From Axinella damicornis (taxonomy: Eukaryota; Porifera; Demospongiae; Axinellida; Axinellidae), in NCBI GenBank assembly GCA_963931865.1, contig OZ007510.1, forward strand, positions 10,698,993 through 10,762,992: a stretch of 64,000 nucleotides of DNA, given 5' to 3'. Of this stretch, positions 1 to 64,000 are shown one piece after another. The notes beneath the pieces were generated by a model that ran no database searches, was not told the origin of the DNA, and saw nothing but the letters and a program-made list of their open reading frames with translations. The first letter of the stretch is position 1. Every line of letters begins with the position of its first letter. Made by a program: the position numbers and the translations under genes.

Positions 1-567
1 TTGTTTTTTTCCTCTGCCGGCATGCCGTGAAAAACCAATGATGTCATCATATGCTCTAGGTGTGCTATGATTTCTTGGATTCAAGGTTCTGGTTACTCCA
101 TGCATGTAGTTTGAAACCACTCCCATGACCTTTTAAAGCCCATAATTATTGCTTGGTCTCAGCATCGCGTAGTGGCTGCTGTATCTGCAACGTTAACCCA
201 TAAGGCAGTATAGTCACTGTTACAGCTTTCAAACCAGCTTAAATTCATTACATGGTGCTGAGATGAAACTGCTGTAGTTTCAGGTCACATCACGTCAGGT
301 AGCTAGCAGTGGATGCTTGAAACTCGGCAGTTATATCAAATTACTTGTTACACTAGTTGGCTGCCAGGTGCCAAAGACACCATCTATCGGTATGAGTCGA
401 GTTTCCAACCACTATCAGATAAACTGAGCTTACAGTACTCCCTGGTTTAAATGACGTTTTTACAAGGACCAGCACACGTGATTTTACTGCCTGTGCAATA
501 TTAATTGTGTCAGATTTGAGTTGTAATCCTCACCTCTTTACTGTCTCGCTCTCCGACTGTTGAATAG
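1..567. other. Non-coding flank of the SH3 gene
   Basis: I see no open frame with protein character here. The stretch ends in a plausible splice acceptor (AATAG at 563-567) just before the first recognised exon of the SH3 gene, so it is probably intron or 5' untranslated sequence. No repeat family recognised elsewhere in the window is present. Confidence 0.4.
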
Positions 568-1674
568 GACCCTCACATCGACCGGATCATGGCCACTCTG
601 GTTGGAAGCAGGCTGCCGGGAGCAAGCACCAGTATCAAGGATATCCTCCTGCCCGGTGAGACCACACAGCAAGGCCTGGGGCTTTGCAACCCCTTAGTGC
701 TCATGCAACTAGGTATGTGTACTTAGCCTCGTTCCAGGCCATTCCCACAGCCAGTAGTTGATCACTTACAGTATGCGAATACGGCAGGGGATGACTTGGG
801 AGATCTGGTCACATGCGGTGCCATCAGGTAGACAGATGGTAGACACATGGGGGGTGGTCCGAATGAAGAATCTCAATGCCCTTTCTTGTATTGTCCGCCC
901 AAAGGCTGGATGTCAGAGCATTCGCAATTGCGGCAGACGATCACCATCCATACCATTTGTTGTTCACAACACTGGAGACGGATCGACACGAAACAGGTCC
1001 TCTAACGGTTGCCCCCCCCCCCCCCCCCCCCCCCCCCATAGGAATGTGACCAAGTTAATTCAAACAACCAAACCCAGCAATCGCATTGGATGACATGGCC
1101 TAGCTGTGATCCGTAACATTTTTTTGCAAGATCCCTGCAAAACGCAGTACTGCAAGTGATCCAATAGTGGTGGTGGAAGTGGCCTGGGAACAAGGCTAAT
1201 GTATATCGCTGTTGGGAATGAGGTTAGGGGGACCTACAGTGGCATAATTGTACCAGTAGGATAACCATGTTGTACAGTTTAAACTGTTGTATCCTGAGGA
1301 AGGTCAGGGATAGAAACGTAGCAGGTTTGATGCAAGATTTGGTTGGTACAGTGAGAAACGAGAGTAATCTGCTGAGAGCCAACTGACATCAGAAACTGTG
1401 ATATGGGACAAGTCGCAATTACAGGTCATGATTAGTGTTTCTAAATTAACTGGCAGGAAGAAAATGGCGACGAATGACACTTGAAGACTTGAGCAGAGAG
1501 TTTCGGCTCCGGGAGATGGAGAAACAGGCATATGTGCTGAAGACGGTATGTTAATTCCACATCATCGTTGTCAAAGGGCATCTGCAGTATATTTATGTTG
1601 TCCTTGTTGCCATAGCAACGTCTGAGATGGGCGAGAAGAAAGTCCAGGCCTACAAGTACGAGTTCGAAACATGA

Positions 1675-1770
<96 letters not shown>

Positions 1771-3904
1771 AAGTGTGTGCGAGTGTGTATGTGCATATAT
1801 ATGAGAGGGAGAGGGAGATCAAAAGAGAGCTAGAGTGGGGAGTGCCCCAATAATTGTGGCCAAGTGAGTGAAAAAGTCCACAAATGCATATTACATAATA
1901 TTATATACAAGTAGCTGAGCTCGCTTCGCTCGCTCAGCTACTTCCCCCTTGTTCGCCTACCGTGCGTAATCGGCGCCGGACAGCTCTCTGAAGAGCTGCT
2001 TCTTGCGTTCGCTTCAGCTGCTGCTCGCGGGCACGATTGCGGCATCCGCTTCCACTGCTGCTCCCCCTTTGCCTCCGCCTCCAGCTGCTGCTCCCCGATT
2101 GCGCCCGCTTCAGCTGCTGCTCGCCGCTTTCACGATCAGCTGCTGCTCCCGATCGCGTCCGCTTCGACTGCTGCTCCCCGATTGCGTCCGCTTCAACTGC
2201 TGCTCGCCCGATTGCGTCCGCTTCGACTGCTGCTCCCCGACTGCATACTGGATTCCAGCCCATGCCAATGTTCTCGAACATTCTTCATGGAGTTCGAGGT
2301 TCAGTAAATAAATTAAAGTACGAAGGTTGCACGTCACTATAGTCTAGTCCCGCCCCACGAACATCCCACTTCCGTCACTCACAGACACACACACAGACAC
2401 ACAGACACACAGACACGTAAAATCTTAATGTATTGATGTATACGCATCCTCTCATCTCAGCAGTACATATGTATGTCACGGCTAGGCAAACAGCAGTGAA
2501 TATTGTCAAGTACACTGGAGAATTAGCCTCGTTCCCAGGTCGAATGGGAGGAGAGAAAGCTCAGCCTGGGAACGAGGCTAACTGGAGAATCAGTTCCTGG
2601 GCCTAATAAACCTACTCACATTTTAGAGCCTGAGATTGGCAGCATAAGCTCTGGTGACAGTGAACTACAGCTGTGAACCTGTAACCTGCATTTCACTACA
2701 TAACTGACTGGCAGTGCTATATTAGCCTCGTTCCCAGGCGCAAGTTAGGGGAAGAAGAGCGCTTCTCCCAGTTACCAAGCACCTGGGAACGAGGCTAAGG
2801 TACATCAAATAAATTATTACGGGCAAGTTTTACAGAATAGTGAGATGGATATGTCTAATCATTGACGGTAAATTATCATGTAACTACATTGCTCGTGCAG
2901 CAACCTTCAGTGACCATCAAGTCCAGCCCAGTCAGTTATTGGTGGACAGTAATACAGATTCCACTGCCCTATCACGAACATCAATCGGTTCTCCCCCACC
3001 CACACAGGAGCACATCAGTACGAGAATATGGTGACTCCAGAGGAGGATTGCATTCCCCCGTCCACCTCCTCCCCCGCCATTCACAAACTGTCCCATGAGG
3101 ATGATCCCAGTGACAACGTGCAGGAACTGCTAAAGGAGGAACACACACTCTGCACAGCACTCGAGGATTACGATAACAGATCTGACCCTCAGAAATTGTC
3201 GTTGAAGGTGTGTGTGTCTACATTAGCCAGGCCGTCTCCCACTACGTTTTTAGCTGCATACGTACGTATATGTGACATCAGGTGGTCATCTTCCACTCCA
3301 TTTTTAGCTGCATATGTGACGTCAGGTGGTTCAAAGGTCACGTATGCTGCTAAAAACGAAGCAGGAGACGGCCTGGGAACAAGGTTAAGTATGTGCTGCT
3401 GTACTACACACCAGCAAAGTGTTTCCTCTCATTAACTGTGCAGTCATGAGATGTTAAACAATATTCATGGTAAAGTAAGTTATCAACACAGCTGCCATAT
3501 TTTGCACCCGTGAGATTTTTGTAGTACTACTCTACATACAGGACTCCTCATTTGCTTGTGTTGCAGGCTGGACAGGATGTTCACGTGCTGCGCAAGTCTG
3601 CGGATGGGTGGTGGTTTGGTGTGTCTAATGACAAGAAGGGCATGTTCCCTGGAAGATGTGTCAAGTCCGTCCGAAAGGTACCATCAATGGTAAGCAGCAG
3701 ACCCGTATGCAGTAAATCTCTACAGAAGTCTCCAGTAGAGTTCCAGAAATTTCCAGTTGTCTCCAGTATTCTTCAGCAATTTTCACAGTAATCTCCAGTA
3801 ATCTCTACAATAGACCATTTTCCACGTGATGTCACTTCCTGTGTACTAATTTCTGGATTGCCCTACGTACCAGTGAATTTTGTCCATTTCCCATAGACAA
3901 TGTA

Positions 3905-3946
<42 letters not shown>

Positions 3947-6900
3947 ACTTTTGCCCCCCTAATACATTCTCTATGGGAAATGTAAAACTTTCACTGACTC
4001 GTAACTCCTCGTATGAGTTAATGCAACAATGAGTTAATGCACTGAAACTTGAGATATCATCTAAGTACCGCATGTAGTACATTCTAGGAGAAAATCAGGG
4101 CAGTGCAGCAATGTTGATTAATTAGTACACAGGAAGTGACATCAGCGGAAAATGGTCCATTCAGTTTCCATAATCCCTGGTAGTTGAGGGCCTAACATTA
4201 GATGCGTCCACTCCAGGTTTTGACATCCCACAAATTAACCAGCTATGGATTAGTACTTTGGCCTACTTGGTGATAGCTTGTTCACAGATTTTCATATAGG
4301 TATACAAGTAGCTTCGCTCGCTCAGCTACTTCCCCCTCGTTCGCATACATGAGTAATCCGGCGCCCGACAGCTCTCTGTCCAGAGCTGCTACTCCCCAAT
4401 TGCGTCCGCTTCAGCTGCTGCTCCCCCCAATTGCATCGATCCACTTCAGCTGCTGCTCCCCGATTGCTACGGCTTCAACTGCTGCTCCCTGAAATGTGTG
4501 TGCTTCAACTGCTGCTTCCCGATTGCAACCCCAGCTGTTCTGGAAGATTCTAGCCCATGCCTGAGCCTAATGTATTCTTCGCGCAGTTCGAGGTTCAAGT
4601 ACGAAGGTCGCATCACTAGTCTAGTCCCACCCCACGAACATCCCACTTCCGTCATGCACAGACACACACACACGTTAAAATCTTAATGTATTGATAGTGT
4701 GCAGCTAAGGGGTATGTACGTATAGTGGCCAAATGGCCTGAGATCTAGATACAAAAGAACCTGCACAAAGTTTGCTACCCAGACTTTCTCTGTAAAGCTT
4801 AGTGGTAAGTGTACCTCACTATTAGGCACTCAACTGCATGCTTCCCACCTGACATGCAGCGTAGCAATATAGCACATGAATAGAAAGAATGCTGGTGTGA
4901 AAGAGAGACTATTGTATGACTTTACATTTCCATTCCATCCAGCGCCGGAGGACTTCCAGTGAACTTCCTGACAACCGTACTGGCAGTTTGCGTCGCAACC
5001 ACCGCAGAGGTTCTGTGGACAGTATTGACCGTCCCGGAGGGCAGCCCATTACCGATGATGAGCTGAGGAAGCATCCGAAGGCCACCTATGCAAACATCTA
5101 CATCTCTCAGTTTGGCAAACCCATTCTAAGCTCTACTGACTCAGAGGTACGTAGCCCTAGCCTCGTTCCCAGTCCCACGCCCAGCTTTTCGTCGCTTGCA
5201 GTACGGTAAAGCAGGGAGGGCCTGGTACATTTCCTCATGTGAGCATGACGTAATCAAAAAAATGGCAAAATTTTCAGAATGAGGACGCAACGTTTTGCGT
5301 GTTATTCAACCATCTACACGTTCAACGCTCGGTGAGTATGACAGTCGCCCCCCGCTAGCTAGATACGTGTGGTATCTTACTTGGTACCTTCGCTCTTCTT
5401 GCTGTTCTGAGACCACGTATGCCCACGTTCAACTTCCGGTCTTTATACCCCTTGACGTCACTCACGTGAGGAAATGTACCAGGCCCTCCCCGCTTTACCG
5501 TACTGCAAGCGACGAAAAGCTGGGCGTGGGACTGGGAACGAGGCTACGTAGCCCTGCAGCTTTTGCTAGTGGTTCCGGGGCAATTGCATTTAAATCAGAG
5601 GCTGGAAACTTGGATGGGATATGTTAGTATCAAAGCCAGCAAAGCAGCAAGGGAGAATGTGACTGCTACGCATGTAGACTCAAATATGGTAAACGGATGG
5701 TTGCTAATTTAGTAACTGCCAAATATGGACTAGTCTTGTTCAGTGTGCACATGCTTCTGAACCATTTGCGAGTGAAAACACTCAGACTCCCTCGGTGGAT
5801 ATTTGGCCCATCTCCCGTTCATCTTCGCTTAACTGGGAATACTCTTCCTTCAGTCACTACATCATATGTACCCTCCTGTTTCTGTGGCAAGTTCATGTGA
5901 CATGTAATGTCATAAACAGGTACTAGTACAATTAGAATACGAAAAGAAATTTTACTGAGTGTGCTGGACGACTCCCTTGAGTTTGTTGAGACAGTAATTA
6001 GAGACCTCACGCATCTAGTTATTGGACTTTAAATGCCTACCTTTTGGTGCAATAAAACAAAATGTCCAAGAACGACTACACTGAAGATGCACTTTGTTTC
6101 TACACTTGATTGGTTATTACCCCATGCATCCAAAGTCTGTAATTGCCCTTATGTGCTAATCATACTTCAATACGAATGCACTGCTGCTCTATTTACACAA
6201 CCTGGCAACAGCAATTATGATGCCTCCTGACGTCTTAACTCACGCATACTTCTGATCATGTCCACCATGCAGCTCGTATTATGGCTCACCACAATTATTA
6301 TGCAGTTTGGACCACACAAACTGTATGAGGGTGTGTTAAAGTGAACCATAAGCTGAAAGACTGACCTCCAATGTAGTCTGGTTGGTTAACACACATGTAT
6401 GTGACATCACATCCTGCCTACAATGCATGGTCACTGCCACAAAGCTGAGACTGTATTTCCTACCAGGAAATTCGATGTACGTAATGACACAAGAGGACAG
6501 AAATGGCTGACCAGTATACATACTGAGTGAAAGCTTCCTAGTCTCAGCTTGTATAGTGTGCTCGGCTCTCAAGGAGTAGATAACTGGGATGTAGTGCGCC
6601 CACCTTGTGGGGCTTGCATTTCCACCATGGAAGGCCCGCTTCCTAGAGCTAAAGTAGAGTGGGAATGGATAGGGTCATGAATGTGGCTGCATGAATATTA
6701 TGTGTGCAATTTGAATACCCAAGAGGCCGGGTTTTAGATTCATCCTCCATATTTATATTAAACTTGAGGGATCAGATTTGACGTAGAGTGCTCATGTTTG
6801 TACAGTGAAACCATATTGGGAGTTGCATAGCCTAGTCCCCAGGCCTACACCGTTTTCGGTTACACAGAGAATAATCACCGAGGCAGCCTGCAGATGAGGG

Positions 6901-9553
6901 TTGGAGTTGCACATTATTAATATCCAATGACTGGAATTTTCATGTGTTTCTGTGAGCCCAGAAATGCAAGCCCAATTCCCTCTGGGTGAAGTGAACGAGT
7001 GTGCAACTGACGTTTGTCCATAGGCTGGTTTCGGCTTTTGTCCGATTAGCATTGCATCCTAACTCCATGCAGATAAATTACGTTCATTGAATCATCTTGT
7101 TAACGGATTGTTTGGTGGCCAGGTGGTTAAAGCGCAGTAGGCAGCAGGGATTGACGAGAAGGGGTAATTACCTTTGTGACCTTCAGAAGGGATATTAAGC
7201 TGTCGTTCCCCAGGGGACCTGGTTTCTTGCCTTCTCCAAGCCCTCACTAGCCACTATTTGGTAAACACCTCAGGGGTAATAAAGATTATATATTAAAACA
7301 AACTACCACATTTCTCCACATTAGTCTGCTACAAGTGACAGTGGTCGAGTGGAGAAACTCCCCACCATCTCAGAGCGGATAAGGAAGATTCATGGAGTCT
7401 CAATATTGCCAGCAGCAAAGCCTCCCGGTTGGCAGATTGGCAATGGTATGCATCTGTCTGAGTCCACTGACACCGGGCTGGATAGGATAGAGGAGTGGCC
7501 ATCAGCAGAGCCTATAGAACTGGTAAGGCAACAAGCACACCTTGCAACACTCCCTCCCTCCCTCCCTCCCTCCCTCCCTCCCTCCCTCCCTCCCTCCCTC
7601 CCTCCCTCCCTCCCTCCCTCCCTCCCTCCCTCCCTCCCTCCCTCCCTCCCTCCCTCCCTCCCTCCCTCCCTCCCTCCCTCCCTCCCTCCCTCCCTCCCTC
7701 CCTCCCTCCCTCCCTCCCTCCCTCCCTCCCTCCCTCCCTCCCTCCCTCCCTCCCTCCCTCCCTCCCTCCCTCCCTCCCTCCCTCCCTCCCTCCCTCCCTC
7801 CCTCTCCCCTCCCTCCCTCCCTCCCTCCCCCCTCCCCCCTCCCTCCCTCCCTCCCTCCCTCCCTCCCTCCCTCCCTCCCTCCCTCCCTCCCTCCCTCACT
7901 CCTTCCCTCCCTCCATTTCTCTCCACACAGCCCAGGAGATTTCGGCTTCCCGGTTCTCGTCCATCACCTATACTATCTTCATCACCCCTCACCGTAGTAC
8001 ACCTTGATGCACCACGAAGCATCTGGGGGCAACCCCATAATCAGGTTGATGACGAGACTTCCTCCAACTCAGCTTTTGAAGAGGACGAGGACCTCTTACC
8101 TCCTGCACGACCTCCTCCTTCACACAGACCAGAGGTCGGAGCTTCTCCCCAAAAGAAAGTCCCTATCTTACCTCCTTCACGCCATACTACGATAGTGAGT
8201 ACTGCAACATTGTGCACTTTCACTTTCACCTGTGGATACCAGTAGACATGCACTGCCACCACAGGTTAGAACTACCTGATGAATGACTCAGAGTTCAAAA
8301 GCAACTTTTCTCCTGAGAGAATGCACTTTGAGCTGTGGAGATGTAAATATATAAGGCCTGTCGACTATATCACTTCAGTCAATGTAGTAATGTACCTATC
8401 AGGTTTATTTCACAGGAGATGCCTTTCATTGCTTGGAAAATGGATTTTAGTGGAGAAAACGTTTGCAAATTACATTTCTTAAGACCCACTAATGTAGCCT
8501 GCATGCATGTGCATTGGGCGGCCAGGGTACACTCAGGAGTACGTAGTCAACGGTATAGCCATGATACTCGATACAGGTGCTACTACCAATAGTGGACTAT
8601 CCAGCTTTGGTAACACAGCTAGAATCAGTGCACCGGAAGTACCTGCACATGGCCATGTCTAGCTATATGTCTCCATGGGAGCTTATGAGCGCCGCGAAGG
8701 AGCGTCAAACTACCATACTTGTTAGGGTTCCATCTGTTGCCAGGTTAGCAGCCACACAACGCACCTTATACGGAAGGGCTACACCTCACACCTACTGTGT
8801 TAAGAAGCCTGTGAGGGCTCGCAGATGTTTGAAAAACTAACCATCCGATAGCATACACACCTGCCCACCTACTTGCATGCTGTCACGTGCAACCGTACAC
8901 ATACACAGACCGCAAATGCCAGCAATTCAAATCCATATAAGGAGCGTTGTGTGCTGCTACCTGCACCTGATGGTTATGCTAGTCGGATGCTCCTTCCCAT
9001 TATGGGCTGCTACTGGGACTGATTCTGGTTTGATTCTCGTGTGTTAGTTGTGCCTAATTCGATAGGCACATTCACTGTGCACATACTATGTACGCATACC
9101 AGTGGTCACTCCTCTGACCTCTCCTCTGACCTCTCCCTTTACTTGCAGGAACCACAGGCACCACTGCAACACCCCTCATCTCCTCAGACGCGTACCAAGA
9201 AGGGGCCTAACCCAGTTCCATTACCCAGGCCTCGCAGAATACCAAAAGACCAAACTAAACCCAACCCACATTTTGAAGAACCTGCGTATGATGATGCGAC
9301 AAGCAGCAGACCTTCCCGAAACAGACCGCTGGAACAACATTCAGCCACTACAACACATTTCGATGCAGTAGGAGATCACGTGTATGATCTACCAGACCAC
9401 CTACCTCCAAGAGATGTACCACGTCAGAATCCTGTGCCCCCAATTGGGCCAAAACCACGGTCTGGGTCAGGAAGACAGGTGCACTTTGCTATTCCTGGGA
9501 ATGATTCGTCTCATCAAGACAGACATCAAAACTTCTTGCGGACCCATATGTGA
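568..9553 (+). CDS. SH3-domain, proline-rich adaptor protein (7 exons seen)
   Basis: Exons: 568-655, 3008-3207, 3567-3677, 4943-5146, 7325-7522, 7931-8194, 9149-9553 (TGA). All joins keep the frame; only the first intron is phase 1 and all others are phase 0. Exons 2 and 3 together encode a canonical SH3 fold: ALEDYD, then GWWFG, then GMFPGRCV, with an intron splitting the domain after KLSLK. Downstream is basic and Ser/Arg-rich (RRRTSSELPD), then acidic, then proline-rich with class-II-like PPIGPKPR and tyrosines in YDDA and YDLP contexts that could be phosphorylation sites. From the ATG at 589 the product is about 482 residues; the frame is open upstream to 568, so an earlier exon may lie outside the window. 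Role inferred: cytoplasmic signalling adaptor or scaffold. I do not recognise the specific orthologue. Confidence 0.8.
724..1198. mobile_element. TAGCCTCG-ended palindromic MITE, long copy
   Basis: Left end TAGCCTCGTTCCAGGCC and right end GGCCTGGGAACAAGGCTA form inverted termini; the next inner blocks (CCAGTAGTTGATCACTT and AAGTGATCCAATAGTGG) are also inverted. It lies in intron 1 of the SH3 gene and carries a C homopolymer (1012-1037). Confidence 0.7.
1012..1037. repeat. C homopolymer, ~26 nt
   Basis: Uninterrupted run of C inside the palindromic element at 724-1198. Length may be inexact for sequencing reasons. Confidence 0.9.
1677..1769. repeat. (GT)n microsatellite
   Basis: Perfect GT dinucleotide tract of more than 90 bp in intron 1 of the SH3 gene. 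Open frames crossing it are low-complexity artefacts. Confidence 0.95.
1905..2440. repeat. Dispersed repeat family A (CGATTGCGTCCGCTTC tandem core), copy 1
   Basis: Starts with a self-complementary end (GTAGCTGAGC ... GCTCAGCTAC), followed by CTTCCCCC, an internal ~29 bp tandem array with core CGATTGCGTCCGCTTC plus CTGCTGCTCCC, then a constant tail with GTCTAGTCCCGCCCCACGAA and a CAGACA-rich end before TCTTAATGTATTGAT. The same order recurs at 4300, 22232 (reverse), 34995 (reverse, degenerate) and 53827. Probably a non-autonomous mobile element with an expanding internal satellite; class unknown. Confidence 0.7.
2524..2580. mobile_element. Minimal hairpin MITE with 10 bp target duplication
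   Basis: 57 bp element with TAGCCTCGTTCCCAGG and CCTGGGAACGAGGCTA ends. The flanks are identical: ACTGGAGAAT at 2514-2523 and again at 2581-2590, so this is an insertion and not a random palindrome. Confidence 0.85.
2723..2797. mobile_element. Hairpin MITE, TAGCCTCG family
   Basis: 75 bp copy with TAGCCTCGTTCCCAGG / CCTGGGAACGAGGCTA termini and an unrelated interior. No clear target duplication visible. Confidence 0.8.
3218..3390. mobile_element. Degenerate palindromic element in SH3 intron 2
   Basis: TTAGCCAGGCCGTCTCC at the left and GGAGACGGCCTGGGAACAAG at the right are inverted copies; inner TTTTTAGCTGCATA motifs repeat. It looks like an eroded member of the same palindrome family, directly downstream of the SH3 exon 2 donor. 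Confidence 0.55.
3813..4158. mobile_element. Fold-back element with central G tract
   Basis: Left arm GACCATTTTCCACGTGATGT and right arm ACATCAGCGGAAAATGGTC are inverted; second inverted blocks (CATTTCCCATAGACAATGTA and its complement) flank a run of about 37 G (3908-3944). Sits in SH3 intron 3. Confidence 0.7.
4300..4700. repeat. Dispersed repeat family A, copy 2
   Basis: Same order of parts as at 1905: TAGCTTCGCTCGCTCAGCTA start, TTCCCCCTCGTTCGC, ~29 bp tandem core with CGCTTCAGCTGCTGCTCC, then GTCTAGTCCCACCCCACGAA and a CA-rich tail ending before TCTTAATGTATTGAT. Lies in SH3 intron 3. Confidence 0.7.
5158..5546. mobile_element. Palindromic MITE, 389 bp, with 8 bp target duplication
   Basis: Ends TAGCCTCGTTCCCAGTCCCA and its complement; the arms continue inverted through CAGCTTTTCGTCGCTTGCAG and the GCCTGGTACATTTCCTCA block. 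CGTAGCCC flanks both sides. Closely related arms occur at 33955-34342 and 24121-24420. Confidence 0.8.
5547..7109. other. Remainder of SH3 intron 4, no gene seen
   Basis: Short open frames only, none with recognisable protein character. A lone TAGCCTAGTCCCCAGGCCT at about 6828 resembles the left end of the hairpin MITE family without an obvious partner. Confidence 0.4.
7110..7312 (+). mobile_element. Possible tRNA-derived SINE
   Basis: TGGCCAGGTGGTTAAAGCGC resembles a polymerase III A box, followed by a weak B-box-like stretch (AGGGATTGACGAG) and a body with GAAGGGATATTAAGCTGTCG that recalls the bodies of invertebrate SINEs. It ends near GGGGTAATAAAGATTATATA, directly before SH3 exon 5. The B box is poor, so this is tentative. 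Confidence 0.35.
7551..7912. repeat. (CCCT)n microsatellite inside an open intron
   Basis: About 360 bp of tetranucleotide repeat, slightly interrupted near 7804-7835, within the 408 nt intron between SH3 exons 5 and 6. CCCT repeats contain no stop codon in any frame, so the intron stays open. Confidence 0.95.
8195..9148. other. SH3 intron 6, nothing recognised
   Basis: A frame of 87 codons (8577-8840) is open but I do not recognise it and it lacks clean splice borders. The intron ends with duplicated CTCCTCTGACCT blocks and a good acceptor at 9148. Confidence 0.4.
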
Positions 9554-10616
9554 TGAGTATTGATCGTGCTTTATTTCATGCTGTAGTTGTGATGTATATT
9601 TTTACTGTAGCTAGCTATAAGGCACGTTCTGTGTGATATCTTTTACCACTTTTAAGGTGGTCAAAAACATAGAATATGTAATCTAATTCGTCTTTATCAT
9701 GCTGTTTATAATGTTTGTATTGCTCTGGATGTGATTTTGCTTGTATACTGAGTTCTGAACACTGTTGGAGCATCATTCTTGTGCACGCATGATGGAGACA
9801 ATGGCAGACAAAATATTATAACTGCCATGCAGGAATATGTACTGTTAATTATGTACCATTTTTAGCACTTGAAAATATTGTTGCACGAGATTAAATTTCC
9901 TTGTAGCTAGCTACTTGCTTCACAGTGCCTGCGTGGGTTTGAGGTTGCACATATGCACACTTAATACTGGAACAGGCCAGATTGAGGCTGGACTGAGCAT
10001 ACTCACAATGCCTTGACCAATCACAGACAAGGACATGCAATGTAACCAGCGTATGTGCCAGGCAACCCACAACCGATGAGAGAACATTTTCGTCTATATA
10101 ATTCATATTGCGTCATATTCTGTGCCTGGTGTTGTGTTATGCTTAGTCACATTCTGATGATGCGAGGGTCTGGCTGCGCCAGACTAGTGCATGTATAGCT
10201 CCTCCACGTTCACATACACTCACGTACTCAGACCCCGCCCCACAATGTCGTGCATTCGTCTACTGTAGATATTAAAATGCCATGGGGGTCACAAGCATAA
10301 ACAGTGCAACAAACCTTTGCTGCTTTCTCTATCTAATTGTTCCTCCCCTGCAGCTTCATTCTTTTGTAGCTGCTGTGCTCAGCCTGTGGTCATCCCTAGC
10401 TTTTTGTCCCAGTCTGCAACAAGTAGATGGGGAGCCTGAGAACATGCTCTAAATTACCAGTTCCTTTTGTGGCAGGTAGATCACAAGGAGACAGATGTGA
10501 GCTGGCCAGTCTGACGGCTATCTAGGGGGAAGGGGGGGATTAATTTTGTATTACCACACCGGATGTAATTTTACGGGGTGGGGCTGCGTATATCACATGA
10601 CATAGCACAGCAGGAC
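9554..10616. other. Intergenic region, SH3 gene to transporter
   Basis: No coding sequence recognised. It should hold the 3' untranslated region of the SH3 gene and the promoter and 5' leader of the transporter. No clear polyadenylation hexamer or TATA box decides the borders. Confidence 0.4.
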
Positions 10617-13600
10617 ATGCAGGATTCTGCTCTACCTACGATGGCAGAGATCGCAAGGATACTGTGTTGCCGGAGGACTAGAGAGGGTCCACCACTACCT
10701 AAACCTACTCCTCTTCCTTGGAGCAAGGTGAGGATTGCTCACACACGTGAAGAGACTGTCACAGATGTATACAATAAAGATATAACTATCTCTGAGGTAG
10801 CTATAGTCTCACAGGCCAGATCCAATGGCCCGCGGGACTGCTAACTATGGCTATGCTGTTTAGCTTAGGTGGCAGGTAGGTAGCAATAGCTGAGAATGTT
10901 TATCTCTCGGTGTTCACAGTTGCAAGTAGTTACAGAATGGGAGAGAGGCGCAGACCTAGAATATCTGTTCAATGCACCTCCCGCTGAACATTTGTGGGGG
11001 CCATCCCTCCTTGTCCTGGCCTCATTCCCAGAAGACCTTGTCCCCCCACCCCTTTCTGATTTCTGTTGACTATGAAAATTGCCTCATTTCTTGTTTCTTG
11101 TACTAGGTATTTTCACCTGGCTACATTTCCTGTATTTCCGACGTATATACAATGATTGGATTATTGCCCATTCAAAGTTTGTCTAGCTAGCGAGATAATC
11201 GGACTCAGTTGAAACAGCAGAACAATGAAATGTTTTGTAGCCAGTTTACCATTCGAAGCTAGTAGAGAAGTTTCACCCTCGGAAACTGCAGTATGCAGAA
11301 GTGTCACTTCATTGGAAGTTTTCTTCAATTCTTTGCAGGTTCTTGTGGTGTGTGTTGTGATGTTTGTTGGCTACTTCGGTAAGTCAAGTTAACGTGAAGG
11401 GGCAGGATATGCCTGAGTAGATTCTGCTCCCCCAATTATGCTTTAGAGCACTGCTCACAATAGTTGTGCACATTATGCCACAGAAGTTTCCAATTCAGCT
11501 CCATTGTGCTCAAGATTTCTGTCACAATCACACTGCGCAAAAAAACCTGTCAGCACTTTAGCGCTTGCTGTATACAAGTGATGTCTACCAGTCAGCTGCT
11601 CTCAAGCAGTCCAGAGGCAATGGCCTTGTTCAGTCTTCAGTCGATGTTTCTACGACCTCTATGGTGGTCATTTCAACTTCTGTACTGGCAGCTCTCATTT
11701 GTAAATTCATCTCCTACCGGTCTTAAGGTTGGCTCCACTTCAATTGAACCACACCCATAATTATATATCTGGTCAGCATATGTCCTACTATGCTGACAAT
11801 ATATGCGCTTGATGCTTCCTTCATCCAATTGTGATGCTAGCAGAACTTATGCAGGCCTAGTTGGATAGGAAGGATTACTGTCATATACTTCGATTAGCTA
11901 GGCAAGATTAGTGCTCTAGTACAAAGAAGCTAACTGTGTGTTGCCAGTGGCACAACTGTTCGATGTGATTTTAAGAATTGATATGAACTGTCATGCATGT
12001 CTGTGTGTGCTGAACAACCTAGTAGCCAACATTAGTATAGCAACCCAGTCGCTAGGTTACATGTATCACCTCTGTGTGTGCTGAACAACCTAGTAGCCAA
12101 CATCTGTATAGCAACCCAGTAGCTAGGTTACGTGTATCACCTCTGTGTGTGCTGAACAACCTAGTAGCCAACATTAGTATAGCAACCCAGTAGCTAGGTT
12201 ACGTGTATCACCTCTGTGTGTGCTGAATGACTTAGTGGCCAGGTTAGAGATACTGAACTTTGTCAGTGATCTGAACCTCTCCTTGTATTGCAGGGGTATT
12301 CATGCTATTTGCTTTCCTGCCGTTTATGATCCATGATTTCTTTCCACGGCTGAACTCAGAAGAACTGGGTGAGAGAGAGAGATCTGGAGTCTTAATGATG
12401 TGCATTATAGTACGAGACGCCTTCTGAATACTAGTCAGATGCTCTTACCACCTGCATAATACAGTGGAATCCTGTGGCAGATTAACAGCAGAAAACGCAC
12501 TGTCCGTCTATACCACACATTAAATTTCATTACTCCATGCAAACACACCTTAGGTCATCAGACAGGGTACCTGGCAGGAGCGTTTTATGTGGGTACTTTT
12601 GTGAGCAACCCGCTGTGGGGATGGTTGGCAGATACCTGGGGCAGAAGACCGGTGCTCTTACTGGGGGTGTGTGGATGTGTGTCTGCAGAAATACTGTTTG
12701 GGTTTTCCCAAAACTTTGGCTGGGCTATGGGAGCCAGGATCTTGTGGGGCGTACTGAATGGAAACATGTTCGGGACTATGAAAGTATATGTAACTGAGGT
12801 GAGTCTGTATATGGAGATTTCTGAACTTGTAGAAGCCAACGTTTGGTATACTGTTTCCATGCAGATTTGTGACGACACCAATCAGGCTTCAGCGTTCGCT
12901 AAAGTGTATGCAGTTGGGGGAGTTGGAAGATTTCTGGTTAGTAAAAAAACCCGTTTGTGCATGGTCTCTACATGTGCAGGGGCTCCTGGTCTGCGATGTA
13001 TATATATGGCAGAATGGCAAATTTTTCGTACTCGTGAAATAGTATCCACTACCCAATAATTACCGATAACTGTAACTTGTACATACCCCTAATATCAAAT
13101 TTGTGCTTAGAGCTTGCGATATCAGTACCATATAGCCCTCTGGAACTTGTACACTGTAGCAAATTAAACCAGGTCTTTACATGTGTGTAAATAGGGAGCA
13201 GACATAGATCCAGGCAAGAATATTCAATGGTGGCAGTTGCAACCAGACAAACTCAGCTGTAGGAAGTCCTACTGCAGACAAGATAATAATGAGCCAGAAA
13301 AACGTTGTAGGTAATGATTCCTTAATCCCTTGGCAAGGCCCTTGTTTCTCCTCCGGTACACACAACATTGTAACGACTTGGAAATCTTATGATCACATGG
13401 CATACAATCTATTAGTCACCGGAGATCATGTTTTTGTTAATACATTATTTCACAGGGTCCAGTTTTTGGTGGCTTTCTGGCTCGTCCAGCTAGCAAGTAT
13501 CCTCTTCTGCAAGTACCGTTCTTCTGCAAGTTTCCCTATGTATTGCCCTGCCTGGTGGGAGCAGGTCTGGGCATATTGAGCCTCATTGGTAAGCACGACA

Positions 13601-15696
13601 TACTATGGTTTGGATTGCGATAATTGGATACAGATCTCGGCCAAAAGTATCAGCTATCGACAATGTTGCAAAATGTATATTGGAAACTAAGTTTTATAAT
13701 GATGGTTGAAAAATGGCTGTAAAATTGTATAATATATGCACAGATATGTACATGTAGACAAAATTCTTACAGTTGTATAAATATATAATCACCTATCAGT
13801 ATCAGCATTTTTTGTTATCATTACCGGGTTATCGGAATATCAGCTAAATTCCATACTGGTGCATCACTACCATTGCAAACTGTGAGTTTCTTTGAGTGTG
13901 CAAAAATTAGTGTGCAAAGCACGTCACACGTATAATAGGTTCAGATATCAGTTAAAGAGAACAGGGATGATGGATAATGAATTAATGCTCACATGCACAA
14001 TTTTTATCGCTGCTACACTTCGCGTAGTGCATGACCCCAATGTATGGAATATCTCTTTTTCAAGTTATACATTAGTTTCTCACTGTCCGATACATGTGTA
14101 GTGACCTCATACTGTGTGAGGCATGCATGCGTATAACCTAGCAGCTATTAGTGTATGTCACTGTGTATGTCACTGTGTACCGTGTTCTGCAGCTGCTTGC
14201 ATATTTCTCACTGAACCTGAAAAGATGCGGGAGAAGGACAGAAGAGAAGTGCTACGTCCACAGACAGTATCAATTCAGCATGCAGATGGTGACAGTGGTG
14301 TTTATACCACTTATTCTGAGCCTGGTAGTAAAGAACCCACGGAGAGAGATCCTCTGATTCAGAATGTGTCCCAGAAGACTCCAGTCCCATTGTACAGTCT
14401 GGAAGATTCTTTGGACGTGCAGCGGCGGAGGGTACAGGACCCCACCTGCTGTAGGCCTTGTGTAACCTGCTGTACAAACTGTCAGGAGGCCTGTACTTTA
14501 CACAGTGCCAGGTCATTGGTGGTAAGAAAATCCAAGGCTGGAGCTGCCAAAGTGAAGGATACTCTCACTATTTTACAAGATCGAAGAGTGTTCATCTGCA
14601 CTGTGCTGTATGGGATGATCGCTTTTATTGGAGCTCTTTCAAATCAGGTGGGCCATTACCGGTATACGCAAATACATAGCGAACCCAACATAAAAACACT
14701 ATCTCTCTGCATGTATCCGCTGTCATGTTACTACATGCTTAGCCTCGATCATTCCCAGGCCCGTCTTGGGCCTGGGAACAAGGCTACTACTTGCTCTAAC
14801 AGCATGAAGTAACAACATTGGATTTACCGATGGGATCTCAGTGGTACAGAGACAACTGAAATCTTGACCACAGACTTAATTGTGTGGTCTGCAGTGTCAA
14901 TCTAGCAAACCTAATTGTAGTCACTGTGACACACTGTCACCATATCCATGGTAATGCCCACCAGTGGCTGTGCATCTCCATAAGTTTGAGTGTTAAAGTT
15001 CTTTTCATATTGCACCAGCTATTTCCACTGTTGATGGTGACTAATCACAACCACGGAGGCTATGGGATGGACGACAGTGAAATTGGTGTTGCCCTGATGG
15101 TCGCTGCTGTCTGTGAGTTCTTGTGGCAGGTGCGATGATTCCTACTGACAGGAGCTTATGCTGCTTTAGTGCAGCTGAAATGTGTGGCTATACCTCTCTC
15201 CCAATGCAGCTGTTTGCATTCCCGTGGATCAGCAAATGCTTGGGCTATCGATGGACCTTTCGGTTTGGGATATTACTCTATGTAGCAGCTACTATTGTGC
15301 TGCCATTCTCCAATCAGATTACAGGGCCCATACCAGTACCTGCAGACACTTCAGGAAGTGGATCTGGCAGTGGCTCTGAGAACCACACCGACTACTGTGG
15401 AAATGATCTCAATGCAGAATTGTCTGTCAATGTGGATTCAGTGAAACGTATCCCTGTATACGTATGGGCATTACTGACGGCTCTCCTTGGAATCCAAATA
15501 ATGTCCAGGTATGATGTAGGTTTTGCCTCCACGGCTTACATGTATACATATCTTGCTTACACAAATCCCTCATTGACATGCAAATATCCACATACAACTT
15601 GCAAACACAATCATGTATCTGCAGAATGATGAGTTTTGCTGCTCGTGCAGTTCTCATTGGTAACGCAACTTTGGTAAGAGTATCGTGTGTGTGTGT

Positions 15697-15742
<46 letters not shown>

Positions 15743-16676
15743 GCAGGTAGTGAGGTGGTCACACAATATCTCTATGGTGGCTGTGAAGCGAAATGTTGAG
15801 TGTTCAAATCCCACTAGCTAAGTTCCATCAGTGACAGGTGTTTGTTCTATCGCTACACTGTTTCTCCCAGCATACTCAGCTGTAAAGTAAGGACCTGGCT
15901 CTGGCCGGGGATGGACAAATCCGCTGTCTGTGCCATGCACCACTGTGGTCCGGGTGGGATCTCGAGTGTCCACACCATGGGTGGGACCTCGGGTGTCCGT
16001 ACCACGGGTGGGACCTCGGGTGTCCGTACCATGGGTGGGACCTCAAGTGTCCACACCACACAGGTGGTGGAATGGTCAGTGCTGGGTGTCCACACCACGG
16101 GTGGTGGAACGTACAGTCACTGCTGTTCCTATGATTCCCCAGTCCGGCTCCAGACTATCAGGGCAGACCCATTGCACCTGGGTGGCACACAGGACCAAGT
16201 GCAGCATGACCTTGTAAAAGCCTATAGTAAATTTGTCCATGTTTTTTGTTTTTGGGGTGGCAGGGATGCTCCACAGAGTAAGAATTGCCATAGCTGATCA
16301 AAGTAACATTGATTGGGCATTCTGCATCTTTGTAGCAATCAACTCGTGGTGTGGTGACTGGAGTGGGTGAGTCCGTGTGTGCCTTTGGGTCTGCCGTGGC
16401 ACCCATAGTAGGTACACCTCTCTTTGCCTGGAGCGAGAGCACTGGTGAGTAGGCTCTGCTACAGTGGAGCTACAATAACTAGCACTGCATTACCAATGGC
16501 ATTTAACAGTGTGCGCCTTCTTTTACACAGGCTTAGGTTGGCCTCTGAATTACCATTTTGTGTTTGACCTCTTGGCGGTGCTGGGTCTTCTAACAATAGC
16601 TGTCAGTCTATTTCTTCCAAAGACTGTTGAGTCAAAGAGAGAGGTGTTTGTGAATGTTGATAAGATGTTGCAGTGA
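10617..16676 (+). CDS. Major-facilitator transporter, ZIFL-like (12 exons)
   Basis: Exons: 10617-10727, 11339-11378, 12294-12368, 12554-12798, 12865-12936, 13456-13588, 14193-14647, 15019-15129, 15210-15508, 15625-15673, 16336-16444, 16531-16676. All junction phases agree and give about 614 residues ending at TGA. The loop after TM2 carries the MFS signature (GWLADTWGRRPVLLLG), then a TM4-type RILWGVLNGNMFGTMKVY and GPVFGGFLARPASKYP. This order matches the zinc-induced-facilitator-like / drug:H+ antiporter (DHA1) group best known from plants and fungi. The central loop (exon 7) is long and Cys-rich (DPTCCRPCVTCCTNCQEAC), which is unlike the plant proteins as I know them. Expected role: proton-coupled export of a small organic ion or metal chelate across a plasma or vacuolar-type membrane; the substrate cannot be read from sequence. 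The start could also be the ATG at 10641. Confidence 0.85.
12001..12250. repeat. 71 bp tandem repeat, ~3.3 copies
   Basis: CTGTGTGTGCTGAACAACCT begins units at 12001, 12072, 12143 and a diverged one at 12214. Each unit contains AGCAACCCAGTAGCTAGGTT. It lies in transporter intron 2, just before exon 3. Confidence 0.9.
14740..14786. mobile_element. Minimal hairpin MITE
   Basis: 47 bp, ends TAGCCTCGATCATTCCCAGG and CCTGGGAACAAGGCTA. Flanks CTACATGCT and CTACTTGCT differ by one base, fitting an old 9 bp target duplication. Located in transporter intron 7. Confidence 0.8.
15687..15741. repeat. (GT)n followed by G homopolymer
   Basis: GT repeat running straight into about 30 consecutive G within transporter intron 10. 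Confidence 0.9.
15945..16110. repeat. ~27 bp minisatellite
   Basis: Units of the form GGGTGGGACCTCGGGTGTCC plus GTACCAC repeat about five times with drift. The stretch is inside transporter intron 10; open frames on both strands here are repeat artefacts. Confidence 0.85.
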
Positions 16677-16836
16677 TTGTAATGTATTTATCTGTTGCAT
16701 ATGGCACAATTGTACCCAAAATGCTAAGTTTGGGGAATGTAAGTTGTTTGTAGATAATTAGCAAGACTACAATGCGAGCCCCACCCACCACATTTTTAAT
16801 CATGGGAATGTGGGCGAGGTTACCGAAAAACCCATC

Positions 16837-19131
16837 ATGACTACGATACTGCGTGCACTGACTTTCCACTTGAGAGGACGCTTCTGTGGCAGTACTAGAG
16901 CCACGCGATTACTGTCAAGTACACCAACGGCAACGAGGGGCGAAGAAGGCACAAAGTGCTCGCGGGAAGAAAACTCGGTGCTTGTCAATTGGAAAGGTCA
17001 ACCCTGCACATGGAGCAGATACCACTACGTTTGGCTCAGGGACAGCTGTCTTTGTCCCCGCTGTTTCCACCCCCAGACTAACCAGCGTCTTTTCGATACC
17101 CTGCAACTTCCTCTGGACGTGAAACCCAAGGGGATCAACTGGACAGACGAAGGATTATCGGTCCAATGGCAGGATGGTCATGAGTCAGTTTACACAACGA
17201 AATGGCTGAAGGAAAACAGCTATGAACATGAGGGATTGGTAGCAAGTACAGAAGCTGAGCATGTTGTGTGGGGTAAGGAAATAGCACTCGATCCGCCCTG
17301 TGTTGAGTACAGTGCAGTTATGGAAGATGATCGAGCTCTTTTGGAGTGGCTGGAAAAGATTGAGAAGTTTGGGTTTTGTTTTGTTGAGCGGACTCCCTTG
17401 GAACCGGAAATCTCGAAGCAGCTTTTAGAGAGGGTCGGCGTAATCCGTGACACCTTCTATGGTGCATTCTGGACCTTCACTGCTGACTTGGCAGGCAGGT
17501 ACAAGATTGTGTTTATGTGCATGAGCAAGGCGCGTGTGTGTGTACATGCATACATCTGTGTTGTAGCTGTGTATGCATGTGTGTGTTAACCTTGTTCCCA
17601 AGCCCCATCCTGCTTTTCATCACTTACAGTACCCCACTATACTTTTCGTCGCTTGCAGTACTGCAAGTGTGCAATGGTAAGCTGGGCAAGGCAAGGGAAT
17701 GAGTATGCTTCATATAAGCCCTGAAAGGGAGGGAAGGGTATGAAGTGATGCAATCCTGTAATCTTGAATTCATCTTTGGTTTTCTTATGATGCAGTGATA
17801 CAGCGTATACGAACCTTCACATTGATGCTCACACTGATGGCAATTACTTCTCCGAGGCACCAGGTTTGCAATGTCGTAAACAATAAGCCTTGTTCCCTGA
17901 CCGGTTGACAGCAAAACTGAAACATGGTGGAAAGCTAGCCTGGGAGAATGGCAAAGGGATAGACGCAACTTGTTTGATCACTTAGAAGTGCATACTAGGA
18001 TTGTGACTCCACCACTGTGTATACCATCATACACTGACTCAAATGTTGACATCGTGTTGAAACTAACCTTAGTGGTGGAGTTACAAGCACTTTTGATTTC
18101 CCCTGTATTGCATCGACCAGGGGGGGGGGGGGGGGGTGGGACAAGGTCTGTGCGCACGCGGTACAATTAAAATTCCATAGGGATAGTGCACAATAATATA
18201 CAAGAAGTATGCAGAACTAGCAGACTAGTAACAGCTCTAGCGCTGACGTAGCACTGGGTTCGATCGCTTTATTGACTTCCTACCTGATGTTAAACACTTG
18301 AGTGCGGTCGACAAGTCTGCATTCGCTGATATTCTCGGTGAGTCTGCATGGTCACTTACATAACTGCTCAGTACAGGCACGTAGTAGTGTGTAGTGGTTT
18401 ATACCCAGTTCGGTCACAGTCTTTGCATGGAGGTTACTCTTCAGGATGCTTTGAAAGCGCAATGCAGCCTTCTTCCACGGAGAAAAGCAGTTGAACGACT
18501 TTGTATTACGTCATACAAAATGACAGTGCACGTGATCTTGTGATTCTATATAGTGATGAATTAACCGAGATTCTATTCCTCTGGCTCAGGGTTGCAGATG
18601 TTTCACTGTCTCCACTTCCAAGGGACAGGAGGGCAAAGCATGCTCGTGGACGGCTTCAAACTTGCAGAGGAAATCCGCAGGAGGAACGCTGAACACTTCC
18701 GCATCTTGTCCTCAGTTCCCATCCCTTACCACTACACTGACAATGATCACAAGTTTCTGAATCACAACATTCCATTCACTATCAATCCTGAGACGGGCAA
18801 GGTGAGTCGAGTGCACTTTAACAACACCGACAGGCTGCCCATTGATCAGACATGCATCAAAAAGATGCAACAGCTTGGAGGCATTGACGGTACACAATCA
18901 ATCTTCAAACTGTACGAAGCTTTCCGAACCTTCTTACAAACCATGAAGGATGAAGCTTTGGAGTACCAATTCCGTTTGGAGCCCGGTCGAGCACTGCTCT
19001 TCAACAACCACCGTGTCCTGCATGCACGCAAGGCCTTCACTGGAGAGAGGAGGATGTGTGGTGGGTACATCAACCAGGAGGACTGGATTAGTAGGTTGAG
19101 GGTGCTGGGAGAGAAATTTAGAGAAGAATGA
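16837..19131 (+). CDS. TMLHE: Trimethyllysine dioxygenase, mitochondrial (3 exons, complete)
   Basis: Exons 16837-17498, 17796-17863 and 18590-19131 join in phase to 423 residues, close to the human enzyme (about 421). It hydroxylates N6-trimethyllysine with Fe(II), 2-oxoglutarate and ascorbate, the first step of carnitine synthesis. The N-terminus is Arg-rich without acids (a likely mitochondrial presequence). WLRDSCLCPRC (residues 66-76) is the N-terminal metal-binding motif of this family. WTFTADLAGSDTAYT leads into the iron ligands H233 and D235 (HTD), and the third ligand is H388 in HRVLHARKAFTG. WTFT-D and the CGGYI ending favour TMLHE over gamma-butyrobetaine dioxygenase (BBOX1). The start is the first in-frame ATG. 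The gene begins only 160 bp after the transporter stop on the same strand. Confidence 0.93.
17587..17702. mobile_element. Eroded palindromic element in TMLHE intron 1
   Basis: AACCTTGTTCCCAAGCCCC at the left and internal TTTTCGTCGCTTGCAGTA match arms of the TAGCCTCG family; the right end (GGCAAGGGAATGAG) is degraded. Confidence 0.45.
18119..18500. repeat. Dispersed repeat family C (G tract plus constant body), copy 1
   Basis: G run (18121-18136, then GTGGGACAAGGTCTGTG) followed by AGAAGTATGCAGAACTAGCA, AGTAACAGCTCTAG, TTCGATCGC and GTCTGCATTCGCTGATATTC. The same order recurs at 37569-37990, and a partial match with shared CACATGTAGTAGTGT-type segments lies at 35390-35580. Non-autonomous element, class unknown. 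It occupies TMLHE intron 2. Confidence 0.65.
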
Positions 19132-19334
19132 GTCTTAATCTTGTTGTTGTTCTATGCATGATGTATGCTTGCTGTGAGTGTTGCAAATTGAATCCTATAC
19201 TGTACATCATATGTGTAAACTGCATAGCCAGTTGGCAGTTGTACAGTATTAGTCTCAGTCCCATGCGCCACATGGACGGCAGACCCAATTCAAACTGACT
19301 AATTAAGTTAGCGCAGCGCTATAGTGCATGTGGA

Positions 19335-19443
19335 TTAGCCTCGTTTCCCAGGCCGTTCCCACTGCCAGTATTTCATCGCCACCGTTTCATACTGGAAGTG
19401 CATGATGAAAATACTGGCGCGGTAGTGCATGGGAACGAGGCTA
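19335..19443. mobile_element. Hairpin MITE with perfect 9 bp target duplication
   Basis: TAGCCTCGTTTCCCAGGCCG ... GGGAACGAGGCTA with inner inverted CCAGTATTTCATC and GATGAAAATACTGG. CATGTGGAT occurs at 19326-19334 and again at 19444-19452. Confidence 0.85.
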
Positions 19444-19551
19444 CATGTGGATATCATATTGGATGTGCATGCTGGATTAAAATTAAGGTCTTCATGCATG
19501 GGACTGAGACAGTATACGTAGATGTAATACCAGCAGGATCCCACCTATCCA

Positions 19552-19631
19552 TAGCCTCATTATCACACCTTGCAGCGTGCGGCTTCCAGTTTTTGATTGC
19601 ATGTAGAAGACCTGCATGGGAACGAGGCTAA
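19552..19631. mobile_element. Eroded hairpin MITE
   Basis: ATAGCCTCATTATCACACC at the left and GCATGGGAACGAGGCTA at the right. It lies between the convergent TMLHE and ARMC1 genes. Confidence 0.55.
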
Positions 19632-19907
19632 CCCATCTAGACGGAAACATCCAACATGAGTTTGTGCTTAGTAGATTCACAGGACGTATACTTCATTCGG
19701 AAACAACACAACGTTATGGTGCAAGATTGAGAGATATCGATACATGTACTATAATATTATAATATCATAAGAGAATTGAAAAACAGTCACAACCAACAAA
19801 TCTTCAGACCGAGAGATATCGTTTGTAAATTCACAAACATCCACAGTGATTACATCACGGAGGAAGACACAGTGACATTGTCAGGAGTGAGTGGGTGGGC
19901 TGGCTGG

Positions 19908-32240
<12,333 letters not shown>

Positions 32241-32749
32241 GACTTGTCGTGTAGGAGGTTTAACTATAACAGGAGATTGACAACGGTCAGCTGTTCAGCT
32301 AAGTCTGTGAACTCATGGAACTACTTCTCAGGACACCCAGCTGCTTCATGAAGCTGGAGAGGACTAGAGTATCTACTCCCACCACCAACAGGTGCACGTT
32401 AAGGTCTTCCTTCCGAAGCTACAGTGTAGGTCTTTCTTCCGACGTTCTTGCAAGGTCCTTTTTCGAAACAAATTTACTGTGTATCACGTGAGCGGCACCG
32501 CCCAAGCTAGCTATTTCCTTATTGGACAGTTCAAATGAATGTTCGTAGCTAGCTAGCTAGCCACTGTGTGTGGGAGGATTGCCAATCACAGTACCCTGCT
32601 TCAACGTTGTTGTCTACCGAAGAATCTAGATAACTTTCGGTATTTTTCAAGCGAGAGGCACAAGTTACCAGAGCTAAACTGTGTGGAGAAGCTGTCTCTG
32701 TCGCAAAGGGAAAACGATTCTAATTAGAAAGCACTCTACATCCTAGGAA
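32241..32749. promoter_or_regulatory. Putative bidirectional promoter, ARMC1 / MTFR
   Basis: 509 bp between two divergent start codons, so it must hold both 5' leaders and the shared promoter unless upstream non-coding exons exist. Candidate elements seen: CACGTGAG E-box near 32486, ACCGCCC GC box, GCCAATCAC CCAAT-type box near 32581, and several CTTCCG (ETS-core) matches at 32405-32445. No TATA box obvious. Confidence 0.6.
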
Positions 32750-34964
32750 ATGACTTTTGAATGCCCGTGTAAAGGAAGGGTAAGTACAGTACCAATAGTG
32801 TTACGTTTTATATTGTGATTTGCACAGTGCTTGTGAATCCTTTGATGCCCTTGAAATCCATACTAAGGTTAACAACATGTAGCTGTAGTCTGGGCCGGGA
32901 CTATCAATGTACCTGGGAGCAACTGAAATATTGTACATGTATGTTGTTGCTCTGTGTGACTCCGTGATGGAATGATGCTTGTGTTCCCCCTGGTAGCACA
33001 AGCATGGTGCCTCAAGAAGTATTGTGAGACGTATAGGCAGCAGCCTGCCTATAAACACTGGTACAAGACTGTTCATTCAGGCAAGTGTGTTATATTTTGT
33101 CCATGTAATTTACTGTTATGTTCACGTAAAACCATGCAGTGTGTCACCATTTCATTCATCATCCATTCTGATGAGTCAGCCATAAGCCCAAGCTGTGTGA
33201 CTGCTTACAATGTGAAGACCATGAAAGGCAATGGTAATTGTCTACACACTCCTCTAGCCAATAACTGAGTAACGTGAACAATTCCTTTCGGTAGATAGTG
33301 CACAGTGTCATTTAGTAGCCCTTAGATGCCCAATGTTCTGTTCTGTGTACGTACACTACTGACAGTGCAGGAGAACAATGCTTTGTACATGTACACAAAA
33401 TGTAGCTTTGAAAGTTTGAAGGCACTCTTATACTTAAGTGAATACATCACATATATTTCTCGCTCCCCTAATCTCCATCTCTCACACAGCTACCGGGTTC
33501 TGACAGTGAAGTTGAGAGCAATGCCATGAATGCTACCATCAGCGAAAGACTTGACTCCAACCTCCAGGGTCTTACTCTGGCTAGCTACCTGAGGGAACCC
33601 ACCAAGATCATTTCTAAAGCAGTCGGATTGTTTAACTTAGACCCTATAACAGCAGAGGAAGGGAAGGGAGTGAGTTCTGTGGGGGTGGGTGGTGATGAAG
33701 GCACAGTAAGTGAAGACTCTGAGGTGTTTGACGTGGAAGAAGGGGATAGTGAGGAGCAGAAACAAGAAGGTTGGTGTGTGAGCAAGCCTTCTGGTATTAT
33801 AATCTGGGCATTTTTACTAATACAACACCACATATCTAGCAGGTGGTTGCTAATGGTTTGGAGTCTGGGTTACATGTATAATATCTGCTGGCAGCCTGGA
33901 ACAGGGTTACTCTGATGCCTGCCTGTCCAACTTCATTCCCTGGCCTATTCCTTACTGGACTCGTTCCCAGTCCCACTCCCAGCTTTTCGTCGCTTACATG
34001 TAATTGCAGTACAGAAAGGCGGGACGGGCCTGGTACATTTCCTTCACGTGAGTGACGTCAAGGCTGGAAATACTGGGACTCAGAATAGCAAGAAGAGCGT
34101 ACAATGTAGGTACATGTACCAGGTAACATACCACACGTATCTAGCTATATAGCTGGGGCGAATGTCGTAATCACCGAGCGTTGAACGTGTAGATGGTTGA
34201 ATAACACTCAAAACGTAGTGTCCTCATTCTGAAACTGTTGACATAATTATGTCGATTACGTGAGGAAATGTACCAGGCCAATATTACTGCTTTCTGTATT
34301 GCAAGTGACGAAAAGCTGGGCGTGGGACTGGGAATGAGACTAAGTTAGGCATCCCATTGTTCTTTTTCTTTCTTGTGCAGAAACATTGGAGAAAATATCA
34401 GCCCTCGAGAGTGAGTTAGCTCGGCTCAAGGCTCAGATAGCTGTGTACGCCCTATCAGAAGCTCAAGATGAACATGATATCCCAGCAGGTACATGTATGC
34501 CCATAGCCTCGTTCCCAGGCGGACTGGGAATGAGGCTAGTATGCCCACTGCACCGTCAATTGCATTCGTAGTTGAATGCACCATAGAGTCAATTAACCAA
34601 GCAGCACTCTGCCCTTCTTGTACAGCCCCACCCCCTCCCCCGCCTCCACTGAATACTGCAACAACTCCAGCACAGGTACAAATGTAGATGATGTATTTGT
34701 AGTATTATGTGTGACTAGCATGTACTTACTGCTTTTGCCTGGGATAACCTCGTTCGCAGGCCGCCTGGGAACAAGGCAGTGCCAACGACTGTGGCCCTAT
34801 AGATATGCCCATACACGTAGCTGAGCTAGAACTTGCAATTCATGGCCAGAAAGGCAGTGCAGAACAGTCCAAACTGAGAGTGAGAGCTATGATGATTACC
34901 TTGCATGCTACACTGAGGCTCCTCCCACTGATTTTTATTAAGCATTTGTCTGTGCTTAATGGAA

Positions 34965-34996
<32 letters not shown>

Positions 34997-37566
34997 GGAC
35001 TAGTGATGCAATCTTTCACCTCCGAACCTTGAACTCCACAAAGAATGTTGGGTAGAGCTGAAACCTACGGGCTGCAAGCGGACGCAATTGGGGAGCTGCA
35101 GCTGAAGCGGACACAATTGGGCTCAAAAAGGACGCAATCAGGAGCAGCAGCTGTAGCGGATGAAATCAAGGAGCACCAGCTGAGGCGGATGCAATCGGGG
35201 AGCACCAGTTGAATGTGGTGGACGCAATCGGGGAGAACCAACTGAAACGGATGAATTCATGGAGCACCAGCTGAACACGACAGATGCAATCGGGGATCAG
35301 CAGCTGAAGCGGACGCATTCGGGGAGTGGACGTAAGAGTTTGTCAGACCCCTGCACAGGGAGCTGCCCACCTGATTATTGGTACAGACTTCATGGCCACA
35401 TACATAACTACATGTACTCATGTACAGGCATGTAGTAGTGTATAGTGGCCTATTAGTACTTTGCTCATTGTCTTTTCGTTGAGGATACTCTTCGGGATGT
35501 ATTGAATGCACCAAGCCGTCTTATAGGCGTAGAATGACTTTGCACGACTTCATACTGAACAACAGTGCACGTATCTTGTCCTAACTACCCCCTCCTGATG
35601 AGTAGGTCTCCATATGAAGAAGCAACAACTTGCAGCAATACACAATACGACAAATCATGTTTCTGACTTCCCATGCTCATTGCTTTGTTCCTGTCTCCGG
35701 TGAAAGGAGGAGCCTAGTAACCTACCTTTAGATGTTCGTTTCATTACAGCCCAAGCCTATGAGGATGTCTGATGAGCTACCTTCGACAGTACACCAGGAG
35801 CCACCGGTCTGTGCTACACCACGGTCAGACATGTCCTCTGTCCTACAGGACATTGGGAGTGTGAAGCTGAGATCAGTAGCAAAGTGAGTTTGTCATCAGC
35901 AGTGGACTATTTTCCAAGTGTCCTTTTTGGTGGGAAAGACTCACGAGTGTAGAGTAGCTCTCTTCCCCCTCAATAACTAGAGGTGCTCAGCAGAGCATGT
36001 ACCCCGTGCGCTACTTTGACTTGACAGCTATAGGCCTACCACCGATTATTCATACAGTGGCATGCACGATGAGCTAGCTAGGCCACGATTTACAGCGATA
36101 TCAGCATGCAGAATGAGATACTGTAAGTTGTGGCGGTAATGTTAGAAATAGGGTGTGGTCAAGTTGTATAAATTAGAAGCACGACTTTCACGCAGCTTTT
36201 CTCAGCCTCTCCAGTAGATCTCTGGTCTGTGAGTTACGTAGACGCTAGTATTTTCTGAATTCTGACACTTCTATCCTGAAATAAGCCTTCAACAAGGCCT
36301 TCACTGCTCAAACCGCTCTACATCTATGGACAGACTGACAGGACAGACTGACAGACAAACCGATCACTCTACCCCCTGCTGCGCATGCGCACGGGGTAAT
36401 TATGTTCTCTCTATTTGTCTACCATTGATGTCATTCACATGATAGTTAGCAATGAGGCTTTCATAGAATAGAGCTTGGTCATGCCACTGGATCTTTGAAA
36501 CCTGGGACTGAAGCTAGAGATATTGTGGAATCGGTAGACCCGATATGTAGTGATAGCACAGACACTTATTTTACTGCACTGAACATACATTGTACATGTA
36601 CATGTAGTGTTGGCCATTCCATCACCAGAAGTATGGAGAAACACAGATGTTCACCATACTGCAAATGGGAGGTGGAGATGGCCTGGGTTTGATCGATGCT
36701 AGGTAGAGGGTACATCTGTTCATGCCCCTGTTGTTCAGGTCACCTGGAGGCACCCCACTGAGAAGACTGCAGGAACATCAGCACCCTACCACGGACGACC
36801 CTGCAGCAATAATAGCACAGGCCCTAAGAAGAAAGTTTTCACATAAGGTGTTTCAAGATTCCCCAGGTATGTGTATACATGTAGTACTCATCTTGAATAC
36901 AGGAGGTAGTCTCAGTACCAGACTCCCTACCCAAATTGCTGTACTCAGAATGGAACGGGCTTAGGACTCAATTATAGGTCTAGCACCTCCTTGAGATCCT
37001 CCGTACTACCACTTGGGAACCCTCATGAAAACTGTAGCCCATCATTAGCCTCGTTCCCATGCCCCGCCCAGCTTTTCGTCGCTTGTGGTACGGAAGAGTG
37101 GGAAAGGGCCTGGTACATAATCTCATGTGAGTGACATCAGGAATGACGAGAAATTAAAGAGCGTAGCACAAGCGACGAAAAGCTGGGCGAGTCCTGGGAA
37201 TGAGGCTAGCCCATGCATACACTGTAATTAGCCTCGTTCCCAGACCTTCTACGCCTAATTTTTGATTGTTTTGCATACTGCAAGCGATCAAAAACTGGAG
37301 GTATAGAAGGTTCCCAGGCCAATGACTTTGTGTACACAACTCTTCCAGTCTCCCCCTCCCCCTTTTGGGTAGGGAGTCCGGAATGGACACTACAGGTATG
37401 TATGAATATGATCTGCTTTCTCTCACAATAGACAAAGAGAACCTGGACCGATCAGATATGTCATTGTCAGCTGGATTTGAAAGCCCTACCGTCAAACTGG
37501 TACGTATATGTACTTACGTAGTTGTCCATGGGGTGGGCTCAGCTATGCCAGTGGTATGCAAATAAC

Positions 37567-37606
<40 letters not shown>

Positions 37607-38386
37607 AGGTCTGTGCCCGTGTGGTGGATTTAACATTCCATATACTAGAAGTATGCAGAACTAGCAGACTAGTAACAGCTCTATAGTGCTGGACGTTCGA
37701 TGGGGTTCGATCGCACTATAGACTTCTTACCTGATGCTAAGCACTTGAGTGTGATACTCAAGTCTGCATTTGCTGATATTCTTGATGAGCTGCATGGTCA
37801 CATACGTAACTGCTCAATACAGGCACATACACACATGTAGTAGTGTGTAGTAGCTTATACATAGTTCGCTCACAGTCTTTGCATGGAGGATACTCTTCAG
37901 GATGCAATGCAGCCTTCTCCTGGGATCCACGGAGAAAACAGTAGAATGACTTTGCATTATGTCACACAATTGACATCGCACATGATCTTGTCCTATCCCC
38001 CCCACTGCATAAATTGCACACCTAACGCCTTCATTTCGGGGATGCTCCTTTCATCAAACAGTATGCATAAAGCTTTGTACTTCCAGGCCTGAACCCTGCA
38101 GGTTGTCTTCAATGGTCTTGCTCTGTTATGGAAGTCGTGATCCATGGGCAATTAATCATTTGAAGCACATGATTTGAAGTATCTGTCAGATTGCTTAAAG
38201 CTCGTATCTGATTGGTTAGTTAGGTCATGTGACCTGCATTACATATAGTTGTAGGTTAGGCTGGGGTTAAATTACATGTTCCAGTAGTGTGGGATAGCTC
38301 CTGAGAACAGAAAACAATGACCTAACTAAAATTTTGTTACTTGACTGATGTGTATATTCTTCTCTCCATTCCCACAGTTTGATTGA
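32750..38386 (+). CDS. Mitochondrial fission regulator, MTFR1/MTFR2 family
   Basis: Exons: 32750-32779, 32997-33080, 33490-33769, 34381-34488, 34626-34675, 35750-35883, 36739-36866, 37432-37499, and a probable terminal 38378-38386 (FD, stop). Phases agree; about 296 residues. Family markers in order: GASRSIVRRIGSSLPI, then the coiled-coil ALESELARLKAQIAVYAL, a polyproline run, LQDIGSVKLRSVAKSPGG, and TTDDPAAIIAQALRRKFSHK, matching the order SRSIVRKIGT / LENELA-LRAQIA / PPP / SVKLRSV / DPAALIAEALKKKF of vertebrate MTFR1. The family acts at mitochondria in fission and distribution. Which of MTFR1, MTFR2 or MTFR1L it corresponds to is not decided. The exon 2 donor is GC (CAG|GCAAGT). The last exon is the least certain part. 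Confidence 0.88.
33955..34342. mobile_element. Palindromic MITE, ~390 bp
   Basis: CTCGTTCCCAGTCCCACTCC ... GTGGGACTGGGAATGAGACTA, with CAGCTTTTCGTCGCTT arms and a CTGGTACATTTCC block, sister to 5158-5546. Ends immediately before MTFR exon 4. Confidence 0.75.
34504..34538. mobile_element. 35 bp hairpin with perfect 9 bp target duplication
   Basis: Little more than two termini: TAGCCTCGTTCCCAGGC and CTGGGAATGAGGCTA. GTATGCCCA lies on both sides (34495-34503, 34539-34547). Smallest copy seen. Confidence 0.85.
34743..34777. mobile_element. Eroded minimal hairpin
   Basis: ATAACCTCGTTCGCAGGCC / GCCTGGGAACAAGGCA, similar in size to the 34504 copy; the target duplication is not clear. Confidence 0.6.
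34964..35352 (-). repeat. G tract plus degenerate family A repeat, copy 4
   Basis: G run of about 29, then GACTGGACTAGTGATG, then repeated GCGGACGCAATCGGGGAGCA-like units about 25-35 bp apart, much diverged. Confidence 0.6.
35390..35600. repeat. Partial family C repeat
   Basis: CATGTAGTAGTGTATAGTGG, TTGAGGATACTCTTCGGGAT and AGAATGACTTTGCA match the distal part of the copies at 18119 and 37569. Confidence 0.55.
35884..36738. other. MTFR intron, nothing recognised
   Basis: Contains short duplicated GACTGACAGACAGAC-type sequence near 36330 and a CTGCGCATGCGCA palindrome (NRF1-like) near 36379. No coding exon visible. Confidence 0.4.
37046..37208. mobile_element. Palindromic MITE, 163 bp
   Basis: TAGCCTCGTTCCCATGCCCC and TCCTGGGAATGAGGCTA; inner CAGCTTTTCGTCGCTTGTG and its complement. 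Flanks GCCCATCAT and GCCCATGCA partly agree. Confidence 0.75.
37228..37320. mobile_element. Eroded hairpin MITE
   Basis: TAGCCTCGTTCCCAGACCTT at the left; right arm AGAAGGTTCCCAGGCC lacks the outer CGAGGCTA. Inner AATTTTTGATTG / CGATCAAAAACT are inverted. Confidence 0.6.
37569..37990. repeat. Family C repeat, copy 2
   Basis: G run of about 36 then CAAGGTCTGTGCC, AGAAGTATGCAGAACTAGCA, GTTCGATCGCACTATAGACT and CAAGTCTGCATTTGCTGATA, collinear with 18119-18500. Lies in the last MTFR intron. Confidence 0.7.
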
Positions 38387-39063
38387 CATTGATATGTTAG
38401 TAGCGCACATATTTGTACTTGTACAAATGTACTGTTTCATGATACTCTACTCACTGTGAGAACATTCAAACGTCCAGTCATTGCATGCTCCTTTTACTCT
38501 TCTCTTTTGCTGGTCGTTATGTACCTACTTCCCAGTGATCACAAAAGGGAGTGCATGTTCCCAAAGCTGAGTTTGAATCAAGTAGCTACGTTATAGCAAG
38601 AGTGTATAATACACTCTTGGTTATAGATATATAGCATGGCAGTCGGTACGGTATGGCTTATACAGTACTACCCTGTGGGTGCAATGGTTGGCCACCTTGG
38701 CAATGCATCCCCACAGCCTCTGCTGACCAAGGGTGGTTGGCATAGACATTTAGCCAAACCAATGAGAATGGTGCTGAGAGGGTTGCTATACTTTGTCTCG
38801 GCCAAATATCTCAGACACTTCCATTACAAATGTACACACTTCCTCTTCCATATTGCATTACACTCTTCCATTGCAGTCACCATGATCTCTGAGATGTTTT
38901 GAGCATGAAATACAATCATGCACTTCAAATTCATCTTCTCTGTGGAGAGAAGTGTCCAGTCTGCATTACTTAATCAAGGAGAACTCCCGATTAGATCATT
39001 GCACCTATAATATTATAGCTATGGCATTATTTTGCATTTGGTACTTAATGTTATGTTTTTGCC
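38387..39063. other. No gene seen downstream of MTFR
   Basis: An 88-codon frame (38636-38902) ends in ATGTTTTGA but has no recognisable domain and no supporting splice borders. A small AGAGTGTATAATACACTCT palindrome lies near 38600. Confidence 0.4.
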
Positions 39064-39585
39064 TAGTCTCGGAACCAGACTCCCAACCCAAAGGGGGAGG
39101 GGGAGGGGGAGTCTAGTACAGTTGCATACATGGCAGTTTGCAGTCCGCGGAATTTTGGTGGCATGAATCAGATTGGTTGGTTGCTATGTAATTGGGTTGT
39201 GACATGTCACAGGTGGCTAAGTGTGGAGACAGTACCTTATTATTCATCTAGCACCTCCTTGAGAACCACTTTAATTGGCACTTAGGAATCCTCATGCAAG
39301 CTGTAGCCCATAATGGCTTTCGTAGCCTCATTCCTAGGCCGTTTCCCACCACCAGTATTTCATCGCTTCCAGTATGAAATACGGCAATTTCATACTGGAA
39401 GCGATGAAATATTATACTGGCAGTGGGTAGCCTCGTTCCCAGTCCCACGCCCAGCTTTTCGTCGCTTGCAGTCAAGAGACAAAAAGCTGGGCGTGGGACT
39501 GGGAACGAGGCTAAGCTTTCCGTATGCAACTGTACCAGACTCCCCATCCCCCTTTGTGTAGGGAGTCTGCATGGTACCGAGACTA
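39064..39585. mobile_element. 522 bp TAGTCTCG-ended element with perfect 9 bp target duplication
   Basis: Ends TAGTCTCGGAACCAGACTCC and GGTACCGAGACTA, flanked by GTTTTTGCC on both sides (39055-39063, 39586-39594). It contains two nested TAGCCTCG hairpins (39322-39430 and 39428-39512), so insertions stacked up here. Confidence 0.85.
39428..39512. mobile_element. Nested hairpin MITE, 85 bp
   Basis: Almost perfect palindrome: TAGCCTCGTTCCCAGTCCCA, CGCCCAGCTTTTCGTCG, then the complement ending CGAGGCTA. Directly adjoins another hairpin (39322-39430, inner CCAGTATTTCATCGCTTCCA). Confidence 0.85.
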
Positions 39586-39899
39586 GTTTTTGCCTTGTAT
39601 TCAATTGTATTGTGTATATTATGCTATCTTAAAGAGGTGTGCAAATAAACTTTGTACAGTGCACGAAAATAAACTTTGGACAGTGCGCACACAATGGAAC
39701 TGAAAGCGTACAGTGGAAGAGTGCAATGGAAATGATAATTAAGTGTGGCTTCCATATATGACCATATAAACTCAAAATCAATTAATTCAGCACTTCGTAG
39801 CAGTTACACAATAAAATTAATACATTCATCAGAACACCATGCATACTACGTAGTTCTGCAGTATATAGATAAGTGCGCACAATGTGATGGTAAAGGATG

Positions 39900-41555
39900 T
39901 CAGAATATCTGGACTCGATTGTTACAAAAGTCAGCCACAAGAACAGAGTCATTTGCATCAACTGCTACTCCATAAGGTGAATTGAACTGGCCTTGTGCTT
40001 CTCCCTTCGCACCAAACGACTTAAGAAATTTCCCTTCGGATGAGAACACTGAAACTCTGTCTAAAGCTTCAGTTACATACGCCGTGTCACCATGAATGGC
40101 AATGGAGATGGGATGTTGTAACTGTCCAGTTCCAAACTTCTGCAGGAACTGACCATCTGGAGTGAAGGTTTGAATGCAGTTGTTGCCCCAATCAGCTACA
40201 TATACGTTTCCAGTGCTGTCAAATGCTACATCCCATGGGGTCAATAATTGTCTGTTTTCCTTTCCTCTGCTTCCAAAGCTTCTGTGGTGGGTCAGATTTG
40301 TTTCTAGCACTTGTATTCTCTCATTGGACTGGTCACATACATACAGTTTGCCATTCTTCTTGTTGAAGCCAATGCCAACAGGGTTACTGAACTGCAGGGG
40401 ATTGCTGCCATGTGTGCCGACTGCAGCAGTGAATTCACCTGTTGAGGTAAACTTTTGAATACAGTGGTTACCGTTATCCACTACATAGATGTTGTCAGCG
40501 TTATCCACTGCTACTCCTATGAACTGGACATTTGCTGACCCTCTGCTCACAAATGATCGGATCTTCCTCCCCTCTGGAGTGAAGACTGAGACACAGTGTG
40601 CACCCTTCTCCACTACAATGATGTGACCTTCACTATTGGTTGTTAGTCCCCACGGTCTATTCACATTCCCAATAACCCTGATGGGATTCCCGAGTGTTTG
40701 CAGGGATGGTCTGACTGTCACTGTAAATGGACTGCCCTTTGTACTCTTCCCTTTGATTCTGATGTGTAGCTCATGGTTCCCTCGTGTAGTTGGCTTGTAC
40801 TTGATCACATATTTGCTTCTATCTTCATCTTTGACTTGACATTCACCAGTGGTACCATCTTTGGTGCACACCAGTTCAGAAGTAAGGTTTTGGATTGGTA
40901 CCGTACACTCTCTGTCATCCTTGTCCCTGGCATGCAGTGTGACTGTTGCTTCCTCTCCAACTGTTGCAGTTTTCAGACCATCTCCAGTGGTGTAGCACTT
41001 CTCAGGGCAGACTGATTTGGGATCCGGAGATAGAACTCCAGCAAACTCTTTGCAGGCTTGGAGGAGATCCAGACTATCGTCAGCCACCAACTGGATGTTT
41101 GCCTCCTGTTCTGGAGCTAGTGTGTCAGGGTTGAACTCAGCAGTGATCTGTCCAATCTGTTTCAGTATAGGGGTCTTCATCGCCAGAATCTCTCCCTCGC
41201 TGCCAGTTTTCAGACTGCCCTCCACGTAATCCAGGCAGCTACTGAGGTGAATCTGGACTAGCTCACACTGATCCGTCTGTGCTGCCAGGCCTTTGAGCTT
41301 CTGCTGTGTGAGTCGGTGTAACTGCCCAACGAGCTCTGTTCTCCGCTGCTCAAGGGCTTGGTGCAGGCAGTCAATGTGTTTGTGAATGTCAGCTTCGACC
41401 GTCATTCTCTGGTCTTCTATTTCCATTGTTCTGGTGTCCAGTGCCTGGACTGCTTTGTTGACTGTTGCTAGCTGTTGCTTCACTGGCTGCAGACTTGAAA
41501 CTATCTCCTCCTTGTGTTTTGGGAAGGTGTCGGTGACCACATCGTACTTGTGTCC
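39900..41555 (-). CDS. TRIM-like coiled-coil / filamin / NHL-repeat protein (3' exon)
   Basis: One exon of 551 codons to the stop. A splice acceptor (AACCAG) lies just before GGACACAAGTACGAT at 41555, so translation probably enters from an upstream exon. Domains: coiled coil, residues about 1-150 (HKEEIVSSLQPVKQQL on); filamin-type Ig repeat, about 175-285 (YVIKYKPTTRGNHELHI, KGSPFTVTV); six NHL blades, about 290-551 (RPWGLTTNSEGHIIVVE, NIYVVDNGNHCIQKF, GNVYVADWGNNCIQTF, PYGVAVDANDSVLVAD). This is the C-terminal layout of TRIM2/3/71-type proteins, which bind RNA or cytoskeletal partners and may be ubiquitin ligases. HKYDVVTD is typical of the residues following a B-box, but no RING or B-box exon is visible in the window. 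The upstream side is followed within ~550 bp by a LINE. Confidence 0.85.
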   Translation of the reverse strand, partial: GHKYDVVTDTFPKHKEEIVSSLQPVKQQLATVNKAVQALDTRTMEIEDQRMTVEADIHKHIDCLHQALEQRRTELVGQLHRLTQQKLKGLAAQTDQCELVQIHLSSCLDYVEGSLKTGSEGEILAMKTPILKQIGQITAEFNPDTLAPEQEANIQLVADDSLDLLQACKEFAGVLSPDPKSVCPEKCYTTGDGLKTATVGEEATVTLHARDKDDRECTVPIQNLTSELVCTKDGTTGECQVKDEDRSKYVIKYKPTTRGNHELHIRIKGKSTKGSPFTVTVRPSLQTLGNPIRVIGNVNRPWGLTTNSEGHIIVVEKGAHCVSVFTPEGRKIRSFVSRGSANVQFIGVAVDNADNIYVVDNGNHCIQKFTSTGEFTAAVGTHGSNPLQFSNPVGIGFNKKNGKLYVCDQSNERIQVLETNLTHHRSFGSRGKENRQLLTPWDVAFDSTGNVYVADWGNNCIQTFTPDGQFLQKFGTGQLQHPISIAIHGDTAYVTEALDRVSVFSSEGKFLKSFGAKGEAQGQFNSPYGVAVDANDSVLVADFCNNRVQIF

Positions 41556-42069
41556 CTGGTTGAGTATGGGTCAGGTGAAATAATGGAAGAAAATGTACAG
41601 TATTAAATCCCTTGGTTTGAATAACTGATATAGTTTGCGAAAGTTATTAACCACTAAATGTTCAAAGCAGTGAATATACACATCATAATTATCGTAAATG
41701 CGATGGCAGTCTGTAAACAGGAAGTGACAAGCAAGCAACCCCTGTAAACAAACATATTCATGCATTTACAGGATCGTGCATATTGCGAGCTGAAGAGGTG
41801 GGGCCAATTGTTACGAATCTGGAAAAAACAGCCGAAACAATAGTCACAACGTCTGTGAAGTATATAAATCGTGGGAAAAGACTTTTTTCCTAGCGGTCAT
41901 CTCGAAGCATGAAGTTTCCAAATGCAGTGCATGTCCTGTTCTTGATAGCGTACCGTCCCCAATTATGGCCAGTCCCCTATTATGGCCACTTGCGTGTATT
42001 CGCGATTCCTGACTACTGGTAGATTCCCACATGCGCAGTATAACTAAGGTAATGTAGGGCACAAAAAAG
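41556..42069. other. Gap between NHL exon and LINE, nothing recognised
   Basis: No Cys/His-rich B-box or RING coding sequence on the minus strand. CCCCAATTATGGCCAGTCCC and CCCTATTATGGCCACTTGCG near 41960 form a short direct repeat. Confidence 0.4.
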
Positions 42070-44637
42070 TTGGTGTCAGCATTATTGCTCTCGGAGAAAT
42101 ATCGCCCTGAATCGGCAATCAAAGAGTTCACCCTAACTGGAGATCTAAAATGCAACATGCTCACAGACAACCCACTCTCCAACAAACTACGACAGTTACT
42201 ACACCAGTATGGACTCAGTCAGCTGATAGTGGAACCCACGAGGATCACCAGTGACTCCCAGACCCTCATTGACATCATTGCTACCAGTCACCCACAGAAC
42301 TACGAGAGATGTGGAATAATTCCGTGTAGCATCAGTGACCACTTGCTGGTTTTCGCTGAACAAACGATGCGTATCACCCCCCCTCCAGTTGAGACAATCA
42401 CTGTCCGATGTTACAATAAGTGCAACTGGCAGGCTCTCCTGGAGGATATGATGAACGCACCATGGCAAAGCATTGAGCAGTACAGTGATGTCGATTCTGC
42501 ATGGAATTGCTGGAAATCCATATTCCTCGAGGTACTTAGGAAGCACGCACCGGTTAAGACTTTCAGACCACGGAGACATCACCTCCCATATATAGATGAT
42601 GAAATACGGGAGCTGATGCGAGAACGGGACTGGATGCACCGTAAGTACATCAGGACCAAGGATCGGGATGTGTGGAATGCGTTCAAAAGTCTGAGGAATC
42701 TGACTGCTACCAGACTGAGAGAAGCCAAGAAAGCCCATTTTGCTACTGTATGCAGCAATACAAACCAACCGAAGAAAACGTGGATGGAACTCAACACCTT
42801 AATGGGGAAACAATACAGGCAGCCAATCCGAGCTATTTCAAACAATGATGGTGAGGTCATGAGTGACAAATGAATAGCAGAAGCATTCAATGAGTACTTT
42901 ACAGGTCTGTTTGCTGGCGACACCACTGTTAGAAGGCAGATGCAAGTGGGAAGCGCACAGTCAGAGGGGGTCTTTCAATTCTGTACAATTACAGCTGAGG
43001 ACACCCTGAAGGTGCTGCAATCCCTCGATGTGAACAAGGCCACTGGTCTGGACGGGATAACAGCAAAGTGTCTCCGTGTAGCAACACCTGCAATTGCTGG
43101 ATGCTTAAGCTACAGTATCTATTCAACCTGAGCTTGGCAGATGGTGTGTTCCCCAAGGATTGGAAAATTGCGAGGGTCACACCCACCTTTAAAGCTGGAA
43201 ACAGGTCAGACTTGAGTAACTACCGTCCAATCTCTATCTTGCCAGTAGTTGCTAAGGTACTTGAGCGACTGGTTTGTGGGCAGCTCCGCTCACACCTCAA
43301 CAAACACAGTCTACTGACAAGCTCTCAATCTGGACTCCGTCCTGGACACTCAACACAAGATCTAATACTCAAAGTGGTGGATGACTGGAGAGTGTCCATA
43401 GATAATGATGATATTGTGGGCTCCTTGTTCATAGACCTATCTAAAGCATTCGACTCAATACACCACCAACTCTTGCTGTCAAAACTGGATGGTGTGGGTG
43501 TCCATGGGGTTGAACTTGCCTGGTTTCAGAGTTACTTGTATGATCGTATGCAGTGTGTCAGCATTGGCAAAGCAAGATCCTCCTTTAGGCCAATCAGCAG
43601 TGGAGTCCCTCAGGGCTCAATCCTGGGCCCCCTATTGTTCATTGTGTTCATGAACAAGCTACCGGCCGTGATCATGTCTTGTGAGACTCAACTGTACGCG
43701 GATGATACCATTCTATACTGCCATGGGAGGACAGTTGACGAGGTGAGACAGAAGCTGACTGTGGCCTTCCAAACAGCCAACCAATGGTTCCAGGAAAACT
43801 GCCTTCAAGTAAACTTCAAGAAAACCCACACAATGTTCCTGGGAAGGAAGAGGAGACAATGTGAGCTTGAAGAGCCGCACATCGAGCATGATGGTCAGCC
43901 AATTAGGAATGAACGAACAGCAAAGTACCTTGGTGTGCTCATTGATGACAAACTCAATTGGAAGCAGCATATCGACAGTGTGGCTAAGAAAGTTGGCAGG
44001 AATCTCAGGAGAGCGAGTAAGCACCTGCCGATGAAGACAAGGAAGATACTGTTCAATGCAATAGTGCTCCCCCACCTGGACTACTGCTGTGTGGTATGGG
44101 CTAACTGTATCAAAGACTCCACAACTACGGCATGAGGATCATACTGCAAGTACCTGCGAGGTCTCCAAGCAGTATGTCGAGAGCAAAGCTCAGGTGGACA
44201 ACACTGGAGCAAAGAAGGGCCCTTCAACAGTTGAGAGTTGTGCATCACTGCATCCATGGAGCAGCTCCTGAGTATTTGCGGTCACTTTTCAGATGGCAAC
44301 CAGGGACAGTCCGCACACGAGGACAGCTCAAGCTATTCTTAAAGGCCCACAAAAGTGACATATACAGCAAATCATTCCAATACTCTGGAGCAAGGAACTG
44401 GAATCAGCTGCCAGATGCTATCAAGACCACCCGAAACCATTGTACCTTTACAAAACTAGTTAGAGGTCTCGTTGTCGGAAATTGATATTAATATTTTTGT
44501 ACACCCATCCTGTGTTTGTTTTTGTTTTATAGTGTTTTTGCTTTTACAACCTTGTAATATTCCTTATTGTGTATGCATTGTACATATCCGTGAATGTAGT
44601 GCCCCCCTCTTTTTTCTGTATAATTATGTATATATTA
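42070..44637 (+). mobile_element. Non-LTR retrotransposon (LINE), 5'-truncated and decayed
   Basis: Frame 42070-42873 carries the end of an apurinic-type endonuclease (EPTRITSDSQTLID, CSISDHLLVF) and the linker, ending in a TGA. The reverse transcriptase continues at 42880-43130 and, after a frame change, 43068-44135: YRPISILPVVAKVLERLV, DLSKAFDSI, SGVPQGSILGPLLF, the catalytic YADD, and AKYLGVLIDDKLNW. A C-terminal part follows in a third frame to 44485 (GARNWNQLPD). The motif set fits the CR1/L2/Jockey side of LINEs. The 3' part after 44485 is AT-rich without a clear poly(A) and ends where the cassette array begins. At least two frame breaks, so not functional. Confidence 0.9.
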
Positions 44638-47600
44638 CGAGGGACAACCGCACTCCTGGTAGCCATTGCAACGCCGCGGTTGCCTCGCCGCAGCGAAGCT
44701 AAATTATTGCAATTCGTTCCAATTAACGCACATGCCACGTGGCTCAGTCGATCGCGAGCAATGGCGACCAAAAGGAAGACAAGACAGCACTCACAACTTA
44801 GCCAGCACGGTGAGTTTTGGCATGTAAGCGTAAGTTAACGACAGCGATCACGGCTGTGTGGTCAGAATCTTCGTGTGCCTTTCCTAAGAACGGTACTGCC
44901 ACCGGAAGTCGGAGAGATCGCTCGAGCAATGGCGGCCAACGGCGAGACAAAAGCGCTCATATCTCCACCACCAAGGTGAGTTTTAGCACCAACTTTCATC
45001 ATTCAGGTCAGTGCATGATAGCGATCACGGCGGTGTAGTCAGAATCTCTGTAGGCCAATCCTAAGTACTCAAACATTATTTATATTATATTATATCGAGG
45101 GGCAACCGCACTCCTGGTAGCCGCGTTGCAACCGGTTGCAGCTCGACGATAGCGCATAGGTATTGCAACACATTCCAATTAACGCACATGCCACGTGAGG
45201 ACCATGAGCGCTCGCGTCGATCGATTGAGCTGAGTCAGCAATGGCGGCCCAAGGAGATCGAGAAGACAAGAAACTTGTTATACAGCGCTCACAACTTCGC
45301 CAGCACGGTGAGTTTTGGCATGTAAGCGTCAGTGAACGGCAGAAACTTCGCGTGCCTTTCCTAAGAACGGTACTGCCACCGGAAGTCGGAGAGAGCGCTC
45401 GAGCAATGGCGTCCACGGCGAGACAAAAGCGCTCATATCTCCACCACCAAGGTGAGTTTCAGCTCCAAAATTGTACGGTTGAGACAGTGCATGATAGCGA
45501 TCATGAAGGTGTAGTCAGAATCTTCGTAGGTCTTTCCAATCACTCGAACGAGTTATTTATATTATATTATATTAGATTCGAGGGGCAACCGCACTCCTGG
45601 TAGCCGCGATGCAACCGGTTGCAACTCGCTGGGTAGTCATAGTCTTTGTGGCAATGAAACTTTGAAAGTTGAAGAGAGCGCTCGAGCAATGGCGGCTGAA
45701 GGGAAGACAAAAGCACTCACAACTCCACTACCAAGATGAATTTCAGCAACAAAATTGTACGGTTGGGTCACTGCACGATAGTGATCATGAAGATTTAGTC
45801 AGAACCTTTGTAGATCCTTCCTGCAGGCTGGGAGGTTTTTTATTTCTTTATATTTGCATTATCGAGGGGCAACCGCACTCCTGGTAGCCGCGTTGCAACC
45901 GGTTGCAGCTAGCTCGACGATAGCGCAAGCTAGGTATGGCAACACATTCCAATTAACGCACATACCACGTGAGGACCATGAGCGCTCGCGTCGATCTATT
46001 GAGCTGAGTCAGCAATGGCGGCCCAAGGAGATCGAAAAGACACGAAACTTGTTATACAGCGCTCACAACTTCGCCAGCACGGTGAGTTTTGGCATGTAAG
46101 CGTCAGTGAACGGCAGAAACTTCGCGTGCCTTTGCTAAGAACGGTACTGCCACCGGAAGTCGGAGAGAGCGCTCGAGCAATGGCGTCCACGGCGAGACAA
46201 AAGCGCTCATATCTCCACCACCAAGGTGAGTTTCAGCACCAAAATTGTACGGTTGGGACAGTGCATGATAGCGATCATGAAGGTGTAGTCAGAATCTTCG
46301 TAGGCCATTCCTATCACTCGAACGAGTTATTTAATTACGCGGCACTTTATTTCCTATACCAGGAGTGTAATAGCGAGGGGCAACCGCACTCCTGGTAGCC
46401 GTTGCAACGCCGCGGTTGCTTCGCCGTAGCGAAGCTAAATTATTGCAATTCGTTCCAATTAACGCACATGCCACGTGGCTCAGTCGATCGCGAGCAATGG
46501 CGACCAAAAGGAAGACAAGACAGCACTCACAACTTAGCCAGCACGGTGAGTTTTGGCATGTAAGCGTCAGTTAACGACAGCGATCACGGCTGTGTGGTCA
46601 GAATCTTCGTGCGCCTTTCCTAAGAACGGTACTGCCACCGGAAGTCGGAGAGAGCGCTCGAGCAATGGCGGCCACGGCGAGACAAAATCGCTCATATCTC
46701 CACCACCAAGGTGAGTTTCAGCACCAAAATTGTACGGTTGGGACAGTGCATGATAGCGATCACGACGGTGTAGTCAGAATCTTTGTGCGCCATTCCTGTC
46801 ACTGGAACGAGTTATTTATTTACGCGGCACTTTATTTCCTATACCAGGAGTGTAACGAGGGGCAACCGCACTCCTGGTAGCCGCGATGCAACCGGTTGCA
46901 ACTCGCTGGGTGGTCATAGCACTCCTGGTAGCCGCGTTGCAACCGTTGCAACTCGCTGGACGCGCAACCGTTCGGTATTGCAGCTCATTCCAATTAACGC
47001 ACATGTCACGTGAGGACCATGCTCAGTCGTCGATCGATATGTCGAGTCAGCAATGGCGTCCAAAAGTAAGACAAGAGCTTATTACAGTGCTAACAACTTT
47101 GCCAGCACGGTGAGTTTTGGCATGTAAGCGTCAGTAAACGATAGCGATCATGGCTGTGTGGTCAGAATCTTTGTGGGGCCTTCATAAGACTGTACTGGCA
47201 ACCAACATCGAAGAGAGCGATCGAGCAATGGCGGCCGACGGTATGACAAAAGCGCTCATATCTCCACCACCAAGGTGAGTTTCAGCACAATTATTTTGAT
47301 TTTGTGTCACTGCATCATAGCGATCACGACGGTGTAGTCAGAATCTTTGTAGGCCATTCGGAAATAGTCAAACGTTTATTAATTATTTAGATTAATTACA
47401 TTACGCGGCACAATTTTTCCTATACCAGGAGTGTAACGAGGAGCAACCGCACTCCTGGTAGCCGCGATGCAACCGGTTGCAACTCGCTGGGTGGTCATAT
47501 AGTCTTTGTGGCAATGAAACTTTGAAAGTTGAAGAGAGTGCTTGAGCAATGGCGGCTGAAGGGAAGACAAAAGCACTCACAACTCCACTACCACGATGAA

Positions 47601-50600
47601 TTTCAGCAACAAAATTGTACGGTTGGGTCACTGCACGATAGTGATCATGAAGATGTAGTCAGAACCTTTGTAGGTCCTTCCTGCGGGCTGGGAGGTTTTT
47701 TATTTGTTTATATTTGCATTATTAGCGAGGGGCAACCGCACTCCTGGTAGCCGCGTTGCAACCCCGGTTGCGACTCGCCGTAGCGAAGCTAAATATTGCA
47801 ATATGTAGTCAGAACCTTTGTAGGTCCTTCCTGCGGGCTGGGAGGTTTTTTATTTGTTTATATTTGCATTATTAGCGAGGGGCAACCGCACTCCTGGTAG
47901 CCGTTGCAACTCCGCGGTTGCCTCGCAGTAGCGCAAGCTAATTATTGCAATTCGTTCCAATTAACGCACATGCCACGTGGCAACCACGCTCAGTCGAACG
48001 CTAGCAATGGCGACCAAAAGGAAGACAAGAAATTATAGCAGCGCTTACAACCTTGCGGCCAGCACGGTGAGTTTCGGTATGTAACCGTCAGTGAACAACA
48101 GCGATTACGGCTGTGAGGTCTGAATCTTTGTGGGCCCTTCGTATGACTGTACTGGCAACCAACGTCGAAGAGAACGATCGAGCAATGGCGGCCGACGGCA
48201 CGACAAAAGCGCTTGTATCTCCATCACCAAGGTGAGTTTCGCCACAATTATTGTGTGGTTGTGTCACTGCATGATAGCGATCACGATGGTGTAGTCAGAA
48301 TCTTTGTAGGCCTTTTCTGCGAGCTATGAGGTTTGATTATTTAATTACATTATTTACGCGGCACAATTTTTCCCCTACCAGGAGTGTAACGAGGGGCAAC
48401 CGCACTCCTGGTAGCCGCGTTGCAACCAGTTGCAGCTCGACGATAGCGCATAGGTATTGCAACACATTCCAATTAACGCACATGCCACGTGAGGACCATG
48501 AGCGCTCGCGTCGATCGATTGAGCTGAGTCAGCAATGGCGGCCCAAGGAGATCGAGAAGACAAGAAACTTGTTATACAGCGCTCACAACTTCGCCAGCAC
48601 GGTGAGTTTTGGCATGTAAGCGTCAGTGAACGGCAGAAACTTCGCGTGCCTTTCCTAAGAACGGTACTGCCACCGGAAGTCGGAGAGAGCGCTCGAGCAA
48701 TGGCGTCCACGGCGAGACAAAAGCGCTCATATCTCCACCACCAAGGTGAGTTTCAGCTCCAAAATTGTACGGTTGGGACAGTGCATGATAGCGATCATGA
48801 AGGTGTAGTCAGAATCTTCGTAGGCCATTCCTATCACTCGAACGAGTTATTTATATTATATTATATTAGATTACGCGGCACAATTTTTCCTATACCAGGA
48901 GTGTAACGAGGGGCAACCGCACTCCTGGTAGCCGCGTTACATCCCCCTGGTTGCGACTCGCCGTAGCGAATCTAAATATTGCAATTCGTTCCAATTAACG
49001 CACAGGCCACGTGGCAACCACGCTCAGTCGATCGCGAGCAATGGCGACCAAACGGACGACAAGACATTATTACAGCACTCACAACTTAGCCAGCACGGTG
49101 AGTTTTGGCATGTAAGCGTCAGTGAACGACAGCGATCATGGCCGTGTGGTCAGAATGTTCGCGTGCCTTTCCTAAGAACGGTACTGCCACCGGAAGTCGA
49201 TGGAGCGCTCGAGCAATGGCGGCCAACGGCGAGACAAAAGCGCTCATATCTCCACCACCAAGGTGAATTTCAGCACCAAAATTGTACGGTGAGGACAGTG
49301 CATGATAGCGATCACGACGGTGTAGTCAGAATCTTTGCAGGCCATTCGTAAGTAGTCAAACGTTAATTATTTAGTTTAGGTTAGATTATTTATTTACGCG
49401 GCACAATTTTTCCCCTACCAGGAGTGTAACGAGGGGCAACCGCACTCCTGGTAGCCGCGTTGCAACCGGTTGCAACTCGCTGGACGCGCAACCGTTCGGT
49501 ATTGCAGCTCATTCCAATCAACGCACATGTCACGTGAGGACCATGCTCAGTCGTCGATCAATATGTCGAGTCAGCAATGGCGTCCAAAAGTAAGACAAGA
49601 GCTTATTACAGTGCTAACAACTTTGCCAGCACGGTGAGTTTTGGCATGTAAGCGTCAGTCAACGATAGCGATCACGGCTGTGTGGTCAGAATCTTTGTGG
49701 GGCCTTCATAAGACTGTACTGGCAACCAACATCGAAGAGAGCAATCGAGCAATGGCGGGCGACGGTATGACAAAAGCGCTTGTATCTCTGCCACCAAGGT
49801 GAGTTACTGCACAATTATTTTGATTTTGTGTCACTGCATCTTAGCGATCACGACGGTGTAGTCAGAATCTTTGTAGGCCATTGCTAAGTAGTCAAACGTT
49901 ATTTACATTATTTACATTAGGTTGCATTATTTACGCGGCACAATTTTTCCCCTACCAGGAGTGTAAATACGAGGGGCAACCGCACTCCTGGTAGCCGCGA
50001 TGCAACCGGTAATCGCGCTGGTCGTGGTCGTGCAGAGAATTAACGCGAATGTCACGTGAGGACCACGTTTGGTGGATGGTGTCGGCAATGGCGTCCAAAG
50101 GGAAGACAAGAACTTATTACAGCGCTCACAACTTTGCCAGCACGGTGAGTTTCGGCATGTGAGCGTCAGTGAACGACAGCGATCACGGCCTTGTGGTCAG
50201 AATCTTTGTGGGGCCTTCGTATCAGCTGTACTGGCAACGAACTTCGAGCGATCGAGCAATGGCGGCCGACGACACCACAAAAGCGCTTGTATCTCCACCA
50301 CCATGGTGAATTTCAGCACCAAAATTGTGCGGTTGGGTTGCTGCATGGTAACAATCACGACGGTGTAGTCAGAATCTTTGTAGGCCATTCCTATCTCTCC
50401 AACGAGTTATTTATTATTTAATTATTTACGCGGCACAATTTTTCCCCTACCAGGAGTGTAATTACATTTCGCGGCACAATTTTTCCTATACCAGGAGTGT
50501 AACGAGGGGCAACCGCACTCCTGGTAGCCGTTGTTGCCTCGCCGTAGCGCAAGCTAATTATTGCAATTCGTTCCAATCAACGCACATGCAACGTGGCAAC

Positions 50601-51003
50601 CACGCTCAGTCGATCGCGAGCAATGGCGGCCAAAAGGAAGACAAGACATTATTACAGCACTTACAACTTAGCCAGCACGGTGAGTTTTGGCATGTAAGTG
50701 TCAGTGAACGACAGCGATCACGGCCGTGTGGTCAGAATCTTCGTGTGCTTTCCTGAGAACGGTACTGCCACCGGAAGTCGAAGAGAGCGCTCGAGCAATG
50801 GCGGTTAACGGCGAGACAAAAGCGTTCATATCTCAGCCACGGAGGTGAGTTTCAGCACCAACTTTCATCATTCAGGTCAGTGCTTGATAGCGATCATGGC
50901 GGTGTAGTCAGAATCTCTGTAGGCCAATCCTAAGTACCCAAACATTATTTATTACACTCCTGGTATAGGAAAAATTGTGCCGCGTAAATAATATAACATA
51001 ATA
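44638..51003 (+). repeat. Tandem array of promoter-like cassettes (family B)
   Basis: Units begin with GAGGGGCAACCGCACTCCTG near 44639, 45097, 45580, 45864, 46375, 46857, 47438, 47727, 47877, 48391, 48908, 49431, 49971 and 50504. Full units are 450-590 bp; those at 45580, 47438 and 47727 are short. A full unit holds: CCGGTTGCAACTCG-type head; ATTCCAATTAACGCACATG; an E-box CCACGTGG or CACGTGAG; GAGCAATGGCGNCC (module 1), followed ~60 nt later by CAGCACGGTGAGTTTTGGC; GCGATCACGGC and GTGGTCAGAATCTT; ACCGGAAGTCGGAGAGAGCG (ETS-like); a second GAGCAATGGCGGCC (module 2), then CACCAAGGTGAGTTTCAGC; GTAGTCAGAATC; and an AT-rich end with ACGCGGCACAATTTTTCC and CTACCAGGAGTG. Modules 1 and 2 are diverged copies of each other. 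The last unit is followed by an inverted end at 50950. Confidence 0.9.
45241..45603 (+). other. Open frame across a cassette unit, doubtful protein
   Basis: A 120-codon frame starts at the module 1 ATGGCG and runs through both splice-donor-like sites. The same frame is open at 46015-46398 and 48535-48906 (123-127 codons). Other units break it, and the translated residues around HGEFWHVSVSE simply read the GTGAGT motif, so I regard coding use as unlikely but not excluded. Confidence 0.2.
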
Positions 51004-51783
51004 CTAGGGGAATGCAGGACATTGTGGGGCGAGCGTGAGCGAGTTACATGCAGGTGCTGAATTTGCATGGAACAGTTGCATGACATTGTGCTGAATATGC
51101 ATGGAGCAGTTGCATGTGCATGTCATCAGAATGTGAGTCTGACGGGGAGCATAACACAACTTAACGACACAGATCACACCAGAAGTTATGACACTCGTGC
51201 ATGTACTTCACAGCGTTGAAGCAGTCTGGCAGGTAGGTCCAGGAGCGGTCTCTGTCTCTGTTGTTGCCACCGAGGATGACTTCCTCGTTCTCTGCTGATG
51301 CCAGATCTGTCATGACTGGTCACAGTGAGTTTAGTGTTACCGTGTGCAGGGCAGTCAACTTCCCATCTTCTGAGCAGTTGCATGGCTTAGCATTTGAAAG
51401 GGACTCCGGCGAGTTATAGGGGATTGTGAGTTCAAGGAGGATCACCTCCCTTGGTCTCACTGAAGCGCTCTCCCCGTCTTCATGAAATGCTTTAGCCACT
51501 CACCGCCCCACTATAGTCTCCATCCTTGCAAGGCCTTGTTGAGGTAGACTGTTCATAGTTCGCGTCTCAGTTGGACGATATCAACGCACGAGCAGGAATT
51601 AAGTGAACTCAGTTTGGAAATAACGCATGACGCAAGAACACGCAAAATACGAGCAGGAAGTGATTTACGGCACGACGTACGATATATATATATATATATA
51701 TATAGAAATATATATAGAAATATAGAAATAAAGAAAATTCACATTGAACTCGTCTATGTGGGGCTCGCTCACGCTCGCCCCAA
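51004..51783. other. Spacer between cassette blocks
   Basis: No gene recognised. Contains GTGGGGCGAGCGTGAGCGAG at 51025 and an inverted GTGGGGCTCGCTCACGCTCG at 51757, which suggests a further insertion of about 750 bp with inverted ends, plus a (TA)n tract at 51683-51705. Confidence 0.45.
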
Positions 51784-52301
51784 TAAATAATGTTTGAGTA
51801 CTTAGGATTGGCCTACAGAGATTCTGACTACACCACCGTGATCGCTATCATGCACTGACCTGAATGATGAAAGTTGGTGCTGAAACTCACCTTGGTGGTG
51901 GAGATATGAGCGCTTTTGTCTCGCCGTTGGCCGCCATTGCTCGAGCGCTCTCTCGACTTCCGGTGGCAGTACCGTTCTTAGGAAAGGCACACGAAGATTC
52001 TGACCACACGGCCGTGATCGTTGTCGTTCACTGACGCATATATACCGAAACTCACCGTGCTGGCTAAGTTGTGAGTGCTGTAATAATGTCTTGTCTTACT
52101 TTTGCAGAGGCGGCGCCGCCGGTACGGCTGGTCCGGCTTTGGCCGGACCACTTTTCCAGCCGACCTGATTATAATATCACGTGCAGTGTAGTCAACGCAT
52201 AATCTACGCTTGATCTTATATGCAGACTCGGCAATGGCATCTGTTTCTCGTCCTAGTTGTTGGCCTACCATTGAAACTCAAGGTCTTTTCTTCCCCAAAA
52301 C

Positions 52302-52339
<38 letters not shown>

Positions 52340-52861
52340 CATTTATGCATTAGCAGGTTGGTGCAATGCAATGGTTACACAAATAGCTACATAAGCTAGT
52401 CTGGTGTGTAACCATTTTGATGCTACGAGAGCGCTTCCTCATCACTAAAAATACATGCGAAATTTTTTTTCCGCGCTTCGCGCGGACAGATTAGCACTTC
52501 GCGCCTCTGCCAACACACAAAGCGCTTCCGGGCACCGCCTTCTGCAGTGCGCTACGATAGTGGGCCGTACCACTTCATTTATGCCGCTGCCGCCCCTGTT
52601 TTGGTCGCGATCGACTTGAGCGTGGTTGCCACGTGGCATGTGCGTTAATTAGAACGTATTGCAATACTTAGCTTGCGCTACGGCAGGTTGCAACGCAGCT
52701 ACTTTATGAATGGTACTTGAGAGCACTCTAAATAATTTATCTTCCCTGTATATAGCTATCATGGTGATGTGTGATAATTGGAACGAACTGTCACACTTAG
52801 CTTGTGCTACCGTTTAACTGCGGCTACCAGGAGTGCGGTTGCCCCTCGTATTATGTTGGAT
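51784..52861 (-). repeat. Reverse-oriented cassette (family B), interrupted
   Basis: Both modules are readable on the minus strand: ACTCACCTTGGTGGTGGAGA and CCGCCATTGCTCGAGCGCTC, then CGACTTCCGGTGGCAGTACC, then AACTCACCGTGCTGGC. The unit is split by an insertion at 52105-52598 and resumes with GGTCGCGATCGACTTGAGCG and TGCCACGTGGCATGTGCGTT, ending in CTACCAGGAGTGCGGTTGCC at about 52855. Confidence 0.85.
52105..52598. mobile_element. hAT-like MITE inserted in a cassette
   Basis: 494 bp with imperfect inverted ends CAGAGGCGGCGCCGCC and GCCGCTGCCGCCCCTG (about 12 of 16 match). TTTTG is present at both borders (52100-52104, 52599-52603), and the cassette sequence is continuous once it is removed. 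CAGAGGCGG-type ends recall hAT elements, but hAT duplications are 8 bp, so the class is uncertain. It includes a T tract (52310-52335) and GCGCTTCGCGCGGAC hairpins. No transposase. Confidence 0.6.
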
Positions 52862-53455
52862 TATATTATCGAGGGGCAACCGCACTCCTGGTAGCCGCGA
52901 TTAACCATGCAGCTAAGTGTGATAGTTCTTTCCAGTTATCACACATCACGTGAGTACCATGACAGCTATATATAGGGATGATCAGAAATTATTTAGAGTG
53001 CTCTCAAGTAATAAAACCATTCATAGCCGCGTCGGTTGCGATTCGCCGTCGTAGCTCAAGCTAGTATTGTAATTCGTTCCAATTAACGCACATGCCACGT
53101 GGCAACCACGCTCAGTCGATCGCGAGCAATGGCGACCAAAAGGAAGACAAGACATTATTACAGCACTCACAACTTAGCCAGCACGGTGAGTTTCGGCATG
53201 AAAGCGTCAGTGAACGACAGCGATCACGGCCGTGTGGTCAGAATCTTTGTGGGGCCTTCGTAAGACTGTACTGGCAACCAACGTCAGAGAGCGATCGAGC
53301 AATGGCGGCCGACGGCACAACAAAAGCGCTTGTATCTCCACCACCAAGGTGAGTTTCAGCACCAAAATTGTACGGTTGGGACAGTGCATGATAGCGATCA
53401 TGAAGGTGTAGTCAGAATCTTCATACGCCATTCCTATCACTCGAACGAATTATTT
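52862..53455 (+). repeat. Forward cassette (family B), head-to-head with the reverse copy
   Basis: GAGGGGCAACCGCACTCCTG at 52863 begins a unit whose first ~160 bp mirror the end of the reverse copy (TTATTTAGAGTGCTCTCAAG and complement). It then carries ATTCCAATTAACGCACATGC, CCACGTGG, ATGGCGACC and CAGCACGGTGAGTTTCGGC, then a second ATGGCGGCC and CACCAAGGTGAGTTTCAGC. Confidence 0.85.
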
Positions 53456-53662
53456 ACATTATATTACATTACGCGGCACAATTTTCTCTATACCAGGAGT
53501 GTAATTACGCGGCACAATTTTTCCTATACCAGGAGTGTAACATTACGCGGCACAATTTTTCCCCTACCAGGAGTGTAACATTACATTACGCGGCACATTT
53601 TTCTCTATACCAGGAGTGTAACATAACGCGGCACAATTTTTCCCCTACCAGGAGTGTAACTT
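53456..53662 (+). repeat. Cassette end repeated five times
   Basis: ACGCGGCACAATTTTTCC followed by CTACCAGGAGTGTAA occurs five times in tandem, about 35-45 bp apart, with TTACATTA-type spacers. Only the terminal piece of the cassette has been multiplied. Confidence 0.9.
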
Positions 53663-53691
53663 TTTCGAGAGTTGTTACTTAATCGCCATGT

Positions 53692-53725
53692 TAGCCTCGT
53701 TCCTAGGCCCGAGACTACGAGGCTA
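53692..53725. mobile_element. 34 bp hairpin with 9 bp target duplication (one mismatch)
   Basis: TAGCCTCGTTCCTAGGCC and ACGAGGCTA with flanks TCGCCATGT / TCACCATGT. Confidence 0.7.
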
Positions 53726-53826
53726 TCACCATGTCAACAAAGCAAAGCTGCGACAGTCTCTCTTGATGGACGTGGACCTTCTGCTGGGCACTGAGCAGGC
53801 TTTGATGTTTCGTTCTGTTTCCATTA

Positions 53827-54303
53827 AAAGTAGCTTCGCTCGCTTCGCTCGCTCAGCTACTTCCCCCTCGTTCGCCTGCGTGAGTAATCACGCGCCGGAC
53901 AGCTCTCTGTGCAAAGCGAGCTGCTGCTCCCCGATTGTGTCCGCTTCAGCTGCTGCTCCCGACGAGATTGCCGCTCGATCCACTTCAATTGCCGCTCCCT
54001 ACGGTGGCCCATAGGGGCATTCCGCTGCGGTACAGCGGCCGACAACGCGCGGCCGACAATGTACTATATGTTTGGCCGCTCGATGTCTGGCCGCTCGATG
54101 TCGGCCGCTGTACCGCAGCGGAATGCCCCTATGGGCCACCGTAGCTCCCCGTTCGCATCCGCTTCAGCTGCTGCTCGCCGCTTGCGTCCGCTTTCAGCTG
54201 CTGCTCTCGATTGCCAACTGCTTCCCGATTGCGTCCGCTTCGTCTGCTGCTCCCCGATTGCGTCCGCTTCAACTGCTGCTCCCCGATTGCGTCCGCTTCG
54301 GCT

Positions 54304-54379
<76 letters not shown>

Positions 54380-54585
54380 CGCCAGCTGTTCTGGAAGATT
54401 CCAGCCATGTCGGACAGTCCTCTATTCACGCACGAACATTCTACACAGAGTTCGAGGTTCAGTAAATAAATCGAAGTACGAAGGTCGCGGGTCACTATAG
54501 TCTAGTCCCGCCCCACGAACATCCCACTTCCGTCATGCACAGACAGACAGACACACACACGTTAAAATCTTAATGTATTGATGAT
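53827..54585 (+). repeat. Dispersed repeat family A, copy 5, with C tract
   Basis: Starts AAAAGTAGCTTCGCTCGCTT with CTCAGCTACTTCCCCCTCG, then many ~29 bp units with core CGATTGCGTCCGCTTC. It encloses an inverted pair (ACGGTGGCCCATAGGGGCAT at 54000 and its complement near 54125, with GCGGTACAGCGGCCGACA inside) and a C tract (54306-54378, one T). Ends with GTCTAGTCCCGCCCCACGAA and a CAGACA tail. Confidence 0.75.
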
Positions 54586-54599
54586 TCCATGCATTTTTG

Positions 54600-54890
54600 A
54601 TATTACTGTAGTGATCAATGTTTATTGCTGCCTTCACAGACGAGGGGGTGGGGCATTCACCCTTCATCAGATCAGAGAGCTCGATGGCAGTCATGCATGT
54701 AGGTCATGTGCTTCCAAGTAATCATAACTCTAGCACAGTTCTGGTACATGTTCTGCACTGTAGTTACGCCATGAAAAGAAAGCCACGCCTCCATCATGGC
54801 ACAGTCACGATAGATCTTGACAAGAACAGGTTGGTAGAAAGTCCTCGTAGCAGTAGGAGCCACCAGATGACGGATTCACAAGGATTCTGT
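54600..54890 (-). other. Candidate 3' end of the death-domain gene
   Basis: On the minus strand a 64-codon frame (54863-54672, MEAWLSFHGVTTVQN) ends in TGA about 45 bp before an AATAAA hexamer (54626-54621), the usual polyadenylation signal. A possible acceptor (TACTAACAG) lies at about 54888. Joined in the phase left by the 55414 donor, a different, shorter frame would be read, so the reading frame is not settled. Confidence 0.35.
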
Positions 54891-55114
54891 TAGTATAGCC
54901 ATCACAAGCAAAAAGAACAAAATATGCTTGCCTTTTGGATTGCGCATGCGGTGAACGTGACCTCATTGTCTCAATATGGCATTGTGCTAGAATTTCACAG
55001 AATCATAGCTAGCCAAAACTGCTGCTTTTGCAGACAAAAGAGGTCATGGCGAGTACTACGGCGAAAGCAGCGTTATTCTGCACGTAAATTAACTCTTTAG
55101 TTGGTACGCTATCC

Positions 55115-55339
55115 TTGTGCAAAATTTTGTATGAGAAAGAAAGAAAGAAGATGACGAAATCAGACTTTCTCTGTGACTTGTTTATCGACTCCCGCATGCA
55201 TACTCTAAGGTACATTTGCGAGTGTATTTGTGAACTGCTAGGCATGCAGTATCATTCTGTCTGCATACTTGGTTTGGGGGTGGTAGCTACTTTGGCCGTT
55301 ATCCTGCTAGTGATAAATTTGACGGCCATCCCTAAATAG
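55115..55339 (+). CDS. Small frame with one membrane segment, doubtful
   Basis: 74 codons. The end is a good single transmembrane helix (CILGLGVVATLAVILLVIN) after a Cys-containing amphipathic stretch (YICECICELLGM). No homologue recognised, and it lies opposite the expected last intron of the death-domain gene. Could be chance. Confidence 0.2.
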   Translation: MCKILYEKERKKMTKSDFLCDLFIDSRMHTLRYICECICELLGMQYHSVCILGLGVVATLAVILLVINLTAIPK

Positions 55340-55413
55340 AAAGAATGTTACCACGTTCTCTGATAGATGTGTAGGAACTGTTCAAGCTATAATTATGCTA
55401 CTTGGGTACTTAC

Positions 55414-56696
55414 TGATGTGCTATCCCCGGACATTTGCTCTTCATAAATACAATGGTCTCCCACTGTCACTTTCAGGATACGATGCTTCTGGAAAAAGTC
55501 GGTGTCGACCTTTGCTGTCTTGAGAAGCTGTGGAATCAGGCCTGATGGAACAAGCCACGTGATGGTAACACATCCGCTACGAACACGATCGAGCAAGGCT
55601 GTGGGTGGGGAGTCAGGCACAAGGTAGTGACTAGAGAACATTTCCCACACATCAGTGAGGTATTCAAGGGAATGGTCAAGAAAATCAGTTTTCCATTCCA
55701 TTCGACAGACATAGCGAGAGTCATACTTTGCTGGAGGAGGATCAGTATTGGCATCAAGCACGGACTCAATGCAATCTTCAATGTTTGTAACCAATTTGTA
55801 CGACTTTAGATCTTTCTGGTACTGTTGGATCAAAGTTTCCTTCTCAGGATCATTGGCACAAAATTCTCGGATAATTCGGGCAAGTGGAGAGTAGTGGAAA
55901 TAACTCCACAGCCCATGGCGTGTAATGGCAACAAAGACTTTAGTAAAGTCGGTGGGGGGTGGAGGGATGCAATCTCCTGGAGGGAAAAGGGCAGTGACAA
56001 ACAGCCAAAACTGATTGATGTCAACTCCATTCTTGAATAACTTGTTACACGCTTTTCTCTGGAAGTTTGCAAATTTGCCTTTTATGGCTTCCCGATTCTG
56101 GCATGCAAAAACAGCAGATCTACTCATGTCTTCTGTAGGACCGGGAACTGCAAAACAAGAGTGGAAACATGTATAATCTGTATACTACGACACAGTTGCT
56201 GTCTATTCTGGTATGCAAATCGCTAATTTAACTGTTCATTGCCGGTACTGGTGGATCAGCTACCACATTACCTGGGTAGGTGGTGCACGTGAGAGAAGTT
56301 GGTGGACCTGTTGAATATAAGCAAGAATTTATGAATAGTAGGTCATCTTGAAACATTACACCCTTGCAGTAAACCCTATACGTGTCAGGTATACATATAT
56401 AAAGCGTACAGCACCATGAAACTTACTTCTGGAAATGTACTTCTGCTCAATCTTTGCAGCCACTTTGTTCTCCCCCATCTGTCGAAGAGCTTTCACCACG
56501 TTCTCCCATGAGGCTCTGGGTGTTTGCTGTAGCCACAGAGAAAAGGTTTCTTGCCTCCATCGACTACACCCTTCAGTAGGGTGGCTGCGCTGAATCTGGT
56601 CTAGCTCATAGTCTCGCACACCAAGATTGAGTCCCAGACCACGCCAGTTGCAAATACTAGTCAGTTCATTACAAAGGATCGCAGTTTCCGGTGTTC
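55414..56696 (-). CDS. Death-domain protein with uncharacterised C-terminal region (3 exons seen)
   Basis: Exons in transcript order: 56696-56427, 56307-56272 (36 nt), 56147-55414. Phases agree (1,1,1), and a strong donor (TCA|GTAAGT) ends the last, so a further 3' exon is expected. Exon 1 encodes a death domain: WRGLGLNLGVRDYELDQIQ, SRWRQETFSLWLQQTP, ASWENVVKALRQMGENKVA. This six-helix fold mediates oligomerisation in apoptosis and innate-immunity complexes. A Pro/Ser/Thr linker follows (SPPTSLTCTTYPVPGP), then about 235 residues with FWLFVTALFPPGDC, FTKVFVAITRHGLWSYF, IIREFCAND and ITWLVPSGLIPQLL that I cannot assign to a family. The phase-1 acceptor at 56696 implies missing upstream exons. 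If the donor is not used, the frame stops at 55393. Confidence 0.8.
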
Positions 56697-57853
56697 CTGC
56701 AATTGACAACATTCAAGAGTCAATGCACTGCTGCCCATGGATCTACACATCTAGATAATAGATCCTTACAGCATAGGGCTATGGTACCACTATCAGATAC
56801 AGTTTCATTCAAGGTCCAAAATTTCATAGAAACATCTTTCAGGCAACAAGGCGGATGACAGAGCACTTCATATTAGAAATGAAAACTATCTATGGTAGAA
56901 AAGCAGTATTCAGGTTCCCTGTAGTTGACAATTAATTATAACACTCAAATCAAATCAAAGTTCTGTCTGTCATACTCAAGATACTGCATGACTCACTAAC
57001 TTATCTCCAGCAGTTCTAGTATGCTAATTGTCTAATACAAAGGCCATATCTTCACATCGAGTGTACTGTCCTGAAAATGCCTGCCTTGATCAGGAATGCA
57101 TGCACATGCACTTTCCAATAATGTTTTGAATTCATCAGAGGTATGCTTAGGATCACCAATTTGGTGACTAAATGGCAACATCAAAGTCCAACACAATTAA
57201 GTTTGACTACAACTTTGAATTCTAAAACTACCCCCTCTGCTTGATTTTGACTACATCAAAGGGACATGCTCCTCTTGTTACTGCCATGGGAAATGTAAAC
57301 AAAGCCATGAATCTAAACAGTGCCATCACGGAAGGAGGCCTCCTTAACTATCAAACCAATCTGCAATAATAAGAGCACCCTATCTTAAGAGCACATGATG
57401 ACATCATCATTATTGTGGCAGATGAGGAAGAGTCAAAATTTTGAAACAGGCAGAATCTGAAACTCTTAAAGGTCACAAGGTCAAGTCAACCTGCACAGAA
57501 TGGTTCTGGACCCTTGTTGAAGCAAAGAACTTTGTTTTGTGTTGCAGGTACCCAAGCCAGACAGTCCAAGATGTTGAGATTGGCAGAAAACATGAAGATG
57601 GGGAGAAAGTGTGAGCTACTGCTTGGTCTACATTGTTGGAAGGGAGTGGCATTGGTCCAGTTAAGCCAGTGTGAGTCGTACTTAGTGACGACTGCAGCTC
57701 TTTCTCGAGGTTCTATTGGAAGCGTAGCTACGATGTGACCGGATGTGCAATTTATAGCACACATGAGAGATTCTGCTTTAACCATGGAAGAATACAAAGT
57801 TACAATGCTTTTCCTCCTCCGCTGCAATGACAATGACGTTTTCATGTTCCAAA
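56697..57853. other. No gene recognised upstream of the death-domain exon
   Basis: Expected to contain the 5' intron of the death-domain gene. A 154-codon minus frame (57950-57486) is open but has no domain character and overlaps a hairpin MITE. Confidence 0.4.
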
Positions 57854-57898
57854 TTAGCCTCATTCCCAGGCCCGGGACAGGGCCTGGGAATGAGGCTA
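57854..57898. mobile_element. 45 bp hairpin with perfect 9 bp target duplication
   Basis: TAGCCTCATTCCCAGGCCC / GGGCCTGGGAATGAGGCTA. GTTCCAAAT at 57845-57853 and 57899-57907. Confidence 0.9.
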
Positions 57899-57954
57899 GT
57901 TCCAAATTGCACACAGGAATGCACTTAACTACAGCGGTGACTCTAACCACACCG

Positions 57955-58660
57955 ACCCATTAGCGAGCATTCAAATCAAGTTGATTGAGCAATGTTAACC
58001 TTCTTTAGCTGAAAAACTGGCCTGGAGTTGGAGGCCATACAAGGTGGAAGGCAGTTTTCATTTATGCTTGAAACAGGAGAATTGGCTCTGACAAGTGACC
58101 AAGGGTTATATTTACACAGCCAAGCCCAGCTGCTACAATGCTGGAATGAACCCATCCACCTCCCCTTGTCCCACCCTGTCTGCTCAAACAGAACCTCAAG
58201 GACATTATCAGAAGTGAAAGGTTTCGTTAGTTAATCCTTTAGGGCCCAAGTTATCTCATGAGGTGATTTTCAGTCTAGACCACTTAAGCATACCCTAATT
58301 TCTGTTCCCTGGCTTTGCTGGGCTCGAAACTGTTCTCACAGGTAATTTCAGCTATACCAAGCATATTCGTGACTTAACCACACCCACCAATTAATAAACT
58401 ATCAATCAAGTCTCCCGAGAAAAGGCAACCTGCCGTAGCTGAAAAACGGGCCATGAATGCAGGCCATACAAGCCAAGATGGCTACTTTCCAACCCTATTT
58501 ATGCCAAATATGACGGAAATGGCCCTCTCCCAGTGCCAACCAAGACCTTTCTACAGCAGAGCCCAGACACGCCATGCTGTTTGCACCCTTTGGGTGCACC
58601 CACCCACCTCCCCCTGCTCCGGCCTTTCTACTCACACAGAACCTATCTGAAGCTGAGTCT
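57955..58660. repeat. Two diverged ~270 bp copies of one sequence
   Basis: Copy 1 about 57955-58230, copy 2 about 58375-58660. Shared blocks in the same order: TAGCTGAAAAAC-GGCC, GGCCATACAAG, CCAACCAAG- or GCCAAGCCCAG-like, CATCCACCTCCCC, and CACAGAACCT. Direct duplication with strong drift; no protein recognised. Confidence 0.55.
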
Positions 58661-58947
58661 CATGATGACATTAGGCGCTATAGGCCTTAACCATAACTTA
58701 AAAGGTTAATAAACAAAATATGAACTGTATACCGTAGATACAATGCACCCCACTTGATGGTGGATTTCACCTTGATAACTGTCTTGCTTTACATTCGCTC
58801 TCATAAAGGGTTATGAGGGCTAGCATACTGTGTGTGTGTAAGATAACCCTACCTTCAGTTCCGGGAAAGGTGTTCTTTTCGGCCATTGGTAAAACTTGTG
58901 CAAGACAAAAAAGGATCCGCGTAAAGGGCCTAGGGCTAGGGGGCGTA

Positions 58948-59008
58948 TTAGTCTCGTGCCCAGACCACACACCCCTCGGGGGGTGTGGTCTGGGCACAGA
59001 GACGAGAT
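58948..59008. mobile_element. Hairpin, TAGTCTCG-ended type
   Basis: TTAGTCTCGTGCCCAGACCA then CACACCCC and the complement GGTCTGGGCACAGAGACGAG; about 27 bp arms. No target duplication found. Confidence 0.7.
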
Positions 59009-59656
59009 GTTTGGCGCATGCGCAATACAGATAGGCATGGCAATGAATAACAGCACACTGCTGTCAGTGCGATCCGACTAACTCTACTAAGACTTGCGCT
59101 GATGTTTGCTACATTTCATTGGTCTCCCCCCAACATACTCTCTTTTGGTGAATGCTGTCAGCACAGTAGTGTAGCCTGACCACTATATGTACACAAACTG
59201 CTGCTATAGGTATTAAAGTCTTGAGCAACTGATATAGATTTTAAAAAACTACCTCTATATAGGCAGCGTGGGTAAGGGGCAAAGCCCCCTACAGCCCCCA
59301 TAGCCTGTGTGTTTCTGTCACTTTGCTCCCAGACTACCCCGGTACATATATATACCCACACAGGTAGGAACAACAATATTAATGCAAACTTTACCAATAG
59401 CTTTCCACCGAACAATTTGGTATTCTACAGACCTGATATACCTAAGACTCCCAATGGCAACTTCTGTCAACACATAGTTTTCTGATCACCACATAGCTTA
59501 GCTCCTGTTAGGCAGGACTAGCCGGGCAGGTAATGATAACTGCTATTCTCTTCACAAGGACTTTGTCATTAAAACCACTCACAATCTGAAATCCCACACT
59601 GTGCCCAATCCCAATTTGTGGCACACCTACAATGCAATAAAGATTTACTACTATTC
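59009..59656. other. No gene recognised
   Basis: Short frames only. No repeat family of this window is visible. Confidence 0.4.
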
Positions 59657-59810
59657 CCTTTGTAATCTGAGTTGCAAGCTACTGACACGAATAGTACAAT
59701 CCCTTGAGACTGGAGTACTGCAACAATTATTGTTGCAGTACTATGGTCTCAAGGGATTGTACATGTACTATTCATGCTTGTCAGTAGCTTGCAATTCCAA
59801 TTACAGGGGA
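59657..59810. repeat. Palindrome with ~71 bp arms
   Basis: Arms meet at CAACAAT-T-ATTGTTG (centre 59728). TTGCAAGCTACTGACA and TGTCAGTAGCTTGCAA are inverted. The right arm has an extra ACATGT-type insertion. Different in sequence from the TAGCCTCG family. Confidence 0.8.
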
Positions 59811-60809
59811 TTAACCAATTTTATGCAGTGACACACATAGGATGCATACTGAATAGCCATTGTTTTTGAGGATAACTCACCCACATTCAGCGCATGAAGT
59901 TAGCCTGACAGGTTAAATTAATACAATCACCTAACTGCATCAATGTAATGGAAACTAAAGTACATACATTGTACAGCAGGTTATACATGCAGTACATGTA
60001 CAGATCATCAACCACAAATCACTACATAAATAAAATGGACACATTACGATGATTTGCTAATTGAAGAAATTGTCCCGGCCCATGACTGTATCTTCTGTAG
60101 CAGTAGGAAGCTATGAATGTTTGCATGTGCGTGCCAGAGAATTAATTAAGTTGTGTGCATTGGGTTTATACAGTGAAGACCTTTCTACTTCTGCTACCAA
60201 GAGGTAACCACTTACCTGGAGTGGAGGGGAGGCATCAAGCACCAAAATTCATGGATTATAGCTTTCCCAACATGATTACACACCAGGTGGGTTCTTCCAT
60301 CAGCCTAGATATGTGATCATCAGATTCTGCATCTATAACAGTTTGTCAGTAGGAGAAGCAAAGCGATAGGTGTTGATGTAAGAAAGTGTTGGTAGCTGTG
60401 TTGAGAGCCACCCTGAGTCAATTGCAGCTGCTTAGCTACTCAGTCTGAGTGGTGCACTGAGCTTCATGAATTTAGCTGGGAATGCACCTGCAGCACTACA
60501 AGAGCCATAGTATATATATAGGGCCAATATCTGTAGCACAATTACTGTGCACTTATCTACTATACTAACTTAGGTGAGCAGTTCATTATTGTCCCGTATT
60601 GGACAGATTAACAGCGCATGCATCAGTTGCTGCTTAACAATGACCTAACCTAGCAGTCTTTGTATTGGACGTGGACATCACTCTGGAAAGTGTACAGCAA
60701 ATCCATCGCTGGATGGGTTACTGCATGGACTCATCTGTTTGTATTGGCTCACCTTTGAACTCACCAAATACTGCACAGACTGATCCAATATACTGTGGCG
60801 TTTGACCAC
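59811..60809. other. No gene recognised
   Basis: A possible minus-strand splice donor (CTCCAG|GTAAGTGG) at about 60215 has no convincing exon behind it. Nothing else supportable. Confidence 0.4.
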
Positions 60810-61137
60810 GAGCGCATGAGCCGCCGAAGGCGGCGAAGGAGCGTTGAACTAGTAAAGACATGTAGTAGTCCCTCACACCTTTTGGTTTATACCTTATATG
60901 GAAGACCTTTGCGGTACCACGTAAGTCAGCTAGCTCTAGTACAACTATGGCTGCACAAAGGCCAATTTGCATTTCACACCTACTTAGCTCTGTTTCACAC
61001 AAATCCTTACAACTGCATACGTAATGGCCTCTTGCCGTATAAGGTGAAATTTTGGAGGTGTGAAGGACTACTACATGTCCTAGGGCGGGTATGTGGAGTT
61101 CAACGCTCCTTCGCCGCCTTCGTCGGCTCATGCGCTC
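60810..61137. mobile_element. Fold-back element with ~40 bp termini
   Basis: GAGCGCATGAGCCGCCGAAG ... CGTTGAAC and GTTCAACGCTCCTTCGCCGC ... ATGCGCTC are inverted. Next inner blocks (GTAGTAGTCCCTCACACCTT, ACCTTATATGG and complements) are also inverted but diverged. No transposase frame. Confidence 0.75.
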
Positions 61138-63302
61138 CTGCAGATACCCATCCAAATATAATCTCCTTCACCCAATGCTCGATCTACCATTTGATCTTTC
61201 ATCAGTAGCTATAGCTAATGCTCTTGTTATCGGTTGCACCAGCTATAGCAATTGAAGAATGCTCTCAATCCAAATTAACTGCACTATTGTTTTATCTATG
61301 CACCATGAATTTGATACATTGCTACAAATTAATGATACTACAAACGTCTATTTACACACAACCTGGACTGTGGTTCAATGAGACATTTTATGTACACAGT
61401 CCAGTGGCAGTGGAAGATGTATGGTTCGGGAGGGAGGGGCTGAAGCATGGAGGCACATATAGCTAGCTACACAGCAGTTGATCAAATGATCGGAAATGTT
61501 TTCATGCATGATTTTCTCCTATCGGGAAGGCCTTTTATATCATCTCTGCCTATTTTTCACTCTTCTCTGTTTGCAAAATTAAACATGGGTTACATAGCTA
61601 TTAGTCTGACTGCTAGTCTGCTACATGTACACAAACTGCTGCTAAGGGCGCCGCATTTTTGCCACCCTTCCGCATCCGTGTATATTGTCAACGGAAACCG
61701 AAGAACAGAAAAAACGGGGTAGGCCTGGGAACAAGGCTAGTACATACTATCATGAGCACATAAGTGACCAGCAGCAGAAATGACCAAAACTTTCTTTATT
61801 ATTCTTGCTTTGAGCATCTTAATTCCACCATCAACTATGCATGGAAAGACAAACACCATGTCTAGTAACATTGAATCTGAGCAAGAACAGACAAGCAGAA
61901 ACTTCGCTAACGATGTTGTAAATGATGTTGTCAACATTTTATGGATGTGCATGAGCTTTACTCAAGTCACTGCCTTCCCTTTTCATGTGGAGGGTACGTA
62001 TGCCGGTACCACGTCTATCGAGCTAGACCAACAACTATGGTCCTACAATGTGTATAATAGTCCAACCTTGATGGAGTCTCCTTAGCACCTTAGAATGTGG
62101 TAGGTAGCTATACCTCTCACCACACAGGAAATTGTAGGCGGAGTGAACTGAAAGGCAAAGAGGTACAGCCTAGCAGATTTCATTAGCAATCATGTCTATA
62201 GTTGACCAATCAGATTCACTGGTCCAATTTGGACCAGTACTTCCTTGACTACTATATTATGTTGGCATAGAACATCCCTCCTATGTACATGTACATCCGT
62301 GAAGAGTCAACTGCTCCATATGTGAAAACTTGTTTACATTGTGAGTACAAGAATGCTCTATCAGTAGTTGTACTTGTGGTGTGACCAATTCAACATGAGG
62401 TTCAGCAAAATATGTACAAGTAACACAAAGTAACTACAGTCATGTCACATAGCTATGTGGTTATGCAGGCCAAAACTCCTGAGGCTAAATGAGAGCCACT
62501 TTGGCTGTGCATTTGTTTCCCTCCTAACATTTTCACGATATTTTGGACTCTCTTTTCAAAGTATTTTTCACCTTTCCCTCACGGTACTCGATCTCATGCC
62601 TGTATTTAGCTTTAGATGGAGTTTACTACCCGCTTTGGGCTGCATTCCCAAACAACCCGGGGCTGTGTAACTTCTGACCAACCCTGTGGCCAGATCTTTC
62701 TGTTAAATGGCCAGACTCTAAGATGCATGATAGACCAAGTGGTAGGACTGGTTCATCTTAAGGCTTGACCAGCTACGATAGCTGTAATCACAGTAGTAGT
62801 ACTGCATAATTATATGGTGCAAGGGCATGGTCTTCTGAAGAGGGGTGGACTTGAGAAAGGGGTGTATCATGTGTGTACATATAAGCTATTCATATACTAG
62901 TTGCTTAGCAGTGGTATTCAGAAGGGGTGTGTGATGTCAACGTCAATGATCCATGATAGCTAGCTCCATGCATGTTATGAGAAATGGTCCATGGGGTGAT
63001 GGATGAACTTACTGATCCAAGTAGCTACATTGCCATTCAGAAGCGGGAATGAGACTAAGTGTACCCAGTCAATCAAACTAGGCCATTCCCTCATTGTGCA
63101 CGGGAAGCGTCGGCGGAGTGAACTCAAAGGTGGTCTAGCTCGATATATAGGTGGTCGAAGGTGGTCTAGATCTATAGCAGAAGTCATTAGTATTCAACTA
63201 TTCATGACTAGTTTGACAAATCAGATTCATTGGTCCGATTATGGACCAGTATACAACTGGCACATTACAGCTTCCATGCAGCTGCACTTAAAAGGTACGT
63301 AC
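61138..63302. other. No gene recognised; contains a ~110 bp direct duplication
   Basis: Related blocks at about 62130-62245 and 63105-63260 share CGGAGTGAACT-AAAGG, AGATTCA-TGGTCC and GGACCAGTA. A GGCCTGGGAACAAGGCTAG end at 61720-61740 resembles a MITE right end without a clear partner. A 71-codon frame at 62455 is Leu/Phe-rich but unrecognised. Confidence 0.4.
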
Positions 63303-63915
63303 GTAAGGGGCAACCGCACTCCTGGTACATGTAGCCGTTGCAACCCCGCGTTGCCTCGCCGTAGCGCAAACTAATTATTGCAATTCGTTCCAATTAACGC
63401 ACATGCCACGTGGCAACCGCGCTCAGTCGATCGCGAGCAATGGCGGCCAAAAGGAAGACAAGACATTATTACAGCACTTACGACTTAGCCAGCACGGTGA
63501 GTTTTGGCATGCAAGTGTCAGTGAACGACAGCGATCACGGCCGTGTGGTCAGAATCTTCGTGTGCCTTCCTGAGAACGGTACTGCCACCGGAAGTCAAAG
63601 AGAGCGCTCGAGCAATGGCGGCCAACGGCGAGACAAAAGCGCTCATATCTCAGCCACCAAGGTGAGTTTCAGCACCAACTTTCATCATTCAGGTCAGTGC
63701 TTGATAGCGATCACGGCGGTGTAGTCAGAAAATCTATGTAGGCCAATCCTAAGTACTCGAACATTATATTAATTACGCGGCACAATTTTTCGCCTACCAG
63801 GAGTGTAATTACACGGCACAATTTTTCCCCTACCAGGAGTGTAATATGTTATATTGGATTATATTATATTATATTACGCGGCACAATTTTTCCCCTACCA
63901 GGAGTGTAACTTCAT
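63303..63915 (+). repeat. Isolated cassette of family B, with triplicated end
   Basis: AAGGGGCAACCGCACTCCTG starts the unit, followed by ATTCCAATTAACGCACATGC, CCACGTGG, ATGGCGGCC, CAGCACGGTGAGTTTTGGC, CCACCGGAAGTC, a second ATGGCGGCC, CACCAAGGTGAGTTTCAGC, and three tandem copies of ACGCGGCACAATTTTTC with CTACCAGGAGTG (63775-63910). Lies about 10 kb from the main blocks, so the cassette can move or be copied. Confidence 0.88.
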
Positions 63916-64000
63916 AGTATGTATAGCTATTGCACATATATATCTTTTTCCTTTTGCTTTACTGTATATGTATTGTATGTATGCAGGGCCCCCTGGAAGA

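Follow-up and report, generated by a model that had tools for sequence, protein, structure and literature searches.

A tandem array in the sponge Axinella damicornis, located in the 64,000-nucleotide stretch analysed here (the window), is almost certainly composed of non-autonomous copies, with internal deletions, of a Helitron2-like transposon. The units carry a CpG-rich block of two related halves (A and B) which we think probably acts as a promoter. Taken jointly, the transposon identity and the promoter role make up the account that we favour with moderate confidence.

We inspected the array base by base. It occupies positions 44638–50987 on the forward strand and consists of 14 head-to-tail units: 11 with halves A and B, two with a B-like half alone and one truncated. 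Half A has the order E-box, CAATGGCG, donor; half B often has the order ETS site, CAATGGCG, donor. The first unit (+, approximately 44638–45091) opens with a terminal segment, S, followed by half A (E-box at 44736, CAATGGCG at 44759, donor near 44808) and half B (ETS at 44902, CAATGGCG at 44927, donor near 44974). The B-only units lie at 45575–45858, which is of a type of ∼286 bp, and at 47434–47721, both on the forward strand and both with the GT of the donor lost; the truncated unit (+) occupies 47722–47871. The right end of the array is a copy of another terminal segment, r, at 50952–50987, which is inverted (− strand) relative to its usual direct orientation. The initial annotation had placed about fourteen units between 44638 and 51003, with the motif order repeated twice in each. 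The number of units and the left limit are confirmed by the 14 unit starts found, the right limit is corrected to 50987, and the doubled order is present in 11 of the 14 units but not in the two B-only units or the truncated one.

Separate copies follow in the same window. One with approximate ends at 51790–52852 has the opposite orientation (−) and is interrupted by other sequence; a longer single-unit variant at 52870–53659 (+) ends in five r termini in tandem; and a single unit at 63304–63909 (+) ends in three. The last of these served as the reference for alignment of the halves (A, 63382–63556; B, 63557–63741). Elsewhere in the genome, the B-only unit of ∼286 bp also makes up separate tandem arrays at high copy number (for example, C5:18004644–18007579). 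A LINE-type reverse transcriptase with two long ORFs (42058–44480) adjoins the left side of the array, and a 29-bp minisatellite of the TCCGCCTCCACTGCTGCTCCCCGATTGCG type is found on both strands at window positions 2045, 4384, 22416, 35136 and 54144. A known structured RNA was rejected as an explanation of the array, because the sole Rfam match in the window falls outside it. This match, at 62297–62829 (−), is a partial one to the eukaryotic LSU rRNA family and is probably a displaced fragment.

A search of genomic DNA recovered the array unit both singly and in arrays across the 226-Mb genome; the search scores the best candidates only, so the resulting lists of copies are lower bounds. Copies elsewhere had been suspected of being mobile, and the units do prove to be copies of a Helitron-type mobile element found genome-wide. 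One 25-nt terminus has 3,772 exact occurrences, 1,915 on one strand and 1,857 on the other, with none for the reversed control. The first 100 of the 3,772 places listed all fall on contig C1, where they group into 34 clusters on the same strand, of up to 22 places each. A copy opens with CGAGGGGCAACCGCACTCCTGGTAG (S) and closes with TTACGCGGCACAATTTTTCC..TACCAGGAGTGTAA (r), the latter present once or several times. The two ends share a 12-bp inverted repeat, CACTCCTGGTAG/CTACCAGGAGTG, positioned at unequal distances: 3 nt from the 5' end of the element and 13 nt from its 3' end. The 36-bp r terminus occurs in short tandems of two to five, as at 53466–53660, at 63770–63909 and at many other loci, which resemble extra 5' termini of the element. 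In the oriented loci, an exact r end precedes S in 38 of 154 S copies.

No target-site duplication accompanies insertion: the joined flanks match empty sites elsewhere with a clean junction in three pairs (L013/L034, L029/L028 and L042/L041), and several further pairs are gapped or ambiguous. Insertion targets were read from a boundary table of 43 rows, one of which (L027) has no r match; 30 of the remaining 42 were used, and the 12 left out extended into other copies or up to the edge of the locus. In unit orientation, the 30 targets are T|T in 11 cases, T|C in seven, A|T in six and other dinucleotides in six, with a few rows (such as L016 and L036) that may pair the ends of neighbouring copies. 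A hairpin stem of at least 5 is present in 109 of 127 r copies versus 35 expected from shuffled flanks, a count that comes from just 12 variants with weak energies (−0.2 to −2.0). At the 3' side, 12 of 70 distinct ends were folded without a shuffle control; each has a stem (−5.6 to −13.3), and the 3' inverted repeat sits inside this stem-loop.

The autonomous partner was found with the Helitron_like_N profile, which has 53 matches in the genome. One subgroup comprises five members (model positions 83–191), on contigs C1, C12, C13, C14 and C8, and the upstream side was inspected for these five and for L057, a Helitron from a different subgroup; a second control, L058, is largely N and was left out. 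Each of the five has A/B units upstream of the Rep-Hel gene and antisense to it, with a leader of 350–849 bp in between. In L057, the 2.4 kb preceding its long ORF contain no A/B unit. The gene on C12 is an intact ORF of 2,125 amino acids (L059:155–6532) encoding Rep, PIF1 helicase and OTU domains (Pfam PF14214, 1.6e-17; PF05970, 1.8e-27), with HWH and YLAKY motifs recognised by eye; no endonuclease domain was detected in it by the Pfam scan. Over its helicase part, the protein has a match to Helraiser (7lcc), with plain PIF1 helicases scoring higher. The N-terminus of the Rep-Hel protein contains tandem GRPEGTSQAAGYxVSG-like repeats (Pfam DUF5568), which vary among copies and look AT-hook-like.

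Read in the Rep-Hel sense, the element runs from r (the 5' end) through B, A, the leader and the Rep-Hel-OTU gene to a 3' end with the E-box and S, and its ends are TTACAC.. and ..CCCCTCG. The 3' end is known from the C12 copy alone, where the S terminus lies past the gene at L050:2658 and is followed by one more unit ending at L052:129; S was not found in the stretches examined past the C1 and C14 genes. The short unit equals the autonomous element minus its middle. The part of a normal unit from the E-box to S (L052:26–132) aligns at 71% with the 3' end of the C12 element (L050:2572–2661), which identifies the E-box before A as part of the element's 3' end. As to strand, the terminal geometry matches the Rep-Hel strand and the T|T or T|C target matches the unit strand; in some Helitron2, the orientation of Rep-Hel is reversed (PMC3627910).

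The motifs of the A/B block exceed shuffled expectation, as a scan proposed in the initial annotation reveals. The forward strand of the array contains 24 copies of CAATGGCG (mean 0.13, maximum 3 in 300 dinucleotide shuffles), 19 of GGTGAGTTT (mean 0.03, maximum 1), seven of CCGGAAGT (mean 0.07, maximum 1) and 10 of CACGTG (mean 2.39, maximum 8). Ordered modules consisting of an E-box or ETS site, CAATGGCG and GGTGAGTT number 16, versus zero in each of the 300 shuffles. Since the copies share descent, the figure for one unit is fairer: the unit at 63302–63770 has two ordered modules, with none in 3000 shuffles, while its CACGTG count is unremarkable, being reached by 19% of shuffles. The motifs used in these tests were picked after inspection of the sequence. 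We take CAATGGCG to be a putative YY1-type motif, and the ETS and E-box labels likewise denote putative sites. An E-box or ETS site had been claimed for every repeat of the order; the E-box is exact in 10 of 11 A halves of the array and the ETS site in 7 of 13 B halves. The donor had been described as preceded by AAG. The sequence GGTGAGT is indeed present in 20 of the 24 donors in the array, but the A halves read ACG|GTGAGT; of the other donors, two are GGTGAATTT and two, in the B-only units, are GATGAATTT, in which the GT is lost.

Conservation was measured on 127 distinct A rows and 132 distinct B rows. The change rate of CAATGGCG falls in the lowest 8% (A) and 6% (B) of windows and that of the donor in the lowest 22% (A) and 6% (B), while the E-box (48%) and ETS site (33%) are ordinary. 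The copies are highly alike, most alignment columns reaching 90% or more, and the within-copy conservation of CAATGGCG and the donor is only modest. The two halves differ from each other by indels within the exon, yet agree at CGAGCAATGGCG, GGTGAGTTT and a 40-bp block past GGTGAGTTT, of which the A version contains the CACGGCCGTG palindrome. Exon measures were taken from rows with both the ATG and the donor, which were 107 of 127 in A and 103 of 132 in B. The frame varies, with exons commonly 57 or 49 nt long in A and 47 or 46 nt long in B. The change rates of the three codon positions (in order, 3.37, 2.37 and 2.53 in A; 3.06, 1.88 and 2.53 in B) are not coding-like, and a stop lies inside the exon in 12 of 107 A rows and 0 of 103 B rows. 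A conserved coding first exon is not supported, as the frame differs among common alleles.

The autonomous copies vary in the same motifs. In the A half adjoining the gene, CAATGGCG is exact on C1 and C8, one base off on C14 and gone on C12 and C13; C14 has also lost GTGAGT, both in this half and in its B halves. CACGTG occurs within the first 160 bp of the leader in three of the five copies (C12, C8 and C14). By eye, GGTGAG sites are present together with CACGTG in the Rep-Hel leaders at L049, L053 and L056, so splicing may occur in the 5' leader of the inward transcript too.

The array stands out by its CpG content. The observed/expected ratio is 1.14 in the array, whereas 14 other pieces of the window give 0.36–0.59, the neighbouring LINE gives 0.42 and a TRIM-NHL exon 0.30. 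The same contrast is seen inside the five autonomous copies: 1.16–1.21 in the units, 0.69–1.07 in the leader and 0.33–0.48 in the gene (the whole gene on C12, part of it in the other four). TpG+CpA rises in these copies from 1.08–1.15 to 1.33–1.40 as CpG drops. The 3' non-coding part of the C12 element is low in CpG as well (0.51), the S part is likewise CpG-rich (1.17), and 14% of 228 stretches of 500 bp outside the units reach 1.0 or above. Because the block and the gene of one element should be similar in age, the contrast goes beyond what youth alone would produce.

The CpG contrast and the head-to-head position of the block relative to Rep-Hel in all five copies lend support to the promoter reading. 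Other observations weigh against it: the frame is not kept, the ETS site or the donor is missing in some lineages, and the E-box belongs to the element's 3' part. The module of promoter and first exon proposed in the initial annotation is plausible, with no support for a conserved coding exon, and the E-box that had been read as the start of the promoter order turns out to lie in the 3'-terminal part of the element, though CACGTG does occur in three of the five leaders. The A/B block probably constitutes a divergent promoter region whose inward side would serve Rep-Hel. From its outward side, an antisense transcript could start with a short first exon, and the 5' splice site could join this exon to exons of the flanking host DNA; such outward spliced antisense transcripts are a tentative prediction. 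Copies might then switch on neighbouring DNA where they land. The array itself joins the 3' end of the element (S, ∼100–200 bp, with the E-box) to its 5' region (A, B, then r), and the head-to-tail copies probably arose by rolling-circle replication or from circular intermediates, copied, we suppose, by the Rep-PIF1-OTU protein of autonomous copies.

Several alternatives bear on the function of the block. The motifs may be passengers of the same Helitron-type element, present by chance in a few source copies and multiplied by tandem and dispersed amplification, with no promoter activity. The near-identity of copies, most columns being 90% or more alike, is what this would produce, as is the failure of frame, ETS site and donor to be retained in every lineage. 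It accounts poorly for the difference in CpG between block and gene within the same elements, for motifs common to the diverged halves A and B, and for the identical position of the block in five of five autonomous copies, and we consider it possible but unlikely. Still less probable is a purely replicative role, in which the conserved blocks would serve Rep binding and hairpin formation and not transcription: terminal hairpins are able to form and the 40-bp block past the donor, with the CACGGCCGTG palindrome in A, is conserved between the halves, but A and B lie inside the element, not at its ends, and the high CpG and the promoter-like motif order would be left unexplained.

The block could also have been captured: a host promoter with its first exon, which the Helitron took up in reverse orientation and which was later doubled. 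Helitrons are known to capture genes (PMC5148889, PMC7492417), and the motif order is like that of a short-first-exon promoter. Against this, no host source was found in a genome search which covers the best candidates only, all of them from the repeat family, and the exon frame is not conserved. We regard capture as an unlikely origin, more so than the passenger explanation; it would be compatible with a present-day promoter role. The tandem order and the motif reading of the initial annotation would also suit a satellite that stands on its own, or a group of genuine housekeeping first exons with no relation to any transposon, an explanation ruled out for practical purposes by the single copies with fixed ends, the duplication-free empty sites, the 3,772 dispersed termini and the autonomous partner.

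The array links a satellite-like tandem repeat with its autonomous rolling-circle transposon in the same genome, and the two ends of that transposon form the repeat unit. Should the block be active as a divergent promoter, it would amount to a DNA-transposon equivalent of the L1 antisense promoter and would supply portable promoters and 5' splice sites by the thousand. The fullest form of this idea is a rolling-circle transposon with a divergent CpG-island promoter and outward antisense first exons, arisen independently of L1, which seeded thousands of derivatives, some of them driving host genes; we hold it to be speculative and rather doubtful.

Membership of the Helitron superfamily is well supported by the protein, the ends and the missing target-site duplication. 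Canonical Helitron1 is rejected, as the 5' TC and 3' CTRR ends are lacking and targets are mostly not A|T (6 of 30), and so is a strict Helentron, as the endonuclease domain is absent from the Rep-Hel protein. Helitron2 appears to be the closest group. It is described with terminal inverted repeats of 8–15 bp, the 5' copy 0–2 bp and the 3' copy ∼20–30 bp from the end (PMC3627910). The Axinella element shares with it the Rep-PIF1 protein, short asymmetric terminal inverted repeats with the 5' one near the end (here at 3 nt), a T at the 5' end, the lack of target-site duplications and T-rich insertion sites (PMC3627910). It differs in its 3' inverted repeat, which lies 13 bp from the end in place of ∼20–30 and is enclosed by a predicted stem, whereas the stem of Helitron2 lies beyond the repeat, and in the promoter-like A/B block (PMC3627910). 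With Helentrons and their HINE/DINE-1 derivatives it has in common subterminal inverted repeats that lie 2–4 nt from the 5' end, deletion derivatives that are non-autonomous and in some cases contain tandem repeats, no target-site duplication, T-rich targets and an OTU domain, which is occasionally present there; unlike in Helentrons, the Rep-Hel protein has no endonuclease domain (PMC4067079).

The Cg_HINE arrays of the Pacific oyster are another case of satellite-like tandem repeats dispersed by non-autonomous elements of Helitron type (PMC7492417). There the repeats lie between two end modules and no autonomous partner could be linked to them, whereas here each unit consists of both element ends and the partner was found (PMC7492417). 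Several 5' termini in a row, and head-to-tail copies explained by circular intermediates, are reported for Helitrons of Fusarium and its relatives (PMC5148889), where plant centromeric Helitrons are cited as a further tandem or multi-terminus case; the scale here is far larger, with arrays of up to 22 exact termini among the first 100 places listed. The unusual feature relative to known kinds of Helitron is the CpG-rich divergent block. In the literature searched, mostly outside subscription journals, we recognised no description of an antisense, bidirectional or first-exon promoter in a Helitron. The nearest likeness in layout is with L1. The human L1 antisense promoter is YY1-enriched and yields chimeric spliced transcripts (PMC4908685), and antisense activity has been measured for the promoter monomers of mouse L1, which contain a putative YY1 motif (PMC9022269). 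By analogy, the Axinella block resembles the human L1 antisense promoter/ORF0 in its position at the 5' end, its YY1-type motif and its outward antisense direction (PMC4908685), and the mouse monomers in its tandem promoter-like units (PMC9022269). L1 is a retrotransposon with measured transcripts, while the likeness drawn here is one of layout, read from the sequence alone, and implies no kinship; that layout, a promoter-like block antisense to the element gene, is found in five of five autonomous copies.
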